Shown: one piece after another, positions 1-64,000 of the stretch | Layout: each line of letters opens with the position of its first letter | Numbering within the stretch: position 1 is the first letter of the stretch | Source of the DNA: Anaerolineaceae bacterium | Lineage (GTDB): Bacteria; Chloroflexota; Anaerolineae; Anaerolineales; Anaerolineaceae | DNA length: 64,000 bases | Direction of reading: 5' to 3' | NCBI GenBank assembly: GCA_016841445.1 | Contig: JAENZD010000001.1 | Location: 1,426,001-1,490,000, forward strand | Position numbers and translations under genes: made by a program | Notes under the pieces: generated by a model | Told to the model about the DNA's origin: nothing | Databases searched by the model: none | The model's input: the letters and a program-made list of their open reading frames with translations, nothing else

Positions 1-2
1 TG

Positions 3-692
3 ATCGTGCTTATGGCACAAATGGGATCTTTCATTCCAGCAGAAAAGGCGAAAATTGGTTTGGTAGACCGCATCTTTACCCGGATCGGCGCCCAGGATGA
101 GATCCATGCCGGGCAATCAACATTCATGGTTGAGATGATCGAGGCGGCCAATATCCTGCATCATGCCACCCCGCGCAGCTTACTCATCCTGGATGAGATT
201 GGTCGTGGTACAAGCACTTATGATGGTGTTTCGATCGCTTGGGCGATGGTTGAATTCATTCACAGCCATCCTGAATTGAAATCTTACACTTTATTTGCCA
301 CCCATTACCATGAATTGACCCAACTGGCTGACCTGCTCCCAGGTGTACGAAACTATAATGTCGCAGTTTCCGAATCCGATGGTCGGGTCGTATTTCTGCA
401 TAAAATCATCCCCGGCGGAGCTGATCGTTCCTACGGCATCCATGTAGCACAAATCGCAGGCCTTCCCAAACCTGTTATCCAGCGCGCCAATGAGATACTC
501 AAACAGCTGGAAGACTCCTCAGGCACAACGCTGAAAATGGAAGAAACGATGCAGCAGCAATTAGCCTTATTCCCGGAAAATAATGCCCTTCTGGAAGCAT
601 TTAAGGACCTGGACATCAACAGCCTGACACCGATTGAAGCACTCAACTTGCTTTACGATTGGAAACGTCGTTTCCTAAGCGACAACCAGTAA
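3..692 (+). CDS. mutS: DNA mismatch repair protein MutS, C-terminal part (5' end outside window)
   Basis: This is the ATPase end of MutS, which binds mismatched DNA and recruits the rest of the repair machinery. The reading frame is open to the left edge, and the first residues ([13 protein letters not shown]) are internal to the family, so the GTG at 6 is not a true start. Visible motifs are the signature region with STFMVEM, the Walker B segment [12 protein letters not shown], and the switch histidine in FATHYHEL. The C-terminal helical dimerisation part follows, ending in [10 protein letters not shown]. Only about 229 of the usual 850-900 residues lie in the window. Identification is firm. 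Confidence 0.96.
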
Positions 693-808
693 ATATCCTA
701 AAATTTTTCCTATATATTAGAGTCAAATTTCCTTATGCAAGTTTTGTTTACCGCTTCATTTATGGTAATAATTAATTATGTAAATGACCAATATTAAAAA
801 GGTGGCAT

Positions 809-1153
809 ATGCCTGATCTAACCCTGCAGAAATGCGTACCGTGCGAAAGTGGCGCACCAGCCCTGACAGAAGAGGAAATTGAGGATTACCGAAAGGATGT
901 TCCGAGATGGAAAGTGCTTGAGATTGAAGGGGTCAAACGTCTCAAGCGAAGGTTCTCCTTCGAAGATTTTGCCCAAGCGTTAAAATTCACCAATAAAATC
1001 GGTGAGATCGCAGAAGAACAGGACCACCATCCGCTAATTAAACTGACCTGGGGAAGGGTTACCATCGAATGGTGGACACATGCTGTTGATGGACTGCATA
1101 AGAACGACTTCATCATGGCAGCAAAGACGTCCCAAGCTTTCGAAAACTTCTAA
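809..1153 (+). CDS. 4a-hydroxytetrahydrobiopterin dehydratase (PCD/PhhB family)
   Basis: The family dehydrates 4a-hydroxytetrahydropterin to recycle pterin cofactor after aromatic amino acid hydroxylation. The 114-residue protein carries the family signature EEQDHHPLI followed at the right spacing by W, the WWTH block and a downstream Asp. It has a short N-terminal extension with two cysteines (KCVPCESG), often seen in longer members. AAGGTGG sits 6-7 bases before the ATG. No aromatic amino acid hydroxylase is seen in the window, so the real pterin substrate here is unknown; in some bacteria such proteins serve molybdopterin or other pathways. Confidence 0.9.
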   Translation: MPDLTLQKCVPCESGAPALTEEEIEDYRKDVPRWKVLEIEGVKRLKRRFSFEDFAQALKFTNKIGEIAEEQDHHPLIKLTWGRVTIEWWTHAVDGLHKNDFIMAAKTSQAFENF

Positions 1154-1303
1154 CTTCTCACGTTATCGCTTATAGCAAGAAAATCAATACAAACGTAGAG
1201 GGAATTGCTGGTCAGTCGACCAGTTCGACCAATTGTGTCTTGAGTTATGATTTCATTTATCGATCAAACATCAACACAAATTAGGATGAAAGGTCTTCAC
1301 TAA

Positions 1304-1492
1304 ATGAACCAAGATAAAAAACAAAAAACTTCTTATGTGGGTTTAGGAATCATTTTTGGCGTTCCATTTGGTTTTCTACTCGGCCTTCTGCTTTTCCCAG
1401 ATAATCCAGCCGCAGGCATAGGCATCGGCATAAGCCTCGGGATTATTATTGGGGCTATCATGGATGCTCAAAAAGGGAAAATAAACAATTAA
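1304..1492 (+). CDS. small two-helix membrane protein, unknown function
   Basis: A 62-residue protein with a charged N-terminus (MNQDKKQKT) and two hydrophobic segments, about residues 11-29 and 34-52. The second is a glycine-zipper-like run (AAGIGIGISLGIIIG). It ends in a basic tail. Small glycine-rich membrane proteins of this shape are common but functionally undefined. AGGATGAAAGG lies upstream of the ATG, a plausible but not ideal ribosome site. The gene stands alone between the pterin dehydratase and the convergent phosphatase. Confidence 0.55.
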   Translation: MNQDKKQKTSYVGLGIIFGVPFGFLLGLLLFPDNPAAGIGIGISLGIIIGAIMDAQKGKINN

Positions 1493-1657
1493 TTGGTTTG
1501 AAAGTTGAAACATAAGCAATTGAAATCTTCCCACCTTAGTCTTCTCACAGTGAAAAAGTATTCTCAAAGTCAGCACAATAAGATTCGCAACTATGAGATT
1601 CATCAGCAATCTGTATGGTAAATTATCTTCAATTCCTGGATAACTAAAATAAAATTT

Positions 1658-2314
1658 TCAGGATTCTTCTTCATCATCCATGTTAAAATTACTGACAGCT
1701 AAATGAGTGAAATCATTCAAACCCCATACAACCCATTTATGTTTCTCGGGTTCATAATAAACCGTTGCATAAGCTGTGTTCACAAACCTGAAATGAATGC
1801 CCTGACCGCTCGCCTGAGGTGTCATACCAAAAACAACATGCAGCGCTTGATTCAATATTCCGCCATGTGAGACAACCAGATAACGAGCAGGCGGTCGCTT
1901 TAAGATGCTGTGGATAGCTTTACCAGCCCTGAGGTAAAGTGCCCAATTCCCTTCTCCAGTTTCTGCCATTGTATCGTAAGGTGTGAAGAATTCCGGTTTG
2001 GGATATACATCATCCGCTTCTTCCCGTTTCACACCGGTCAGCATGCCCATATCCCGCTCACTCCAATCCGGGTCATTCAGTAAAGGGAGTTTAATTTCAC
2101 GAGAGATCATCTCTGCTGTTTCTTTAGCCCGCAGCAATGGGCTGGTGACGACCTGGTCGATCTTGGTACCGTCAACCCGCCACCGGGAAATTAACCGTTT
2201 CACCTGGATCACGCCGCGTCGGGTCAGCGGAAAATCTTCCTGGCCCTGGTAATAACCCTCAGCATTTCCGACCGACTCAGCGTGTCGAAGCAAAATGATT
2301 TTATAAAAGTTCAT
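1658..2314 (-). CDS. histidine phosphatase family protein (phosphoglycerate mutase-like)
   Basis: A 218-residue member of the histidine phosphatase superfamily. The catalytic RHAES motif is at residues 10-14, where the His is phosphorylated in the family. The second conserved His is in VVSHGGIL near residue 150, and the acid Glu region is around SERDMGMLTG. Substrates in this family range from phosphosugars to alpha-ribazole phosphate and nucleotides; nothing in the neighbourhood picks one. It is transcribed away from the small membrane protein, alone or with fmt behind it upstream (about 150 bases apart). Superfamily is sure, substrate is not. Confidence 0.88.
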   Translation of the reverse strand: MNFYKIILLRHAESVGNAEGYYQGQEDFPLTRRGVIQVKRLISRWRVDGTKIDQVVTSPLLRAKETAEMISREIKLPLLNDPDWSERDMGMLTGVKREEADDVYPKPEFFTPYDTMAETGEGNWALYLRAGKAIHSILKRPPARYLVVSHGGILNQALHVVFGMTPQASGQGIHFRFVNTAYATVYYEPEKHKWVVWGLNDFTHLAVSNFNMDDEEES

Positions 2315-2466
2315 TCTTTATCCTTACTGGCTTAATCTGTTCAACTGAGTTCCGCCTGCTCGGGCTTGAGATAGCAATGATCAGGTTCATTATGTTCCAC
2401 ATAAATGGATTTACTCGCACACCTCAAAACGCATTAACCCTTGAGAAATCATGCGCAAATCAATTT

Positions 2467-3396
2467 TTATTTTACATCTTCCTCTTCATCAATCCAATTC
2501 TTTGCGCCATTCAGAAATGCCTCACCTGAAACACGGGACTTGCCTTCCATTTGAACTTCATCCAATACAAGCAATCCACGAACTGTTCCCCAAGCAGGCA
2601 GGCCATCAACCACGTACCTGCCGCCATGTTTTAAGCTTTCGCTGCCCTCAACATGCGCCTGATAAACTTTCAATCGTGTACAATCAAAAAATTGATATGT
2701 TCCCGGCCAGGGGTTGAAAGCCCGCACTTTTCGAGTCAGGAAATCAGCCGGTTGGGAAAACTCAAGCTGCCCATCTGATTTGTTCAATTTTGGCGCGTAG
2801 GTCGCTTTTTCATCCTCTTGGGGTTGGGGTATTATTTCACCATTGAAATACAGCGGCAAAGTTTTGACCAATAAACCTGCACCGAGCTGCGCCAGCCTGT
2901 CTGAAAGTTCTCCTGCCGTCATATCCATTGGTATTGAGACGGCATCCTGGCTGAGAATTTGCCCTGTATCCAGTCCCTTATCCATTTTCATGATCGTTAC
3001 TCCCGTAACATCATCATACAAAATTGCGGATTGGATTGGTGCAGCACCACGCCAGCGGGGGAGTAAGGATGCATGGACATTTACACACCCAAATTTCGGC
3101 AGCGTTAGCACATTGTCTCTTAAGATTTGACCAAAGGCAGCAACAACGATCACATCAGGGTTCCAATTTTCCAGGATTTCCAGGGCTGTTGGATCCTTCA
3201 ATGATTTTGGCTGGATGACCGGCAGCCCTAATGCTTCAGCCATGACTTTAACATCGGGCGGTCTTAGCCGTTTCCCTCGGCCAGCAGGACGGTCAGGCTG
3301 GGTGACAACGCCGACAACATTAAAATGCTGATATAGGACTTCCAGCGTTGGAAGAGCAAAATCCGGCGACCCCATAAATACGATACGATTTTTCAT
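2467..3396 (-). CDS. fmt: methionyl-tRNA formyltransferase
   Basis: Formylates initiator Met-tRNA using 10-formyl-THF. The 309-residue length is normal. The N-terminal Rossmann-type domain starts RIVFMGSPDFALP. The catalytic block is visible as VNVHASLLPRWRGAAPIQ (formyl-THF-binding Asn/His region), followed by GVTIMKMDKGLDTGQIL. The C-terminal OB-fold carries RAFNPWPGTYQ, typical of Fmt. The start ATG gives the usual MKNRIVFMGSP opening. Upstream is the divergent DUF4870 gene. Very secure. Confidence 0.96.
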   Translation of the reverse strand: MKNRIVFMGSPDFALPTLEVLYQHFNVVGVVTQPDRPAGRGKRLRPPDVKVMAEALGLPVIQPKSLKDPTALEILENWNPDVIVVAAFGQILRDNVLTLPKFGCVNVHASLLPRWRGAAPIQSAILYDDVTGVTIMKMDKGLDTGQILSQDAVSIPMDMTAGELSDRLAQLGAGLLVKTLPLYFNGEIIPQPQEDEKATYAPKLNKSDGQLEFSQPADFLTRKVRAFNPWPGTYQFFDCTRLKVYQAHVEGSESLKHGGRYVVDGLPAWGTVRGLLVLDEVQMEGKSRVSGEAFLNGAKNWIDEEEDVK

Positions 3397-3525
3397 AAAT
3401 CCAATTTTAGCACATCAAAACAACAAACTATTTAGGAATTTGTTTTTCTTAAATGATTAATGATAGAATTATTCGTGAGGTGCTGCCAATCATTATGTTT
3501 CACTAGATTATACGGAGATAAAACA

Positions 3526-3894
3526 ATGACAGATCAAAATTATGAGCAAAAGTTTAATGATCCAAACATTACAAGCGAGGATAAAACATGGGCGCTGCTG
3601 TCTTATCTTTTTGGGATCATCTTTCCAATTATCATCCTGCTGATGGAGGATAAAAAGAATAGGCCGTTCCTCAAAGCCCATTATCCTCAGGCATTGGCTT
3701 ACTGGATAGTTGTAGGCATTCTAAGTGCAATCCTGGGTTTGGTCACATTCTTCATAGCCGGCGCAGGCGGCATTTGCATAGGTCTTGTGGCTCAAGTTCT
3801 AGCAATCATCTGGGGGATCAAAGCCTATAATGGTGAATATGTCAACATCCCTGTGATCACCGATTTTGTCAAAAAGCAAGGCTGGGCTGATTAA
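3526..3894 (+). CDS. DUF4870 domain membrane protein
   Basis: A ~122-residue membrane protein matching the DUF4870 pattern: an N-terminal WALLSYLFGIIFPII helix, the charged loop EDKKNRPFLKAHYPQAL, and two more hydrophobic helices (about residues 58-80 and 84-105). I chose the ATG at 3526 because GGAG sits 8 to 10 bases upstream; the longer frame from 3460 adds residues with no hydrophobic or conserved character. Function is unknown for the family. The gene ends in a good intrinsic terminator. Confidence 0.85.
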   Translation: MTDQNYEQKFNDPNITSEDKTWALLSYLFGIIFPIIILLMEDKKNRPFLKAHYPQALAYWIVVGILSAILGLVTFFIAGAGGICIGLVAQVLAIIWGIKAYNGEYVNIPVITDFVKKQGWAD

Positions 3895-3955
3895 TTAATT
3901 TTTTTTTTGCCGTGAATGAAAATTCTAGATAAACTTTCTAGATAACCTAAATTGA

Positions 3956-3992
3956 TTAAGCCATCTGGATGAGAACCCAAGATGGCTTTTTA
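3956..3992 (+). terminator. intrinsic terminator after the DUF4870 gene
   Basis: A 9-bp perfect stem, AAGCCATCT at 3958-3966 with AGATGGCTT at 3980-3988, encloses a 13-base loop and runs into a T tract. Confidence 0.75.
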
Positions 3993-4185
3993 ATAGTTTT
4001 TCCATTCATTTTCGTGGTTTATCCTTTAGGAGAAGTGTTCCAACTGGGTCATTCAATTTGACAAAAGACCTACAATAATAGATAGCTAAAAAATAACAAA
4101 GTAATAATTTTTCTTAATTCATCACAGTAAATTAGTGCCAAGTTCAAAAGATCATTGAATTAAACGTATCGAAGGATAAGTCATT

Positions 4186-4431
4186 ATGTTGAAAATCAGA
4201 ATATATGGGACCGCTTGGTGTGGCGATTGCAGGCGAGCCTTGCGGATCCTCAACGAAAGAAAAATTGATTTTGAATGGTTTGATATTGGTCGCGATTCCC
4301 TGGCGGAAAAAATAGTTAAAGAGATCAACCACGGCAACAGGAGTGTTCCTACAATCATATTCCCGGACGAGACGATCCTCGTTGAACCCTCGAACAGTGC
4401 GTTGAATCATAAATTAGATTCACTTGAATAA
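4186..4431 (+). CDS. glutaredoxin/mycoredoxin-like thiol oxidoreductase
   Basis: An 81-residue single thioredoxin-fold domain. The active site is C12-G-D-C15 in the context TAWCGDCRRA, and the cis-proline is in SVPTIIF. This matches the NrdH/mycoredoxin branch, which reduces disulfides or mixed disulfides of low-molecular-weight thiols. The CGDC pair differs from the CPYC of classical glutaredoxins and resembles the CGxC/CxxC variants of mycoredoxins. It is convergent with the sigma factor pair at 4480-5396, so a redox link is possible but unproven. Confidence 0.85.
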   Translation: MLKIRIYGTAWCGDCRRALRILNERKIDFEWFDIGRDSLAEKIVKEINHGNRSVPTIIFPDETILVEPSNSALNHKLDSLE

Positions 4432-4479
4432 AGATTTTTTTTTGGATTCTTAATAAGAGAAATTTACTCTCCAATAATT

Positions 4480-4722
4480 TCAATCATTCTTTTCAAAAAA
4501 GCGTCTGCCGATCAAGAAAGTAATTAATCCGACGAGCAAACCGATCGCGATGGTCAATAACTTATAGGCAAGCCGTTTTTGTCGGCGGTAAACGGGTGAA
4601 TCAACCAACCGGTCCCGAAGCTGACCTACAAACCCCTGGTCAGGACTGACTGGCCTCAAATCTGTTTTGAGAGCTTGCTCAAGTTTTCTAAGTGAAAAAT
4701 CTGAAGAATTAGTATTTAGCAT
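4480..4722 (-). CDS. small single-pass membrane protein, possible anti-sigma partner
   Basis: An 80-residue protein with a soluble N-terminal part (residues 1-45, containing LRPVSPDQGFVGQLRDRL) and one membrane helix near residues 51-71, ending RRFFEKND. It follows the ECF sigma gene in the same direction with a 119-base gap. A cytoplasmic segment plus one C-terminal helix next to an ECF sigma gene suggests a membrane-anchored regulator of that sigma factor. I do not see a zinc-type HxxxCxxC motif, so the anti-sigma role is inference from position and topology. Confidence 0.55.
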   Translation of the reverse strand: MLNTNSSDFSLRKLEQALKTDLRPVSPDQGFVGQLRDRLVDSPVYRRQKRLAYKLLTIAIGLLVGLITFLIGRRFFEKND

Positions 4723-4841
4723 GATCGGATTCCCTCTAAATTTATTGTGTCTTTTTCAGAATATAAAATTGATTGATCTGAAACAGCTTTTGTTTCATTT
4801 CAACTAAATCAAAATTGTTGTTTATTAGCATTGATTTTCCT

Positions 4842-5396
4842 TTATTCATCAGAGTCCATCTTTCCACGAAGTTCTATCAATGTTCGATGATATAAGCTCT
4901 TGATAGCACCTTCACTTTTGCGCAGGATCTGACCAATTTCTGCGTTAGAAAGCTGGTCCACAAACTTCAGGATGATCAATTCCTGCCGGTTCGGTGCCAG
5001 CTCCCGGATAACCTCCAGCAAATCTTCAACTTCCTGATTTTTGACAATCCGCTTTTCCGGTTGTAAATCCTTTTGGGTTAATGCATTCCCTGGCACATTA
5101 TCCAATGAAATCTCTTGTGTTTTTGACCGGTCACGATGGTAATTGGCAACCAGGTTGTGCGCTATCCGGTAAAGCCATGCTGAAAAGGGTAAGCCCATAT
5201 GCTTATAGCGGCTGATATGGTCCATCGCCTTGAAAAAGACCTTACCGGTAAGATCCTCTGCATCATGCACGCTGCCGGTGCGATAGTAAATATAGTTATA
5301 GATTCGCTCAATATAGCGCTTATACAACTCACCAAAAGCGACAGGGTCAGTTTTCGCAGCGTTGATCAGGGCAATCTCTTCAGTGGATTGACTCAA
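4842..5396 (-). CDS. ECF-type RNA polymerase sigma factor
   Basis: A 184-residue sigma-70 family protein of the extracytoplasmic function type. Region 2 spans roughly residues 25-90 (DAEDLTGKVFFKAMDHI ... FSAWLYRIAHNLVANYHRD). Region 4 spans about 125-180 and has the helix-turn-helix block LSNAEIGQILRKSEGAIKSLYHR. No region 3 is present, as expected. It would direct polymerase to a small regulon, probably controlled by the membrane protein encoded just downstream. What signal it answers is not visible. Confidence 0.92.
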   Translation of the reverse strand: MSQSTEEIALINAAKTDPVAFGELYKRYIERIYNYIYYRTGSVHDAEDLTGKVFFKAMDHISRYKHMGLPFSAWLYRIAHNLVANYHRDRSKTQEISLDNVPGNALTQKDLQPEKRIVKNQEVEDLLEVIRELAPNRQELIILKFVDQLSNAEIGQILRKSEGAIKSLYHRTLIELRGKMDSDE

Positions 5397-5494
5397 TTTT
5401 TACCTTTGACTGTCTGGTTTAATTAACAACGTTTCACAATAAAAGTCACGCATCTTCTCTTAATTTATCATACTAATCCATGGAATGCCAATTC

Positions 5495-6244
5495 TTACGA
5501 AAATAGTTCTGGTGTCATAACCAATGAGGAATGACTTTTCTTGATTGGTAAATAAAAGGGAAACACGTCGGCATTAACACTCAGGTTGATATCTTCCTGG
5601 CGTAAATACTTATTTTTTCCACTCATGAAAGACTGCCCTACTGTAGACTTCCAAACTCGTTGTGTAAAGATGTCTGGGTCCGCACGTTCGTTCCGGATCA
5701 AAGCTTCAATGTATTCGCCACACGCTTGATCTTCATCACCATCTCGTCCCGGGAATGCCCCGGTTATTAGGAATGTGACGATTTGATTATCCTGCCTTCG
5801 CAGATAATTTACTGTAGCTCTCGCGACAACAAAAGAAGCAGCTAATATTTGATCAGCACGTTTACAGTTGATGATCCCCTGGGTCCCGGCGCTCGACCTC
5901 TGGATTATGGTCTTTCCCTTGATATTGGCTTCTTTTATCTCTGCAGGTGAATTTCCATAATCGAAACCGGGGGGTTGAAACCCATCCACTTCTCCCATGA
6001 TCAACGAGTTGGGAACCTGTTTCTGGAGTCTAAATGCATCCTCAACATTTTTCACAGGCATTATTTTCGCTGCACCGCCAGAAAATGCATAAGCAGCAGT
6101 TGTGAAAGCCCTTAATACATCTATCACAACAACAATGCCCGAGGCCTGGTCAGCTTCATCCAATGAAAAATATCGAAATTCGGTCATAGTTAATCGACTG
6201 TTGCAGGAAAAGGAAAGGCGTTTTTTACAATCACTCAACATCAT
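5495..6244 (-). CDS. 2-phosphosulfolactate phosphatase family protein (ComB)
   Basis: About 230-249 residues of the ComB family, which dephosphorylates 2-phosphosulfolactate in coenzyme M type sulfonate metabolism; many bacterial members have no proven substrate. Recognisable blocks are VVVIDVLRAFTTAAYAFSGGA, MGEVDGFQPPGFDYGNSP, the IIQRSSAGTQG loop and the acidic stretch GRDGDEDQACGEYIE. Two starts are possible: ATG 6244, which has GGAA nearby, or the internal ATG at 6187, which begins closer to the family core. No other coenzyme M gene is near, so the physiological role is open. Confidence 0.85.
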   Translation of the reverse strand: MMLSDCKKRLSFSCNSRLTMTEFRYFSLDEADQASGIVVVIDVLRAFTTAAYAFSGGAAKIMPVKNVEDAFRLQKQVPNSLIMGEVDGFQPPGFDYGNSPAEIKEANIKGKTIIQRSSAGTQGIINCKRADQILAASFVVARATVNYLRRQDNQIVTFLITGAFPGRDGDEDQACGEYIEALIRNERADPDIFTQRVWKSTVGQSFMSGKNKYLRQEDINLSVNADVFPFYLPIKKSHSSLVMTPELFS

Positions 6245-6322
6245 TCACATTTCCAAGTATAATTGACGCCGTTTGACCCACTTGATTATACGGGATACTA
6301 CAAGCAAAAGTATAGGAGCAGC

Positions 6323-7165
6323 ATGGAACGAATTAGTTTCGACTTCACATCTAAGGATAAATTGGCATTATTTGGCAGGGCTTGGCTTTCTACAAATTCA
6401 AAAATTAAGGGTGTCGTTAACCTCATCCATGGTATTGGCGAGCACTCAGGACGTTATGAGCATGTTGGTGAAGCATTCACTGCAGCGGGATACCACCTTG
6501 CAGCATTCGATTTGCGCGGTCATGGGCTTTCTGATGGGAAAAGAGGCTTCTCTCCAAGCTGGGATCACTTGCTGGATGATATTGAATTATTTCTTGCAAA
6601 ATCACAAAATCAAATAGGCCAGGACCTTCCTCAATTCCTGTATGGGCACAGCTTAGGAGCGAACCTGGTCCTCAGTTATGGGCTGCGCAGGAAGCCAGAT
6701 CTCACTGGGGTTATCGCAACTGGACCATCTTTGAAACTTGCTTTTGAACCCCCAAAATTTAAACTCTTCCTGGGCAAAGTCCTGGCGAATGTTCTCCCAT
6801 CATTTTCAATGAGTAACGAATTGGAAACGGCGGCGCTATCACGTGATGCTGCAGTAGTCAAAGCTTATGAAGATGATGTGTATGTTCACGACAGGATCTC
6901 TGCTCGATTGGCAATGGACCTCTTTGCATCCGGACAATATGCTTTAGATCAAGCAGAGGACTGGCACCTACCACTTTTATTAATGCACGGGACGTGTGAC
7001 CGAATAAGTTTATATACAGCAACACAGCAATTTGCCAATCGCGGAAATGGATTTATTGATTTGGCCCTTTACGATGATTGTTATCATGAAATCCACAATG
7101 ACCTGGAGAAAGAAAAAGTCATCACTAAAATGATTGATTGGCTTGATCAAAAAATCAATAATTAA
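6323..7165 (+). CDS. alpha/beta hydrolase, monoacylglycerol lipase-like
   Basis: A ~280-residue serine hydrolase. It shows the oxyanion-hole block NLIHGIGEHSGRY, the DLRGHGLSDGKRG segment, the nucleophile elbow GHSLGAN, the acid in MHGTCDRI, and the catalytic His in DDCYHEIHNDLE. These are the marks of the monoglyceride lipase/lysophospholipase branch. The ATG at 6323 has AGGAG 5-6 bases ahead; a longer reading from a TTG at 6263 lacks support. The gene diverges from the ComB-like gene. The substrate is likely a lipid ester, but that is inferred from the family. Confidence 0.87.
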   Translation: MERISFDFTSKDKLALFGRAWLSTNSKIKGVVNLIHGIGEHSGRYEHVGEAFTAAGYHLAAFDLRGHGLSDGKRGFSPSWDHLLDDIELFLAKSQNQIGQDLPQFLYGHSLGANLVLSYGLRRKPDLTGVIATGPSLKLAFEPPKFKLFLGKVLANVLPSFSMSNELETAALSRDAAVVKAYEDDVYVHDRISARLAMDLFASGQYALDQAEDWHLPLLLMHGTCDRISLYTATQQFANRGNGFIDLALYDDCYHEIHNDLEKEKVITKMIDWLDQKINN

Positions 7166-7177
7166 ACCTTGCTCTCC

Positions 7178-7206
7178 TTGACCGGCTGAAACAGCAGGAA
7201 TAGAAT
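7178..7206 (+). promoter_or_regulatory. sigma-70-like promoter of the glyA-gcvT fusion gene
   Basis: TTGACC at 7178-7183 and TAGAAT at 7201-7206 are separated by 17 bases, each one mismatch or so from consensus. It would give a leader of about 50 bases before the ATG at 7264. Confidence 0.6.
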
Positions 7207-7263
7207 TAGTCTGTTAGAATTAGTACGGATACTCACCAAATCTCTCAGTCAAGGAGAAAATAT

Positions 7264-10200
7264 ATGCATCTGTCGCAACTACAAAAAGACCTGGAAAAAC
7301 TTGACCCAGGCCTTTTTGAATTAATACAACTGGAAGATGAACGCCAGGAAAGAAGATTGATCATGATCCCCAGCGAGAGTATTGCCTCAAAGGCAGTACG
7401 CCAAACGTTGGGATCATCGTTTACAAACGTATATGCTGAAGGCTATCCCCGGGAGGAAACAACAGGCTTCAGCGAAAAGGAATTATTCGACTATACGCAA
7501 ATGCTGGGCACCTACCGCCGCTACAGCGATCCTCGATATTATAAAGGTGTAGAGTATGTCGATGTCGTTGAAGCTCTGGCTAAAAGGCGCTGCCTGGAAG
7601 CTTTTGCTGCAAATGGATATTCCCCGGATGATTTATTTGTAAATGTTCAACCTCTATCCGGTGCACCGGCAAACAATGCGGTTTACACTGCATTTCTCTC
7701 TCCGGGAGACACCATCATGGGAATGAGCTTGCTGCATGGTGGTCATCTTTCACATGGTTCCTCTGTCAACCGTTCAGGGATGCTATATAATGCCCAGCAT
7801 TATTCAGTAGACTCCCAAACGGAATTAATTGATTACGATGCCGTTCTCGCAAAGGCTATTGAAACCAAGCCAAAAATCATCGTCGCAGGTTACTCCAGCT
7901 ATCCGTGGATGCCGGATTGGCAGAAGTTCCGTGAAATCGCAGACCAGGTGGGTGCTTTGCTGCTCACTGATATTTCACATATCGCAGGATTGATTGCCGC
8001 AGGTCAGGTTCCCTCCCCAGTTGGATTTGCACATATTATCACCTTTACAACCCATAAAACGCTCCTGGGGCCACGGGGCGCTTGCATCATCACCGCCAAC
8101 AAGAATCACGCCAAAAAGATTGATAAGGCTGTCTTCCCTGGTGAACAGGGCGGCCCCCACATCAATACCATTGCAGCCCTAGCGCTTTCATTCAAAATTG
8201 CGCAAACAGATACCTTTAAAGAGATTCAGAACCAGATCATAAAAAATGCTGTTGCATTCGCAGATCAGCTCCAGGCACGAGGTTTGCGGGTACCTTACAA
8301 CGGTACAGATACCCATATTACCCTTTTGGATTGCAAATCCATTAAATCGGATGATGGTGCATATCTCTCAGGTGACATGGGAGCACGGATTTTAGATATC
8401 GCAGGGATCGTTGCAAATAGAAACACCATCCCTGGTGACCGCTCCGCATTTTCCGCAACAGGTGTCCGCTTTGGCACCACATGGCTCACCCAGCGTGGCT
8501 TCAAGGAGGAAGACCTCCGAAAAGTTGCAGATATCATCGCTGATCTCTTCACAGGAACAACGCCCTATAATATGTCTGGCGGAAAATCACCAAAACGACG
8601 GGCTAAAGTTGATTTTAATGTCCTTGAAGATGCAAAATTACGGGTAAAAAGCCTGGCTGAAATTGCTGGGGATTACAAAGAGATAAAAGAATATCACGGA
8701 TATCCGCATTATTATGACATTTCGGATAATTCACCCTCCGAATGGACAAGTTACAGGATCAGCGGTGACCAGGTTCGCTTATTTCTTGCATATTCCCTCA
8801 CCAGCGATATCGAAGCTCTTTCTTCAGGAGAATCCCAACCAACAAAAATCAATACAACAAACGGTGATGTTTTAGGCCTCCTTGAATCCGAATCCCCAAC
8901 AAGCTTCATCCTGTCCGTACCCGGTGATCAGGCTGGCCTTACAAGTGCCTGGTTGAGGGATCTCTCAGACGGGTATATCAAATTTGACCAGGATCTCTTA
9001 AGAAGGATCCCCGGACCCATACGAATTGAACCAAGCTCTGCTGCTGACGCACAACCATCCAATATAAGCCCGGTGGGTACGGAAAAACCATATTATATCG
9101 GTCATGAAAATGATGCAATCACCGGTAAAGAATTGCCGGTTTTCAAATGGGATCCAGAACCCGATGGAACACTTTATAAAACACCGCTAAATGAAACCCA
9201 CAGGCAGATGGGCGCAAAGATGGTTCCCTTCGCCGGGTGGGATATGCCTGTCTGGTATACCTCGGTGCTCGAGGAGCATATGGCCGTACGTGAGGCGGCT
9301 GGATTATTCGATGTGACTCACATGGGCGTCTTCCAGACAGAAGGTCCTGACTCAGGCATGTTCCTAGATAGCGTCTGCGGCAATGACATTAGTGGTTTGG
9401 AAATTGGTGAATCATGCTACACACACTTCCTGGACCAGGACGCCAATGTGCTCGATGATCTCCTGGTTTACCGCAGAGGTAAGCAAAAATTCCTCGTTGT
9501 GGTGAACGCGTCCAATGATCTTAAAGATTGGACCTGGTTGAACGCTGTTCGGGAAGGAAAAATCCGGATCGACAATGATAAGCCCTGGGCTGTCGCTTTT
9601 GGTAGAAATGTCACCCTGCGTAACCTGCGTGACGTACAAGCTGGTGCAGATATGCGTGTTGACATCGCCCTCCAGGGGCCGAAATCCCGTGACATACTTC
9701 TTAAATTGGAAGGCTCCCAAAAGGATCAAGAAGCGATCCTGGGATTAGCATGGGCACAGCTCTGTGAGGTTAAACTGAATGGTATTCCTTTGGTTGTTTC
9801 CCGTACGGGTTATACCGGTGAACGCATGGGGTTTGAACTCTTTGTCCATCCGGAACAAGCCATAAAACTCTGGGAAGACCTTCTCGCTGTCGGTGAAACA
9901 CTCGGGATCAAGCCTTGTGGCTTAGGTGCTCGTGATTCTCTTCGAACTGAAGCGGGGCTGCCGCTCTACGGCCATGAGATGGGCGGATTGCTCAACCTCG
10001 GTGTCGGAGAAGCAGGTTTTGGTAGATTCGTTAAAACGTATAAACCCTGGTTCATTGGAAGAAATTCGTTCCTCACTCAAGAAGAGGAAAAAGTAGGCGG
10101 TGTTGTCCGCTTCCGATTTGACGAAAAACGTACCCGGATGGCTCACCTCGGTGATCCGGTTATGGATGAGCGCGGAAAAGTAATCGGAACTGTTACCAGC

Positions 10201-10392
10201 TGCGCCATTGATAGTTCAGGGACACTAACCGGTCAGGCATTCGTACTGGACAAATACACACAGGAAGGAACAGGCATTTTTATTTTTCAAGGCTCACCAC
10301 AAGAAGGCGGAAAACCGCCAGCAAACCTCAAGATAGGCGACCGGGTCACCTTACCATCCCGGGCATCTGTCATTAGTAGATTTCCAAAATAA
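7264..10392 (+). CDS. serine hydroxymethyltransferase-aminomethyltransferase fusion (GlyA-GcvT)
   Basis: A 1042-residue fusion. Residues 1 to about 450 are a PLP-dependent serine hydroxymethyltransferase with the PLP lysine at K265 in [11 protein letters not shown]; this is the branch with the [10 protein letters not shown] and [16 protein letters not shown] segments. Residues about 638-1042 are a full glycine cleavage T protein ([31 protein letters not shown], and [15 protein letters not shown]). The bridge, about residues 460-630, contains [18 protein letters not shown], which resembles the start of a degraded second T-protein barrel. Both halves use tetrahydrofolate one-carbon units, so fusion would couple glycine, serine and methylene-THF. 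No gcvH or gcvP lies nearby. AAGGAG precedes the ATG. Confidence 0.93.
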
Positions 10393-10405
10393 GGAGAGAT
10401 ATTTT

Positions 10406-11623
10406 ATGCACACATTATGGGACGAACGTTTTGCTCTGAGAACAGACAAAATCGGAAGTTCTGCGATCCGGGAACTGCTTAAACTCACCTCGTTACCGGA
10501 CGTGATTTCCTTTGCAGGCGGGTTGCCAGCACCAGAGGTTTTTCCTATTGAAAAGTTCAAAGAAGCATCCGATGTCGTACTAACGGAAATGGGTGAAAGC
10601 GCGCTTCAGTATGGTACGACCGAAGGCTATCAACCGCTGCGGGAAATGATCGCCCGCAATGCTTCAAAATATGGGGTCCAGATTTCAGCGGATAATGTTT
10701 TGATTACCTCTGGGTCCCAGCAGGCACTTGATCTTCTGGGAAGAATTTTTATTAATCGCGGCGACAGGGTCCTGGTGGAATCGCCCACATATCTCGGGGC
10801 AATACAAGCCTGGAACGCCTATGGCGTTAAGTACGTCACCATTCCATTTGATGAAGATGGGATGCGAACTGATCTGTTAGAATCACGTCTTCGCACAGGT
10901 TTGAAATTTATTTACGTCCTTCCAAATTTCCAGAACCCAACTGGCTCAACCTTATCAAGAGAACGCAGAAAACAGCTGGTTGAGATCTCAGATAATTACG
11001 GTGTACCTATTGTTGAGGATGATCCATATGGCCAGCTTCGTTATGAAGGAGAACATCTGCCGCCAGTTGTATGTTTGGATGATGAGATGCGAGCTAAGGA
11101 AGTTCCTGTATACAGCGGGAATGTGATCTATACCAGCACATTTTCCAAGATCTTAGCACCCGGCCTGCGGCTCGCCTGGGTGGTTGCCCCATCTGAGGTC
11201 ATTCTAAAATTAGTTCAGGCAAAACAAGGCTGTGACCTTCACACCTCGACATTTACCCAGTATCTTGCTTATGAAGTTGCTAACAGCCCCTGGATGAAGT
11301 CGCATATTCACCTGATCCGCAAAACATATTCAGAGCGGCGAGATGTCATGATTCAATCCCTGCGTGAATATATGCCTGAAGGTGTTCGATGGACTGAACC
11401 CAAAGGTGGCTTATTCTTATGGTTAACTTTGCCAGAATCAATGAATAGCAACGACTTATTCAAACCCGCTGTCGAAGCAAAAGTGGCCTTTGTCCCTGGT
11501 GGACCGTTCCATCCATTGGGCGGCGGGGAAAATACCATGCGTTTGAATTTCTCAAATTCCAAACCGGAATTGATCCGAGAGGGCATCAAGCGACTGGCAA
11601 AGGTGATCAAAGACAACATGTAA
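10406..11623 (+). CDS. PLP-dependent aminotransferase, 2-aminoadipate/LysN-like (class I fold)
   Basis: A 405-residue fold type I aminotransferase of the MocR-related, LysN/KAT-II branch but without the GntR DNA-binding domain. Recognisable segments include VISFAGGLPAPEVFP, the LQYGTTEGYQPLRE block, PNFQNPTGSTLS, and the PLP lysine in YTSTFSKILAPGLRLAW. It starts 13 bases after the glyA-gcvT stop with GGAGAG ahead, so the two are probably co-transcribed. Members use branched-chain, aromatic or aminoadipate substrates; context with glycine/serine metabolism does not settle this. Confidence 0.9.
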   Translation: MHTLWDERFALRTDKIGSSAIRELLKLTSLPDVISFAGGLPAPEVFPIEKFKEASDVVLTEMGESALQYGTTEGYQPLREMIARNASKYGVQISADNVLITSGSQQALDLLGRIFINRGDRVLVESPTYLGAIQAWNAYGVKYVTIPFDEDGMRTDLLESRLRTGLKFIYVLPNFQNPTGSTLSRERRKQLVEISDNYGVPIVEDDPYGQLRYEGEHLPPVVCLDDEMRAKEVPVYSGNVIYTSTFSKILAPGLRLAWVVAPSEVILKLVQAKQGCDLHTSTFTQYLAYEVANSPWMKSHIHLIRKTYSERRDVMIQSLREYMPEGVRWTEPKGGLFLWLTLPESMNSNDLFKPAVEAKVAFVPGGPFHPLGGGENTMRLNFSNSKPELIREGIKRLAKVIKDNM

Positions 11624-11644
11624 TATCCGCACTTTAGCTAAAAA

Positions 11645-11676
11645 CGAAAAAACCGGGTTTTTGCCCGGTTTTTTTA
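11645..11676 (+). terminator. intrinsic terminator after the aminotransferase gene
   Basis: AAACCGGG and CCCGGTTT form a strong GC-rich stem around a short T-rich loop, followed by a T run. It lies between two convergent genes and ends just before the stop of the minus-strand nucleoside kinase, so with the A tract on its left it may work in both directions. Confidence 0.85.
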
Positions 11677-11681
11677 TTTGA

Positions 11682-13409
11682 TCAATAATCCAATCTGGAT
11701 TTATGCTGCCAGATCTTAAAGTCCTGTAAGATCGACTCGCCAATGAATTCTCGCAGAATGGAATTATCTGGAATAAAACGTGGATTGATTGGTAAGAACC
11801 ACTGCAAAAACTTCACCAATCGTTTTGCTTCGATGTATTCTTTTGTGCCATAGGGTACCTGGCGCAATAAAGGTTCAACCAGCGGTTTCAAGGCAGTCAA
11901 TTCGTAAGCCAGTGCAGAATTGAACATAATATCTGCGTTTTCCTGATAGGGAAAAATGTGCCGCTTTTCACCACGACGAACCATTTCCCACTGCTTTATG
12001 GTTTGTTGAGCGGTATAACCGCGATCACGCGCATCCCGCACGATCCTTCGAATCTCCCGGGTATCTGTTGTGGAAATTCGGTTATGACGATCCAGGTTCA
12101 ACTGAGTCAGGCAGGACACATAAATTCGAAATGTTTGCTCTGAAGGGATGTCTTCCAGCAATTTCGGGTTCAAACCATGGATACCTTCCAGGATGATCGT
12201 CTGACCTGGATCAAGCTGTACTTCTTCTCCCAGCTCATTGATCCCTTTATGAAAATTGTATCGTCTTAGTTGAACACGCTCTCCCAATATCAACCGCTGG
12301 ATATGTTCATTCAATAATTCTCTGTTTAATGCATCCAGGCTCTCAAAATCATAATTGCCTTCTGCATCTTTAGGGGTGTCCTCCCGGTTCACAAAGTAGT
12401 TATCCATTTCCAGGGCATAGGGAGATACCCCTTCTGTCAGGAGTTGGATTGTCAACCGCTTCGAAAAGGTTGTCTTTCCAGAGGATGAAGGACCCGCGAT
12501 TAAAATGACCCTTATTTCCTCTTTTTTATCCCGGATCATGCTGGCGATACTGGATATCTGTTGGGCATGCAGTGCTTCAGAGACCAATATAACCTCATTG
12601 ATCCGGTTATCCTGAATCGCATCGTTAAGGGCACCCACACTCTGAATCCCTAAAGTCTCCAACCAGCGGCCATACTGCCGGAAGGAAGCCAGTAATTGCG
12701 GATAACTGGGCATCGGTGACAGTGCGTTTGGCGTATGCCTGCGGGGAAACCGGATAACAAATCCTGAACCAATAAGTTTTAGATCAAACCATTTTAGATA
12801 GCCCGTTGAGGGGACCATATAACCGTGATGGTAATCACGTTTTCCTCTCAGGTTGTACAATACCAAATGATCATCTTTACGATAATTCAACAGGCGCAGT
12901 TTATCTTCCTGACCATGTTTGCGGAAAAAGGCTTTAGCCTCTGCCAAGGGAACTTTTTCCCGCACCATGGGTTCATCCGCAGCAACCATTGATCGCATAC
13001 GTTCTTCCAATAGATCCAATTCCTTCTGCCGGAAAGGTTCGCACTCAGGTACATGACAGTAATATGCACCAGATGAAACAGAATGATCAATCGTCAATGA
13101 CCATTTTGGAAACAGCTCAATGAAGGCAACTTCCAGTAAAAAGTTTAGGGACCGCCGGTAGATCCTGGCACCATCTGTATCGGACATGTTGACAGGTTCA
13201 GCATTTGCGTCCGCTGATATTGGAAATGTGAGCTCACGCAGGTCATGATTAACAATTGCACCAACAATCTGTGGTTTTTCAGGATCCTGGTAGACCCGCA
13301 TAAAATCACCAATGGGGGTGTATCGTGGGCCTTCCATCACTGTACCATCCAACATACATACCTCAATGGTGTCGCGCATTTTTTCTTTTATTTCTATCTT
13401 TTCAACCAT
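11682..13409 (-). CDS. nucleoside (uridine) kinase family protein with N-terminal TGS/ThrRS-like domain
   Basis: A 575-residue protein. The N-terminal region (about 1-260) has the ThrRS-related arrangement seen in large uridine-kinase homologues: a TGS-like start (IEVCMLDGTVMEG) and a SAD-like part with HSVSSGAYYC. The C-terminal kinase domain has a P-loop GPSSSGKTTFSK, the substrate segment MDNYFVNREDTPKD, and VSCLTQLNLDRHNRIS. This is the phosphoribulokinase/uridine kinase family; members phosphorylate nucleosides with ATP or GTP. The exact nucleoside and what the tRNA-synthetase-like half does are unknown. Confidence 0.88.
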   Translation of the reverse strand: MVEKIEIKEKMRDTIEVCMLDGTVMEGPRYTPIGDFMRVYQDPEKPQIVGAIVNHDLRELTFPISADANAEPVNMSDTDGARIYRRSLNFLLEVAFIELFPKWSLTIDHSVSSGAYYCHVPECEPFRQKELDLLEERMRSMVAADEPMVREKVPLAEAKAFFRKHGQEDKLRLLNYRKDDHLVLYNLRGKRDYHHGYMVPSTGYLKWFDLKLIGSGFVIRFPRRHTPNALSPMPSYPQLLASFRQYGRWLETLGIQSVGALNDAIQDNRINEVILVSEALHAQQISSIASMIRDKKEEIRVILIAGPSSSGKTTFSKRLTIQLLTEGVSPYALEMDNYFVNREDTPKDAEGNYDFESLDALNRELLNEHIQRLILGERVQLRRYNFHKGINELGEEVQLDPGQTIILEGIHGLNPKLLEDIPSEQTFRIYVSCLTQLNLDRHNRISTTDTREIRRIVRDARDRGYTAQQTIKQWEMVRRGEKRHIFPYQENADIMFNSALAYELTALKPLVEPLLRQVPYGTKEYIEAKRLVKFLQWFLPINPRFIPDNSILREFIGESILQDFKIWQHKSRLDY

Positions 13410-13458
13410 AAAAATAACCTTCGTTAACTTTCATATAACATTCTACTTTGAATAGATA

Positions 13459-16400
13459 TCACTCTCCAGGAATGAACATTGGGATTTGTGCAAAATCGTC
13501 AGCCGTCAGTGATTCCACAGAACCAAAGACCCGTTCATATCCTGAAAGAAGTGCGGCCTGATCCCAAGCTGAATCTGGGGGTAATATCAAATCAATGATT
13601 CTTGAATAATTCGCACCACCCGATCCCCCGCCGAAAGCCCATTGCCCTGATTCAGCCTCAACATTTCGGACCCGCCATACACCTTCGGTAGGATAGCCAT
13701 CCTGGCCCAGAACAACAGCGGTATAAGCCCAATCTTCAGGATTTCCTTCGCCTAAGAAGATTAACGGCACCCGGATAACAACGGCATTCTTCCCAATATC
13801 CACGTTGATGGTCATGGCGCTGGAAGCCTCTGAATACTGCTTAGGCTCCAAAGTCTCCTCGTCTGGTACAACCACCTGTGGTGTCCAGCCCTCAGCCCAA
13901 ACAGCATATTCCCAACCGAATCCCTCCATCAACGCTGCGTTTCGCCCGGGTAGCAGCATCCTGGCGCCTGTCCCTTCTTGAGGGTCTTTGTCGATATATA
14001 CATCCATTGTCTGTACAGATAAACCCACCGCTGATCCCCATGGATTCTCCACAGGGCCAACAAATTTAAAGGTCATCACTAAATTTTCGCTGTCAAAACC
14101 AACCTCAAATGAATTAGCATCATAAACCGATTCCTTGAAGACACCATCCGTCGGATAAGTGTAGGTTCCTGGACCATAATCATCACCTTCAGGGTCTTGC
14201 ACTTGTAAAATTGCTGTAGTCTGACCTAAGTCAGGAATGACAACGCCAGCCGGGCCTTCCTCTGGCAGTGGTACGCCATTAGGTTTGATGACAAATACTA
14301 ATTTTAGCGTGTTTCCGGCTGAAAAATCTCCCAACTGCGCTAAGGGGATAGAAATCTCAAGTAGATCAGATCCTCTTGCGGCTGAACCAGTTTCTTCTAT
14401 GACTGCTTGCCAGTTATCATCAACAACCTGGTACAAGCTGACCGTCGAATCACCTCCCCACTGAACCATGGTGTTGACATTGAAACCTAATAACTGCGCC
14501 GGTTCAAATCCGAGAGGGGTTGACTCAAGGTCTGTCCCCGGGACACTCATATATACATCCACCATGCTGCTGGAAAAAGCATTGGTTGAGTCAATACGTA
14601 AGTAGAGATTCTCTTCGTCAATCGTGTAATAAAATCCCGATACATCCGGATTATCATTGACCGCATAATAGGCAGCCGTATCCCATGCAGCGTCCACGCT
14701 GCCGTCAATATCAGGTGTAGAAATTTCCATGAACGGTGTTGTCGCAGCAATTGCCCGTTTCTGAATGATTGGAACCTGAACAAAAACCGGTACCTCCTCA
14801 CCTAGAGATTCATATACACCTGCCAGAAGTGCACGATAACCCTCATCAAAATAGCTGTCCTGGCCAGAATCCTGATCATCTCCATACCACCAGAACCAGT
14901 CTGAACCCTCTGCAAGATACATAAAATCATATGCTTGTTTGAGAGCTTCTGAATCTTCAGCGTTTGCTTCGGCTTCAAAAGCCGCCAGGTCGGCGCGTGC
15001 TTCAGCCAGATAATCCCAAGCGATTGCTTCCTCGGTCTCGCCAATCCAAGTATCATAATTGGGGCTGAACCATGCCCCTGGGAATAGATCATCGATCATC
15101 CGCTGTTCGGGGAACATCTCAAGATATTCCGACGGCGTAACCGTCTGCAGTACTTCGCTGTCTGAAAGTTTTTGATAAAGCGCATTCAGGAAATCATTTC
15201 CATCATTGGGATAATGTTCCCAGGCATTCTCCCCGTCCAGGATAATACTGACAACATGCGGACCATCAATATTGTTTTCCACAAAATCATCTCGGATTTC
15301 TTCGAGCTTTGTTACAAGGTCCGTTGCACCAGCCTCCCCGCTCATCCCTGAGTAAACAAACCCAATATTATCTGAGAGGGTACCATCCCGAAAGAAAATT
15401 GCCACTTCATTACCCGCTCCATCACTGACCGTATAGGGTCTATAAAGCTCATCCGATTCCTGGACAAACCCTCCGGAATCGCGGGTGAAGGAATCAATCC
15501 CAAGGGATTTCGCCAGAACGGGTTCACCCGTTTGAATGAATGAATAACCGGCATCAACCACCAGGGGAACAATGGCCTGTGCGACTGAACCCTCACCCGG
15601 CCATAAACCTCGCACGCTTTGACCAAAATTCTCTTCGTACATTTCAACACTGATCGCTAAATGCGCTGTGGCATCCTCAGGATAAGCAAAGCTGTTCTCA
15701 GGCATTTCAGCGCTTGGGTTGCCAACCAAAGCAAGTTGATTATCGTAAATCAGTGGTAGGATCGGGTGGGCATACGGCGTCGTTGTGATCTCTATCTGGC
15801 CAGACTCCTGGAGTGCTTTATGGTAAGGAAGCACCAGTTGTACCTTGTTAAGTACTTCAGTAAAAAGAATAATTTTGTCTTCTTCTGTGAAATTCTCTCC
15901 CTTTGACACCAGGCTGGCCAGGGGCTCTTCAGCCAGGTATTCAGGGTCAAACCATGCCAGGTTGAACCAAATTTGAAGATCGAGGAAATCCTGATCTGTA
16001 AACGACTCAAGAGCGGCTTGGATTTGCTCTTCATCAGTACCTCCGCGCTTGTTGAGCAGCGCCTGGAAACGTGGATATTTTGCTATGATATTGGTCCAAT
16101 TAACGTCGAAAAATCGCTCAAGGATGAACTGCTTTTCTTCATCCGTCAGGTCTGATACAGGCTTTTCACCCAAAACCCAATAAATATCTTTGGCACCACT
16201 TGCCAGGTCATTCAATTGACGGATCAATGTGGGTGTGTAATTAAAGGTCACGTGAATATCTTCATAATCAGCAACTGTTTGTGCCATATCCAGGTAATCC
16301 TTCGTTGCATGAGCACGCACCCATGGGCGGGTGTAAACGCCATCAACATCCTTATAATAAAGCGGTTGGTGTTGGTGCCAGGTCAGATTGATATATAAAA

Positions 16401-16590
16401 CATCATTATTTTCAGCTACCGGTTCAGTCGCCTCAACCACCTCGGTGGCCTCTGCCTCGTCAGTTGCCTGCTCTTCTTCTGTTGGTACAGGCGTGCTTTC
16501 TTCTGTTGGTTCAGCAGTGGGTTGAGCACAGTTGCTGAAAATTAATGAAAATACAACAAGAATGATTAAAATTCCAAATCGCTTTTTCAT
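13459..16590 (-). CDS. GH57 family glycoside hydrolase lipoprotein with glucodextranase-type C-terminal domains
   Basis: A 1043-residue secreted lipoprotein. The signal peptide ends in a lipobox (SLIFSNC, Cys about residue 21), followed by a Thr/Glu/Pro linker. The catalytic part (about 60-620) has GH57 motifs: TWHQHQPLYY, the nucleophile region RGLWPGEGSVA, and ILDGENAWEHY with the acid/base Asp. The C-terminal ~400 residues look like two beta-sandwich modules of the type at the end of glucodextranases (DVYIDKDPQEGTGA near 890). GH57 enzymes act on alpha-glucans such as starch or glycogen. The enzyme would be anchored outside the membrane. AGGAGAGG precedes the ATG. Confidence 0.9.
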   Translation of the reverse strand: MKKRFGILIILVVFSLIFSNCAQPTAEPTEESTPVPTEEEQATDEAEATEVVEATEPVAENNDVLYINLTWHQHQPLYYKDVDGVYTRPWVRAHATKDYLDMAQTVADYEDIHVTFNYTPTLIRQLNDLASGAKDIYWVLGEKPVSDLTDEEKQFILERFFDVNWTNIIAKYPRFQALLNKRGGTDEEQIQAALESFTDQDFLDLQIWFNLAWFDPEYLAEEPLASLVSKGENFTEEDKIILFTEVLNKVQLVLPYHKALQESGQIEITTTPYAHPILPLIYDNQLALVGNPSAEMPENSFAYPEDATAHLAISVEMYEENFGQSVRGLWPGEGSVAQAIVPLVVDAGYSFIQTGEPVLAKSLGIDSFTRDSGGFVQESDELYRPYTVSDGAGNEVAIFFRDGTLSDNIGFVYSGMSGEAGATDLVTKLEEIRDDFVENNIDGPHVVSIILDGENAWEHYPNDGNDFLNALYQKLSDSEVLQTVTPSEYLEMFPEQRMIDDLFPGAWFSPNYDTWIGETEEAIAWDYLAEARADLAAFEAEANAEDSEALKQAYDFMYLAEGSDWFWWYGDDQDSGQDSYFDEGYRALLAGVYESLGEEVPVFVQVPIIQKRAIAATTPFMEISTPDIDGSVDAAWDTAAYYAVNDNPDVSGFYYTIDEENLYLRIDSTNAFSSSMVDVYMSVPGTDLESTPLGFEPAQLLGFNVNTMVQWGGDSTVSLYQVVDDNWQAVIEETGSAARGSDLLEISIPLAQLGDFSAGNTLKLVFVIKPNGVPLPEEGPAGVVIPDLGQTTAILQVQDPEGDDYGPGTYTYPTDGVFKESVYDANSFEVGFDSENLVMTFKFVGPVENPWGSAVGLSVQTMDVYIDKDPQEGTGARMLLPGRNAALMEGFGWEYAVWAEGWTPQVVVPDEETLEPKQYSEASSAMTINVDIGKNAVVIRVPLIFLGEGNPEDWAYTAVVLGQDGYPTEGVWRVRNVEAESGQWAFGGGSGGANYSRIIDLILPPDSAWDQAALLSGYERVFGSVESLTADDFAQIPMFIPGE

Positions 16591-16688
16591 GTGATCCTCT
16601 CCTGTTGACTCCCATTTTATTATTTTGGTGATTGTTAAGATTTTACACTAGATTCTCAAATCAATAAAATCAAAATTCAAATAACGCC

Positions 16689-16717
16689 TTGACGTCCTCC
16701 CGCCCAGCGGATAGAAT
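16689..16717 (+). promoter_or_regulatory. sigma-70-like promoter of rplY
   Basis: TTGACG at 16689-16694 and TAGAAT at 16712-16717 with a 17-base spacer. The predicted transcript has a leader of roughly 90 bases that can fold (see findings). Confidence 0.6.
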
Positions 16718-16815
16718 TCAATGTCGCTGGGACCATCCAGCAAAACAACCCAAATTAATCATAGAGTGAAGGTAACCCATTCAAAAAGGGTGAGAGGCAC
16801 TCGAAGGATGGAAAA

Positions 16816-17499
16816 ATGACTGAAAGAATTGTATTAGAAGCACAACATCGGGCATTAAAAGGAAAAAAGGTTGGTGCTTTGCGCCGCCAGGGTATTCTAC
16901 CCGGAATCATTTACGGAAGGTTAAAAAAGGAACAGATTGAGCCGATTTCGATTCAACTCGACCTTCACAATGCTTCAAAGATCATCAATAAATTGACGGC
17001 ATCAAGCCTGATAACTTTAGATCTTGAAGGGGAAGAATTCCCTGTAGTTTTAAGGGAAGCCCAAAGAGACGTAATCTTTAGAACCCTTCTGCACGTGGAC
17101 TTCATGGCTGTGTCGTTGACCGAAAAACTTCAAGCTTCAGTTCCGATTGAGCTAATTGGCCAGGCACCTGCTGAAATTAACATGGCAGCGGTTGTCGTTA
17201 CCGGTATCACAGAGCTGGAAATCGAATGTCTCCCTCAGGACATGCCTGAACGGATCGAGGTTGATGCAACTGTGCTAAAGGATATGGAAAGCGCAATCTA
17301 CGTACGCGATCTTCAACTGCCGGATACCTACGAGGTTCTCTCAGATCCTGATGAACTCATCGCTGGCGTTACCTACGTATCCATCGAAGAGGAAGAAGAG
17401 GAAGAAGAAGGCGAATTGGCCGAACTTCTTGATGAGGAACTTGAACCTGAGGTCATTGAAAAAGGTAAGAAAGAAGATGACGAAGAGGAAGAAGAGTAA
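16816..17499 (+). CDS. rplY: 50S ribosomal protein L25, CTC form
   Basis: Binds 5S rRNA in the large subunit. The 227-residue protein has the L25 core (residues 1-95, with LRRQGILPGIIYGR and RDVIFRTLLHVDFMAV), the C-terminal TL5/CTC beta domain (about 98-180, with VPIELIGQAPA and DMPERIEVDATVL), and a very acidic tail from about residue 192 to the end. GAAGGA is suitably placed before the ATG. The acidic tail is common in CTC-type L25 proteins. Confidence 0.94.
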   Translation: MTERIVLEAQHRALKGKKVGALRRQGILPGIIYGRLKKEQIEPISIQLDLHNASKIINKLTASSLITLDLEGEEFPVVLREAQRDVIFRTLLHVDFMAVSLTEKLQASVPIELIGQAPAEINMAAVVVTGITELEIECLPQDMPERIEVDATVLKDMESAIYVRDLQLPDTYEVLSDPDELIAGVTYVSIEEEEEEEEGELAELLDEELEPEVIEKGKKEDDEEEEE

Positions 17500-17528
17500 T
17501 CTTTTTCCAACAATAATAATAAAAAAAC

Positions 17529-17562
17529 GAGGTGGTCAAAATTTTCTGATCGCCTCTTTTTT
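17529..17562. terminator. bidirectional terminator between rplY and the CoA pyrophosphatase gene
   Basis: GAGGTGGTCA at 17529-17538 pairs with TGATCGCCTC at 17547-17556, allowing two G-U pairs, with T and A tracts outside. It serves both convergent genes; the minus-strand stop codon overlaps its T tract. Confidence 0.75.
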
Positions 17563-18193
17563 ATTCATTCTTATCCGGATCATCCAATCCCAATGCTGAA
17601 AGCAATGTCATCATCATCTCAGCACTTGCCCCCCATAGTTGTTGCCCCTCATAATCATCAAAAAAGATCACGGGGAATTCCCTTCCGGCATAGCTCCGGT
17701 ACCTTATTGTTCGGTGATTCGGATCCGCTAACCAGTTAAGCGGCACAATAAAGACACGCTCTACTTCATCCTGGTTGATGGTTAATTCGTAAGGCCAGGG
17801 AATTTTCCCTACAATAATTCGAACCAAATATCCAGTGATCACCGGCATATCAGCCAATTCACCCAGAATTAAGACATGTTCGGGATCAATGCCAATCTCT
17901 TCATGCATCTCCCTCAATGCTGTTGTTCTCAGATCGTTATCCCGACTCTCCATCGCGCCGCCCGGAAACGCAACCTGGCCTCGGTGCTCCAAAAGTTTCT
18001 CAGAGCGTCGCGTTAATAATACATACCATCGATTCTCATGTTCAAGCAAAGGGATGATCACTGCTGCAGGCCGGAGTTTTTGATATGACTCACCCGAGAA
18101 TAATTCACCGAACCGCCCCTCTTGTTCAGATTGATATAATCTTAAGGCTTTTGAAATAGATTTTTCTGTCAAATCGGGCATAAACACCTGCAT
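17561..18193 (-). CDS. NUDIX hydrolase, CoA pyrophosphatase (NudL-like)
   Basis: A 210-residue NUDIX protein of the coenzyme A pyrophosphatase subgroup, which cleaves CoA to phosphopantetheine and 3',5'-ADP. It has the subgroup motif LLTRRSEKLLEHRGQVAFPGG running into the catalytic Nudix box ending LREMHEEIGI. Two in-frame ATGs near the start (18193 and 18181) are possible; the second has AGGTG close by. It ends at a shared terminator with rplY. Confidence 0.9.
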   Translation of the reverse strand: MQVFMPDLTEKSISKALRLYQSEQEGRFGELFSGESYQKLRPAAVIIPLLEHENRWYVLLTRRSEKLLEHRGQVAFPGGAMESRDNDLRTTALREMHEEIGIDPEHVLILGELADMPVITGYLVRIIVGKIPWPYELTINQDEVERVFIVPLNWLADPNHRTIRYRSYAGREFPVIFFDDYEGQQLWGASAEMMMTLLSALGLDDPDKNE

Positions 18194-18276
18194 TAAACCA
18201 TTAATTTACACCAATCGCAAAGGGGTTTGTGCTTTTCATTAATGTGAGCTTACCAGGTTTGAAAACCAGATGGCTT

Positions 18277-19092
18277 TTATTGATCTACGAAGTCATCTTC
18301 CGGGTTCTCAAAAACAGACCGCGCAAATACAAGATACCCGGTGTGGGCTACCATCCTGTCAGTTGGCCGCAAGCGATCCCATTCTGGTTTATAGAACCGG
18401 AGCATCAATTCACAAACTTCAACATATGAAAATGATTGGGCTCTCAATGCTGCTAATATCCTGCTGACCTGGTTGGTTGTCGGGACGATCGTCCCGAAAA
18501 AACCGCCTAATTTCAACGATGCTTTCACCTGGGGAATGTAATCATAAGGATTGGGTAAATCCAGGAAGACAGCATCCACATCTCGTTCCTCAAAACCATC
18601 ACCTGCATCCCCGGATTTCAGAACAACGTTTGATAGTAAATCAACACGCTCAAGGTTTTTTCGTGCCAGGTTCTGCATCTGCTCGCGGTTATCATAGGAA
18701 GTCACTTTGCCGCTATCCCCAACAAAAAATGCAAATGCGGTGGTCAGTGCACCGGATCCCGTCCCCGCTTCCAATACATGGACACCCGGGCCAATCCCCA
18801 TCCTGACAATAATGTACCCGATATCTTTAGGATAGATGATTTGGGTATTCCGTTTAATTTCAGTGATCAGTTCCGCTAACCCGGGACGCATCAAGAAAAA
18901 GGGATGTCCGGTATGAGAGAGAATTTTTAATCCCCAGGGTTTCCCGATCAGGTCATCATGGTTAATTTCTCCCCGATGTGTTTGGAAAACCGCACCAGGT
19001 TTTAACCGGATGAAGTGGCTCTTATGCCTGACTCCAGACATCTGGACCAGGTCCCCTGCTTTGGATATCGCATCATAATTATTCATACTCAT
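18277..19092 (-). CDS. tRNA (adenine-N1)-methyltransferase, TrmI type
   Basis: A 271-residue class I SAM methyltransferase of the TrmI family, which makes m1A at position 58 of tRNA. The N-terminal small domain contains HRGEINHDDLIGKPWG. The SAM-binding motif is VLEAGTGSGALTTAFA, followed by TSYDNREQ and the catalytic-region block DAVFLDLPNPYDYIP. Length and domain order match bacterial TrmI. It follows the S9 peptidase gene on the same strand with a 68-base gap. Confidence 0.92.
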   Translation of the reverse strand: MSMNNYDAISKAGDLVQMSGVRHKSHFIRLKPGAVFQTHRGEINHDDLIGKPWGLKILSHTGHPFFLMRPGLAELITEIKRNTQIIYPKDIGYIIVRMGIGPGVHVLEAGTGSGALTTAFAFFVGDSGKVTSYDNREQMQNLARKNLERVDLLSNVVLKSGDAGDGFEERDVDAVFLDLPNPYDYIPQVKASLKLGGFFGTIVPTTNQVSRILAALRAQSFSYVEVCELMLRFYKPEWDRLRPTDRMVAHTGYLVFARSVFENPEDDFVDQ

Positions 19093-19160
19093 AGAACATC
19101 GCTTTTTTCAAGCCAATGGGCAAGTGCGCCTACTTGCCCAATCATTAAATTAATCATCAG

Positions 19161-21071
19161 TTATGGATTCAATTTCTCTTTGAAAAAATCCGTAATCCGA
19201 TTATAGCAGGTCACCTTGTTTTCGTACTTTTCTACGCCGTGGCCTTCGTTTTCGAATAACAGGATTTCAACATCTTTGCCAATCTCCTGGAGATGCTCCA
19301 CAAGGTCTTCTGACTCCTCTGCGACGACGCGCGGATCATTTCGTCCCTGGATGACCAGCATTGGGAATGTGATGTTATCAATATGTGTGTCAGGTGAACG
19401 ATCTTTTAAGAATGCCAGGTCCTCAGGAATATCAGGATTTCCAAGTGCAACGTTGAAGTAAGGTTTCCATGTTGGGGGAATACGCTCCAGGAATGTCAGC
19501 AAATCATACGGACCAAACATATCCACAGCAGCAGTCCAGAGATCAGGATGCCGTCCAGCAAGGGTCAGCGTCATATAGCCACCGTAAGACCGGCCTACCA
19601 CCCCGCTGCGATCCACATCCAGCCGGTCATCCTTAGGCAAAACCTCTTTCATGGCATGAACGTGATCCAACCGGTCCATACCGCCCCAATCCCTGTCCAC
19701 GTGTTTGGTATAACTTAATCCATAGCCAGTGCTACCTCGTACATTCGGGACAAATACAGCAAAACCCTGAAGGGTGAGGTACTGGATCAACGGCATCGAG
19801 AACCAGGAAAAATCCGGCCTTTCCTGTCCCTGCGGCCCACCATGAAGATAGTAAACCACGGGGCGTTTCCCGCTAAAACCCAATTCATCGGAAGGCATGT
19901 ACAACCTGGCTGAAATTCTTAGCCCATCAAATGATGTAAATGAGAGGTCTTCTCCTGCAGAAAGCAGCCCTTCCGGAATGCCTAATATTGCTTCCTGTGT
20001 ATGCTGAACAAGGATATCGCGATCTTTGCCTTCAATGGTGTAAATTTGAGTGGGTGACAGTGCCGTTGAAAAGGCGATTGCGAAACGGTCTGAATACTGA
20101 TCATATTTAAGGGCTTCGAGGACCCCGCCAGATAACATCCCTTTGCCCACCAGGATGTTGAGAACCCGCATCACTTTTTCTTCCTCGTCAAATTCTGCTT
20201 CATATCCCCATGTTTCACCATCAATATTGAATTGAAGGTAATAATTCCCGTTCTCAAGGGTTTCCAAACCTTCAAATTCACCAATACCGGTATGTGCCAG
20301 GCCGTCAAACGGGACTTCTGAGACTTTCCCAGGATCTTGAAAGGATAGATAACCCAATCCATAGGTGTCACTGAATAAGGCATTCGTGAAAACGAGACCT
20401 TTATCATTTGTTGTGAAGAATCCTCCGCCAAAAGCAGTTAGAGGCACGACTTCGCCCTCTTCTCTTTGATCCAAGGGCTTGCCATAAAGAAGCTTCAGGT
20501 CTTTACCTTTTTCCCAAAGGTAGGCAACGGTATCACCGACCATATAGCCTTCAACCAATACAACCCTTGAATAATCTTCATTCATTGCTGCCGGGTACCC
20601 ACCGTATGGGCTGGCATAGACTTCTTCGACATCACCAGTATCTAGGTGACAGAGATATGTCCGCAAGATGCCTTCTTCCCGAGATTCTGCAGTAATGAAT
20701 CCCAGATTCTTTTCTATATCGATATCGTCCATATGACATCGGGTGTTCTCGAAGAAATTATTGAATGCCGGTTCGGGAAAACCTCCAGCTAATGGGATTT
20801 CCATCGGCAGATAATTTTCATCACCATCTTTATCAATCATGACAAGAATTTTCCCCAGGTCTTTGAGCACAGCAAATGACATACCACCAATCAGGTGCGG
20901 GTTCTGAAGAACAATATTCGGAGGGAGCAAGGGTAATGGGACGCTGCCGCCATGATCCATTACATATAAACTATTGTGACCGCTCAAATTTGAAAGAAAA
21001 TAAATTTTTTCATCAACCAGTTCCGGGCGTAGAAACAACCTCGCTGACAATAATGCTTCAATTCGATACAT
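19161..21071 (-). CDS. S9 family serine peptidase (prolyl oligopeptidase/acylaminoacyl peptidase type)
   Basis: A 636-residue protein with an N-terminal beta-propeller (about 1-370) and a C-terminal alpha/beta hydrolase domain. The nucleophile is in VVGRSYGGYMTLT, the acid in VIQGRNDPRV, and the His in ENEGHGVEKY. YYLHGGPQGQ supplies the oxyanion loop. No signal peptide is seen, so it probably works in the cytoplasm on short peptides. AAGGAG is 8 bases upstream of the ATG. The small membrane protein gene lies 18 bases upstream on the same strand. Confidence 0.92.
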   Translation of the reverse strand: MYRIEALLSARLFLRPELVDEKIYFLSNLSGHNSLYVMDHGGSVPLPLLPPNIVLQNPHLIGGMSFAVLKDLGKILVMIDKDGDENYLPMEIPLAGGFPEPAFNNFFENTRCHMDDIDIEKNLGFITAESREEGILRTYLCHLDTGDVEEVYASPYGGYPAAMNEDYSRVVLVEGYMVGDTVAYLWEKGKDLKLLYGKPLDQREEGEVVPLTAFGGGFFTTNDKGLVFTNALFSDTYGLGYLSFQDPGKVSEVPFDGLAHTGIGEFEGLETLENGNYYLQFNIDGETWGYEAEFDEEEKVMRVLNILVGKGMLSGGVLEALKYDQYSDRFAIAFSTALSPTQIYTIEGKDRDILVQHTQEAILGIPEGLLSAGEDLSFTSFDGLRISARLYMPSDELGFSGKRPVVYYLHGGPQGQERPDFSWFSMPLIQYLTLQGFAVFVPNVRGSTGYGLSYTKHVDRDWGGMDRLDHVHAMKEVLPKDDRLDVDRSGVVGRSYGGYMTLTLAGRHPDLWTAAVDMFGPYDLLTFLERIPPTWKPYFNVALGNPDIPEDLAFLKDRSPDTHIDNITFPMLVIQGRNDPRVVAEESEDLVEHLQEIGKDVEILLFENEGHGVEKYENKVTCYNRITDFFKEKLNP

Positions 21072-21089
21072 TCTGCTGCTCCTTAGTTT

Positions 21090-21356
21090 TTAATTTTGTT
21101 GCTCAATCAAGCTCAGCCAATACCCAAGCCCCAATAATACAACCGTTCCTAGAATACCAAATCCCATATGGATTGTTCCCACATCGATGAATTTAATATC
21201 GAGAATTTCAGCCAGGAAATGACCGCCAAAGAAACCCACCCAACTTAAGATCAGGTAGAGGAGCAGCTTCCCCAGACTTCCGCCACGCCATAAATGCAAT
21301 AGGCTGCCAAAAAAAGCAGCCAGGAAGAAAGAAAATACAATCGCTGGAAAGGTCAT
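21090..21356 (-). CDS. small three-helix membrane protein, unknown function
   Basis: An 88-residue hydrophobic protein with three likely membrane helices (about residues 3-20, 29-48 and 62-82). The loop LHLWRGGSLGK is the only strongly polar part. It sits between mnmA and the S9 peptidase gene on the same strand with short gaps (31 and 18 bases), so it is probably in their operon. I do not recognise a named family. Confidence 0.6.
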   Translation of the reverse strand: MTFPAIVFSFFLAAFFGSLLHLWRGGSLGKLLLYLILSWVGFFGGHFLAEILDIKFIDVGTIHMGFGILGTVVLLGLGYWLSLIEQQN

Positions 21357-21387
21357 TATTTCAATCCTTCTTGAAAATTAATTAGTT

Positions 21388-22464
21388 TCAACTTGATAGG
21401 CGGATGGTTCCACCACCCAGACATTCCTCACCATTATAAAGCACCGCGACTTGTCCGGGTGTAATACCGCGCTGTTCCTTTATAAAGTTTAACCGAAATT
21501 GCCCCGGTGTGAGATCTGAAAGCACTGCCGGGGCAGGTTTCGCACGGTAGCGGATCATCACATCATAGATATCATTGACCGAGGGAGGATCTCCTGTAAT
21601 CCAATTGGGACTACTTGCTACAAGCGTTCTCTGACCCACCTGATGTGCATATCCAACAACGAGGCGGTTCATCTCAACATCTTTACCGGTGACAAAGTAC
21701 GGTTCTGTCGACGCCACCCGAATCCCTTTCCGTTGGCCAATCGTGTAAAACGGGAGTCCCTGGTGCTCACCGATCACCTTTCCCTCAGTATTCACAATCT
21801 CTCCAGGTTCTATCGAATCGCGCGCATATCGCTGCAAGAAATCACGATAATCAACCGAACCTAAAAAACATAGGTCCTGACTATCATGCCTGTCTGCTGT
21901 GGGTAAATTCAGTTTTCTTGCTTTCGCTCTGACCTCAATTTTCAGCATCTCTCCCAACGGCAGGAGCGTTCCTTGAAACTGCTGCTGGTTAAGCAAGGAG
22001 AGCACATAGGACTGATCCTTGGTTTTATCAATTCCCCTATAAAGTCGAACAACGCCAAAATTATTTCGCTTAAGTCTTGCATAGTGCCCAGTTGCAAAAT
22101 AATCCGCACCGTGCTCAAAGGCATAAGATTGCAGTACGCCCCATTTAACCTGGGGGTTGCAAAACAAACATGGATTAGGCGTCTCTCCTGCAGTATATTG
22201 CTTGATAAAAGGCTTCACAACACTGGAAAAGAATTGCTCTTTAATATCTACCGAAACAAAAGGAATCCCAAGTGTTTCTGCAGTTCGCCTCGCCAGATCA
22301 ATCGAACTTTCTTGTTGTTGATCACCTCGATGCCATTTTGGATCTTTCCAGGTTTCCATATGAATACCGGTAACATTGTAACCTTGAGATAACAAGGTTT
22401 CGGCAGCAACCGCGCTGTCCACACCCCCACTCATCGCAACATAAACAAGGCCTCTCCTATTCAT
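21388..22464 (-). CDS. mnmA: tRNA-specific 2-thiouridylase MnmA
   Basis: Thiolates U34 of tRNA-Lys, -Glu and -Gln. The 358-residue protein has the PP-loop MSGGVDSAVAAE, the catalytic Cys region NPCLFCNPQVKWG, GHYARLKR, and the second Cys in SQDLCFLGSVDYRDF. The C-terminal beta-barrel follows (YTIGQRKGI). Length and motifs are standard. It diverges from tatD across a short shared promoter region. Confidence 0.96.
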   Translation of the reverse strand: MNRRGLVYVAMSGGVDSAVAAETLLSQGYNVTGIHMETWKDPKWHRGDQQQESSIDLARRTAETLGIPFVSVDIKEQFFSSVVKPFIKQYTAGETPNPCLFCNPQVKWGVLQSYAFEHGADYFATGHYARLKRNNFGVVRLYRGIDKTKDQSYVLSLLNQQQFQGTLLPLGEMLKIEVRAKARKLNLPTADRHDSQDLCFLGSVDYRDFLQRYARDSIEPGEIVNTEGKVIGEHQGLPFYTIGQRKGIRVASTEPYFVTGKDVEMNRLVVGYAHQVGQRTLVASSPNWITGDPPSVNDIYDVMIRYRAKPAPAVLSDLTPGQFRLNFIKEQRGITPGQVAVLYNGEECLGGGTIRLSS

Positions 22465-22498
22465 GGTCTCAATTTTACCTTATCGAATGCTTCTTGCC

Positions 22499-22507
22499 TG
22501 CTATAAT
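22499..22507 (+). promoter_or_regulatory. extended -10 promoter of tatD
   Basis: TGCTATAAT is an exact extended -10 element; no good -35 hexamer is seen. It lies about 37 bases ahead of the tatD ATG. Confidence 0.5.
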
Positions 22508-22543
22508 AAATCAAACCACATCGCTAAATCGGAGAAGAAACAC

Positions 22544-23350
22544 ATGATCCCTTATACAGATACCCACTGCCACATTGATTTTGAAGATTTCAATAAAGAT
22601 CGGGATAAAGTCCTGGAAAATGCCTGGGAAAAAGGGATCGTCTGGATACTTAATCCAGGAGTCGATCTACAGACAAACGAAGCAGCAATCAATCTGGCAG
22701 GTTCGCATCCCAATAAAATAAATGCTGCAGTCGGCATTCATCCTACTTTTGGAAAACCATGGACAAACAGCATCCTATCAACCTTAAAACTTCAGGCTAA
22801 GAATCCAGGGGTGGTAGCCATTGGTGAAATTGGTCTGGATTATTACCGGAAGCATACGCCCTTCGAACAACAGCGATTGATGTTAAAAGAACAATTACAT
22901 CTCGCCGCCGAACGGAACCTCCCTGTAATTATCCATAACCGGGAATCGACCAATGATTTGATCTCCATCCTCCGTGAATGGCACCAGGACCTCGTTTCTT
23001 CAAACCACCCCTTGTCGGAACGTCCCGGTGTTCTGCATTCCTTCAGTGCGGGATATGATGACGCCATGGCAGTCATAGATATGAATTTTTACATTGGGAT
23101 CAGCGGACCTGTCACGTTCAAAAATGCAAAGGTCCTAAAGACATTGGTCTCACGAATACCAACAGATCGACTATTGCTTGAAACAGACGCTCCTTTTCTG
23201 ACGCCTCATCCCCATCGCGGTCAGCGAAATGAACCTGGATATATCCCATTGATAGCTGAGGAAATCGCCCGGTTGCAAAATACAACATCCCAAAACATTG
23301 CAGAGATCACATACGCAAATGCAATGCGTCTATTTAATCTACAGCGATAA
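22544..23350 (+). CDS. TatD family metal-dependent hydrolase (deoxyribonuclease)
   Basis: A ~268-residue TIM-barrel nuclease. Metal ligands are visible in DTHCHIDF at the N-terminus, GEIGLDYYR (Glu), the HSFSAGYDDA block (His), and LLETDAPFLTPHPHRG (Asp) near the C-terminus. The ATG at 22544 is preceded by GGAG; the longer frame from 22463 would overlap the mnmA start and has no support. The family is linked to DNA quality control and RNA turnover. Confidence 0.93.
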   Translation: MIPYTDTHCHIDFEDFNKDRDKVLENAWEKGIVWILNPGVDLQTNEAAINLAGSHPNKINAAVGIHPTFGKPWTNSILSTLKLQAKNPGVVAIGEIGLDYYRKHTPFEQQRLMLKEQLHLAAERNLPVIIHNRESTNDLISILREWHQDLVSSNHPLSERPGVLHSFSAGYDDAMAVIDMNFYIGISGPVTFKNAKVLKTLVSRIPTDRLLLETDAPFLTPHPHRGQRNEPGYIPLIAEEIARLQNTTSQNIAEITYANAMRLFNLQR

Positions 23351-23425
23351 AAACCAACCAAAATGAGGGGAACATAAACCAAACAATTATGCTATACGAA
23401 ACAAACATTAATGCGGGTTAAAAAC

Positions 23426-23466
23426 AAAAACCTTGAGATATCATTGGCTGATCGTTCAAGGTTTTT
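23426..23466. terminator. bidirectional terminator between tatD and the NarL-type regulator gene
   Basis: AAAAACCTTGA and TCAAGGTTTTT form an 11-bp perfect stem around a 19-base loop, with A and T runs built into the arms, between two convergent genes. Confidence 0.7.
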
Positions 23467-23507
23467 ATGCTATCAAAAACTGCAATCATTATGGTAAATT
23501 TTAATTT

Positions 23508-24173
23508 TTACCGGTCAAGGTATTCCTTCAGGCTGTGCCCAACAGCATAAGCAGCGGCTTCTGCGCGATTACTGACTCCCAGTTTGGATAAGATGCTGCT
23601 GACATAATTCCTGACAGTGCCCTCCCCCAAAAACAGCGCTTCTGCAATTTCACGGTTTGTTTTGCCTTCTGAGACAAGTGCCAACACATGCTTTTCCTGC
23701 TGGCTGAGATTAGCAAAGGCAGCAGCTTCCTCCTCTTTGACGGCTCTTCGAACTTCCTGGAAAACCCGCTGGGTGACAGCAGGATCCAGCAAAGCCTCAC
23801 CCCGGCATGCTGCTTCAATTGCTGTGATCAACCCCTCAGCGCCAATCTGTTTCAACACATACCCGCTGGCTCCCGCTCGGATTGCAGAGAAAAGCATATC
23901 GTCTTCAGCATAGGATGTCAGTATTACCACCCTCACGTCAGGCCATCTTTCAGTGATCTCCTCCGTTGCCTCAATCCCTGAAGGTCCCGGCAGGCGGATA
24001 TCCATCAATACCACATCCGGATGGTATTTTTCGACCATCTCCACGGCTTCTTTTGCGGTACCTGCCTCAGCTACCACTTCAAATTTGTCGTTATGCTCAA
24101 GCAGAGATTTCAATCCCAGTCGGACCACCTCGTGGTCGTCTACCAGTAAAATATGCTTCTTTTCCATATTCAA
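23508..24173 (-). CDS. NarL/FixJ family response regulator
   Basis: A 221-residue two-component regulator. The receiver domain (about 1-125) has the acidic pair in LLVDDHEV and the phospho-Asp in [11 protein letters not shown]. The LuxR-type helix-turn-helix (about 150-212) contains [25 protein letters not shown]. Its ATG overlaps the stop of the OmpR-type gene by four bases, so the two are translationally coupled. No histidine kinase gene is in this block. Confidence 0.95.
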
Positions 24174-24907
24174 TCCTTCCCACCAGATACATCCTCACGT
24201 TTATAATCAACAAAGCGATAGCCTACACCACGCTCAGTGAGAATATATTTGGGGTTTGAGGGGTCTTCTTCGATTTTTTTACGTAAATAATTAATATACA
24301 ACCTGACATAATGGGGTTCATCCCGATATTCATAACCCCAAACCTTAGTAAGGATTTGGTCATGGGTCAAAACCCATCCCGCATTCTGAACTAAATGATA
24401 AAGTAAGCGGTATTCTGTCGGACGCAACTTAACCAGCTCATCGTTGACCCAAACTTCTCGCCGTCCAAAATCAATCTTTAACCAGTCGTCAACCTCAATT
24501 ATGCCTTCTTCTTGTTCTTCAAACGAAGATCCTCTTCTCAACACGGCTTTGACACGGCTGACGAGTTCACGGGGGCTGAATGGTTTTGTGATGTAATCAT
24601 CTGCACCTAATTCGAGCCCTCTAACTTTATCGTCTTCTTCGCTCTTGGCGGTCAGCATGATCACAGGCACCTGGCTGATCTCCCGTATCGTCCGCAATAC
24701 TTCAAACCCATCAATATCCGGCATCATAACATCCAAAAGAATCAGATCAGGCAGCGAATCACGCAAACGATCCAATGCCTGGGTGCCATTAAATGCTTCG
24801 ATAACCTCAAAACCATCCTGTTCAAGGTTTAAACGAATAAAACCAACCATTCGCCGCTCATCATCAACTACCAGGACACGGTATTTTCTTGAAGATGTAT
24901 CTAACAT
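24170..24907 (-). CDS. OmpR/PhoB family response regulator
   Basis: A 245-residue regulator with an N-terminal receiver ([11 protein letters not shown], phospho-Asp in [11 protein letters not shown], and [12 protein letters not shown]) and a C-terminal winged helix ([20 protein letters not shown] to [10 protein letters not shown]). It is the first of two regulators in an overlapping pair, downstream of the PP2C phosphatase gene by 24 bases. No sensor kinase is adjacent, so its partner must be elsewhere or it may be tied to the Ser/Thr kinase of this block. Confidence 0.95.
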
Positions 24908-24931
24908 ATTTCTTCCAATCTCCTTATATGT

Positions 24932-25816
24932 TTAAACTAATTTTTCAACCAGGACAACGCTGATGTTATCCGGTCCGCCAGCGTCATTTGCCGCTTTTAC
25001 CAGTTCTGTCGTGGTTTCATCGAAATCATTAACGGAAGAGATCATTTCTTCAATTAGCGGATCCGACAGGACACTCCAAAGTCCATCTGAACAAATAAGC
25101 ATACGATCGCCCTTTTCAAATGGGAGCAGGCTAACATCGGGTTCAAGCGCATCCGATTGCCCAAGTGCTCGATAGAGTACATTTCGTTGAGGGTGTTGAT
25201 CTGCTTCGGAATGTGAGATTTCCCCAAGCTCAACCAGCCGGTTTACAAGTGAATGGTCCTTCGTTTTTAGCTGCAGCTTTCCATCAGGAGTAAGAAGATA
25301 CAACCGGCTGTCTCCAACATGGGCTGATACCAAACGATCTCCGATCACCAATGCAAGGGTTAAAGTCGTCCCACTGCCTGGCACTTGCTTCAATACCAAA
25401 TGCTGCGCCTTGTGAACAGCTTCGGTCACCAGGCCTTTGAGTTTTTCTTCAGAGGGGATCTCCGCATCAAAGAAAACGGGGAGGAGATTCTCTAATAAAA
25501 ACAGTCCAGTTCCCTGGGCAGCCTGGCGGCTTGCTTCTTCCCCGCGCTGATGCCCCCCCATACCATCCGCGACCAGAAATAATCCAATTGAGAAAGGCGT
25601 TTCACAGCGGAGAAACGAGCTTTGAAAAGTGAAAATCGCATCTTCATTATGCGACCTCTCTTTGCCGGGCGATTGACATGCGGAAACGCGGTAGCCTTGT
25701 TTAATATAATTCCCATCCAATGAATATTCCGAATCTTTGACATCAGGATGAATCATCAATCCTTTTGAATTACGATCTACCCTATCCTTATTAAACAAAT
25801 TAAAAATCCCGGGCAC
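24932..25816 (-). CDS. PP2C-type Ser/Thr protein phosphatase
   Basis: A 294-residue phosphatase. The metal-binding motifs of the PPM family are present: HNEDAIFTF, LVADGMGGHQRGEEAS, VGDSRLYLL, and CSDGLWSVL, with the last Asp in GGPDNISVVLV. A ~35-residue N-terminal extension precedes the domain. It would reverse phosphorylation by the Ser/Thr kinase encoded divergently at 26585. Probably soluble and cytoplasmic. Confidence 0.93.
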   Translation of the reverse strand: MPGIFNLFNKDRVDRNSKGLMIHPDVKDSEYSLDGNYIKQGYRVSACQSPGKERSHNEDAIFTFQSSFLRCETPFSIGLFLVADGMGGHQRGEEASRQAAQGTGLFLLENLLPVFFDAEIPSEEKLKGLVTEAVHKAQHLVLKQVPGSGTTLTLALVIGDRLVSAHVGDSRLYLLTPDGKLQLKTKDHSLVNRLVELGEISHSEADQHPQRNVLYRALGQSDALEPDVSLLPFEKGDRMLICSDGLWSVLSDPLIEEMISSVNDFDETTTELVKAANDAGGPDNISVVLVEKLV

Positions 25817-25924
25817 TTATTGTCTCCAATTATTTATTGACATTTTCCAGACTTTAGTAATTCTACTCAATTTGTCCAGATTTGTTAGAAACTGAGAGCG
25901 ATCAGGTCCACAATTCGCCCCAAA

Positions 25925-26440
25925 TCAACTATCCTCTTCTTGCAAGGGGGTAAGGAAATCTCCTGCTGACCAACCATTCCTGGTTTGATCATAAGGTGCT
26001 TCCAGATGCCACCAATGATAGCCGTCAACCTCGACCGGGCCATCAATCACCAGAAAAACCTCCGAATCAAGTGCCGTGAACTGAATGTCACCATCCAACC
26101 CGGGCTCTGCCCGCATTCGCAGGCCCGCACCACCCGTACCAATCACCTGAACATAACCACCGACGCCAATCACCCCTTCCGGCAGGAAGAATATCGATGT
26201 CGGTGTTGGAGAAGGGATCCCTGTTGGTTCCTGTGGTTTAGGCGTCAGGGTTGGTGCAAAAATTTTGGTAACCTGGGGCAATTCTACACTTGATTGTACT
26301 GGCCTTCGTCCTAAGAATAGGATTATCATCGCTAGAATTAACATTAAGACCATGAGGACAACACTTGTGATTATTGTAAGTGGAGAGAAGAAGTCTTTCC
26401 AGGATGTTTTCTTTCTGATTTTTGCCATTTTCAATATCAA
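25925..26440 (-). CDS. membrane-anchored SH3-like domain protein
   Basis: A 167-171-residue protein with one membrane helix (about residues 22-46), a Pro/Thr-rich linker (TLTPKPQEPTGIPSP), and a C-terminal bacterial SH3-like domain (GLRMRAEPGLDGDIQF to GWSAGDFL). The C-terminus should face outside, where such domains often bind cell-wall material. The likely start is the internal ATG at 26428 (MAKIRKK). Placed between a kinase and a phosphatase, it could be an envelope sensor part, but that is inference. Confidence 0.75.
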   Translation of the reverse strand: MILKMAKIRKKTSWKDFFSPLTIITSVVLMVLMLILAMIILFLGRRPVQSSVELPQVTKIFAPTLTPKPQEPTGIPSPTPTSIFFLPEGVIGVGGYVQVIGTGGAGLRMRAEPGLDGDIQFTALDSEVFLVIDGPVEVDGYHWWHLEAPYDQTRNGWSAGDFLTPLQEEDS

Positions 26441-26552
26441 TCAATATATTTGATGTTTCAATAATTATAGCCCATCCACGCGGAAATAAAATTAGCTTCG
26501 ATTGATCCCTAATCGGGTAAGATTACAATAATAGTATTCATCAAGTTGACTA

Positions 26553-26561
26553 TGTTATAAT
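26553..26561 (+). promoter_or_regulatory. extended -10 promoter of the Ser/Thr kinase gene
   Basis: TGTTATAAT matches an extended -10 element. The start codon at 26579 or 26585 follows closely, so the leader would be very short. Confidence 0.45.
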
Positions 26562-26584
26562 CGACCGCAGAAGAATTTATGATC

Positions 26585-27661
26585 ATGACCGATTCAAATT
26601 TATTAAATGGCCGCTATCGCTTAATCTCCCCGATCGGATCGGGCGGTATGGCTGTTGTCCATAAAGCATATGATGAAATGCTCGAACGGACAGTAGCCAT
26701 AAAGATCCTGAAAGAAGACTACGCCTCTGATCTTGAATTCCGTGAGAGATTTAAACAGGAGGCTAAGGCAGCAGCCAATCTCTCCCATCCCAACATCGTG
26801 ACCGTTTACGACTTTGGTTTCGATGATGGCCAGGTATTTATTGTTTTCGAGCACATAGAAGGCAAAGACCTGAAATCATTGATCCGCAAAGAAAACCATT
26901 TCAGCATCAAAGACGCTGTTGGGTTGATGGTTCAGGCGTGTGCTGGGGTCGGTTATGCACATCGCGCAGGGTTGGTGCACTGCGATATCAAACCCCACAA
27001 TATGCTTGTTTCGAATGATTTCAGGCTGAAGGTAACAGATTTTGGGATCGCACGTGCATTAGCTAGCATCCACCCGGATGAAAAGAGCGAGATTGTTTGG
27101 GGTTCACCCCACTATTTTGCGCCAGAACAGGCAGCGGGCGGTCCACCTTCACCTGCGTCTGATGTATATTCTCTGGGTGTGATCTTGTATGAAATGTTAA
27201 CTGGCCAACTTCCTTTTGAGGCAAGCAGCTCAGCAGAGCTTTCAAGAATGCACCGCACTGCAGCCCCTGTTCCACCCAGGCAAGTGAATCCAAACCTGCC
27301 AATCAGTCTTGAGGAAATTACGTTAAAGGTCCTTTCAAAAGAACCTTCTGCTCGATACAGGACTGCTGATCAATTGGGACGTGTACTGATTTCCTTCAGT
27401 GAACTGAATAATGAAAAAACAGGACCGATATTGCTTCCCAAGCCTGGGAAAAGTGACAGGTCTGTAACGCCAATACCTGTTTCCGCCCCACCTGTCATCC
27501 CTGAGGCTCAAGTGAGTTCAATTCCCGAGGAATCACCACAACAAGAAAGCGAAGGGACAAATGTTGATTGGGTAACCTGGCTGCTTGGTTTATTGGCGTT
27601 TACAGCAATTTTCGGTTTGATACCTTTCTGGCTGTTCATCTATTACTCGATCAACCCTTAA
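26585..27661 (+). CDS. membrane-bound Ser/Thr protein kinase
   Basis: A ~358-residue Hanks-type kinase. The glycine loop is IGSGGMAVVHKAYD, the ATP lysine is in TVAIKIL, the catalytic loop is VHCDIKPHNML (HCD in place of the usual HRD), and the metal motif is DFGIA, followed by APEQ. A Pro/Ser-rich linker leads to one C-terminal membrane helix (VTWLLGLLAFTAIFGLIPFW) with almost nothing outside, so PASTA-type sensor domains are absent. An ATG at 26579 is equally possible. The PP2C gene nearby on the other strand is its natural counterpart. Confidence 0.92.
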   Translation: MTDSNLLNGRYRLISPIGSGGMAVVHKAYDEMLERTVAIKILKEDYASDLEFRERFKQEAKAAANLSHPNIVTVYDFGFDDGQVFIVFEHIEGKDLKSLIRKENHFSIKDAVGLMVQACAGVGYAHRAGLVHCDIKPHNMLVSNDFRLKVTDFGIARALASIHPDEKSEIVWGSPHYFAPEQAAGGPPSPASDVYSLGVILYEMLTGQLPFEASSSAELSRMHRTAAPVPPRQVNPNLPISLEEITLKVLSKEPSARYRTADQLGRVLISFSELNNEKTGPILLPKPGKSDRSVTPIPVSAPPVIPEAQVSSIPEESPQQESEGTNVDWVTWLLGLLAFTAIFGLIPFWLFIYYSINP

Positions 27662-27687
27662 CTTAAACGATCTCAAAAAGGAATGAT

Positions 27688-28350
27688 ATGTCGATCATAA
27701 TTGCTCCTTCCATTCTATCCGCTGACATAAACCGCTTGGGTGACGAAATAAAACAAGCCGAGGACGGCGGTGCTGATTGGATACACGTTGATGTTATGGA
27801 TGGCAGGTTCGTACCAAATATCACTTTCGGACCGCTTGTCGTTAAAGCTGTAAGACGAATGACCAATCTTCCGATTGATGTCCACCTGATGATCGTCGAA
27901 CCCGAACGGCACCTTGACGCCTTTGCTGATGCCGGTACAGACCATTTAACAGTTCACTATGAAACTTGCCCCCATATACACCGCACCCTACAAACCATCC
28001 GTGAACTAGGCATGGGACCCGGCATCGTAATCAATCCAGGAACGCCCATCAACACACTGGAAGAGTTAACCCATGATTTTGAGAAGGTTTTGTTGATGAC
28101 AGTGAACCCGGGTTTTGGTGGTCAGACTTTTATAAAATCCATGCCTGATAAAATACGGCGGACCCAAGCTTTGCTTCATGAAAAAGGGTCCACTGCAACA
28201 ATACAAGTGGATGGTGGAATTTATTCGGATACGATTAAAGATTGCTACCTCGCTGGGGCAACGAATTTTGTCGCTGGTTCTGCGATCTTTGGATATAAAG
28301 AGGGGATTGCTGCTGGGATAAAAGTGCTGCGTCAAGCGCTTGAGGGCTGA
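27688..28350 (+). CDS. rpe: ribulose-phosphate 3-epimerase
   Basis: Interconverts ribulose 5-phosphate and xylulose 5-phosphate. The 220-residue TIM barrel shows IIAPSILSAD, HVDVMDGRFVPNITFG with metal-binding His and catalytic Asp, VHLMIVEPE, MTVNPGFGGQTF, and the second Asp in QVDGGI. Length is standard. It starts 26 bases after the kinase gene with AAAGGAA ahead, so it may be read from the same promoter. Confidence 0.96.
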   Translation: MSIIIAPSILSADINRLGDEIKQAEDGGADWIHVDVMDGRFVPNITFGPLVVKAVRRMTNLPIDVHLMIVEPERHLDAFADAGTDHLTVHYETCPHIHRTLQTIRELGMGPGIVINPGTPINTLEELTHDFEKVLLMTVNPGFGGQTFIKSMPDKIRRTQALLHEKGSTATIQVDGGIYSDTIKDCYLAGATNFVAGSAIFGYKEGIAAGIKVLRQALEG

Positions 28351-28359
28351 AATTAAAGC

Positions 28360-28390
28360 AAAAATCGCGGCCAATAAGCCGCGACTATTG
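28360..28390 (-). terminator. intrinsic terminator after rpmB
   Basis: TCGCGGC at 28365-28371 pairs with GCCGCGA at 28378-28384. On the minus strand the hairpin is followed by a T run, so it terminates rpmB; there is no T tract on the plus side. Confidence 0.7.
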
Positions 28391-28409
28391 CTACAAAGTA
28401 GTGTTGTTA

Positions 28410-28595
28410 TTATTTAGTGGATTTTGTCAAAGTGCGGATGCACCGGGTGCATAATTTTTTACTAACCATTCGTCCATCCTCATAAACACTGACTTTTTGG
28501 AGGTTTGGTTTGAAGGTTCGTTTTGTTGCCCGCATGGAGTGACTTCGGTTATGGCCGAAAGTGGTCTTCTTTCCACAATGTTCGCAAACTGCCAT
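28410..28595 (-). CDS. rpmB: 50S ribosomal protein L28
   Basis: A 61-residue L28. The N-terminus [10 protein letters not shown] and the C-terminal LCTRCIRT supply four cysteines (C4, C7, C49, C52), so this is a zinc-binding form. The [19 protein letters not shown] block is typical. It diverges from the asp23-like gene, an arrangement shared with many Firmicutes. Confidence 0.96.
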
Positions 28596-28713
28596 GATGT
28601 CGTCCTTTCACATCTTGAGATATAATGACTTAGTTTGAAAATGCTTCTTTCAAACAGCGAATTATTTTACCATAATCTACTTAAAGCAACAAGCAAGTTA
28701 GGTGAAAAAGGAT

Positions 28714-29079
28714 ATGACTGAATCAGAAACAAAACACAATGAATTGGGAAGTATACTCATCCAGAAGGATGCCATTGCAACGGTTGCACGTCAATCTACC
28801 CTTCAATCTTATGGTGTGGTAGGCTTAGCGCCTAAGAACCTGATTGAAAACATTCGTCAATGGTTCCGAAAAGATGATAGATTCGGCGTTGATGTGGATT
28901 TTGCGCATGACGGATTGGTTATCGACCTGTATATCATGGTCGAATATGGCACACGCATCAAGTCAATCACTAATAGTATTGTGAACAGCGTAAAATACAA
29001 CGTTGAAAAAACCATCGGGCTGCCCGTTCGTCGAATCAACGTTCATGTGCGTGGATTAAGAATCAGTAATATGGATTAA
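28714..29079 (+). CDS. Asp23/Gls24 family protein
   Basis: A ~121-residue protein of the Asp23/Gls24 (YloU) family, cytoplasmic proteins tied to envelope stress. The family pattern is visible in LGSILIQKDAIATVARQSTLQSYGVVGLAP and the VVDLYIMVEYG/NVHVRGL strands. AGGTGA sits 8 bases before the ATG at 28714; a GTG at 28702 in the same frame is an alternative. It is followed by the fakA-like gene, its usual neighbour. Confidence 0.88.
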   Translation: MTESETKHNELGSILIQKDAIATVARQSTLQSYGVVGLAPKNLIENIRQWFRKDDRFGVDVDFAHDGLVIDLYIMVEYGTRIKSITNSIVNSVKYNVEKTIGLPVRRINVHVRGLRISNMD

Positions 29080-29138
29080 CCCGCTTTCCTAAAATCAAAA
29101 GCTATTTATTATCGCGTTTTTTTATTCTTTGGAGAATT

Positions 29139-30824
29139 ATGAGTGCAGTTGAAATTACAAAACTGAGTGCATCTGAACGGCATAAACTTATTTCAGTACC
29201 AATCGACGGTCAGGGGATGAAAACCTTATTGGAAGCCGGCATGATCTGGCTTAAAACAAATCAACAAACTGTCAACAGACTGAATGTTTTCCCGGTACCC
29301 GATGGTGATACCGGAACAAATATGGTCCTTACGATGCAGGCTGCATTTGATGAAGTAGAAAACAGCGGATCAAACAACGTGGGTGAACTTGCCCACGCGA
29401 TTGCACGGGGTGCGTTAATGGGTGCAAGGGGAAACTCAGGTGTGATCCTTTCTCAGATATGGCGCGGCTTTGCGCGTGCTCTGGATGAAAAGCCAACCAT
29501 CGTGGTTAATGATCTGGCTCAGGCATTAACCGAAGCCGAGCTAACTGCGTATAAAGGTGTTGTGAGACCGGTTGAAGGGACAATCCTGACCGTAATCAAG
29601 GATATCGCAGCACAGGCTAAAGCTTCTGTTCAGCGAACTTCCAGTTTTTCCGAAGTTTTGGCAGATATTGTTGAGGCCGGCGAAGCATCCGTTGAAAGAA
29701 CACCTGATTTACTGCCAATTTTAAAACAAGCAGGCGTCGTCGATTCGGGTGGGAAAGGATTGCTGTTCATTTTTGAAGGGATGTGGCGTTTTATCAACGG
29801 TGACCGGCTCGATAAACCCACAACTGAAGTTTTGCCGCTCTCTGATATGGAAATGGAAAATGCTATGGAGACTGTTGAACCAGGACAGGATTATGAAGTG
29901 GTCATCGACTTCACCCCTGAAGATAGCTTTGATCTTGAAAATTACTATGAAGAGCTCTCAAAAATTGGCACCTCCATCCAGGTTGGTGAAGGTGACGGAA
30001 TGTACCGCATGCATATCCATGTTCCATTAGAGAATCGATACCAGCCAATTGATCATACCATGGGGCTCGGAACCATCCAGAAAGTTATGATGGAAAATCT
30101 TATCGCTCAAATGGAAGGATCGAGTTCAAAGAAGAACGCAAAGATCACTCTTTCACAGGTAAAACCAGACGAGATCGCTGTTGTTGCAGTCTCCCCCGGT
30201 CATGGTCTTTCAAGAATTTTCGCCTCACTCGGTGTTGCTGCCCTTGTTCAGGGCGGACAAACCATGAACCCAAGTATCAAAGAACTGCTGGCATCCTTTG
30301 AAGATCTGCCAACGAACAAAGTTATCATTCTCCCAAATAATAAAAACATCGTTATGGCGGCAAGAGAGGCAGCATCCATGACGGTAAAAAATGTAGCGGT
30401 CATCCCTACGATAAGCGTACCACAGGGACTTTCAGCAATGTTCCGCCTTATCCCTGACGGAAATTTTGATGATATTGTAGAAGCTATGAAGGAAGCTGTA
30501 GCGGATGTAGAAACTGGTGAGATAACCATCGCAACACGTACCGTTGAAATTGACGATGTCCAGGTTGAAAAAGGACAGGTCATTGCCCTGCATAATGGAA
30601 AAATGGTGACTTCAGCTAAATCCGTAGAGGAAGCCTGTGAAGCGTTCCTGGTTGCTGCAGAAGCGCAAGATTTTGAAAGAATTACACTATTTTATGGCGA
30701 AGACATGCAACATGCAAAAGCTATTGAAATAGCTGACAAAATTCGCTCTATCTATCCCGGTCATGAAATTGAGGTCCATGAGGGTGGACAACCCCATTAT
30801 CAATTGATCATAGCACTCGAATAA
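29139..30824 (+). CDS. DAK2 domain fatty-acid kinase-like protein (FakA/YloV family)
   Basis: A 561-residue protein. The N-terminal DhaL/DAK2 kinase domain (about 25-215) has LNVFPVPDGDTGTNMVLTM and ARGALMGARGNSGVILSQ, which bind ATP-Mg. The remainder matches the YloV middle and C-terminal region (VVAVSPGHGLSRIFASLGV, IILPNNKNIVMAAREAA). In Firmicutes this protein phosphorylates fatty acids held by a separate FakB (DegV) protein; no FakB is in the window. GGAG precedes the ATG. Confidence 0.9.
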   Translation: MSAVEITKLSASERHKLISVPIDGQGMKTLLEAGMIWLKTNQQTVNRLNVFPVPDGDTGTNMVLTMQAAFDEVENSGSNNVGELAHAIARGALMGARGNSGVILSQIWRGFARALDEKPTIVVNDLAQALTEAELTAYKGVVRPVEGTILTVIKDIAAQAKASVQRTSSFSEVLADIVEAGEASVERTPDLLPILKQAGVVDSGGKGLLFIFEGMWRFINGDRLDKPTTEVLPLSDMEMENAMETVEPGQDYEVVIDFTPEDSFDLENYYEELSKIGTSIQVGEGDGMYRMHIHVPLENRYQPIDHTMGLGTIQKVMMENLIAQMEGSSSKKNAKITLSQVKPDEIAVVAVSPGHGLSRIFASLGVAALVQGGQTMNPSIKELLASFEDLPTNKVIILPNNKNIVMAAREAASMTVKNVAVIPTISVPQGLSAMFRLIPDGNFDDIVEAMKEAVADVETGEITIATRTVEIDDVQVEKGQVIALHNGKMVTSAKSVEEACEAFLVAAEAQDFERITLFYGEDMQHAKAIEIADKIRSIYPGHEIEVHEGGQPHYQLIIALE

Positions 30825-30850
30825 TCACGCTGTTACGCAATTTTAGTAGT

Positions 30851-30878
30851 TCAACCCCGGCTTTTACCGGGGTTTTTC
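30851..30878 (+). terminator. intrinsic terminator after the fakA-like gene
   Basis: AACCCCGG at 30853-30860 and CCGGGGTT at 30867-30874 form an 8-bp stem followed by a T run. Confidence 0.85.
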
Positions 30879-31030
30879 CTTATCAGACCCATTCAACTTG
30901 ATATAATTTAAAATCTGAAATAACCTGCAAAGCTCAGTTAATTTAGGCGGTAAAATCATATATTATGATAAATAAGTAATATACGTTACAATATCAATGA
31001 TTGATAATCCATACGAAGGTCTTTTAAAAA

Positions 31031-33520
31031 ATGCAACGAGCCACCGAGAAACTGTACAAAATATTCAAACTTGAAGCAGAATTTGGTTATGCGAATAAAG
31101 CAGTCGTGGGAGGAATTCAAAAACTTATCGACACCTGGGTGAGTGAAGCCCGGGCAGATGGCCTTTCAGAAGATAAAATTCAGGGGGTCATCGCTATTCT
31201 TAACCGGTATGCATCGCGAGACGTTCAGGATAGGGTTAAATCACTGCGGCAAATCGGAGATATCTTGGATATTGCCGGGATCAAGAACCTCCCAGAACCT
31301 GAAATCGTCCAAAAAGCCGATGAAAAAGTGGTTTCTCGGAATAAGATGAAACAGGCTGATGAAATTTCTGCGCCAAAACCACAACAGAACCGTGGCGCTG
31401 TCCGCCGTAAAACCGATGAACCAGCACCAATTCCGGCTGCTGCTCTTCCACAGGGATTAAGTGCAGATATAACCGCCGTCCGCGGCATAGGACAAAAGCA
31501 ATCACAACTCCTGGAAAAACTGGGGCTTCATACCATTGAGGATATGATCTACTACTTCCCTCGGCGATATGATGATTACTCAGAGCTAAAATTGATCAAA
31601 GACCTTTCCTATGGCGAAGAAGTCACCATCCTGGCCTGGGTTAAAAACCTGACCTCCTTCACGACACGCAATAAAGGTCGGAAAATCATTCAAGCGGTCG
31701 TATCTGATGACACCGGCAGTATCCAATTGATGTGGTTCAACCAGGAATACCACCTTCGTTACCTTCGGAAGAATATGTTCCTATCCATTTCCGGCAAGGT
31801 TGAACAGTATATGGGGCGGTTGGTAATGTACCACCCGGATTACGAACAGGTCGACCAGGAACAGCTTAACACAAAAAGGATCGTCCCGGTTTATGCATTA
31901 ACTGCACAGTTAAGTCAGCGATGGCTGCGCAGATCAATGTATAACGTCATTACACATTGGGCACCACGAATGCCAGAATTCTTGACAGAATACATACTTG
32001 AAGATGCGGATTTAATGCATCTACCAACCGCATTACAAGAAATCCACTTTCCTGAATCCTTATCAACGCTCAAAAATGCGCGATATCGCCTGGCTTTTAA
32101 TGAGATCTTTCTGCTGCAGTTGGGCATGCTGCAGCAAAAACTCGAATGGTCAAACCAGGATAGTCAACGTTTTGAAGCTTCAGATGAGTGGCTGCTTGAT
32201 CAAATCAAGCAACTGCCCTACAAGTTGACCAATGCACAAATCCATGTTCTCTCCCAGATGAGGCAGGATCTAGCTTCTGGTCACCCAATGAACCGTCTCC
32301 TGCAAGGTGACGTTGGCTCTGGAAAAACCGTCGTCGCTGCGCTCGCTTTGAGTGTGGTGATAAAAAGCGGTTCTCAAACAGCATTTATGGCACCGACCAG
32401 CATCCTTGCCGAACAGCATTATAGCAGCTTGAAGCAGCTTCTTGCGAGTGGTGAAAATCCCGTCTTGGAGGATGGACAGGTGCGTTTATTGATCGGGGAT
32501 ACACCTCAAAAAGAACGCCAGGAAATCCTGGTTGGCTTAGCTGATGGAACCATCAAACTGCTGATTGGAACCCATGCATTGATCGAGGATCCGGTTAAAT
32601 TCAATGATCTTCAAATGGTTATCGTCGATGAGCAACACCGCTTCGGGGTTGCGCAAAGAGCTGCCCTCCGGGAAAAAGGTGAAAATGTTCACTTACTCGT
32701 GATGACCGCGACTCCTATCCCCCGCTCCCTGGCACTGACAATCTATGGTGATCTGGACGTGAGCGTGATGGATGAAATGCCAGAAGGCCGCCAGCCTGTT
32801 AAGACCCACATTGTCTACCCGACAGAGAGAGAGCGGGTTTATTCCCTAATCCGTTCGCAAGTTGAGGGAGGATATCAAGCTTTTGTTATCTATCCGCTTG
32901 TTGAACAGGGCGATAATGATGAAAACAAAGCAGCTGTTGAAGAACAAATTCGACTCCAGGAAGAAATTTTTCCGGATTTGAAAATTGGCTTACTGCATGG
33001 CCGTTTACGCCCTGATGAAAAAGAAGATGTGATGCGTAAATTCCGAGATAAAGAATATGACATTCTTGTTTCTACCTCAGTCGTGGAAGTTGGTGTAGAT
33101 ATACCTAACGCAACTGTCATGGTCGTTGAAAGCGCTAACCGTTTTGGGTTAGCTCAATTGCATCAATTCAGAGGACGTGTTGGGCGGGGCAGTGAGCAAT
33201 CATATTGTTTATTAATTCCAGAAACCAATGAGGAAGCTGAAAACGAGCGTTTACAGGCAATGGAAAGTACGAACGACGGTTTTGTATTGGCAGAATACGA
33301 CCTCTCTCAGCGCGGCCCTGGTGAATTCCTTGGAACGCGGCAATCTGGCTATACAGAATTAAGGCTTGCCAATATCACCAACATTCACCTGATTGAAAAA
33401 GCCCAACATTACGCCCGTCAGGTTCTCGAAAATGACCCTGGCTTAACCGCTCAAGAACATCAATTAATGAAAGAAGCAATGGAGCACTTTTGGCCATCTG
33501 ATGAAGGAGATTTAAGCTGA
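31031..33520 (+). CDS. recG: ATP-dependent DNA helicase RecG
   Basis: Rescues stalled replication forks by branch migration. The 829-residue protein has an N-terminal extension of about 150 residues with a helical start and a low-complexity linker, then the wedge domain (VRGIGQKQSQLLEKLGLHTIEDMIYYFPRRYDD). The helicase core has the P-loop GDVGSGKTVVAALA, Walker B DEQHRFGV, TATPIPRSLALT, and the QFRGRVGRG motif VI. The C-terminal RecG-specific part is complete. Confidence 0.95.
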   Translation: MQRATEKLYKIFKLEAEFGYANKAVVGGIQKLIDTWVSEARADGLSEDKIQGVIAILNRYASRDVQDRVKSLRQIGDILDIAGIKNLPEPEIVQKADEKVVSRNKMKQADEISAPKPQQNRGAVRRKTDEPAPIPAAALPQGLSADITAVRGIGQKQSQLLEKLGLHTIEDMIYYFPRRYDDYSELKLIKDLSYGEEVTILAWVKNLTSFTTRNKGRKIIQAVVSDDTGSIQLMWFNQEYHLRYLRKNMFLSISGKVEQYMGRLVMYHPDYEQVDQEQLNTKRIVPVYALTAQLSQRWLRRSMYNVITHWAPRMPEFLTEYILEDADLMHLPTALQEIHFPESLSTLKNARYRLAFNEIFLLQLGMLQQKLEWSNQDSQRFEASDEWLLDQIKQLPYKLTNAQIHVLSQMRQDLASGHPMNRLLQGDVGSGKTVVAALALSVVIKSGSQTAFMAPTSILAEQHYSSLKQLLASGENPVLEDGQVRLLIGDTPQKERQEILVGLADGTIKLLIGTHALIEDPVKFNDLQMVIVDEQHRFGVAQRAALREKGENVHLLVMTATPIPRSLALTIYGDLDVSVMDEMPEGRQPVKTHIVYPTERERVYSLIRSQVEGGYQAFVIYPLVEQGDNDENKAAVEEQIRLQEEIFPDLKIGLLHGRLRPDEKEDVMRKFRDKEYDILVSTSVVEVGVDIPNATVMVVESANRFGLAQLHQFRGRVGRGSEQSYCLLIPETNEEAENERLQAMESTNDGFVLAEYDLSQRGPGEFLGTRQSGYTELRLANITNIHLIEKAQHYARQVLENDPGLTAQEHQLMKEAMEHFWPSDEGDLS

Positions 33521-34045
33521 ATGACAACTGTATTATTTCCCGGAACTTTTGACCCGATCCACTATGGACATATCAATATCGCTAAGCGCGCTGCTGATCT
33601 ATTTGATGAAGTGATCCTGGCAGTCTATGCCAGGGAACAGGACAATATCCTGTTTTCACCCGAAGAACGCATCGCATTAGTCGTGGAATCTTTTAAGAAC
33701 ATTGGCAATATTAGCGTGACAGGCTACACAGGGCTGACGGTGAAATTCGCCAAGAAAGTCGGGGCTCAATCTATTGTTCGAGGGCTGCGTGTCTTCTCGG
33801 ATTTCGAATATGAATTCCGCATGGCTTTGGCCAATAACCGCCTGCAGCCGGATATTGATGTCATCGCGCTGATAACCAGCGAAGAACATACTTTTTTGTC
33901 TTCTACTACCGTCCGTGAGATCGCAGCATTGGGCGGTGATGTATCCAGCATGGTACCGCCTCATGTAGAGGCAGCTTTGAAGAAACGATTTAATATATTA
34001 GGTAATGATCAGGATATTGTTCCTTTAACATCATTACGAGATTAA
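33521..34045 (+). CDS. coaD: pantetheine-phosphate adenylyltransferase
   Basis: Transfers AMP to 4'-phosphopantetheine in CoA synthesis. The nucleotidyltransferase motif FPGTFDPIHYGHINI is at the N-terminus and LSSTTVREIAALGGDVS is the second signature. At 174 residues it has a short C-terminal extension beyond the usual 160. Its ATG directly follows the recG stop, so translation is coupled. Confidence 0.95.
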   Translation: MTTVLFPGTFDPIHYGHINIAKRAADLFDEVILAVYAREQDNILFSPEERIALVVESFKNIGNISVTGYTGLTVKFAKKVGAQSIVRGLRVFSDFEYEFRMALANNRLQPDIDVIALITSEEHTFLSSTTVREIAALGGDVSSMVPPHVEAALKKRFNILGNDQDIVPLTSLRD

Positions 34046-34126
34046 TGAAATTAATACGCATTAATATGATAATATTGGTACAAGGCTTGCAACCTGATGT
34101 GATGTAATTAATTTGCGGAGGAATAT

Positions 34127-34585
34127 ATGGACATCTTACATCTTGTGGATCGGCTCGAAGAATTATTCAATGATAGCCGTCCTGTTTGGTTAACTCACAG
34201 TGTCATAGTCGATGAAAATCGCATGCTGGATATCATTGATCAAATGCGGGTAGCAGTCCCCGAAGAGATCAGGAAAGCTCAACAAGTGGTCACACAACGT
34301 GACCGCATTATGGCACAGGCAAAAGAAGAAGCAAACCGGACGATCGCGATTGCCCGTGAAAAAGCTGAAAAACAGCTTGAAGATAATGAGGTCATTCAAT
34401 CAGCAAAGATTCGTGCTGAACAAATCATTGATCAAGCTCATAAAGATGCAGCTCAAAGCAAACAGGAAGCCGATAAATACATCCTTGAGACGCTAACAAG
34501 TCTTGAAATTCACCTGGATCGTTTGCTCTCACAGGTCCGGAACGGTATTACCACACTGCAGGATGAAGTTTACCCCGGCAGCTAA
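34127..34585 (+). CDS. coiled-coil protein, DivIVA/ATPase-subunit-B-like
   Basis: A 152-residue, mostly helical protein. Residues 1-45 are a compact start (MDILHLVDRLEELF), and residues about 50-125 form a long charged coiled coil rich in Ala, Glu, Lys and Gln. No membrane helix is present. Proteins of this type next to coaD are often labelled ATPase by similarity of the coil alone; I would not trust that. A scaffold or division-related role is possible. GCGGAGG is well placed before the ATG. Confidence 0.6.
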   Translation: MDILHLVDRLEELFNDSRPVWLTHSVIVDENRMLDIIDQMRVAVPEEIRKAQQVVTQRDRIMAQAKEEANRTIAIAREKAEKQLEDNEVIQSAKIRAEQIIDQAHKDAAQSKQEADKYILETLTSLEIHLDRLLSQVRNGITTLQDEVYPGS

Positions 34586-34637
34586 AAGTGAGCGAACTTA
34601 GCAAAGACAATACTGAATCTTTAATGTTCAGCTAGAT

Positions 34638-37145
34638 TTACTTTTTACTGCTATCATCGGTATCCGTTTTTTCGGATGCCGATTTTTTTTGTGACTTTTT
34701 CTTACCTGTGCGGTGATCATAGGCCTTTTCATGCAGTGCGACAGGTAAAACCTCGTCCATATGCTTGACCTTGATTAAATCCATTTCTTTAAGAACCGTC
34801 TTGGGAACTTCTTCCAGGTCTTTCTCGTTTCGGAGAGGAATGATGACTCGTTTTAATCCAGCCCGGTGAGATGCCAGCACTTTTTCCCGGATCCCGCCAA
34901 CAGGTAATACTCGACCTCGTAATGTGATTTCACCCGTCATCCCTACCTGGTGATAACTGGGACGGTTCGTCAGGGCAGAAATCATGGCTGTGGTGATTGT
35001 AATACCTGCACTTGGTCCATCTTTCGGGATCGCACCTTCAGGCACATGCAGATGAATATCAACATTTTCGAAAATTTCAGAGTCAATCTCCAGCCTTTCA
35101 GCCCGAGATTTTACATAGGAAAGAGCTGCCTGGGCGGATTCTTGCATTACCTCCCCAATTTGACCGGTGATCTGCAGATTCCCCTTGCCATCGAGAATGA
35201 GCACCTCAATTGGCATGATTTCACCGCCATTTTCTGTCCAGGCTAGTGCTGTGGCAACCCCGACCTCATCATCGCCTTCTGCTTCTGTTTCAAAGAATTG
35301 CTGAGGGCCAAGGAACTTCCGGATGGCTTGGGGCGTGATATTGTGAGGAAAATCCTTTTTTTCTGTCTTCAACCTGGCGATTTTTCTCAGGACACTCCCA
35401 ATTTCCCGTTCAAAATTCCGCACTCCAGCTTCAAATGTATATTCCCGAATGATTCTTTTTAAAGCCGGTTCATAAAACTTGACATTTTCATCTTCTAGCC
35501 CCGTCTCTTCAAGCTGTCTTGGGATGAGAAACCTTTTAGCAATTTCAAGTTTTTCCTCTTCAATATAGCCAGAGAATTCAATCACTTCCATCCTATCGAG
35601 TAAAGCCGCTGGAATTGAACTGAGCGTATTCGCCGTTGTGATAAAAATAACCTTTGATAAATCGTATGCTAACTCCAGGTAATGGTCTGAAAAAGTGTTA
35701 TTTTGTTCAGGATCGAGTACTTCTAACAAAGCTGAAGAGGGATCTCCTCGAAAATCGGCACCGAGTTTATCCACTTCATCCAACATGAACAAGGGGTTAT
35801 TCTTGCCAGCCCGACGTATCGTCTGGATGATGCGCCCTGGCATGGCACCAATGTAGGTGCGGCGGTGTCCCCTGATCTCAGCTTCATCCCGAACACCCCC
35901 CAGGGAAAGCCGAACAAATTCGCGTCCTAACGCATTTGCAATGGACTTCCCAAGAGAAGTTTTACCCGTACCTGGTGGACCGACGAAACAAAGAATAGGC
36001 TGCTTCAAACGCTTGGGATTGAGGCTTCTGATCGCGATATATTCAAGAATGCGTTCCTTTGCTTTATTCAACCCATAGTGATCTTGTTCCAACACCTGCT
36101 TGGCATTGCGAACATCTAAATTGTCTTCACTGCTTTCCATCCATGGTAAATCCAGCAGCCAATCTAAATAAGTTCGTATTATGCCAACCTCCGGGGACAT
36201 CGGAGGCATTTGTTGTAAACGTTGAATTTCACGATTCGCCTGTAATTTCACCTCTTCCGGAAAAACTTTTTCCTCAAGCTGATCTTTGATTGATTGGATT
36301 TCTTGGGTCCAGATATCTCCTTCGCCCAATTCGGTTTGGATGACCCGCATCTGTTCACGTAAATAGTACTCCCGGTGAGACCGGTCTACTTCCGTTTGAA
36401 CCTGCGCCTGGATCTCATCTTCCAATTCCAAAACATCCAATTCTTGAGCCAGGATCTTATTCACCTTCCTTAGCCGGTCAGCAGGATGCGCCAGGACCAT
36501 CAATGTCTTCCGCGTCTCATTTGGCAGCGAAAGCGAGGTGGCTATCATATCAGCCAACCAACCCGGATCATCAATATTGATTGAGAATAGATGGGCTTCC
36601 TCTGGTAAGCTGTCATTTAGATCCACGCAGCTCTCAAATAAACTGCGAGTCGTTCGCATTAATGCCTGAAGTCTTTGGGTCATCCGGAAATTACTTGATG
36701 TAAGCCGTGCCTCAACGACCAGGTACGGTTTTGTTTCCAAGATATTTACGATCTCAACTCTTCTTCGACCTTGCACCAATGCAGAATGGTTTCCACCCTG
36801 GATAGAGAGCATCCGCCCAACAGCAAGCTCCATCCCTATCGGTAGAAATTCACTGAGGTAATCCCCTTCCACGCCTTCATCGGAAAGGAATAATGCTATC
36901 GCGGTTTGATTTTGTTTTTGGGCAGCCTCAACAGCAAGATAGCTGGCTTCAGTGCTCAAGAAAACTGGCGAAATCATCTTTGGGAAAACCACCACATCCG
37001 TCAGCACAAAAGCCGGGCTGATAAAGGTGTCTCCATCCTCAACCTCATGATTGACAACACGGTACAATTCTTCCGTTCGCTGGTGAATATTTCCCATCAG
37101 ATCGCTGTCATCATCTGATATCGGAAACCACTTATCTTCGTTCAT
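34638..37145 (-). CDS. lon: ATP-dependent Lon protease
   Basis: An 835-residue Lon protease degrading damaged and regulatory proteins. The N-terminal substrate domain occupies about 40-240, the AAA+ module has Walker [11 protein letters not shown] and Walker [11 protein letters not shown], and the protease domain has the Ser in [11 protein letters not shown] with its Lys in [13 protein letters not shown]. The C-terminus is a Lys/Ser-rich tail. I chose the ATG at 37145, with GGAG 6 bases upstream, over a TTG at 37163. folC lies directly upstream on the same strand. Confidence 0.95.
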
Positions 37146-37203
37146 AAACGCTCCACAATTCAAAAACTCATTTAATAAATTTCTGGATCAATACCTGATT
37201 TAT

Positions 37204-38589
37204 TTAATCCTTATGATGGATATCGATCCCAGATAATAGTTCCCTTGCCGCTGCAGCGACAAACACACTGCCGGTGATCAGTATCGCACATTCCTCTCCG
37301 GCTTCATCCAGAGCTTTTTGCAGTGCATCTTCGATGGGCACTACAGCCTCTGCGCTTTGCCCACTGCGGTGAGCCAGATCAACCAACTTCTCTGCATCCA
37401 TTGCTCTTGGATGAACCGACTGGGTTGTTATAACACGCCGTACCCTTGGCAAAAGTTCCTGGTACATCCCTTCCACATCCTTATCTTCCGACACGCCAAA
37501 CACCATCAGGACAGGTATCCCAGGAAAATAATCATCAAGCGCTTGCCGCAATCTTAATGCAGAATTACGGTTATGCGCAGAATCAATAATCACTGGAGGT
37601 TTCCGTCGTATTACTTCCATTCTGCCCGGCCAGACAACATTGGCAAAACCTTTTCGATAGGCATTTGGGTCAATTTCAACCCCAAATTTCTCAGCCGTCT
37701 TCAGAGTCGCGTATGCCGTCGCGGCATTTTCAACCTGGTGGAAACCCAGCAGTGGTATTTTTATGCGTAATGGGCTCCAAATATCTTGCACTTCTGACTC
37801 AATAAATGCGTCGACAAGCGTTTGCTCTTCAGGCGTCCAGATAAAAAAAGTTTGTCCATCGAGGTTGTGAGAATCTGCTGCATACAGGTAATCACGCCCC
37901 ACCTGGATCAATGGAGCTTCCCTTTCCTCAGCAATTTGGGTTAATCTGAGCCGTGCTTCTTCTTTTTGCGGTGAAATCACCACGGGGCGCTGTTGTTTAA
38001 TGATTCCGCCTTTTTCACCCGCAATTTCACTCAGCGTACTCCCAAGAATTTGGACATGATCATATGAAATTGAAGTGATGACCGATACTACTGGGTCAAC
38101 AATATTGGTTGCATCTAACCGGCCACCCAATCCAACTTCGAAAACTGCAAAATCCGCATTTTGCTTAGAGAAATAGAGAAAGGCTAAGGCTGTTGTGAGC
38201 TCAAAAGTTGTTATTTCTTTTACTTTCTCAGTTGCAGGTTTGATCTCCTGAACCAAATCAACTAATTCTGATTTTGAAATGTTTTCGCCGTTCATCTGGA
38301 TGCGTTCGGCGAATTCAACCATATGTGGTGAGGTGTACAGCCCAGTTTTATAGCCCTGAGCGCTGAGAACACTCGCACAAAAAGAGGAAACGGACCCTTT
38401 CCCCTTTGTGCCTGCAACATGGAAGATTCGATAATCATTCTGGGGGTCACCTAAAATATGCATGAAATCACGCATACGATCCAGATTAAATTTCTCTGCA
38501 GCATTTCTAAAATTTCGCTTAAGACTGTAATCAATAAAGCTGTATAAAAAATCAAGCGCTGCTTGATATTCTTGCTCAATTTCTACCAT
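37204..38589 (-). CDS. folC: folylpolyglutamate synthase/dihydrofolate synthase
   Basis: A ~461-residue Mur-ligase-family enzyme adding glutamate to (dihydro)folate. The P-loop is HVAGTKGKGSVSSF, with GLYTSPHMVEFAERIQ, FEVGLGGRLDATN and the C-terminal IIDSAHNRNSALRLRQAL. The ATG at 38589 (MVEIEQEY) fits the family start better than the frame opening at 38628. With lon 58 bases downstream the pair may form an operon. Polyglutamylated folate would serve the glyA-gcvT fusion among others. Confidence 0.93.
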   Translation of the reverse strand: MVEIEQEYQAALDFLYSFIDYSLKRNFRNAAEKFNLDRMRDFMHILGDPQNDYRIFHVAGTKGKGSVSSFCASVLSAQGYKTGLYTSPHMVEFAERIQMNGENISKSELVDLVQEIKPATEKVKEITTFELTTALAFLYFSKQNADFAVFEVGLGGRLDATNIVDPVVSVITSISYDHVQILGSTLSEIAGEKGGIIKQQRPVVISPQKEEARLRLTQIAEEREAPLIQVGRDYLYAADSHNLDGQTFFIWTPEEQTLVDAFIESEVQDIWSPLRIKIPLLGFHQVENAATAYATLKTAEKFGVEIDPNAYRKGFANVVWPGRMEVIRRKPPVIIDSAHNRNSALRLRQALDDYFPGIPVLMVFGVSEDKDVEGMYQELLPRVRRVITTQSVHPRAMDAEKLVDLAHRSGQSAEAVVPIEDALQKALDEAGEECAILITGSVFVAAAARELLSGIDIHHKD

Positions 38590-38827
38590 AAACTGTTCTT
38601 CCAATCTTATTGTCAGAAGAGAAGTCACCTTGCGTGAATTCTACCGTATGACGATCAAATCAATGTAAATTGAACAATCCTTAAAACCATCGATTTATTA
38701 TATCCCTTCTGAGAAGGTGGGAGCGTTAATTTAGTCGTCACTAAGCTGCAATCCCGAGCGAGTGATCAACGATGAAAGAAGAAAAATAAAAAAACCTTTT
38801 CAAAAAATTCATTGATTCTTCTTAACA

Positions 38828-38862
38828 TAAAAAGCCTTCCCACTTCATATCTAAGGAAGGCT
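38828..38862 (-). terminator. intrinsic terminator after the SRPBCC-PDZ-DinB gene
   Basis: AGCCTTCC at 38833-38840 pairs with GGAAGGCT at 38855-38862. Read on the minus strand the hairpin runs into a T run. Confidence 0.65.
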
Positions 38863-38884
38863 CATCATTTAAAATTGTTTGATA

Positions 38885-40117
38885 TCACTGTGTAGAAGCT
38901 CTTACAGCTTTAATATTATCTTCAATTTGGGTCAGATGCTCCTGGAAATGCTCATAGGTGCCCACCAAGTCCAACCCTAACCGCCAATAACTTGTCTTAC
39001 GTCGTGTGAAGCGCTCATCCAGGAATGCTACAGAAGCGACTGTTTCCTTAAAACTCCTTCGTAATTCAGCAATCAGGCTTGGTACATCAGGATATGTTGT
39101 CAATGTTGCACGAATCCTCAACAAGCGATTACCCGGCCATTCATCATAAAACCTTTCCTGGCCTGAAACCAGGTCATTGATCCAGCCGTGTAAATCACGT
39201 TCAGTATGAATGAGATGTACCAGAACTTCTTTAATGGACCATTCTTCAGGTCCAGGTGTAAAAGATGCTTCGGCGTCCGACACCCCTACTAAAATCCCCT
39301 CAAGTGATTCCAACAATTCTGAAACATGTGCTTCGTAATCTTTGGCTAATTTTTCCGTAGTTTCAGGAATTTCCCGGATTTTCTGTGGTTTTGAATTGAT
39401 CTCAAATCTTAACTTTTCATCACCTCTGTAAACATCTACCAAGATTTGGTCGCCTGCGGTATATTTGCTCATGATCCCAGCCAGAGACTTAGTATCCTTG
39501 ACCATTTCATTACCGATTGAAACGATCACATCGTTTGCCTTAATGCCAGCTTTTTCTGCACCATAATCAGAGAGAACACTTGTCACAAATACCCCATAAT
39601 CGACATTGATTTGGTACTCTGATTTCGTCGCTTCACTGACCAAAGACATATCCTGGGGATAAATTCCAATTAATGGGCGTTCAGTGAATCTGAGATCTTG
39701 ACCTTTTTCCAGTGTGGATTTCAGATTTTCCAATCCAATCTCCCAGCCTTTATTAATATCATCACGGGCATTTTCCCACTTTTCACCAATACCAATACCT
39801 TTGTGAATAAGCTGAACCAGGTAATGATCATCACCTTCTAAAGGTTGGATCGTAACATCAACATCCGTCCAACCCGGCTCTTCTTTTCCAATCCAGGTGA
39901 AAGAAACGGCTTTTTCTGGTACCAATTTTGTGTATGCACCGCTCGCAAAATAACCGCGGTTCCATGCCAGATAAATCCTTCCGCCCACATCAGGATTCGT
40001 TGTGCTGATGTCACACAACCATTCCCGCAAAGAGGCTGAATTTGTAAATGCCCGGTAAATCAGATCCAATGGTGCAAAAATTTCTTTTTGATATTCGAAA
40101 GAACTTTCGTCTGGCAT
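38885..40117 (-). CDS. three-domain protein: SRPBCC (AHSA1-like), PDZ and DinB-like domains
   Basis: A 410-residue protein with three recognisable parts. Residues 1-145 are an AHSA1-type SRPBCC domain (YQKEIFAPLDLIYRAFTN, the LREWLCD segment, and KGIGIGEKWENARDDINKGWE). Residues about 165-245 are a PDZ domain (YGVFVTSVLSDYGAEKAGIKANDVIVSIG). Residues about 255-405 are a DinB-like four-helix bundle with metal-type histidines in LVHLIHTERD and YEHFQEHLTQIE. No signal peptide or membrane helix is visible. GGAG precedes the ATG. I know each family alone, but not this order; the function is unknown. Confidence 0.8.
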   Translation of the reverse strand: MPDESSFEYQKEIFAPLDLIYRAFTNSASLREWLCDISTTNPDVGGRIYLAWNRGYFASGAYTKLVPEKAVSFTWIGKEEPGWTDVDVTIQPLEGDDHYLVQLIHKGIGIGEKWENARDDINKGWEIGLENLKSTLEKGQDLRFTERPLIGIYPQDMSLVSEATKSEYQINVDYGVFVTSVLSDYGAEKAGIKANDVIVSIGNEMVKDTKSLAGIMSKYTAGDQILVDVYRGDEKLRFEINSKPQKIREIPETTEKLAKDYEAHVSELLESLEGILVGVSDAEASFTPGPEEWSIKEVLVHLIHTERDLHGWINDLVSGQERFYDEWPGNRLLRIRATLTTYPDVPSLIAELRRSFKETVASVAFLDERFTRRKTSYWRLGLDLVGTYEHFQEHLTQIEDNIKAVRASTQ

Positions 40118-40367
40118 CTTGCAAACTCCACAAAATTTAACTAATCTATTAAGTTGAAATTAATTATACCTTGATAAGATATAGCACACAATTTGTAGAA
40201 TGACAAGATAATATAAAATGGTTTTCCAATTAAGAAATGACCGACCTGACTTGGCAGAAATGATAAAATTAGATGATAATATCTACAATATCCACTGCAG
40301 CAGATAATTTGTTGTATTACAATAGTATAGATGGTTTTTTGAATCTTCTATAATCAAGGAAAACATC

Positions 40368-41378
40368 ATGGCAGGACTATCAAAAGAACTCGGCATTGAT
40401 TTGGGAACATTGAATACCCGTATTGCCGAAGGTAAGAACATTCTAATTCAAGAGCCCACCATCGTCGCGATTCTTCTGGATGAGTTGAAACTCGTTGAAA
40501 TTGGACAATCTGCTCTGGATATGCTGGGGCGGGTACCTGAAAACATCGAGGTCAACCGTCCCCTTCGTCATGGTGTCATAGCGGAATTTGAGATCACTGA
40601 AAATCTATTGAGGGAGTGGGTCCGGCAGGTTACAGGTCGAATGCTGCTATTCCGTCCGAGCCTGATGATCGCAATCCCATACGGCATCACAAGCGTTGAA
40701 CGGCGTGCAGTTTATGAAGCAGGTCTAGGCGCTGGAAGCCGAGATGTCAATCTAATCCAGCAACCTCTTGCTGCAGCCATTGGTGTTGAATTGCCCATTG
40801 GGACCCCGACGGGCAACATGATCATCAGTTTGGGCGGTGGAACATCACAGGCTGCTGTCCTGGCAATGAACGGAATCGTTACGGCCAAAACGAGCCGTAC
40901 TGCTGGCCTTTACCTGGACGATGCAATTATCGATTACGTTCGCGAAAAATATGGCTTGATCATCGGCCAGCCCACAGCAGAACAACTGAAAATTCAAATT
41001 GGTGCCGCAATTCCCCAGGACGAACAAAAAATGATGGAAATTCAGGGGCAGGATCAGGTCACAGGTCTCCCGCGCCCTGCCAGCCTGACCTCTGATGAAA
41101 TCGTAGAGGCAATTCAACGTCCTTTGGAGGACATAGCTAACATGATCCGCAAAGTATTAGAATCAACACCGCCAGAATTGATCTCGGATATTATTGATCG
41201 GGGTGTAGCTCTTTGCGGTGGAACTTCATTGCTGCGCGGGATTGATCGATTTCTTACGAAATCGTTAGGTATTCCAGCTTACCTGGTTGACAACCCATTA
41301 ACTTGTGTTGTTGAAGGATCCGCAAAATCTTTCTCAATGTTGGATGTACTCAGCCGTAACCTACCCTCAATGTCTTAG
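40368..41378 (+). CDS. MreB/Mbl family actin-like protein
   Basis: A 336-residue actin-fold protein. It has phosphate-1 motif GIDLGTLNTRI, PSLMIAIPYGITSVERRAV, the LIQQPLAAAIG segment, the phosphate-2 motif MIISLGGGTSQAAVLAM, and the adenosine motif ALCGGTSLLRGID. MreB filaments guide cell-wall growth in rods. No mreC or mreD follows, so this may be a diverged paralogue. AAGGA lies ahead of the ATG. Confidence 0.85.
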   Translation: MAGLSKELGIDLGTLNTRIAEGKNILIQEPTIVAILLDELKLVEIGQSALDMLGRVPENIEVNRPLRHGVIAEFEITENLLREWVRQVTGRMLLFRPSLMIAIPYGITSVERRAVYEAGLGAGSRDVNLIQQPLAAAIGVELPIGTPTGNMIISLGGGTSQAAVLAMNGIVTAKTSRTAGLYLDDAIIDYVREKYGLIIGQPTAEQLKIQIGAAIPQDEQKMMEIQGQDQVTGLPRPASLTSDEIVEAIQRPLEDIANMIRKVLESTPPELISDIIDRGVALCGGTSLLRGIDRFLTKSLGIPAYLVDNPLTCVVEGSAKSFSMLDVLSRNLPSMS

Positions 41379-41394
41379 ACAAGAGTGATAAGAA

Positions 41395-42210
41395 ATGATT
41401 GAAAAAATTAAACTCAAGATGTTTACACCAAAACAACCCCCAGAAGATCTTGGAAGTCAGATCGAATTTTTCCATCTCCGAAAAAATGGGATAAAACAGC
41501 GCATTTCTTTGGGCTTAAGTATATTGATAGTCGCCCTCATTATCGTTTTTTTTATCCTAAAAGTAGCTATTGCTCTGTTTAAAGTTCAAAACTATGGACG
41601 TGCCATTGTCGTGCAACAATTTTCGGGATTTCCACCGATTTTTTATTTTTTATTGTTAATCGCTGTTTTATCATTCCTTTTATCAATTTATTTCAAGAAA
41701 ATTGGGGTCCACATCTTCAAAAATGGAATTCTCATTGATAATCTCTTCCATAAGCGCACCGTCATTTGGGAAGATATTATTGAATTTGATTCTCGCATTG
41801 TAAATTCTAAATTTGGAGATTCAATTATCAGCACTAACGCAAAAATTAAGATGCGAAATAAAGATAAGCGCCAAATTATAATTCGTAATGAATTTGACCA
41901 AATGGAAAAATTTATTCAGAAGCTCCGGGAAGGGATAATTCCAATCTTATTCAGGAATGCTTACAGCCATCTTGCACATGGAAAAACTCTAAAATTTCAT
42001 GATAATTTACTTGTCATCAAAACCGGGGTCGAGATCAAAGATCATTTCTATACTTGGCCGGAAGTGACCAAAGCGAAAACAAATCATGGCAAGCTGGAAT
42101 TGTGGACCACACCCAACCCAAATAACCCTTCCATTTTTTCAATTGATGAGATCACAAATCTGGACTTGTTACCCTATCTGATCAACAACCCGCCTAAAAC
42201 GAACAACTAG
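41395..42210 (+). CDS. membrane protein with PH-like domains (possibly DUF6585-like)
   Basis: A 271-residue protein with two membrane helices (about residues 40-62 and 79-98) followed by a soluble part of about 170 residues. That part reads like two small PH-like beta domains: VHIFKNGILIDNLFHKRTVIWEDIIEF, then LKFHDNLLVIKTGVEIKDHFYTWPEVTKAK. This layout recalls DUF6585 proteins, a comparison from memory. It is AT-rich compared with neighbours and starts 17 bases after the mreB-like gene. Confidence 0.5.
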   Translation: MIEKIKLKMFTPKQPPEDLGSQIEFFHLRKNGIKQRISLGLSILIVALIIVFFILKVAIALFKVQNYGRAIVVQQFSGFPPIFYFLLLIAVLSFLLSIYFKKIGVHIFKNGILIDNLFHKRTVIWEDIIEFDSRIVNSKFGDSIISTNAKIKMRNKDKRQIIIRNEFDQMEKFIQKLREGIIPILFRNAYSHLAHGKTLKFHDNLLVIKTGVEIKDHFYTWPEVTKAKTNHGKLELWTTPNPNNPSIFSIDEITNLDLLPYLINNPPKTNN

Positions 42211-42211
42211 A

Positions 42212-42841
42212 TCAATCATCCGAAAGATAATATAAAGTCCTTTGCAGCTGCAGAACCGGATCAATATTCTGGAGCTGTACCGATCCTGGTACGATCAATG
42301 TGACGGGTGCATAGTTCAATATCGCTTGAATACCCGCTTCTACCAGCCGGTTTGCGATGATTTGAGCAACCGCTGCCGGTACAGTTATTATCGAAATCTT
42401 GAAATTGTTCTTCTGGATTTCAGATTCCATAGTGTCAACATGGCGAACAACAACAGAACCGATCTGGGTGCCAACGATTTTGGGGTCGATATCAAATAGC
42501 ATCGCAATTTCAATCCCACGCTGTGCAAATCCCTGGTATCGGGCTAGAGCCCTGCCAAGATCTCCTGCACCTACAATAATTGCTGACCAGACACGATCCA
42601 TATTCAAGATTTTTTGCAGCTGCTCAATCAAATGGTAGATTGAATAACCGGTGCCTTGTTTTCCAAACCCACCAAAAAATGAAAGGTCTTTACGAATTTG
42701 TGCTGCTGTTGTACCTACTCTTTCTGCCAGGACTTTGGATGAAACCGTATGCCATCCCTCTTTTGCCATCTGGTTCAAAGTCTGCAAGTACGACGGCAAC
42801 CGGCTGATAACAATATCGGGGACTGATGAGGTGTCATTCAT
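42212..42841 (-). CDS. rex: redox-sensing transcriptional repressor Rex
   Basis: Senses the NADH/NAD+ ratio and represses fermentation and respiration genes when NAD+ is high. The 209-residue protein has the N-terminal winged helix (RLPSYLQTLNQMAKEGWHTVSSKVLAERVGTTAAQIRKDLSFFG in outline), the Rossmann motif IIVGAGDLGRALARY, and the domain-swap C-terminal helix. Rex suits an anaerobe. AGGA is 8 bases before the ATG. I found no perfect Rex operator beside it. Confidence 0.95.
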   Translation of the reverse strand: MNDTSSVPDIVISRLPSYLQTLNQMAKEGWHTVSSKVLAERVGTTAAQIRKDLSFFGGFGKQGTGYSIYHLIEQLQKILNMDRVWSAIIVGAGDLGRALARYQGFAQRGIEIAMLFDIDPKIVGTQIGSVVVRHVDTMESEIQKNNFKISIITVPAAVAQIIANRLVEAGIQAILNYAPVTLIVPGSVQLQNIDPVLQLQRTLYYLSDD

Positions 42842-43022
42842 AAAAATATCCTGTATAATTTAATCATCAAAATGATGTTCATTCAAAGAATTTCAATCGT
42901 TATTATACGCTATCCCAACGATTGATATGTGAAAAAAGTCAAAACCGCATAAAATCTGTGGTGGCAAGAATGAACTCAGGTTAAAATAGAAGAACAATTA
43001 TCATTTATCTACTGGAGGACAC

Positions 43023-43391
43023 ATGCGCACGGGAAGAATTATTGCTTATATTGCAGCGGCAATCTTTATTATTTTTGCCTTTCTGTTCATATTGGGTGCA
43101 TTCAGCCCTGAGGGATCACCTGGCTGGATCATCATAGGTATCATCGGTCTGGTTATCGGTTTTGTCCTGATTTTTGTAGGGACCAAACTCAGCCCTCCTC
43201 AAAAAGCAGGAGACCAGGTCGTGAACCTGCAAATCGATCTGCCGGGTGAAGTTGAAATGGAAACCATAAAATGCAAGTCTTGCGGCGGTCCTCTTTCACC
43301 TAAAGACATCAAAATGGTCGCAGGCGCGCCAGTTGTTGAGTGTCCCCATTGTGGAACAACCTATCAAATTACTGAAGAACCCAAATGGTGA
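43023..43391 (+). CDS. small membrane protein with C-terminal zinc ribbon
   Basis: A 122-residue protein with two membrane helices (about residues 7-28 and 37-56) and a C-terminal zinc ribbon whose ligands are C-x-x-C in KCKSCGGPLS and C-x-x-C in VECPHCGTTY. It ends 3 bases before the ATG of the Cys-Ala-tailed protein, so the two are surely co-transcribed and may form a complex. ACTGGAGG lies ahead of the ATG. No named function. Confidence 0.7.
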   Translation: MRTGRIIAYIAAAIFIIFAFLFILGAFSPEGSPGWIIIGIIGLVIGFVLIFVGTKLSPPQKAGDQVVNLQIDLPGEVEMETIKCKSCGGPLSPKDIKMVAGAPVVECPHCGTTYQITEEPKW

Positions 43392-43394
43392 ATT

Positions 43395-45146
43395 ATGAAA
43401 AAATTTAGGACTATTTTAGTTTCACTGCTGTTTCTTTGCATTTTTCTCTTACCGGTCACGGTAACCGCGCAAAGCTACAACTTCGAAGTGCCATTTCATG
43501 AGGTTCAGGTATATATCGAGGAAGATGGCACCATTTCTATCCAATATATCATTGAATTTCAGAACAGGCCGAATGCCCCGGCGATCGAATTTGTGGATAT
43601 TGGCATGCCCAACCGGACATACAGCATGAACAACATCAAAGCTGATATCGATGGTAATGCAATAACTGATTTCGAAAGTTCAGACTTTGCACCGAATGCC
43701 TTCGCTTTAGTGCTTGGTGATCAATCCATCCAGGCTGGCCAAAATGCAACAGTAAGTGTGTGGATCCCCGGTGTAGAAGATGTACTCTTTCCATATGATG
43801 AAAGCGACCGTGAAAATTACGTTAGCTTCCAATTCAGTCCTAACTGGTTCGATCCAGATCTGGATAAAAGCACTTCAACTGATTATGCCCTCACGATCAT
43901 CCTCCCACCCGGGGTAGGCAATGAAGAAGGTGTCTACTATAATCCAGAAAATTGGCCGGGTTCCCAGGAACCCACAGAAATTGGGCGTACGGAGGCTGAA
44001 GACAGGGTTTATTATTACTGGTTCACCGATAATGCCAACCTCCATACCCAATATATCTTCGGCGCGGCATTTCCCAGCCAATATGTACCTGCAGAAACCC
44101 TGGTCACAAAACCCACTGAAATTGAACAAAATGGCACATCAAGCTCTCCAGGTTTTATCAACTGGATCACTACAGCTCTTTGCGCCAACCTGCCGTGCGC
44201 AGGATTTGCCATATTTTTCATTGCCATCTTTGGATGGGGCGTCTACCAGGGGACTGTTGGCAACCAGAAGCGCAAGTTGAAATACCTGCCACCTAAAATG
44301 AAAATTGAAGGCAACGGTATTAAGCGCGGGTTGACGGCAGTCGAAGCAGCGATTGTTATGGAACAGCCCATGGATAAGATCCTGACGATGATCTTATTTG
44401 GTGCGCTGAAGAAAGAAGCTGCAGTGGTCATCCAGCAAGAGCCGTTGAAGTTGGAGGTTGCTGAACCATTACCAGAAAAACTGCATCCGTATGAAGTCGA
44501 TTTCTTAAAGGCATTTGATCTGCCTGAATCAAAACGTCGGACAGCCTTGCAGCAATTGATGGTTAGTCTTGTTAATAGCGTATCCACCAAGATGAAGGGT
44601 TTCTCCCGCAAAGAAACCATAGCCTATTATGAAAGTATCATGCAAAAAGCATGGAAAATGGTTGAAGATTCAGATACGCCAGAAGTTAAAAGCGAGAATT
44701 ATAACGACACCCTCGAATGGACAATGCTGGACCAGGAATACCAGGACCGCACTCGACGCACATTTATGGGTGGTCCAGTCTTTGTGCCTATGTGGTGGCC
44801 GCGTTATTCTCCGGTCTATCGCCGCACCATAGGCGGTACCGTTAGCAACCCTGTCCCAGCAGCGGTGAGAACCTCAACTGGTGGGGGTGGCGGCAAAGTT
44901 TCGCTGCCCCACATCCCGGGATCCGATTTTGCTGCCGGCGTGATCAACGGTACGACAGGTTTGGCCGCCGGCGTAGTCGGCAACCTGACATCCTTCACCA
45001 ACGGTGTAACCACACGTACCAACCCCATCCCTGTTTCAACTTCACGTAGTGGTGGGGGTGGATTCAGCGGAGGTGGTGGAAGTTCTTGTGCCTGCGCTTG
45101 TGCTTGCGCTGGATGCGCTTGTGCCTGTGCCGGCGGCGGGCGTTAA
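43395..45146 (+). CDS. DUF2207-like membrane protein with alternating Cys-Ala C-terminal tail
   Basis: A 583-residue protein. It has a signal peptide (residues 1-25, ending VTVTAQ), an extracellular beta-rich domain (about 26-235) of DUF2207 character, a membrane helix near 258-282 (CAGFAIFFIAIFGWGVY), and a cytoplasmic region with a winged-helix-like piece (LTAVEAAIVMEQP). After a Gly/Ser/Thr-rich stretch it ends in a tail of seven cysteines, C565, C567, C569, C571, C574, C576 and C578, separated by Ala, then GGGR. The tail is on the cytoplasmic side, facing the radical SAM protein encoded next. I infer the tail is modified or binds metal; nothing here proves it. Confidence 0.75.
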   Translation: MKKFRTILVSLLFLCIFLLPVTVTAQSYNFEVPFHEVQVYIEEDGTISIQYIIEFQNRPNAPAIEFVDIGMPNRTYSMNNIKADIDGNAITDFESSDFAPNAFALVLGDQSIQAGQNATVSVWIPGVEDVLFPYDESDRENYVSFQFSPNWFDPDLDKSTSTDYALTIILPPGVGNEEGVYYNPENWPGSQEPTEIGRTEAEDRVYYYWFTDNANLHTQYIFGAAFPSQYVPAETLVTKPTEIEQNGTSSSPGFINWITTALCANLPCAGFAIFFIAIFGWGVYQGTVGNQKRKLKYLPPKMKIEGNGIKRGLTAVEAAIVMEQPMDKILTMILFGALKKEAAVVIQQEPLKLEVAEPLPEKLHPYEVDFLKAFDLPESKRRTALQQLMVSLVNSVSTKMKGFSRKETIAYYESIMQKAWKMVEDSDTPEVKSENYNDTLEWTMLDQEYQDRTRRTFMGGPVFVPMWWPRYSPVYRRTIGGTVSNPVPAAVRTSTGGGGGKVSLPHIPGSDFAAGVINGTTGLAAGVVGNLTSFTNGVTTRTNPIPVSTSRSGGGGFSGGGGSSCACACACAGCACACAGGGR

Positions 45147-45168
45147 TTAATTCTAAGATCAATCATTG

Positions 45169-45192
45169 CTCCTGGTGATTTTTCACCAGGAG
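45169..45192 (+). promoter_or_regulatory. hairpin covering the ribosome binding site of the radical SAM gene
   Basis: CTCCTGGTGA and TCACCAGGAG form a perfect 10-bp stem with a 4-base loop. There is no T tract after it, so it is not a classical terminator. The AGGAG that could act as Shine-Dalgarno sequence for the ATG at 45204 lies in the right arm; a second weak candidate, AGG at 45195-45197, is outside. Confidence 0.6.
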
Positions 45193-45203
45193 TTAGGTAT
45201 AGA

Positions 45204-46583
45204 ATGAAAAGACAATCAAACGATATTTTCAATAAACAATCCAATGGAAATGGATCGAAGAATCTCCCGGGCGATGGAATTTATCATTACCGCCTGGAAG
45301 AAAACGATAGTAAATCGCGCATCCATCTGCGGATTGACCCGGATGAGCAGGGTCTCCTGATCATAAACGCGAACAAAGTCGTCCATCTCAACCCAACTGC
45401 AGCAATCATGGCTTATCTGCACCTGGAAAAAACCTCACCACGAGAAGCTAGCCGGGTGCTCCGCCAGAAATTCCGGATTTCACGCAGCCAGGCGAAACAA
45501 GATTACCAATATTTTCTTCACCAACTTGACGAATTATTAGACCCTAATAACGGATGCCCAATTTGCGATTTAGACCTGGAGACGACTGCCCCGTTCAGCG
45601 CCAGGCCCAGTGCACCCTATCGCATGGATCTTGCGCTCACCTATCGCTGCAATAATGACTGCAGCCACTGCTACAATGCCCGTTCCCGGCGCTACCCTGA
45701 AATGTCAATCGAACAATGGAAACAGGCTATCGATAACATTTGGGATTTGCGCATCCCACATATTGTGTTCACTGGTGGTGAGCCAACACTTTATAAAGGG
45801 CTCCCTGAACTGGTCCAATACGCAGAGCAGACCGGCCTGATCACTGGTTTAAATACCAACGGCCGCAATCTGGCCGACCCAGGCTTTCTTGATTCATTAA
45901 TCGAAGCTGGATTAGACCATGTGCAGGTTACACTTGAATCTCATGATCCCGGTATCCATGACAAAATGGTCGGTGCCAAAGGTGCAAGGGCAGAGACTGT
46001 AGCGGGCCTAAAGAATGTGATGGATTCCAGCTTGTATATCATGACCAACACGACTCTGCTAACCCATAATTACACCTCGATCGCAGAAACCCTTGCTTTT
46101 TTAGCGGATCTGGGGATACCAACAGTCGGAATAAATGCCCTGATTTACTCAGGAAAGGGAGAATCAGTTGGGACAGGATTGAATGAGGGAGACCTCCCCA
46201 ATCTATTAGAAACTGCACGGCAAATCACGTCAGCAAATGGACAGCGGTTGATTTGGTATACACCCACCCAATACTGCCACTTCAACCCAATCCAACTGGA
46301 TCTGGGTGTTAAAGGCTGCACTGCTGCCCTGTATAACATGTGCATAGAACCCAACGGTGACGTGATCCCCTGTCAATCATATTACGAATCACTTGGAAAC
46401 TTCCTGGAAAATCCTTGGGAAGCAATTTGGGAACACCCGCTCGCCCTGGAATTGCGCAACCGAACAAACATCCCGGAGGGGTGCCGTTCCTGTGATTTTT
46501 TACCGGAATGCGGTGGCGGATGTCCCCTGGCCAGGGAACATCAAGAAGTTCATCCAATTCAGAATCCAGTTTTTATCAATTAA
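45204..46583 (+). CDS. radical SAM/SPASM peptide-modifying enzyme with PqqD-like N-terminus
   Basis: A 459-residue enzyme. Residues about 25-115 look like a PqqD-type peptide-recognition domain (IHLRIDPDEQGLLIINANKVVHLNPTAAIMAYL). The radical SAM core begins at C149, C153, C156 (RCNNDCSHCYN) for the SAM-bound 4Fe-4S cluster, with GGEPT from residue 191. The C-terminal SPASM domain has cysteines in GCTAALYNMCIEPNGDVIPCQ and CRSCDFLPECGGGCPLA. SPASM enzymes with this layout install thioethers or other crosslinks in ribosomal peptides. The Cys-Ala-tailed protein just upstream is the obvious candidate substrate. Confidence 0.9.
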   Translation: MKRQSNDIFNKQSNGNGSKNLPGDGIYHYRLEENDSKSRIHLRIDPDEQGLLIINANKVVHLNPTAAIMAYLHLEKTSPREASRVLRQKFRISRSQAKQDYQYFLHQLDELLDPNNGCPICDLDLETTAPFSARPSAPYRMDLALTYRCNNDCSHCYNARSRRYPEMSIEQWKQAIDNIWDLRIPHIVFTGGEPTLYKGLPELVQYAEQTGLITGLNTNGRNLADPGFLDSLIEAGLDHVQVTLESHDPGIHDKMVGAKGARAETVAGLKNVMDSSLYIMTNTTLLTHNYTSIAETLAFLADLGIPTVGINALIYSGKGESVGTGLNEGDLPNLLETARQITSANGQRLIWYTPTQYCHFNPIQLDLGVKGCTAALYNMCIEPNGDVIPCQSYYESLGNFLENPWEAIWEHPLALELRNRTNIPEGCRSCDFLPECGGGCPLAREHQEVHPIQNPVFIN

Positions 46584-46598
46584 AGGGAGTAGATAGAT

Positions 46599-47762
46599 AT
46601 GGTACTCAAGAATTTCACTAAAACGATAAAAGATTTCTTCTCACAAAAAGAGACCATTCCATCCGGTTTATATTCTTGCCAGACGCCACCGGAAGAAAAA
46701 GAACAGTACAAGCTGCATCTTCGGATTGAAAAGGACGGATGCGGGCTGCTGGTCATTAATGCCTCAACGGTCCTTCACCTGAGCCAGACGGCTGTTGAGT
46801 ATGCGTACCATATCATCAAGCAAACCAGGGAGAAGAAGGTCATTAATCAAACCTCACGCCGCTACCAGGTCGGAAAAGAACAAGTAAGATTAGATTTTGG
46901 GGCGTTTCAAAATATAATCCAAACCTTAATCATGACGAATGATTTAGATCCAGTTACCTACCTGGATATCGAAAGGCAGGAACCTTATTCTGCGGAAATC
47001 TCCGCCCCCTATCGATTGGACTGTGCATTAACGTACGAGGTTAATCAAGAAGATCTACGGGAGTATGCCCCCCTCGATCGAGTTGACCGGGAATTAACCA
47101 CCAATGAATGGATTGCAGTGATGCAGAAAGCCTATAACAACGGGATCCCGCATTTGCTTTTTACAGGGGGTGAGCCTACCCTGCGCGAAGACCTACCAGA
47201 ACTCCTGATGAAGGCGGAAGAACTTGGATTGGTCACCGGCCTTCTGACCGATGGTGTAAAACTTGGGGATGACGAATACAGAAACACCCTGTTGATGAGC
47301 GGCTTGGACCATCTAATGGTGCTCTTCGATCCAGAAAAGGATCAAACCTGGAATATTCTTGAGAAGGTTTTGGCTGAAGACATGTTCACAACCGTCCATC
47401 TAACGTTAACCAAAGGAAAGCAACTGCAGCCTGGCATCAAACGGTTGGCGGAGATGGGTGCGAACGCGCTTTCATTGAGCACAACAGATGAAGATTTGCA
47501 GGATGAACTCCAGTCCCTGCAAGATTATGCCGCGATTCACCAGCTTGAACTGGTATGGGATATGCCAGTGCCGTATTCCAGGAACAATCCAGTCACACTA
47601 GAAATGAAACGAGCGGAGACAACCGCTCCTCCGGAAGGGGCAGGAAAAGCCTGGCTTTATGTGGAGCCAGATGGTGATGTGCTGCCAGCCCAGGGCATGT
47701 ATAACCAGATCCTTGGGAACATACTGGAAGATTCCTGGGAGGATATCTGGCAAAAGGAGTAA
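46599..47762 (+). CDS. radical SAM paralogue lacking cluster cysteines (likely pseudoenzyme)
   Basis: A 387-residue protein clearly related to the enzyme encoded 15 bases upstream: the same N-terminal PqqD-like part (LHLRIEKDGCGLLVINASTVLHLSQTAV), the same APYRLDCALTY lead-in, and TGGEPTLRED in the core. But the CxxxCxxC position reads YEVNQEDLREY, with no cysteine, and the C-terminal part (WLYVEPDGDVLPAQGMYNQILGN) has lost its SPASM cysteines and stops about 35 residues early. It should not bind iron-sulfur clusters. The frame is intact, so it is probably a working partner or substrate-binding subunit, not a decaying gene. Confidence 0.85.
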   Translation: MVLKNFTKTIKDFFSQKETIPSGLYSCQTPPEEKEQYKLHLRIEKDGCGLLVINASTVLHLSQTAVEYAYHIIKQTREKKVINQTSRRYQVGKEQVRLDFGAFQNIIQTLIMTNDLDPVTYLDIERQEPYSAEISAPYRLDCALTYEVNQEDLREYAPLDRVDRELTTNEWIAVMQKAYNNGIPHLLFTGGEPTLREDLPELLMKAEELGLVTGLLTDGVKLGDDEYRNTLLMSGLDHLMVLFDPEKDQTWNILEKVLAEDMFTTVHLTLTKGKQLQPGIKRLAEMGANALSLSTTDEDLQDELQSLQDYAAIHQLELVWDMPVPYSRNNPVTLEMKRAETTAPPEGAGKAWLYVEPDGDVLPAQGMYNQILGNILEDSWEDIWQKE

Positions 47763-47779
47763 ATATTCCCGCATATTCG

Positions 47780-48529
47780 TTGAGCCTTTCAGAATGGCAT
47801 CAGCGCTACCAGCAGCAGGCATCCTGGACACGGCATATCCGTGATTACCTTTTTGCTAAATTAGCGATACAAAAGGGCGATCCGGTGCTTGAAGTAGGTT
47901 CAGGCACCGGTGCGATTTTGTCAGAAGTCAAAAAAAAGCATGCTTACAATATCTTGGGAATTGATATTGACCGACCTTCTTTAGAATTCTCAAAAGAAAT
48001 CATCTTATCCCCTCGTCTGGTTCAGGGTGATGGTTACCAGCTGCCTTTCGCTGCGCATATTTTTTCTGCGACATTCAGCCATTATCTCCTGCTCTGGCTG
48101 CAAAGGCCAGGTAAGATGCTGAATGAAATGCAGAGAGTGACAAAAACAGGCGGTGCAGTGATCGCACTGGCGGAACCGGACCACCAATCCCGCATCGACT
48201 TTCCCCCACCTCTGGATCACCTTGGAGCGCTTCAAGCACAAGCTCTCAAGGATCAGGGCGTTGATATTACAATTGGGCGGAGACTCGGGAAATTATTTTA
48301 TGAATGCGGATTCGAAAATATTGAAACCGGTGTGCTCGGCGCTCAATGGACGGAAGGTATCAGCAATGAAAACGATGAAACGGAATGGATGGCCCTCCTT
48401 TCAGATCTTTCTGGTCAGCTTTCACATGAAAAATTAGCCCACTATAAGTCCATAGATGACCAATCCAGACGTGCTGGTACGCGTATCCTGTTTATCCCCA
48501 CTTTCTATGCTATCGGTTTTGTCAAATAA
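47780..48529 (+). CDS. class I SAM-dependent methyltransferase
   Basis: A 249-residue methyltransferase. SAM-binding motif I is VLEVGSGTGAIL, motif II DIDRPSLEF, and the post-motif region is LVQGDGYQLPFAAHIFSATFSH. The start appears to be TTG at 47780, 17 bases after the radical SAM paralogue stop; AAGGAG overlaps that stop, rather far from the TTG. It closes the apparent operon of the Cys-Ala-tail system and may methylate the same target, though methyltransferases of this class act on many substrates. Confidence 0.82.
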   Translation: MSLSEWHQRYQQQASWTRHIRDYLFAKLAIQKGDPVLEVGSGTGAILSEVKKKHAYNILGIDIDRPSLEFSKEIILSPRLVQGDGYQLPFAAHIFSATFSHYLLLWLQRPGKMLNEMQRVTKTGGAVIALAEPDHQSRIDFPPPLDHLGALQAQALKDQGVDITIGRRLGKLFYECGFENIETGVLGAQWTEGISNENDETEWMALLSDLSGQLSHEKLAHYKSIDDQSRRAGTRILFIPTFYAIGFVK

Positions 48530-48553
48530 TTTTTTTCATCTTCTACAGTTCCA

Positions 48554-49747
48554 TTATTCATATTTGAACCGCCAAACGCCAACCAAAAAGAAAATCAAAG
48601 CAAAACATAAGAGCACGCCACTTTCCAGAGCAATTCCCGCGATGTTCTGCCCTCTTACAGCAACATCCAGGAACCCCTGCATAGCCCAGGTTGTTGGCAA
48701 AACCTTAACCGCGTTCTGAATCGCAGCAGGAAACAGCTCAATTGGGTACCAGCACCCACCCATCATCGCCATCACCATCCCAATCATGATCGATAGCCCA
48801 TTCGCCTGGCTTTCGGTTTTCACAAATGTACCCAGCATCGTCCCAAGAGCCGCGGCTGCCAATGCTGATGAGATGATCATGACCAAAAGACCACCGATAG
48901 AACCGCCAAAATCAAGCCCTAAAACCAGCATGCCAAACCCAACCAGTAATGCCATCTGGAAAACAGCCGTCAAAACCTGGCCGATGACCGTTCCGGCAAT
49001 GTAAAGCGCTTTGCTTGTTGGGGTGATCAAAATACGCCGCAGTGTGCCCCATTCCCGCTCACCAGCAAAGATCGCAGAAAGCCCAATCAGTGGGATGAAC
49101 ACCCAGGTGATCATCTGACCAAAGGTACTGTTTGCCCGGGGGTTATAGCTGATTGTGTCTTTCGTATTAGCCTGCTCTGCGATAACGCGGTTCGGGGCAT
49201 CCGCCATCAATTTCTGTGCTTCTGCAAAGGCTTCATCAAAATATTTCTGGCGGTCAAATTCTGATTCAAACGGAATAATTTCCTGGGCTTTTTTAACACT
49301 TGCATTTGCGATATCCACCAGGCTCGACAGCCGGCCTACAGCCACCTGGACCGCTTGCTGGTCGATCAGTGCATTCAGGTCGTTCTGCTGCTGTTTAAAT
49401 TCAATGACTGTGTCACCTTTCCGCAGGGATTCTACGCTGAAGGTCTCAGGAATGATCAAGATGGCTGAAACCTGTCGGGACTCAAAATTGTCTTCAGCGT
49501 TTTTTAAAGCAGTTAACTCAGGTTTGATAGCGGTTGATTTTTCCAGTTCAGAGACGAGGGAAGCAGACAATTCGGTCTGTGCCAGATCTACCACTTCCAG
49601 TGTGATTCGCCGGTCATCGCCTGGCCCTGTGCCTCCCGATAAAACCAGGATGAAAACGATCGGTAAAATGAGGAAAAACAGCCATTCTACCAGGCTCGAA
49701 AAGCGAATACGAATGTCTTTATAGATGATTAAGAAAATCTTATTCAT
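48554..49747 (-). CDS. ABC-2 type transporter permease (second permease)
   Basis: A 397-residue permease with one N-terminal helix (LVEWLFFLILPIVFILVLS), an external domain of about 150 residues, and five C-terminal helices, as in the YhgE/DrrB-like ABC-2 group. Helix-rich part includes WGTLRRILITPTSK. It is the last gene of a three-gene unit behind ATPase and another permease, 7 bases from the latter. Substrate unknown. It ends 25 bases from the convergent methyltransferase stop. Confidence 0.88.
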   Translation of the reverse strand: MNKIFLIIYKDIRIRFSSLVEWLFFLILPIVFILVLSGGTGPGDDRRITLEVVDLAQTELSASLVSELEKSTAIKPELTALKNAEDNFESRQVSAILIIPETFSVESLRKGDTVIEFKQQQNDLNALIDQQAVQVAVGRLSSLVDIANASVKKAQEIIPFESEFDRQKYFDEAFAEAQKLMADAPNRVIAEQANTKDTISYNPRANSTFGQMITWVFIPLIGLSAIFAGEREWGTLRRILITPTSKALYIAGTVIGQVLTAVFQMALLVGFGMLVLGLDFGGSIGGLLVMIISSALAAAALGTMLGTFVKTESQANGLSIMIGMVMAMMGGCWYPIELFPAAIQNAVKVLPTTWAMQGFLDVAVRGQNIAGIALESGVLLCFALIFFLVGVWRFKYE

Positions 49748-49754
49748 ATGCGCC

Positions 49755-51005
49755 TCACTTCTGGGCTAAGCCGCGATAACGGATTAAGAAAGCTGCAGTT
49801 ATGAAAAGGACAAGTCCCATGATGAGTAAAGCAATGATATGCTCTATGATACCCGAAAGCCTACCGCCAACCGATAAGATATAAAATCCGTCAATGGCCC
49901 AGGCGTTAGGCGTGATCTTATTTACAACCTGGATCCAATCCGGCAGCATGCTCAGGTCAAAGAAACTTCCTCCCAGGATGCCAAACAGCAGCATGATTGC
50001 TGAACCGGTTACCGCAACCTGACCGGGTGTTTTGAGGAGAGAAGCCAGCAAAATACCCCAGCCCGTCGCGCCGAAGGCGGCTGCTAAAATCAGCAAAACC
50101 ACACCTAACGGATCTCCCCACTGCAATCGGAAAAGGATGGATGTACCGCCGATCAAAATTGCAAGTTGGGCTATACCTGTTAAGAATATCCCAAATCCTT
50201 TTCCCCCCAAGACATTGATTGCCGATGTCGGTGCTACCAGCAGCCTGGGCAGCGTTCCGTTCCGGTTTTCAACCAGCAGGGATCGCCCGCCATAAGTGAC
50301 AGTGAACATCAGGAACATGATTGCCATGCCTGGTGCCATGTAATTAAGGATGTCAAACTTAATCGCTTCTGCATTATCGACTTCACTGACGATGGTAATC
50401 GCTGAGGATGAGGTATCCCGCTGACCTAAATCCTGGCTGAGCTCTTCAGCAATTGTCCCCGCCTGGTCCGGTGAGATCAAGCGATTGGTCATTAACTGCT
50501 GGATGATGACATGGGATTGAACTCGCCCTACCTCAACCTCATTGATGAATTGATCGAGAATTGATCGAAGCACACCGGCACTCGTCGGTTGGGTGGGATT
50601 CCCATAAAATTCAATCCGTGGGACCTCTTTTGAATTCGTGTTGGAAATCACACCTTCGCTAAAACCTTCCGGGATGATGACCGCTGCTGCGACTTCATCG
50701 TTATCAACATGACCTCGTGCAATCTCAGGGTCTTCTTCAACAAAGGGTTCAACCAGGTCTTCCAGTTCCTGGGATTGAAATACATCGATCAAAATTTGTC
50801 CCAGTGCGCCAGAGTCCTGGTTAACAATCACAACATGAATGTCGCTGATCCCTGTACTGCTGCTCCCTGAAAATCGCCCGGTCAGAGCGCCCATTCCTAA
50901 AGACAATACAAATGGAGCAATTAACATCAACACCAGTGCAGATGGGTCCCGAAAGATCAACCGCACATCTTTGAGTGCAATCAGGAATAATTTTTTCAGG
51001 TTCAT
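49755..51005 (-). CDS. ABC-2 type transporter permease (first permease)
   Basis: A 416-residue permease paralogous to the next gene: N-terminal helix (DPSALVLMLIAPFVLSLGMG), large external domain, then a membrane part with NGTLPRLLVAPTSAINVLGGK. The two would form a heterodimeric channel. It begins 4 bases after the ATPase stop. Such systems export drugs, lipids or peptides; which one applies here is not visible. Confidence 0.88.
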   Translation of the reverse strand: MNLKKLFLIALKDVRLIFRDPSALVLMLIAPFVLSLGMGALTGRFSGSSSTGISDIHVVIVNQDSGALGQILIDVFQSQELEDLVEPFVEEDPEIARGHVDNDEVAAAVIIPEGFSEGVISNTNSKEVPRIEFYGNPTQPTSAGVLRSILDQFINEVEVGRVQSHVIIQQLMTNRLISPDQAGTIAEELSQDLGQRDTSSSAITIVSEVDNAEAIKFDILNYMAPGMAIMFLMFTVTYGGRSLLVENRNGTLPRLLVAPTSAINVLGGKGFGIFLTGIAQLAILIGGTSILFRLQWGDPLGVVLLILAAAFGATGWGILLASLLKTPGQVAVTGSAIMLLFGILGGSFFDLSMLPDWIQVVNKITPNAWAIDGFYILSVGGRLSGIIEHIIALLIMGLVLFITAAFLIRYRGLAQK

Positions 51006-51009
51006 GATG

Positions 51010-51954
51010 TCAATCCCTCAATGCTCGTCCTGTTAGATGTAAAAATACGGCTTCCAGGTTGGGCTCACGCATATCCACTGAATAAATATGGATACCAAGT
51101 TCATTGGCTCGGGAGACGACTGGTGCCAGCAGTTCCTCGGCGCAGGGCGTAACGATTGCAACCTGGTGGTCTGTTGGGTTTGCTTGGATAACACCTTCCA
51201 TCTCAGATAAACTATTTGCCAGGTTGATGGGGTCTTCATTTTCACCTAAATGCAAGATCAAAGTGTCCATTTCGCCCACCTGGGCGGTCAGTTCTTCCTG
51301 GGTACCCATTGCGATCAGCTCACCATGGTCGATGATCCCTACCCGGTCTGAAAGCTCCTGTGCTTCCTCCATATAATGAGTTGTGTAAAGGACCGTCATT
51401 CCGGTTTGGTTAAGATCCTTGACGGAATCAAGGATCGCCCTGCGTGATTGTGGATCGATCCCTACCGTAGGCTCATCCATGAAAAGCAGCTTAGGTTTAT
51501 GCAGTAAACCCACGCCAATATTCACGCGTCGTTTCATCCCACCGGAATAAGTTTTAATGCGTTCCTTAGCCCGTTCCTTCAAACCAATTTGCTCCAGCAC
51601 TTCATCCACCCGCATGGAAAGGGCTTTTCCTGATAAGTTATACATTTGCCCCCAGAATTTCAGGTTTTCCAGCGCAGTCAGGTCATTGTACAATGCCAGT
51701 TCCTGGGGGACAACCCCGATCGCATTCTTGACTGCCATCGCTTCATTCGTGACAGAATGGCCGCACACACTGGCATCACCAGAAGTCGGCGGAAATAGTG
51801 TTGAGAGAATAGATATCGTCGTTGTTTTTCCAGCGCCATTCGGGCCAAGCAAACTGAAGATCTCTCCCTCCATTACATCGAATGAGATACCCTTGACCGC
51901 AGTCAGGTCACCATATTTTTTCAAAAGCTGATTGACTTCCAGGATAGGTGCCAT
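51010..51954 (-). CDS. ABC transporter ATP-binding protein
   Basis: A 314-residue ATPase. Walker A is LGPNGAGKTTTISIL, the signature is TYSGGMKRRVNIGVGL, Walker B is LLFMDEPTVGID, and the switch His is in TTHYMEEAQ. A ~90-residue C-terminal domain follows, as in DrrA-type exporters. TTGGAGGTCAT puts a strong ribosome site before the ATG. It heads the three-gene exporter unit. Confidence 0.93.
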   Translation of the reverse strand: MAPILEVNQLLKKYGDLTAVKGISFDVMEGEIFSLLGPNGAGKTTTISILSTLFPPTSGDASVCGHSVTNEAMAVKNAIGVVPQELALYNDLTALENLKFWGQMYNLSGKALSMRVDEVLEQIGLKERAKERIKTYSGGMKRRVNIGVGLLHKPKLLFMDEPTVGIDPQSRRAILDSVKDLNQTGMTVLYTTHYMEEAQELSDRVGIIDHGELIAMGTQEELTAQVGEMDTLILHLGENEDPINLANSLSEMEGVIQANPTDHQVAIVTPCAEELLAPVVSRANELGIHIYSVDMREPNLEAVFLHLTGRALRD

Positions 51955-52056
51955 ATGACCTCCAATAATAATATAACCAAATTACAACAATTATAATAGA
52001 TTACACGCCATATTGAAATATATTTTTTTTCGCTATTGTGTAACGATCTTTTTTGC

Positions 52057-52085
52057 TTGCCAAACGGATTAAAGGCGGCTATAAT
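52057..52085 (+). promoter_or_regulatory. sigma-70-like promoter of the tRNA-Pro gene
   Basis: TTGCCA at 52057-52062, a 17-base spacer and a perfect TATAAT at 52080-52085, about 13 bases before the tRNA 5' end. The best promoter in the window. Confidence 0.8.
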
Positions 52086-52098
52086 AAGGCTCTGAAAT

Positions 52099-52173
52099 CG
52101 GGGCGTGGCGCAGTCCGGCTAGCGCGCTTGCATGGGGTGTAAGAGGCCCTGGGTTCGAATCCCAGCGCCCCGA
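52099..52173 (+). tRNA. tRNA-Pro (anticodon GGG)
   Basis: A full cloverleaf can be drawn. The acceptor stem is CGGGGCG with CGCCCCG and discriminator A; the C1-G72 start is typical of bacterial tRNA-Pro. The D stem is GCGC/GCGC, the anticodon stem CTTGC/GTAAG with loop ATGGGGT giving anticodon GGG, and the T arm is CTGGG-TTCGAAT-CCCAG. CCA is not encoded. Confidence 0.95.
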
Positions 52174-52177
52174 CTGG

Positions 52178-52210
52178 AAACCGCTCACAAATTTGTGAGC
52201 GGTTTTTTTT
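52178..52210 (+). terminator. intrinsic terminator of tRNA-Pro
   Basis: A perfect 14-bp inverted repeat with AAACCGCTCACAAA as its left arm and no spacer, followed by an eight-T run. Confidence 0.85.
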
Positions 52211-52513
52211 ATCTCTAAAATCAATCGTAAAAAGTAATTACAACACTTCTAATCAGCCAAAATTTTTGTAAGGGCAAACCCCCGTCTCTGTCCCTTTTAG
52301 AGGAAAATTTGGCCAGCACGGAGATCAATACCTGCACCTGCCTTGGTCCTTTTGTTTTTACCTGAAGATCTCAAAAGAAATTAATTTGTTTGATTGACAC
52401 TAGAAGACAAAATTTAAGGGTCTTAAAATGGTAAACTTCAATCATAAGGTATTGACAGTATTCGGAAAAAATTAATTAAAACATCAAAGCCACAAACAAC
52501 ATCGGAGGTGCAC
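52211..52513 (+). other. intergenic stretch upstream of the oxidoreductase gene
   Basis: About 300 bases with no coding frame. A possible promoter lies at its end: TTGACA at 52452-52457, 17 bases, then ATTAAA at 52475-52480. Otherwise I see nothing in it. Confidence 0.35.
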
Positions 52514-53587
52514 TTGATCAACCATACGAAAATTGCTTTTCTCGGTGCCGGCGGGATTGCCAAATCCCATGCTTATGCGCTGGATGCCCTTAAATACTAC
52601 TACCCTGATACACCCAAAATGACCAAGGCGCTGGTCGCTTCACCCACACCCCAAAGCCGGGAAAATTTCGCCGCACGGTTCGGTTTTGAAGATGCTATCC
52701 CTCCTGAAGAAGTGTGGCAGCGAGAAGATATTGATACCCTGTATATCCTTGGAACGAATGAAACGCATACACCACAGCTGCTAAAAGCCGCTGAAATGAA
52801 AAACATTAGACGTATCTATGTCGAAAAGCCGCTGGCGATCTCCAAAGAAGAAATTCATCAATTGGAGATGCTTGCCCAATCAGAACCTGACAAGGTCATC
52901 ATGGTCGGCTTCCAATTTCTGCAAAAATCAGCTATCCGGCAGGCTCTGTCCCATTGGAGAAGCGGTGCCTTTGGGGAGCTGATTCACTTCCGGGCAGATT
53001 ACCTCCACAGCAGTTATCTCGATCCTGCTTATCGCCAGAAGCACCCAGACCGCCTACAGCCGATCCCCCAGCAAGGTGTGGTTGCTGATATGGGTGTGCA
53101 CATTTTTAGCTTGCTGACAGCTTTCCTGGGCGAATCGCTCAGGGTAAGGGACGCAGTCATCAGCGGCCAGGTTGACGATGTTGATCCCCATTCAGACCTT
53201 TGCACAACGATATTATTGGAGGAGCCCACTTCAGGCGCGGTTGGAACGATGGTTGCCAGCCGAATTTCCCAGGGAACAGGTGACCTTCTCACCCTTGAAC
53301 TCCGTGGGACAAAAGGCGCACTGCTCTACAGCACAGCCCAACCAGATTTTTATGAAACCTACCTACCGGAATTAGGATGGCAGCGGCATGAAGTGATGAG
53401 CAATTACCCACCTGTATCGACATTTCCATCTCATTACACGCCGTCCGGTTGGCTGCGCGCCCTGGTGCACAACCATTATCTGTTCCTGGGCGGAGAACAG
53501 GGAGTCAGCATCATTCCCGATCTTCAGCATGGCATCATTGTTCAGCATTTGGTACAGCAGGTGGCAGATATCGTTTTAGAAAAGTGA
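52514..53587 (+). CDS. Gfo/Idh/MocA family oxidoreductase
   Basis: A ~357-residue NAD(P)-dependent oxidoreductase. The Rossmann motif is FLGAGGIAKSHA, the conserved YVEKPLAIS supplies the catalytic-region Lys, and the C-terminal alpha/beta domain contains VVADMGVHIFSLLTAFLG, where the His is part of the family active site. The TTG at 52514 (MINHTKIAF) is placed correctly behind GGAGGTG; the GTG at 52508 overlaps that sequence and is unlikely. Substrates are sugars, inositols or related; nothing nearby fixes it. Confidence 0.88.
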   Translation: MINHTKIAFLGAGGIAKSHAYALDALKYYYPDTPKMTKALVASPTPQSRENFAARFGFEDAIPPEEVWQREDIDTLYILGTNETHTPQLLKAAEMKNIRRIYVEKPLAISKEEIHQLEMLAQSEPDKVIMVGFQFLQKSAIRQALSHWRSGAFGELIHFRADYLHSSYLDPAYRQKHPDRLQPIPQQGVVADMGVHIFSLLTAFLGESLRVRDAVISGQVDDVDPHSDLCTTILLEEPTSGAVGTMVASRISQGTGDLLTLELRGTKGALLYSTAQPDFYETYLPELGWQRHEVMSNYPPVSTFPSHYTPSGWLRALVHNHYLFLGGEQGVSIIPDLQHGIIVQHLVQQVADIVLEK

Positions 53588-54340
53588 TCAGCGTAAAACT
53601 TTTGGGGTTCTTTTCTGGGTGCGGCGGATCAACTTTACCAATGCTTCACCATCATAAAGGATCAGCGGTTTACCCTCAGCCCATTCAAGTGCCTGTGCTG
53701 TGAACATTCCCGTGGTAATCAGGTATGCTTTTTGTGCTTCCTCATGGGTCATCGTGCCGAACAGGTCACGCAAAACCGGTTCGCCAACTGAACCGCTGTA
53801 GCGCTTGCACTGCACGATCCATTTCTCGCCGCTATTGGTTTGAACAACAACATCCACTCCATGGTCAGAACTGCCACCAGTGACCTGGGCTTTGTGCCCA
53901 TACGATCTGAAAAGTCCAGCAATCAGGGATTCAAAATCATCAGGCGATAAATCAAGTAAGTCTTCGATTTTCCGTGTATTTGACAGGCGAAGCCAACGGT
54001 TTTTAAGACGATAGGCAATCCAGCCTATGGAAATTGCGCAGCATATCCCACCACTGAGAAGAAATAACAAATGATCGACCTCTTGCGCCATCAAGGTGAT
54101 CGGACGGCTTCCCTGCCAATAGATAAAAACAAGGAAGAAAACCCAGATCAACCAGCCAAGAGCAGTCCTTCCCAAGAACCTTCTCAAGCGTTCGGGGATG
54201 GTCAAATCATTCGAGAACATTCCCCCAAGACCAAATAAGAATATCAAAGGCCAGAAGACATATAAAACTGAAAAGACAGCAACAAGGGCATCCATAAAAA
54301 GCGGAATCTCCTGATTTAAATAAAAACCGGACACCATCAT
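53588..54340 (-). CDS. membrane protein with Mrr-type restriction endonuclease domain
   Basis: A 250-residue protein. Membrane helices lie near residues 14-38, 48-70 and 86-108, and a C-terminal Mrr_cat nuclease domain (about 125-240) has the PD-(D/E)xK-type core: Glu in DFESLIAGLF, Asp in SSDHGVDVVVQ, and QCKRY. Membrane-tethered Mrr-like proteins are found in many bacteria; a DNA-cleaving or defence role is inferred. Its stop abuts the oxidoreductase stop (convergent). Confidence 0.85.
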   Translation of the reverse strand: MMVSGFYLNQEIPLFMDALVAVFSVLYVFWPLIFLFGLGGMFSNDLTIPERLRRFLGRTALGWLIWVFFLVFIYWQGSRPITLMAQEVDHLLFLLSGGICCAISIGWIAYRLKNRWLRLSNTRKIEDLLDLSPDDFESLIAGLFRSYGHKAQVTGGSSDHGVDVVVQTNSGEKWIVQCKRYSGSVGEPVLRDLFGTMTHEEAQKAYLITTGMFTAQALEWAEGKPLILYDGEALVKLIRRTQKRTPKVLR

Positions 54341-54445
54341 GATGATAGGCCCTGACCCAGCATAATTTTACCATTATCTTCCAGCCGGATACATTATTAA
54401 GAAACTGGTTAGAAAATTTCGCTTAATGATGAAAATAATGAAAGA

Positions 54446-54492
54446 ACGTGATAAAATTGAATATAGAGGAACTTTTTTTACCTTTATCACGT
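54446..54492 (+). promoter_or_regulatory. inverted repeat in the leader of the first lipoprotein gene
   Basis: ACGTGATAAA at 54446-54455 and TTTATCACGT at 54483-54492 are perfect complements 27 bases apart, about 50 bases before the ATG at 54541. It may be an operator or an RNA hairpin. Confidence 0.4.
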
Positions 54493-54540
54493 CTATGATA
54501 CGGCAATTCATCTAACATAACATGAAATGGAAGGTATCCG

Positions 54541-55428
54541 ATGAAATTTAAGAAATTATCCCTAATTTCACTTGTTTTATTCGCTTTGGTCATAACAGGA
54601 TGTAATTTGCCCGGCGACCAGGGAGAAGAAGTTGTTGCAACTGATGACCTGATGGCAACTGAAATTGCCAGGATCCTGACCGGCACACCCGTCCAGGTTC
54701 TCCCCTCTTCAACACCTATCCCTGTTGAAGAAACCGAAGAGGTTGAAGAGACTGTCGCTGTGCCTACGAACACTTCTGAACCAGAATCTGTCACGGAGAC
54801 CCCTGAACCAACCAGCGAACCCACCCTTGGCCCAACACCGACACTGTCTGATACTGACCCCGCGCTCACACTGGGGACACCAGATTGGGTAGATCCCATG
54901 GATGATGGCGATAACTGGCCAACCGGTTACAACGAATACACCTCAATCGATTTTGAAGATGGTTATTTGAAGATGTCAGCAGATACGGATTTGGACGGCT
55001 GGCGCTTATCCTGGCCTTTCCTAGAGAACTTCTACCTTGAAGCAACGCTCAAATCACCAGATTGTGAAGGGTACGATCACTTTGGCTTAATGTTCAGAGT
55101 TCCTGAAAACGCTGACGCCAATAAAGGTTACCTTTTTGGCATCACCTGTGATGGACGGTTCAGCCTGCGCCGGTGGGATGGGAAAAACATGTACTATCCT
55201 GTAAACTGGACCTCAAGCGCAGCGATCAACCAGGGTGATAACGCAGTCAATGTTCTGGGAGTGATGGCACAGGATGCTAATCTAGCATTCTATATCAATG
55301 GACAGAAGGTTTCTGAAGTGAGCGATAATACCTATCTTGAAGGATCCTTCGGCATCTTTGTCGGTGGCACCAATACTGAAGACATAGCAGTCTGGGTTGA
55401 CCAAATTCGCTACTGGCATATGGATTAA
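54541..55428 (+). CDS. lipoprotein with LamG/DUF1080-like C-terminal domain (paralogue 1)
   Basis: A 295-residue lipoprotein: signal peptide with lipobox LVITGC (Cys about residue 21), a Thr/Glu/Pro-rich linker to about residue 110, and a C-terminal beta-sandwich domain (about 115-295) containing GITCDGRFSLRRWDG and AFYINGQKVSEV, as in concanavalin-like or DUF1080-type folds that bind sugars. It is clearly paralogous to the lipoprotein at 56891-57739. GGAAGG precedes the ATG. Function unknown; glycan binding is plausible. Confidence 0.8.
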   Translation: MKFKKLSLISLVLFALVITGCNLPGDQGEEVVATDDLMATEIARILTGTPVQVLPSSTPIPVEETEEVEETVAVPTNTSEPESVTETPEPTSEPTLGPTPTLSDTDPALTLGTPDWVDPMDDGDNWPTGYNEYTSIDFEDGYLKMSADTDLDGWRLSWPFLENFYLEATLKSPDCEGYDHFGLMFRVPENADANKGYLFGITCDGRFSLRRWDGKNMYYPVNWTSSAAINQGDNAVNVLGVMAQDANLAFYINGQKVSEVSDNTYLEGSFGIFVGGTNTEDIAVWVDQIRYWHMD

Positions 55429-55475
55429 GAAATTTCGGAGATTAAGACCAGACACCTACGAAAAGAATTAACGAT

Positions 55476-55507
55476 AAAACAGCGGCTGTCAGAGCCGCTG
55501 TTTTTTA
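55476..55507. terminator. bidirectional terminator between lipoprotein 1 and the SPT-like gene
   Basis: AAACAGCGGCT and AGCCGCTGTTT form a strong stem around GTCAG, flanked by A and T runs, between convergent genes. Confidence 0.85.
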
Positions 55508-55523
55508 TTAATGAAAAACCTTC

Positions 55524-56702
55524 TTATATCAAACCGAGTTCTTTGCCAACTTTTTCAAAGGTCTCCAAAACACGGTCCAATTGTTCATCGGTGTGGGTCG
55601 CCATGTAGCTGGTACGCAGCAGCTGCCGCCCGGGTGAAACAGCAGGAGAAATCACCGGGTTCACAAAAACGCCATTCTCAAATAGTTTCCGCCATGTCAG
55701 GAAAGTCAAATCGTCGTCACCAATAATGATAGGAATGACCGGTGTCACTGATGTGCCGGTATTAAAACCAAGATCATTGTAGGCATGACGCATCTTATCG
55801 GCAATCTCATTCACACGCGCAATACGATCAGGTTCTTCCCGCATTACTTCGAGGGCTGCAAGCGCAGTAGCTGTGTTAGCCGGCGGGATGCTCGCACTGA
55901 AGATCAGGCTGCGTGCGTTGTGCTTGATATAATCCACCACATCCGCATCCCCGGCGATAAACCCACCGAGCGAGGCAAAAGATTTGCTGAAGGTTGACAT
56001 GATCAAATCAACATCTTCGGTCATACCGAAGTGGGCTGCCGTACCCCTGCCACCGCCGAGCACACCCATTGCATGGGCATCATCAACCATTAAACGCACA
56101 CCATATTGCTTACACAGCGGTATCAACTCTGGCAGGGGCGCAATATCGCCTTCCATGCTGAACAAACCGTCCACGACCAGAAGTTTTCCTTTATCCTCCG
56201 GCAAGCTCTCTAAAACCCGCGTAAGGTGATCAATGTCGTTATGGCGGTAGCGTTCAATCTTTCCACCGCTCAGGAAAGCGCCATCAACAATACTGGCATG
56301 ATCTTCTTTATCCAGGATGATGATATCGCCCCGTCCAACCAGTGCGCTGATCGTCCCAAGGTTGACCTGCATACCAGTTGAAAACACCAGCGCAGCTTCT
56401 TTCCCCACCCAGTCTGCTATTTCGGCTTCAAGCTTCTCATGCAGGCTCAGATTGCCATTGAGAAAACGTGAACCTGTACAGCTCGTGCCGTAGCGATTCA
56501 AAGCATCGATTGCTGCCTGGCGAACTTTTGGATGAGTGGTCAAACCAAGATAATTATTTGAGCCGCACATGATAATATGACGACCATGATAAATAACTTC
56601 CGTTCCTTCATTTTCATCCAGAGGAATGAAATAAGGATAAACCCCTGATTCTTTTGCTTCTTTTGCAGTTGTGTATTTAAAACATTTTTCAAAAATATCC
56701 AT
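55524..56702 (-). CDS. alpha-oxoamine synthase, serine palmitoyltransferase/BioF/KBL-like
   Basis: A 392-residue PLP enzyme of the alpha-oxoamine synthase family, which joins an amino acid to an acyl-CoA. The opening GVYPYFIPLDENEGTEV and the block MCGSNNYLGLTTHPKV recall bacterial serine palmitoyltransferases more than BioF or KBL. PLP contacts are in VDDAHAMGVLGGGRG and the lysine is in STFSKSFASLGGF. No other biotin, threonine-degradation or sphingolipid gene is near, so the acyl and amino substrates are unsettled. AAGGAAGG is ahead of the ATG. Confidence 0.87.
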   Translation of the reverse strand: MDIFEKCFKYTTAKEAKESGVYPYFIPLDENEGTEVIYHGRHIIMCGSNNYLGLTTHPKVRQAAIDALNRYGTSCTGSRFLNGNLSLHEKLEAEIADWVGKEAALVFSTGMQVNLGTISALVGRGDIIILDKEDHASIVDGAFLSGGKIERYRHNDIDHLTRVLESLPEDKGKLLVVDGLFSMEGDIAPLPELIPLCKQYGVRLMVDDAHAMGVLGGGRGTAAHFGMTEDVDLIMSTFSKSFASLGGFIAGDADVVDYIKHNARSLIFSASIPPANTATALAALEVMREEPDRIARVNEIADKMRHAYNDLGFNTGTSVTPVIPIIIGDDDLTFLTWRKLFENGVFVNPVISPAVSPGRQLLRTSYMATHTDEQLDRVLETFEKVGKELGLI

Positions 56703-56890
56703 AATGCCTTCCTTCGAATAACGTAATTAAGACTGGGTTGATTATACTTGAAAACCCTCCATGACCGATGTTCGACACGCTGTTGTTGTCATTCATCATC
56801 ATTAACCTTCATTAGCAGTTCAAGTTGCGTTCTTGCGTTCAAAACCTTATAATTAATCTATCATCCACAGCAAACCTCATGGAGGTTGAT

Positions 56891-57739
56891 ATGAAAAAAG
56901 GACTAAAAACCAGTATATTTTTACTCGCAGTTATCATCCTTGCAGGCTGCAGTCAGATCAGGGAGACGGAGACAACAGTTGATATTGTTGGAACCCAAGT
57001 TGCCCGGTTGCTTGCTGCTTCTGCAACGGCTATCGTAAACCAACCCATACCGACTGATACAGTTGCACCCGCAGATACAGCGGAGGTTGTTGAGCCCACA
57101 CAGACAGCATCCATCACGCCTACAGCAACGGCTTCACCAACTTCTACACAATCACCCGACGATCCTGCTGCAACATTGGGAACACCTGCCTGGACACAGG
57201 ATTTCAGCGGAACGTCCAGCTCCTGGGATTTTGATTACACCCAGGCTTTGTTTGAGACCAGTAATGGTTACCTGAACATGACAGCCCGGGCGAACCCGAA
57301 CTGGCACAGCTGGTATGTTACCAGTCCAAAACTGCAAAATGCTTACGTTGAGGCACTGATCGATATGCCAACCTGTGCTGGATCTGACCGGTTTGGACTT
57401 GCAGTCCGCGCCAGTTCTGATGGGCAGGAATTTTACTACCTGGGTATCACCTGCGATGGCCGCTGGGGTTTCTTCCGGATGGAGGAGGATGTCGAGATTC
57501 AGGAGATCGTGGGGTATCAGACATCTGAACAGCTAACCGACGGCATGAATAATCCGCACCGCGTGGGTATCTGGATGAAAGGGACAAACTTCACATTCTA
57601 TATTAATGGTAAAGAAGTCGGGACTGCCACAGATGACGATCTGACTGGCGAAGGGTACACCGGTTTTATCATCGCATATGCAAACACAAACGGCTATACG
57701 GTAAGGGTGGATGAACTCAAATACTGGAATGTCCCTTGA
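56891..57739 (+). CDS. lipoprotein with LamG/DUF1080-like C-terminal domain (paralogue 2)
   Basis: A ~282-residue lipoprotein with lipobox ILAGC, a Thr/Ala/Pro-rich linker, and the same C-terminal domain as paralogue 1: both share a DPA-TLGTP-W entry, the GITCDGR strand, FYINGKEV and the ending D-L/I-YW. I set the start at ATG 56891 directly behind GGAGGTTGAT; an upstream frame from 56825 has no ribosome site. Likely outer-surface glycan binding, by inference from fold. Confidence 0.8.
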   Translation: MKKGLKTSIFLLAVIILAGCSQIRETETTVDIVGTQVARLLAASATAIVNQPIPTDTVAPADTAEVVEPTQTASITPTATASPTSTQSPDDPAATLGTPAWTQDFSGTSSSWDFDYTQALFETSNGYLNMTARANPNWHSWYVTSPKLQNAYVEALIDMPTCAGSDRFGLAVRASSDGQEFYYLGITCDGRWGFFRMEEDVEIQEIVGYQTSEQLTDGMNNPHRVGIWMKGTNFTFYINGKEVGTATDDDLTGEGYTGFIIAYANTNGYTVRVDELKYWNVP

Positions 57740-57771
57740 TCTGAGCATGACCCAATAATTGAAACATTTAC

Positions 57772-57803
57772 AAAACAGTCCTGGAAACAGGGCTGTTTTG
57801 ATT
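57772..57803 (+). terminator. intrinsic terminator after lipoprotein 2
   Basis: AAAACAGTCCTG and CAGGGCTGTTTT form a 12-bp stem (one G-U pair) closed by a GAAA tetraloop, with T residues at the end. It lies upstream of the next start and argues against a longer form of that gene. Confidence 0.8.
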
Positions 57804-57875
57804 CACCCTTGTCCAAATTCAAGACTTCGTCTATATTTATCAGAAGTTTGGTTTACACGAAAGGACCATCCCCTT

Positions 57876-58997
57876 ATGCACATCATCAAAATCAATCCCC
57901 GTGATCGCAAGAATAAGAAAGCTTTCATTGATTTTCCGTTCAAGCTTTATAAAGATAACCCCTACTGGGTGCCGCCTTTCCGGATGTCAATGAATAACAT
58001 CTTCAAACCAGGCTATCCATTCTATCAATATGGCGATGCAGCTTTCTTTCTCGCTAAAGATGAACACGATCATGTCCTGGGACGGATAGCAGTTGCGAAT
58101 AACCATCGCTTTAACGATTTTCATCAATCCAAAACAGCCCTATTTTATTATTTTGAGACTGTGGATGATCAAGAAGTTGCAAATAACCTATTCAATCACG
58201 GGTTTGAATGGGCAAAAAGCCAGGGATTGAACCATGTCCTTGGACCAAAAGGATTTACTGTTCTCGATGGTTTCGGTATGCTTGTGAAAGGCTTTGATTA
58301 CCAACCAGCTTTCGGGCAGGCTTACAATCCAGAGTATTATCCTGAGCTGGTGGAGAAATTAGGTTTCACCAAGGTCAAAGACATTTTCACAGGCTGGGTA
58401 GATCGCAGCTTAAACTGGCCTGAAAAGATCATCAGGGCAGCAAAATTGGTTGAGAAGCGTATTGGTTTCCGAGCGCCTCAGATAAAAACCAAGAAAGAGT
58501 TGAAAGCGGTTCTCCATAATTTCCAGATTTTATACAATGAATCATTGGCTGGTCCTGCAGGAAATCCACCTGTGATGGATGACGACATGGACGTCATGGT
58601 AGACCAACTCCTGTGGATCGCCGATCCAAGGCTGGTCAAGCTGATCTATAAGGGTGACCGGGCTGTGGGCTGGATGCTGGCTTACCCGGATATCGGGAAA
58701 GCCCTGCAGCGCACCAAAGGCAGATTGTTTCCCTTCGGCTGGCTGCAAATCCTGCTTGAGAGCAAACGTTCGCCCTGGATCGACTTTAATGGGATCGGGA
58801 TCATCGAAGAATATCAACGCTTAGGCGGCACAGCGATTCTCTATAACGAGATCTACAACAGCATCATGAAGATCGATCAATACAATTACGGTGAATTCCT
58901 GCAGTTCCGTGAGGAAAACATCAAGATCCTATTGGAAGCCGGCAACCTGGATATAAATTTCCATAAGACGCACCGGTTGTACGAGAAGGATATTTAG
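57876..58997 (+). CDS. GNAT-fold N-acetyltransferase-like protein
   Basis: A ~373-residue protein. The N-terminal part (FPFKLYKDNPYWVPPFR) and the block FFLAKDEHDHVLGRIAVANNHRFNDFH are typical of a large family annotated as GNAT acetyltransferases, with a second GNAT-like half (DRAVGWMLAYPDIG, DFNGIGIIEEYQRLGGTAILYNEI). The ATG at 57876 has AAGGA 11 bases ahead, and the upstream terminator excludes the longer frame. The acceptor substrate is unknown; some relatives act on lipids or amino acids. Confidence 0.75.
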   Translation: MHIIKINPRDRKNKKAFIDFPFKLYKDNPYWVPPFRMSMNNIFKPGYPFYQYGDAAFFLAKDEHDHVLGRIAVANNHRFNDFHQSKTALFYYFETVDDQEVANNLFNHGFEWAKSQGLNHVLGPKGFTVLDGFGMLVKGFDYQPAFGQAYNPEYYPELVEKLGFTKVKDIFTGWVDRSLNWPEKIIRAAKLVEKRIGFRAPQIKTKKELKAVLHNFQILYNESLAGPAGNPPVMDDDMDVMVDQLLWIADPRLVKLIYKGDRAVGWMLAYPDIGKALQRTKGRLFPFGWLQILLESKRSPWIDFNGIGIIEEYQRLGGTAILYNEIYNSIMKIDQYNYGEFLQFREENIKILLEAGNLDINFHKTHRLYEKDI

Positions 58998-59123
58998 GAT
59001 CATATGAAACTGTTAATTGCTAAGTAGAGTCTCAATATTAATGCAATAAATATGATTTAATTCTGAATCTCAGTGGTCAAACTCCCATAAATCAATAATT
59101 TTATTACTTGTTTCCATTAAAAA

Positions 59124-60041
59124 TTACTTGATTTCTAATTTGATTTTCAATTGCCAATAGTAGTATATATCTAGCACAAGCTTGATATTCAAGCATGTCA
59201 CCAATCCTAATTTCCCTATTTGTGGTTTTCCCATGCCTGATTTCTTATCTCTTTCATAATTGATTTCCCTGACAATCGATTGAAGCTCCCTTGTTCGTGA
59301 GTATCCCACTAAGTCATGAGGATCAATCCCCCTTTGAACCAATTTTTTAAAAAATTTTCTATCATCTTTTGGGATATCACCAATCACCGTTTCTATTGCT
59401 TTATATATATTAATTAACGCATCTTCTAATCTACTTTGTTCCCACCCACTTTGTGCCGTTGTAGTATCTCCTATGATATCGTTCAATTGACCAGGCTAAA
59501 CGTAGAATTTCTCTTGACTTGATCGAAGAAAATTCGCACCATTAAATAAATTTTGATCTTCAAATAATACTCTAGCTATCCTCCAAGCTTCTTCCACATT
59601 TCCTATAGGAATCCAACATGCTGAAAATATATCATCGGAAAATTCATATAGTTTTTGACTATCCGGTTTCGTTTCTTCATATTCTACTAAATCCGATGAT
59701 GTTACATAACCCATTTTTGAGAAAAGAGATGAAGGAAACCAATAAATTGGTTCTGGAGAGAAATAATCACAGAATTGTCCAAAAGAAATTTCAACACCTA
59801 ATAAAACCGATTCTCCAATATGTGCAGCTTTGGTTTGGTCATCGATGTACCTTGGAAATCTAAAGAAAAAGCGATTAGCTATATGGTCAGATATTTCTTT
59901 TTCTCTAAAAGGTTGTTGGTAGACATAAATTCCGAAAAGTTTCTCAGCTTCTTTTATTGCTCGTTTATAACTTCTTGATCGAGACTCATTTTTTTGTGGT
60001 GCTCCTAAGTGCCGAAGCAGGTATACAACTTTGTTTTCCAT
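59124..60041 (-). pseudogene. gene split by an in-frame amber codon, C-terminal part HEPN-like
   Basis: Two reading frames on the minus strand, 60041-59496 (181 residues) and 59486-59124 (120 residues), are in the same phase and separated only by a TAG at 59496-59498 and three codons. Read through, they give one protein of about 305 residues. The C-terminal part (RLEDALINIYKAIETVIGD to NYERDKKSG) resembles ApeA-type HEPN domains, where R-x5-H is the RNase motif; here the His position reads Met (RDKKSGM). The region is AT-rich compared with the core. Either a nonsense mutant or a readthrough gene; the HEPN reading is by eye. Confidence 0.5.
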
Positions 60042-60803
60042 CTTTATGACCCTATCAAGAGAATTTAAATATCTATCATTTTATATATGATACCTATTCA
60101 ATTTAATTTTTGTAGATAATTAAATATACTCTATCGAATATAGAGTTTCTCATAAGTGTAACAAATTTTCTGTCAATTCCTAAAAGAATAAATCACAGTA
60201 TCCGGGTTTCGATTCACCTTTACTTATTAGAGTCACCTTTCCAAACTAGTAAACTGTTGCCAATGTGTTGCCAATAGCTTGGAAATTATGGAAAGGTTAA
60301 AAGAAATTGACCTTTTTTACCCCTACAACTTGACCACATGGACATACTAGACCCATATATTCACTGTAGACATAATTGCCACTGACAATGATCCAGTTCG
60401 CTGCGTGTTCGAATCGCGCTGGGGGTACTAGTTTTCACAATCAGATTTATCGAAATTAACAACAATCCTGATTCAACCTTCTTAAATTCAAAATTTTAGT
60501 CTAACATTATGACTGGTACATATTATGGGGCAGATCAGATTTCATGGGATCTTTGCCGCGGGGAACTCATCTTATGGTATTTCATATTATACTAATTCTG
60601 ATGATGCCCACCCCTCAATTCCTTTTGAGGTTTTGATTCTTAACCAGGCGCGCTTATACGCTTGTCTAAAGATCTCGACTTGCTCTCCCGCCTATATGCT
60701 TGTCTGGAAAGCCATATTCTGTGCCAGGTCCTTTGCGCACGCTAGGTGAGAAAGCAGCTACAACTTCCACCGCTTCTTGTGTTGAAGTGGGTGCGGCGAA
60801 CGT
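60042..60803. other. non-coding accessory stretch containing the left direct repeat
   Basis: About 760 bases with no convincing gene. It holds the left copy of a ~200-bp direct repeat (60231-60427) that ends in a tRNA-like T arm. A 74-codon open frame at 60525 has no recognisable features. Confidence 0.5.
60231..60427 (+). repeat. left copy of diverged ~200-bp direct repeat with tRNA 3'-half
   Basis: Matches 63430-63628 in the same orientation. In the first 63 positions I count about 8 mismatches. It contains two TTGCCAA words four bases apart and ends with GCGTG-TTCGAAT-CGCGC, a T arm, then TGGGGGT as in a tRNA 3' acceptor strand. No 5' half of a tRNA precedes it. Consistent with an attachment-site remnant. 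Confidence 0.7.
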
Positions 60804-61841
60804 CTAGGGCTGTATCTCAAAGCTATCGCTGGTAGCCTTAACATCCCCAATATACACATCTACTCGATAAGTTCCCACACTCCAATTCCCGGGACCATCC
60901 CAACCATAACCTAGGATCCAATTCGAGCTTGTCCTCCCTGCTTCCACAACAGGCATAATCACGACATCCCCATATACTCTTCCATCCGGATCATGATAGA
61001 CCGCATTCATCATAAACGCCATGTTTTCCTCAGGTCTAGGATGATTGAGGTCTAATTCACAATATATGACCCTGGCACTAGATTGCTCAAAGTTATGGGA
61101 ATAATCCCGTTGCGCTGACTCAATTGGATCCTCACCAGAATTAAAGAAACGAAATTCAGCGATTTCAAGCTGATTGATGAACAAATCCACCACTGACTGT
61201 GTAGGTGTATTTGTTGCAGAAAAAGGGTTATCAGTTGGAGCGAGAATCACCGATACGATTGTAGAAGTAGGTAAGGGAAGTGGTGTAATTAACTTGGGTA
61301 CGATCCATATGCCAACACCACCAATTATACCTATTGCAATAAATACAAACAGCATAATTGCCCATATTGGTATCCGCCGGGGCTTTCGAGCAGGGACTTC
61401 AATGGCAGTATTATCCCCGGTTAGGGGTGGTTCTTCTCCGATATTTAATAAAGCCTGAACTGAGTTAGTCAATTTTACCAGATGCCGTTCCAGGGGCGGG
61501 CTCATGGCATCTAGCCAGTGAAGCGTTTTAATGTAGTAGTGCATCTCATCGGTAGGATCTACATCTTCGATGCGCATAGGCAAGATGGGAATGCCACTGT
61601 CGACTGCTTCGCCCACCTCGCGCAGGACATGGGTCGATCGATTAGAGTCTTGGGAGAGTATTAGGACGATCACGGAACTGACTCTGATCGCCTTGACCAG
61701 TGAAGCAGCATAAGGTTCGCCGGCTGGAACATCACGCGGTGCGATCCAACAACGGATTTTCTGGCTTTCCAGTGTGGCGCAAACAGCATCGGCTACGGTT
61801 TTATTTTTTATTGAGTAACTAATAAATACATCATGGGCCAT
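60804..61841 (-). CDS. TIR domain protein with one membrane helix and C-terminal beta domain
   Basis: A 345-residue protein. The N-terminal TIR domain (1-130) starts DVFISYSIKNK and has CWIAPRDVPAGEPYAASLVKAI and the Glu-bearing helix THVLREVGEAV, where NADase-type TIRs keep the catalytic Glu. A linker leads to one membrane helix (about 158-182), then a Thr/Pro spacer and a ~120-residue beta-rich domain (AEFRFFNSGEDPIESAQRDY). The TIR domain should face the cytoplasm and the beta domain the outside. Bacterial TIR proteins act in defence or signalling; I do not know this combination. It overlaps the next gene upstream by 11 bases. Confidence 0.85.
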   Translation of the reverse strand: MAHDVFISYSIKNKTVADAVCATLESQKIRCWIAPRDVPAGEPYAASLVKAIRVSSVIVLILSQDSNRSTHVLREVGEAVDSGIPILPMRIEDVDPTDEMHYYIKTLHWLDAMSPPLERHLVKLTNSVQALLNIGEEPPLTGDNTAIEVPARKPRRIPIWAIMLFVFIAIGIIGGVGIWIVPKLITPLPLPTSTIVSVILAPTDNPFSATNTPTQSVVDLFINQLEIAEFRFFNSGEDPIESAQRDYSHNFEQSSARVIYCELDLNHPRPEENMAFMMNAVYHDPDGRVYGDVVIMPVVEAGRTSSNWILGYGWDGPGNWSVGTYRVDVYIGDVKATSDSFEIQP

Positions 61842-62187
61842 GACTTATTATCTCCTCAATCAATTTTGCCTTGAGCTGGTGCTTTCGGAATGTGTCAACC
61901 ATGGTGAGACAACTGAAACAGCGCCAGTTGCCCACATACCCACAGCCCTTACAACGACTGGGGTTTATTGATCCAAACCTCCGTTTGCAGTACATACGGT
62001 GTCCAGTTTCCACCCGCTGGATTATTAGCCTACAAAATATATGGCATATGAGCAACCAAATCAACCCAATCGGACTAGACCATATGCAGGGTGCCCCGGC
62101 TTTCGACAGCAAGGAGGAGTGAGCCGGAAGTTTCTTCAGTCCCAAAGATGGGAACAGGTGTTGACCAACCATTCGCTGAAATGGCAT
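61831..62187 (-). CDS. small Cys-rich membrane protein upstream of the TIR gene
   Basis: A 118-residue frame with one hydrophobic segment (about residues 41-57) and a C-terminal Cys cluster (MYCKRRFGSINP, CKGCGYVGNWRCFSC) that could bind zinc. The last 11 bases overlap the start of the TIR gene, which suggests coupling. The N-terminal 40 residues look less protein-like, so translation may begin later, for example at the Met before YCKRRFG. No family recognised. Confidence 0.4.
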   Translation of the reverse strand: MPFQRMVGQHLFPSLGLKKLPAHSSLLSKAGAPCIWSSPIGLIWLLICHIFCRLIIQRVETGHRMYCKRRFGSINPSRCKGCGYVGNWRCFSCLTMVDTFRKHQLKAKLIEEIISHGP

Positions 62188-62750
62188 TGCTGACTCACAT
62201 AAAACCTAACAATAAAATTATTATGAAACGGAATATTATTTTGTGATATCTTTGGGATAATAATAACATTTAACAACCTCCCAATAATCTTGCTGATTAA
62301 TGTGTAGGAAGAGGTTATGTTTGTTACAATGATCCCCGATGTGAGTCCATGTTAATGCCTTACGCATTAATCAATCGAACGATTTCTACTTGGTTTGCAA
62401 TGTTGAGACTGCGATGGTAGACCTGATTTTATTATAGCAAGGTTGGTGAATCTGTCAATTAAAATTGTGGATTGTGTTGAATAAGTCTAAACCGATATAA
62501 AATAATGCGTGTGTCAGGAGTGATTCATGAAATGAATCAGATCAATGGACCTCCACCTCCCTGTAGAGATGCAGCATGCTACGTCTTTACTAATTATTTC
62601 AGATCGTAGAAATTTCAGTGTGAATCAACGCTAAGTTCGGCTAAACTTAATTTTCTTGAAGGCTTTCTTGGCAATCTCTTCCAGTTCTTGCGATGTGAGT
62701 CAAGTGTGATCGGGTTCCCGATCATCTCGGGCAGGCTGAGGATCAGTACG
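62188..62750. other. non-coding accessory stretch with palindromes
   Basis: About 560 bases with no convincing gene. Near its end it holds a perfect palindrome at 62521-62539 (TGATTCAT-GAA-ATGAATCA) and a longer one at 62563-62590. Confidence 0.5.
62563..62590. repeat. palindromic repeat, possible MITE/REP-like element
   Basis: A 28-base near-perfect palindrome built on GTAGAGATGCAGC and GCTACGTCTTTAC, with two G-U-type pairs and one mismatch. From memory, similar dispersed palindromes with TAGAGACG...CGTCTCTA arms occur in Chloroflexi and cyanobacterial genomes. Only one copy is in the window. Confidence 0.4.
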
Positions 62751-62890
62751 GCTATGCGACAACTGCGCTCGACGGCACGTGCCTATCATCGGGTACTCAA
62801 GCTCAGCCGGACAATTGCCGACCTGGCAGGAGCAGATGGGATCACCCAGGTGCACCTGGCTGAGGCAGTACAGTACCGTCCAAAGCTGGT
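62751..62890 (+). pseudogene. relic of ComM/YifB Mg-chelatase-like protein, C-terminal end
   Basis: About 46 residues match the C-terminal domain of the ComM/YifB AAA+ family: [16 protein letters not shown], then [19 protein letters not shown] and VQYRP. The full protein is about 500 residues and the ATPase core is absent, so this is a fragment. It sits among palindromes inside the repeat-bounded region. Confidence 0.75.
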
Positions 62891-63667
62891 GCAGATTAGT
62901 CAGGAGATCAAGCGTCGCACTCGGGTATTCAAAGTTTTCACAACCAGGCATCATTTTTGCGGCTCGTGAGTGGGATCTTGATGGAGATTAGTGAAGATTG
63001 GGAGACTGGTAGAATCTATTTGAATATTGAGACGAACTAGAAGGGCCTGATGAATTTAAAGAAAAAGGGTTGCATAATCATCAGAAACGGTCATTTTAGG
63101 TTTGAATTCTTGTCCAGTAAATTGGTTTAATAAAAAGGTGATATATTTCTAAAATAGAAAGCAGACGATTAGGAATTTCAATTTTGATCCATAAAATTGA
63201 GTGTATCTTTCCTAGCTCATTATTAGGTGCAATTTGGGTGCATTTTGCATGGAGACCATATAATTTATGTACACAATGAACATGAAAATTGGCCATTTTA
63301 TCCCTGAAAACCCCCCTTACGAAGGGATTTTCTGCTCTTTTCAGACTCTGGTTATGTCTTTTAAGCCATATATTGTGTACTCGCCGACCAAACAAGTTGT
63401 TCAAACCATTTTAATTATTCAGCCTACCGAATCACCTTTCCAAACTAGAAAGTTATTGCCAATCTGTTGCCAATAGCCTGGAAACTATGGAAGGAATAGA
63501 CAAAATGGACGATTTTTACCCCTAAATCTTGACCCCTTGGACATAATGGACCCAGATATAGATAATAGACGGTGCGAGCTGCCAACTTCAAATTAGGGAG
63601 TTGCGTGTTCGAGTCGCGCCGGGGGCGCTATTCTATTTAATCAGAAAAACGCACATATTAGTTTTTA
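62891..63667. other. non-coding accessory stretch containing the right direct repeat
   Basis: About 780 bases without a supported gene. It contains the right copy of the direct repeat (63430-63628). Open frames of 60-100 codons on both strands show no recognisable features. Confidence 0.5.
63430..63628 (+). repeat. right copy of diverged ~200-bp direct repeat with tRNA 3'-half
   Basis: Partner of 60231-60427. It ends with GCGTG-TTCGAGT-CGCGC, then CGGGGGC, which is a better T arm and 3' acceptor strand than the left copy. A full tRNA cannot be drawn, as no GCCCCCG 5' strand is found at the expected distance. Confidence 0.7.
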
Positions 63668-64000
63668 TTACCCTTTCCTTTTCACAATTTCGGATCGAAT
63701 TTCTTCGACCTGTTTAATAAGCGAAACATCCCCCTGATCGACAGCGAGTTGGTAAGCTTCATCTAAAAGAGAAAGAGCATCCTTGACTTGGTTATACTCA
63801 AGCTCTAGTACTACAGCCTGATATATTAAAGAACCAACAAGCCCATCGATTTTCCCCAGTTCACGGCAGATACGTTCTTGCTCTTTGTACAGTGGCATTG
63901 CTCCTGCCAGATCACCGCGTTTTTCCATGATAAATGCTTGATTTGAAAGTGTGATGTTTAGCCCTACCATGTTACCAATTTCACGACAAATGCTTTCTGC
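63668..64000 (-). CDS. TPR-repeat protein, C-terminal part (5' end outside window)
   Basis: The frame runs off the right edge, so the Met at 63970 is internal. The repeat pattern is plain: ESICREIGNMVGLNITLSNQA is echoed by the later ERICRELGKIDGLVGSLIYQA unit, and the phrase ALSLLDEAYQLAVDQGD follows. Each unit is about 40 residues, as in large TPR proteins that bind partners next to signalling domains. The gene ends IRSEIVKRKG. What the N-terminal part holds cannot be seen. Confidence 0.8.
   Translation of the reverse strand, partial: AESICREIGNMVGLNITLSNQAFIMEKRGDLAGAMPLYKEQERICRELGKIDGLVGSLIYQAVVLELEYNQVKDALSLLDEAYQLAVDQGDVSLIKQVEEIRSEIVKRKG

Follow-up and report, generated by a model that had tools for sequence, protein, structure and literature searches.

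The genome of the Anaerolineaceae bacterium analysed here harbours, within a stretch of 64,000 nucleotides (the window), five genes predicted to act together in the post-translational modification of a membrane protein at its C-terminal tail. According to this reading, to which we assign a probability of roughly 0.55, the radical SAM enzyme C, assisted by its dead paralogue D, would make thioethers in the Cys-Ala tail of protein B, and the methyltransferase E would add methyl groups. The conserved tail and its near-constant enzyme partner suggest, at the level of sequence, that a membrane protein undergoes a chemical modification not described before. In open-licence PMC text, no paper on the tail or on the gene set was found among those listed, nor any paper joining DUF2207 and radical SAM proteins. 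The genes and their features are the following.

Gene A, 43023..43391, + strand: 122 aa, small membrane protein with two hydrophobic segments (hydropathy), then a four-Cys zinc-ribbon-like domain
Gene B, 43395..45146, + strand: 583 aa, membrane protein, remote DUF2207 homologue
Cys-Ala tail of B, 45087..45143, + strand: residues 565-583, CACACACAGCACACAGGGR followed by the stop codon, proposed substrate
Gene C, 45204..46583, + strand: 459 aa, radical SAM/SPASM enzyme with N-terminal PqqD-like domain
PqqD-like (recognition) domain of C, 45357..45533, + strand: residues 52-110 (Pfam)
Radical SAM cluster motif CX3CX2C of C, 45648..45671, + strand: Cys149, 153 and 156, invariant in alignment A2
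SPASM cysteines of C, 46317..46523, + strand: Cys372-X12-G-X4-Cys390 and Cys427-X2-C-X5-C-X3-Cys440, invariant in A2
Gene D, 46599..47762, + strand: 387 aa, pseudo-radical-SAM paralogue of C
Gene E, 47780..48529, + strand: 249 aa, TTG start, class I SAM-dependent methyltransferase

The five open reading frames occupy 43023-48529 on one strand in an operon-like arrangement, with intergenic gaps of 3-57 nt. Protein A possesses four Cys, its zinc-ribbon matches being mostly under the cut-off, and its family shares a conserved C-terminus, YQltEePKW (consensus of 70 rows). Enzyme C matched the Pfam families Radical_SAM (8.6e-26), SPASM (2.1e-9) and PqqD (25.5 bits, cut-off 23.4), and E matched Methyltransf_11 (8.8e-16). 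The spacing of the SPASM cysteines was read from the sequence; alignment A2 comprises 31 rows of C, window included, with three C2 rows and three other rows left out. Among the NCBIfam models listed, none reached its own cut-off for B, C, D or E. These results are in agreement with an earlier note on this DNA, which described five genes in a row encoding a zinc-ribbon membrane protein, a membrane protein with an alternating seven-Cys tail, a radical SAM/SPASM enzyme with a PqqD-like domain, a paralogue of that enzyme and a methyltransferase.

Protein B contains, in this order, a signal-like segment, a beta-rich domain, one transmembrane helix, a helical domain, a disordered Gly/Ser linker and the Cys-Ala tail. 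Hydrophobic segments were detected at residues 7-25 and 261-279 (hydropathy), and the predicted model has a pLDDT of 83.0, with values of 33-45 in the tail. The Pfam search of B from the window returned 0 families at E<=1, and in the B family the matches to PF20990 (3/29 members, best 0.018) and PF09972 (2/29, best 0.052) did not reach the gathering score. Assignment to DUF2207 by Pfam alone was abandoned, and profile-profile comparison was used instead. With hhalign, B is homologous to DUF2207 (PF09972/PF20990) over 463 columns, with a probability of 99.5, an E-value of 2.8e-22 and 15% identity. The earlier description of B as DUF2207-like is thus borne out by profile-profile comparison and fails in Pfam. 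DUF2207 proteins proper differ from B in their Gly/Ser-rich tails devoid of Cys clusters (at least three Cys in the last 60 residues: 0 of 28 complete C-termini) and in their surroundings, with the radical SAM enzyme found within about 1.5 kb in 0 of 30 loci. Foldseek matched B to domains of M1 aminopeptidases and to subunits of OST; TM-scores did not exceed 0.32 among the matches listed, which is too weak for the fold to serve as a functional clue.

The tail carries seven Cys at positions 565-578, and TRF flags its DNA as a repeat. All 46 distinct B homologues, window included, end in (CA)n-G-(CA)3-GGGR-stop; they derive from the 47 best-scoring loci of two whole-protein searches rather than from every match, and one of these searches used the window protein alone as query. 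The last 19 residues are identical in 44 of the 46 and are encoded by 44 different DNA spellings, with a mean of 11.1 of 57 nt differing per pair. Five of 35 B matches did not end in GGGR, and correspond to contig ends, a frameshift, a paralogue fragment and an unrelated 878-aa ORF. Alignment A1 of B contains only GGGR-ending rows (the window and 28 of 30 such rows). Part of the invariance seen at its very end is thereby built in, and a bias towards tailed proteins applies to A1, to A3 and to the B profile. The tail was also found in other phyla, including Asgard archaea. Cultured carriers include Ornatilinea apprima and Bellilinea caldifistulae (L096, L155). The host genome has three overlapping CACACA-coding sites, all within the B tail, and other targets in the same genome were discounted on this ground.

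The order A-B-C-D-E was found again in the ORF maps of relatives; this recurrence, together with a constant tail peptide encoded by variable DNA, argues that gene set and tail are not a product of chance. An accidentally conserved neighbourhood with a low-complexity extension on B is highly improbable: slippage can lengthen short repeats of the kind called by TRF, but it does not account for a peptide that stays fixed while its spelling varies, nor for a co-occurrence with C that survives when the genes are unlinked.

The pairing of C with the tail is strongly implied by the distribution of both across genomes. Among the class genomes, C is present in 53 of the 55 that have B and in 3 of the 242 that lack it, at cut-offs (B 1e-70, C 1e-140) chosen after the lists were seen. 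In genomes of the archaeal (Asgard) phylum, a set that includes one genome (G357) picked for having the tail, C was found in 25 of the 26 with the tail and in 7 of the 122 without it, and the reversed-pattern control gave 0. The earlier note had regarded a general lack of radical SAM genes near tailed homologues as evidence against its proposal; this condition was checked, and the proposal was not refuted. The tail-pattern search revealed at least 118 loci of up to 8 kb, and C lies within the locus in 96 of the 118 listed; only the ending is unforced in these loci, because the pattern prescribes CACACAGCACA, one additional Cys and bases one and two of the Ala codon. For the 22 listed loci without C inside, C occurs elsewhere in 21 of the genomes (9/9 and 12/13), in some as fragments; the first of these genome checks covered 14 hand-picked genomes, nine without C in the locus and five others. 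The L148 genome has a D-like match only and no C.

After the second search the exceptions were G303 (B, no C), G322 (B, C2-like match only) and G457 (tail, no C). C without B was detected in three class genomes, C being located at a contig end in G065 and G174, and G064 possesses C and E with no B within 12 kb. Single cases may be due to contamination, since organism names are record titles, mostly of metagenome bins. The co-occurrence also holds where the genes are unlinked, and C and E remain neighbours away from B in genomes of Loki and Sigyn. Three loci (L040, L107 and L160) speak against the proposal in that D follows B there, with C elsewhere in the genome. On the counts of 96/118 loci, 21/22 remaining genomes and 25/26 archaeal genomes, it is well supported that C serves this tail, with the reservation that the genomes are kin by descent and the counts carry no phylogenetic correction, so the tables overstate independence. 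Of the earlier claim that C modifies the tail of B, the pairing of enzyme and tail stands on these counts; that a modification takes place, its chemistry and the action of E on the tail are what we infer.

The tail could also be an unmodified thiol or metal-binding element with a redox or metal-sensing function, C, D and E modifying something else. The seven Cys at regular spacing and the zinc-ribbon-like end of A are compatible with such a function, as is the lower acid and peroxide tolerance of Streptococcus mutans upon deletion of a DUF2207 gene, as given in the available part of PMC10457818. We consider this explanation quite unlikely, because it leaves unexplained why tail and C go together in both domains, why the enzyme is absent beside DUF2207 proteins without Cys clusters, and how six tails came to light in a search that started from the enzyme.

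These six belong to a second kind of tail. At least three tail types were identified in Bacteria and Archaea, CA (type I), CHSA (type II) and CA-GGGRAGC (type III), and remote B homologues possess other cysteine tails adjoining relatives of C. In six class genomes with a type II enzyme and no B match, a CHSAC-tailed protein was present directly upstream in 6/6. In total, type II comprises 24 tailed loci; C lies inside 22 of them, and in the remaining two cases it was found at another place in the genome. In type III, C lies directly upstream of the tail gene in 8/8 loci. Each of these two tail types has its own enzyme group, the type II and type III enzymes being monophyletic (100/100 each; three and four rows of a 43-row tree). 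The PqqD-like domain is also present in the type II enzyme tested, and no match to it was reported for the type III enzyme, from Hungatella. Type II sets contain recurring unnamed neighbour genes. E relatives adjoin C in 8 of the 9 archaeal C loci examined, and Asgard archaea possess B, C and E without D. E was found in 0/6 type II and 0/8 type III loci, and methylation is therefore not general.

The tail types also bear on the chemistry. C may act on the tail without making thioethers, either by epimerising alternating Cys-Ala residues (EpeE/PoyD-type) or by oxidising Cys (sulfatase-maturing type). PoyD-type enzymes are epimerases, and the substrate motif of anaerobic sulfatase maturases is Cys-X-Ala/Pro-X-Arg. 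The strict two-residue alternation of type I would suit an alternating epimerase, and both EpeE and anSME turn up as neighbours, by structure or by sequence (D model; C profile). However, type II tails have a period of four residues and type III tails are irregular, yet the Cys are kept in both, and the sulfatase-type motif is absent from the B tail as read from its sequence. This kind of activity is rather unlikely.

The two best PDB sequence matches of C are the peptide enzymes SkfB (7e-25) and PqqE (6e-24), followed by the non-peptide enzymes BlsE, GDGT-MAS and MoaA, and by SuiB and anSME. In NCBIfam, the top matches of C include PqqE and the mycofactocin maturase, both scoring under the cut-off; QhpD is absent among the best 25 of 83. 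These matches, and a fixed stretch borne by a protein, would fit B as a carrier whose tail, once modified, is released by cleavage as a small molecule or cofactor, in the manner of PQQ and mycofactocin. Nevertheless, type I sets show no recurring extra gene alongside in ORF maps in which the other ORFs were left unnamed, and type III tails are internal, with roughly 20 to 40 residues after them, which makes a carrier function very unlikely.

Protein D retains the N-terminal domain and the barrel, and has lost the cluster ligands. The earlier note had called it a cysteine-free paralogue of C; the paralogy is upheld, but D possesses Cys 27, 48 and 142, and it is the Fe-S ligands, both CX3CX2C and the SPASM cysteines, that are missing, as in the D homologues. 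Its predicted model has a pLDDT of 91.4, with SuiB, SkfB and PqqE as neighbours. C2, like D, has lost CX3CX2C. The 43-row tree places the dead paralogues D and C2 apart (93/96); two separate origins are not claimed despite this split, since the AU test did not reject a single joint clade (p 0.262).

Among known systems, the maturases of sactipeptides and ranthipeptides (SkfB, SuiB, AlbA and CteB, which we take to be 5wgg) resemble C in combining radical SAM, SPASM and an N-terminal recognition domain, and in having a Cys-rich target encoded next to the enzyme; SkfB is also the closest sequence in the PDB. Their substrates are small leader-core precursor peptides, whereas here a 583-aa membrane protein bears the candidate target as its tail, which stays the same from one phylum or domain to another; no recurring peptidase or exporter was seen in the ORF maps (other ORFs unnamed). 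The combination of methyltransferase, zinc-ribbon-like protein and radical SAM protein also occurs in DVU_1556/DVU_1557/TrsS, whose models (NF045667, NF045645 and NF045646) presumably describe one system. E matched NF045667 at 5.7e-14, and membership was rejected, as the three models scored 52.1 of 155, 13.1 of 60 and 57.4 of 490 bits, far under the curated cut-offs.

Two further systems offer parallels to single features. QhpD makes thioethers inside QhpC, a larger protein that functions as such and is the gamma subunit of quinohemoprotein amine dehydrogenase; these are Cys-Asp/Glu links (PMC8172795, available part); B differs in being a membrane protein with Cys-Ala repeats, and the type I tail has neither Asp nor Glu. 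Thuricin CD involves two paralogous radical SAM proteins, catalytic TrnC and TrnD, which is mainly a partner and with a mutated CxxxCxxC still supports TrnC crosslinking, slightly less well (PMC12093266, from the portion accessible). TrnD is described there as a still active radical SAM enzyme, in contrast to D and C2 with their lost motif.

In the proposed mechanism, B would be anchored by its one transmembrane helix with the tail on the cytosolic side, and C would bind the tail region via its PqqD-like domain. By 5'-deoxyadenosyl radical chemistry, C would join tail Cys sulfurs to carbons of neighbouring small residues, forming sactionine-like thioethers with a mass loss of 2 Da each. D may be a binding partner of C, comparable to TrnD for TrnC, E would next methylate the tail or the free GGGR end, and the modified product would remain on the membrane protein. 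Alanine is a known sactionine acceptor, as in RumC1 (Cys5-Ala12) and Trn-beta (Cys9-Ala25), both given in the available text of PMC8172795. Across ten tails chosen as representative (one of type I, one of type II and eight of type III), 82 of 84 cysteines are preceded by Ala, Gly or Ser, and links to the adjacent residue are proposed for this reason. Such links might close a six-membered ring as in enteropeptin, a small antimicrobial peptide with a sactionine from Cys to the preceding N-methylornithine (PMC12395415, available part). This is at once the most specific and the most speculative element of the proposal, the ring geometry being derived for the B tail from the residue preference alone.

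We tentatively consider a more far-reaching possibility, a doubtful one, in which the system represents its own class of radical SAM chemistry in Bacteria and Asgard archaea. The permanent cytosolic tail, each Cys cross-linked to its neighbour, might then form a chain of small thioether rings, tethered to the membrane and acting as cofactor or sensor. The catalytic/dead pair might be its maker in Chloroflexota, the free GGGR end might be methyl-capped, and the class might span the three or more tail types, II and III with their own enzyme groups.

Radical SAM maturases are known mainly for small peptides, with QhpD on QhpC as the precedent for a protein. In the present case a membrane protein is the likely substrate. 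Its tail is kept residue by residue from Anaerolineae to Asgard archaea, and this conservation points to a cellular role rather than a weapon. The gene set would provide a biochemical handle on DUF2207-type proteins, and its repeat units, cognate enzyme groups and dead partner may offer a natural design for the study of substrate choice and processing by these enzymes.

The five genes described in the earlier note as standing in a row on one strand correspond to ORFs A-E, which are spaced by 3-57 nt. The features are as follows.

40368-42841: mreB, a DUF6585 protein gene and rex, 5′ of the gene set
43023-48529, one strand: A (zinc-ribbon-like membrane protein), B (tailed membrane protein), C (radical SAM/SPASM enzyme), D (dead paralogue of C), E (methyltransferase)
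43023-43391: A
45555-45566: Cys118-Cys121 of C

Protein A possesses two hydrophobic segments followed by a four-Cys zinc-ribbon-like end, in agreement with its first description, and its family shares a conserved C-terminal YQltEePKW. Protein B (583 aa) harbours, by hydropathy, a signal-like segment (7-25) and a single TM segment (261-279), and the seven tail cysteines reported for it were counted. The predicted model of B (pLDDT 83.0) comprises a beta-rich N-domain, the TM helix and a helical domain, with the linker and tail (residues 550-583) disordered. Because a basic stretch follows the TM helix, the tail would face the cytosol by the positive-inside rule. Protein C matches the Radical_SAM, SPASM and PqqD domains, as had been proposed. 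An extra CPxC-type pair, Cys118-Cys121, lies between its PqqD-like and radical SAM domains; in the alignment of C rows Cys118 never varies and Cys121 is kept in at least 90%, and a further cluster may be bound here. Paralogue D gives a weak Radical_SAM match (4.7e-7), its cluster ligands are missing, and the claim that it is cysteine-free does not strictly hold, since three other cysteines are present. Its predicted model (pLDDT 91.4) resembles SuiB, SkfB and PqqE. E is a class I methyltransferase, as expected. The upstream mreB, DUF6585 and rex genes are common to three loci of the genus (L022-L024), L055 has mreB and rex, and this neighbourhood is absent from most other family loci fetched.

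Searches with the whole B protein or a B profile gave, in the best-scoring 47 loci, 46 distinct B proteins, the window protein counted. Every one of them terminates in (CA)n-G-(CA)3-GGGR-stop; n is 4 in 35 proteins, 5 in nine and 3 in two. Forty-four identical 19-residue ends are encoded by 44 distinct DNA sequences, with a mean difference of 11.1 of 57 nt. In the alignment of B rows, which admitted only rows with a GGGR end, C567-A570 and C574-A579 are invariant against a mean column identity of 45%. In the tail it is the peptide that is under selection. Tandem B pairs with slightly different Cys-Ala tails beside one enzyme set were found at L238 and L242 (genomes G325 and G209), and G247 has two adjacent B matches. 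An 878-aa ORF with a B-like N-terminal domain match (L053, 6442-9078) adjoins ABC genes and has no Cys tail.

Among 36 fetched loci of relatives, some on cut contigs, 31 contain a B ending in GGGR; by ORF caller, C (28), D (28), A (27) and E (26) lie within 8 kb of it on the same strand. A pattern scan revealed at least 118 tail loci in named genomes. According to record titles, 84 belong to Chloroflexota and six to Asgard archaea (Hodarch-, Heimdall-, Sigyn- and Lokiarchaeota); further groups include Fermentibacterota, Planctomycetota, Acidobacteriota, Armatimonadota, Hydrogenedentota, Coates-, Edwards- and Zixibacteria, and Hungatella hathewayi. The scan pattern leaves the GGGR-stop ending unforced, and 79 of the 80 loci listed show it exactly, the exception being Hungatella. 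The ORF caller found an AGGGR end in 114 of the at least 118 loci; L118 and L131 have this end in the pattern-scan listing, L156 has an extension and L195 reads GGGGGR. In 148 archaeal genomes from the phylum of a Hodarchaeota genome, CACACAGGG occurs at 27 places in 26 genomes, each followed by GGGR-stop, and the reversed pattern gave no match.

The possibility that tailed homologues mostly lack nearby radical SAM genes is contradicted by these loci: C is present in 96 of the at least 118 (A in 76, E in 58), and for 21 of the 22 other loci the genome carries C, a few copies being fragments. The L148 genome has a D-like match and no other C match. Exceptions persist after a repeat search: C was not found in G303 and G457, and G322 gave a C2-like match only (C2 being a second group of dead C paralogues). 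Counted by genome, with numbers inflated by relatedness, 297 Anaerolineae genomes (B at E<1e-70, C at E<1e-140) include 55 with B and 56 with C (both 53, B only 2, C only 3, neither 239), and the 148 archaeal genomes (tail by pattern, C at E<=1e-100) include 26 with the tail and 32 with C (both 25, tail only 1, C only 7). C lies inside the fetched stretch at 23 of 27 archaeal tail loci. Genomes of the Loki and Sigyn groups have C and E next to each other and apart from A and B; therefore, the association is more than mere neighbourhood.

Of the dead paralogues, D occurs in 54 of the at least 118 loci, Chloroflexota throughout, and C2 in six, from Chloroflexota, Armatimonadota and Planctomycetota. 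C2 keeps four SPASM cysteines and has lost CX3CX2C; gene order in this branch is A-C-C2-B-E or parts thereof, and its tail has four CA following G. Both groups are monophyletic (100/100 each, five rows each), and D and C2 may have arisen once or twice, a single joint clade being compatible with the AU test (p 0.262).

The description of B as DUF2207-like stands at profile level (probability 99.5, E 2.8e-22, 463 columns, 15% identity). DUF2207_C is present in 46 of 60 class genomes. Among these 60, DUF2207 is absent from nine of the ten B carriers and present in 45 of the 50 others, a nearly exclusive distribution, as if B stood in for DUF2207. In Streptococcus mutans, deletion of a DUF2207 gene lowered acid and peroxide tolerance, according to PMC10457818. 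As a control, 28 complete C-termini of DUF2207 proteins were inspected, and in no case do the final 60 residues contain three or more Cys. The stretches of about 1.5 kb fetched on either side of 30 DUF2207 loci are likewise free of the enzyme (0 of 30); several of these control genomes carry a type II enzyme elsewhere.

This type II belongs to a second tail, found in 18 of twenty weak B matches fetched: 48-53 residues of CHSAC/VHDAC-type units ending in SACV-S/G-x-F or V. Of the other two, L235 is a genuine DUF2207 protein that lacks both Cys tail and enzyme, and L236 is a fragment of B. A C relative lies inside 16 of the 18 loci, and the remaining two genomes carry one elsewhere. Starting from the enzyme, six class genomes were taken that have no B match and whose enzyme is type II-like (E 1e-87 to 1e-92); in all six, a CHSAC-tailed protein lies directly upstream of it. 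Each type II genome has its own C-family enzyme, and the tail is a second modification candidate. Type II loci (L218-L234, L237, L340-L345; class genomes) have a near-constant tail; the L218 membrane protein shows weak TIGR04222 similarity, and two kinds of ORF recur in the vicinity, one of ~163 aa weakly matching A and one of 370-480 aa.

In type III, the Hungatella type, the tail protein is immediately preceded at 8/8 loci (L296-L303) by an enzyme that matches the C profile. Homologues of this tail protein occur in eight of 80 genomes of the Hungatella family (Lachnospiraceae), Hungatella counted. Their tails, ...CACACAGGGRAGC(S/T)xKDFY... or SSCASSCACASSCACACACASSGRAGC..., are internal and not at the very C-terminus; the type can be written (CA)nGGGRAGC(S/T)xKDFY, and gut bacteria are its accessible carriers. 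E adjoins C at eight of nine archaeal C loci, against 0/6 type II and 0/8 type III loci examined: E accompanies tails with GGGR as free C-terminus.

Among solved structures, the two nearest to C in sequence are those of the peptide enzymes SkfB and PqqE, followed by BlsE, GDGT-MAS, SuiB, MoaA, CteB and anSME. In ten representative tails, Ala, Gly or Ser precedes 82 of 84 Cys. Ala is a known sactionine acceptor, as passages of PMC8172795 state. Cys could be linked to the preceding residue, forming a six-membered ring as described for enteropeptins in parts of PMC12395415. The precedent for a putative partner role of D is TrnD of TrnC/TrnD: in PMC12093266, the authors' model has the leader mostly bound by TrnD, and crosslinking persists with slightly reduced activity when TrnD is without its radical SAM cysteines. 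By analogy, we infer such crosslink chemistry in the tail and such a role for D.

The NCBIfam matches listed for C, D and E all score under their cut-offs (for C the highest is 123.3 bits against 500), and B had no match at E<=0.1. Those members of types II and III that were tested likewise stay under every cut-off. No description of the tail or the gene set was found in the literature searched. On its sequence, C is filed as a radical SAM/SPASM peptide-maturase relative. The whole set would be a variant among such systems, since the candidate substrate is a conserved membrane protein and the set includes a dead paralogue.
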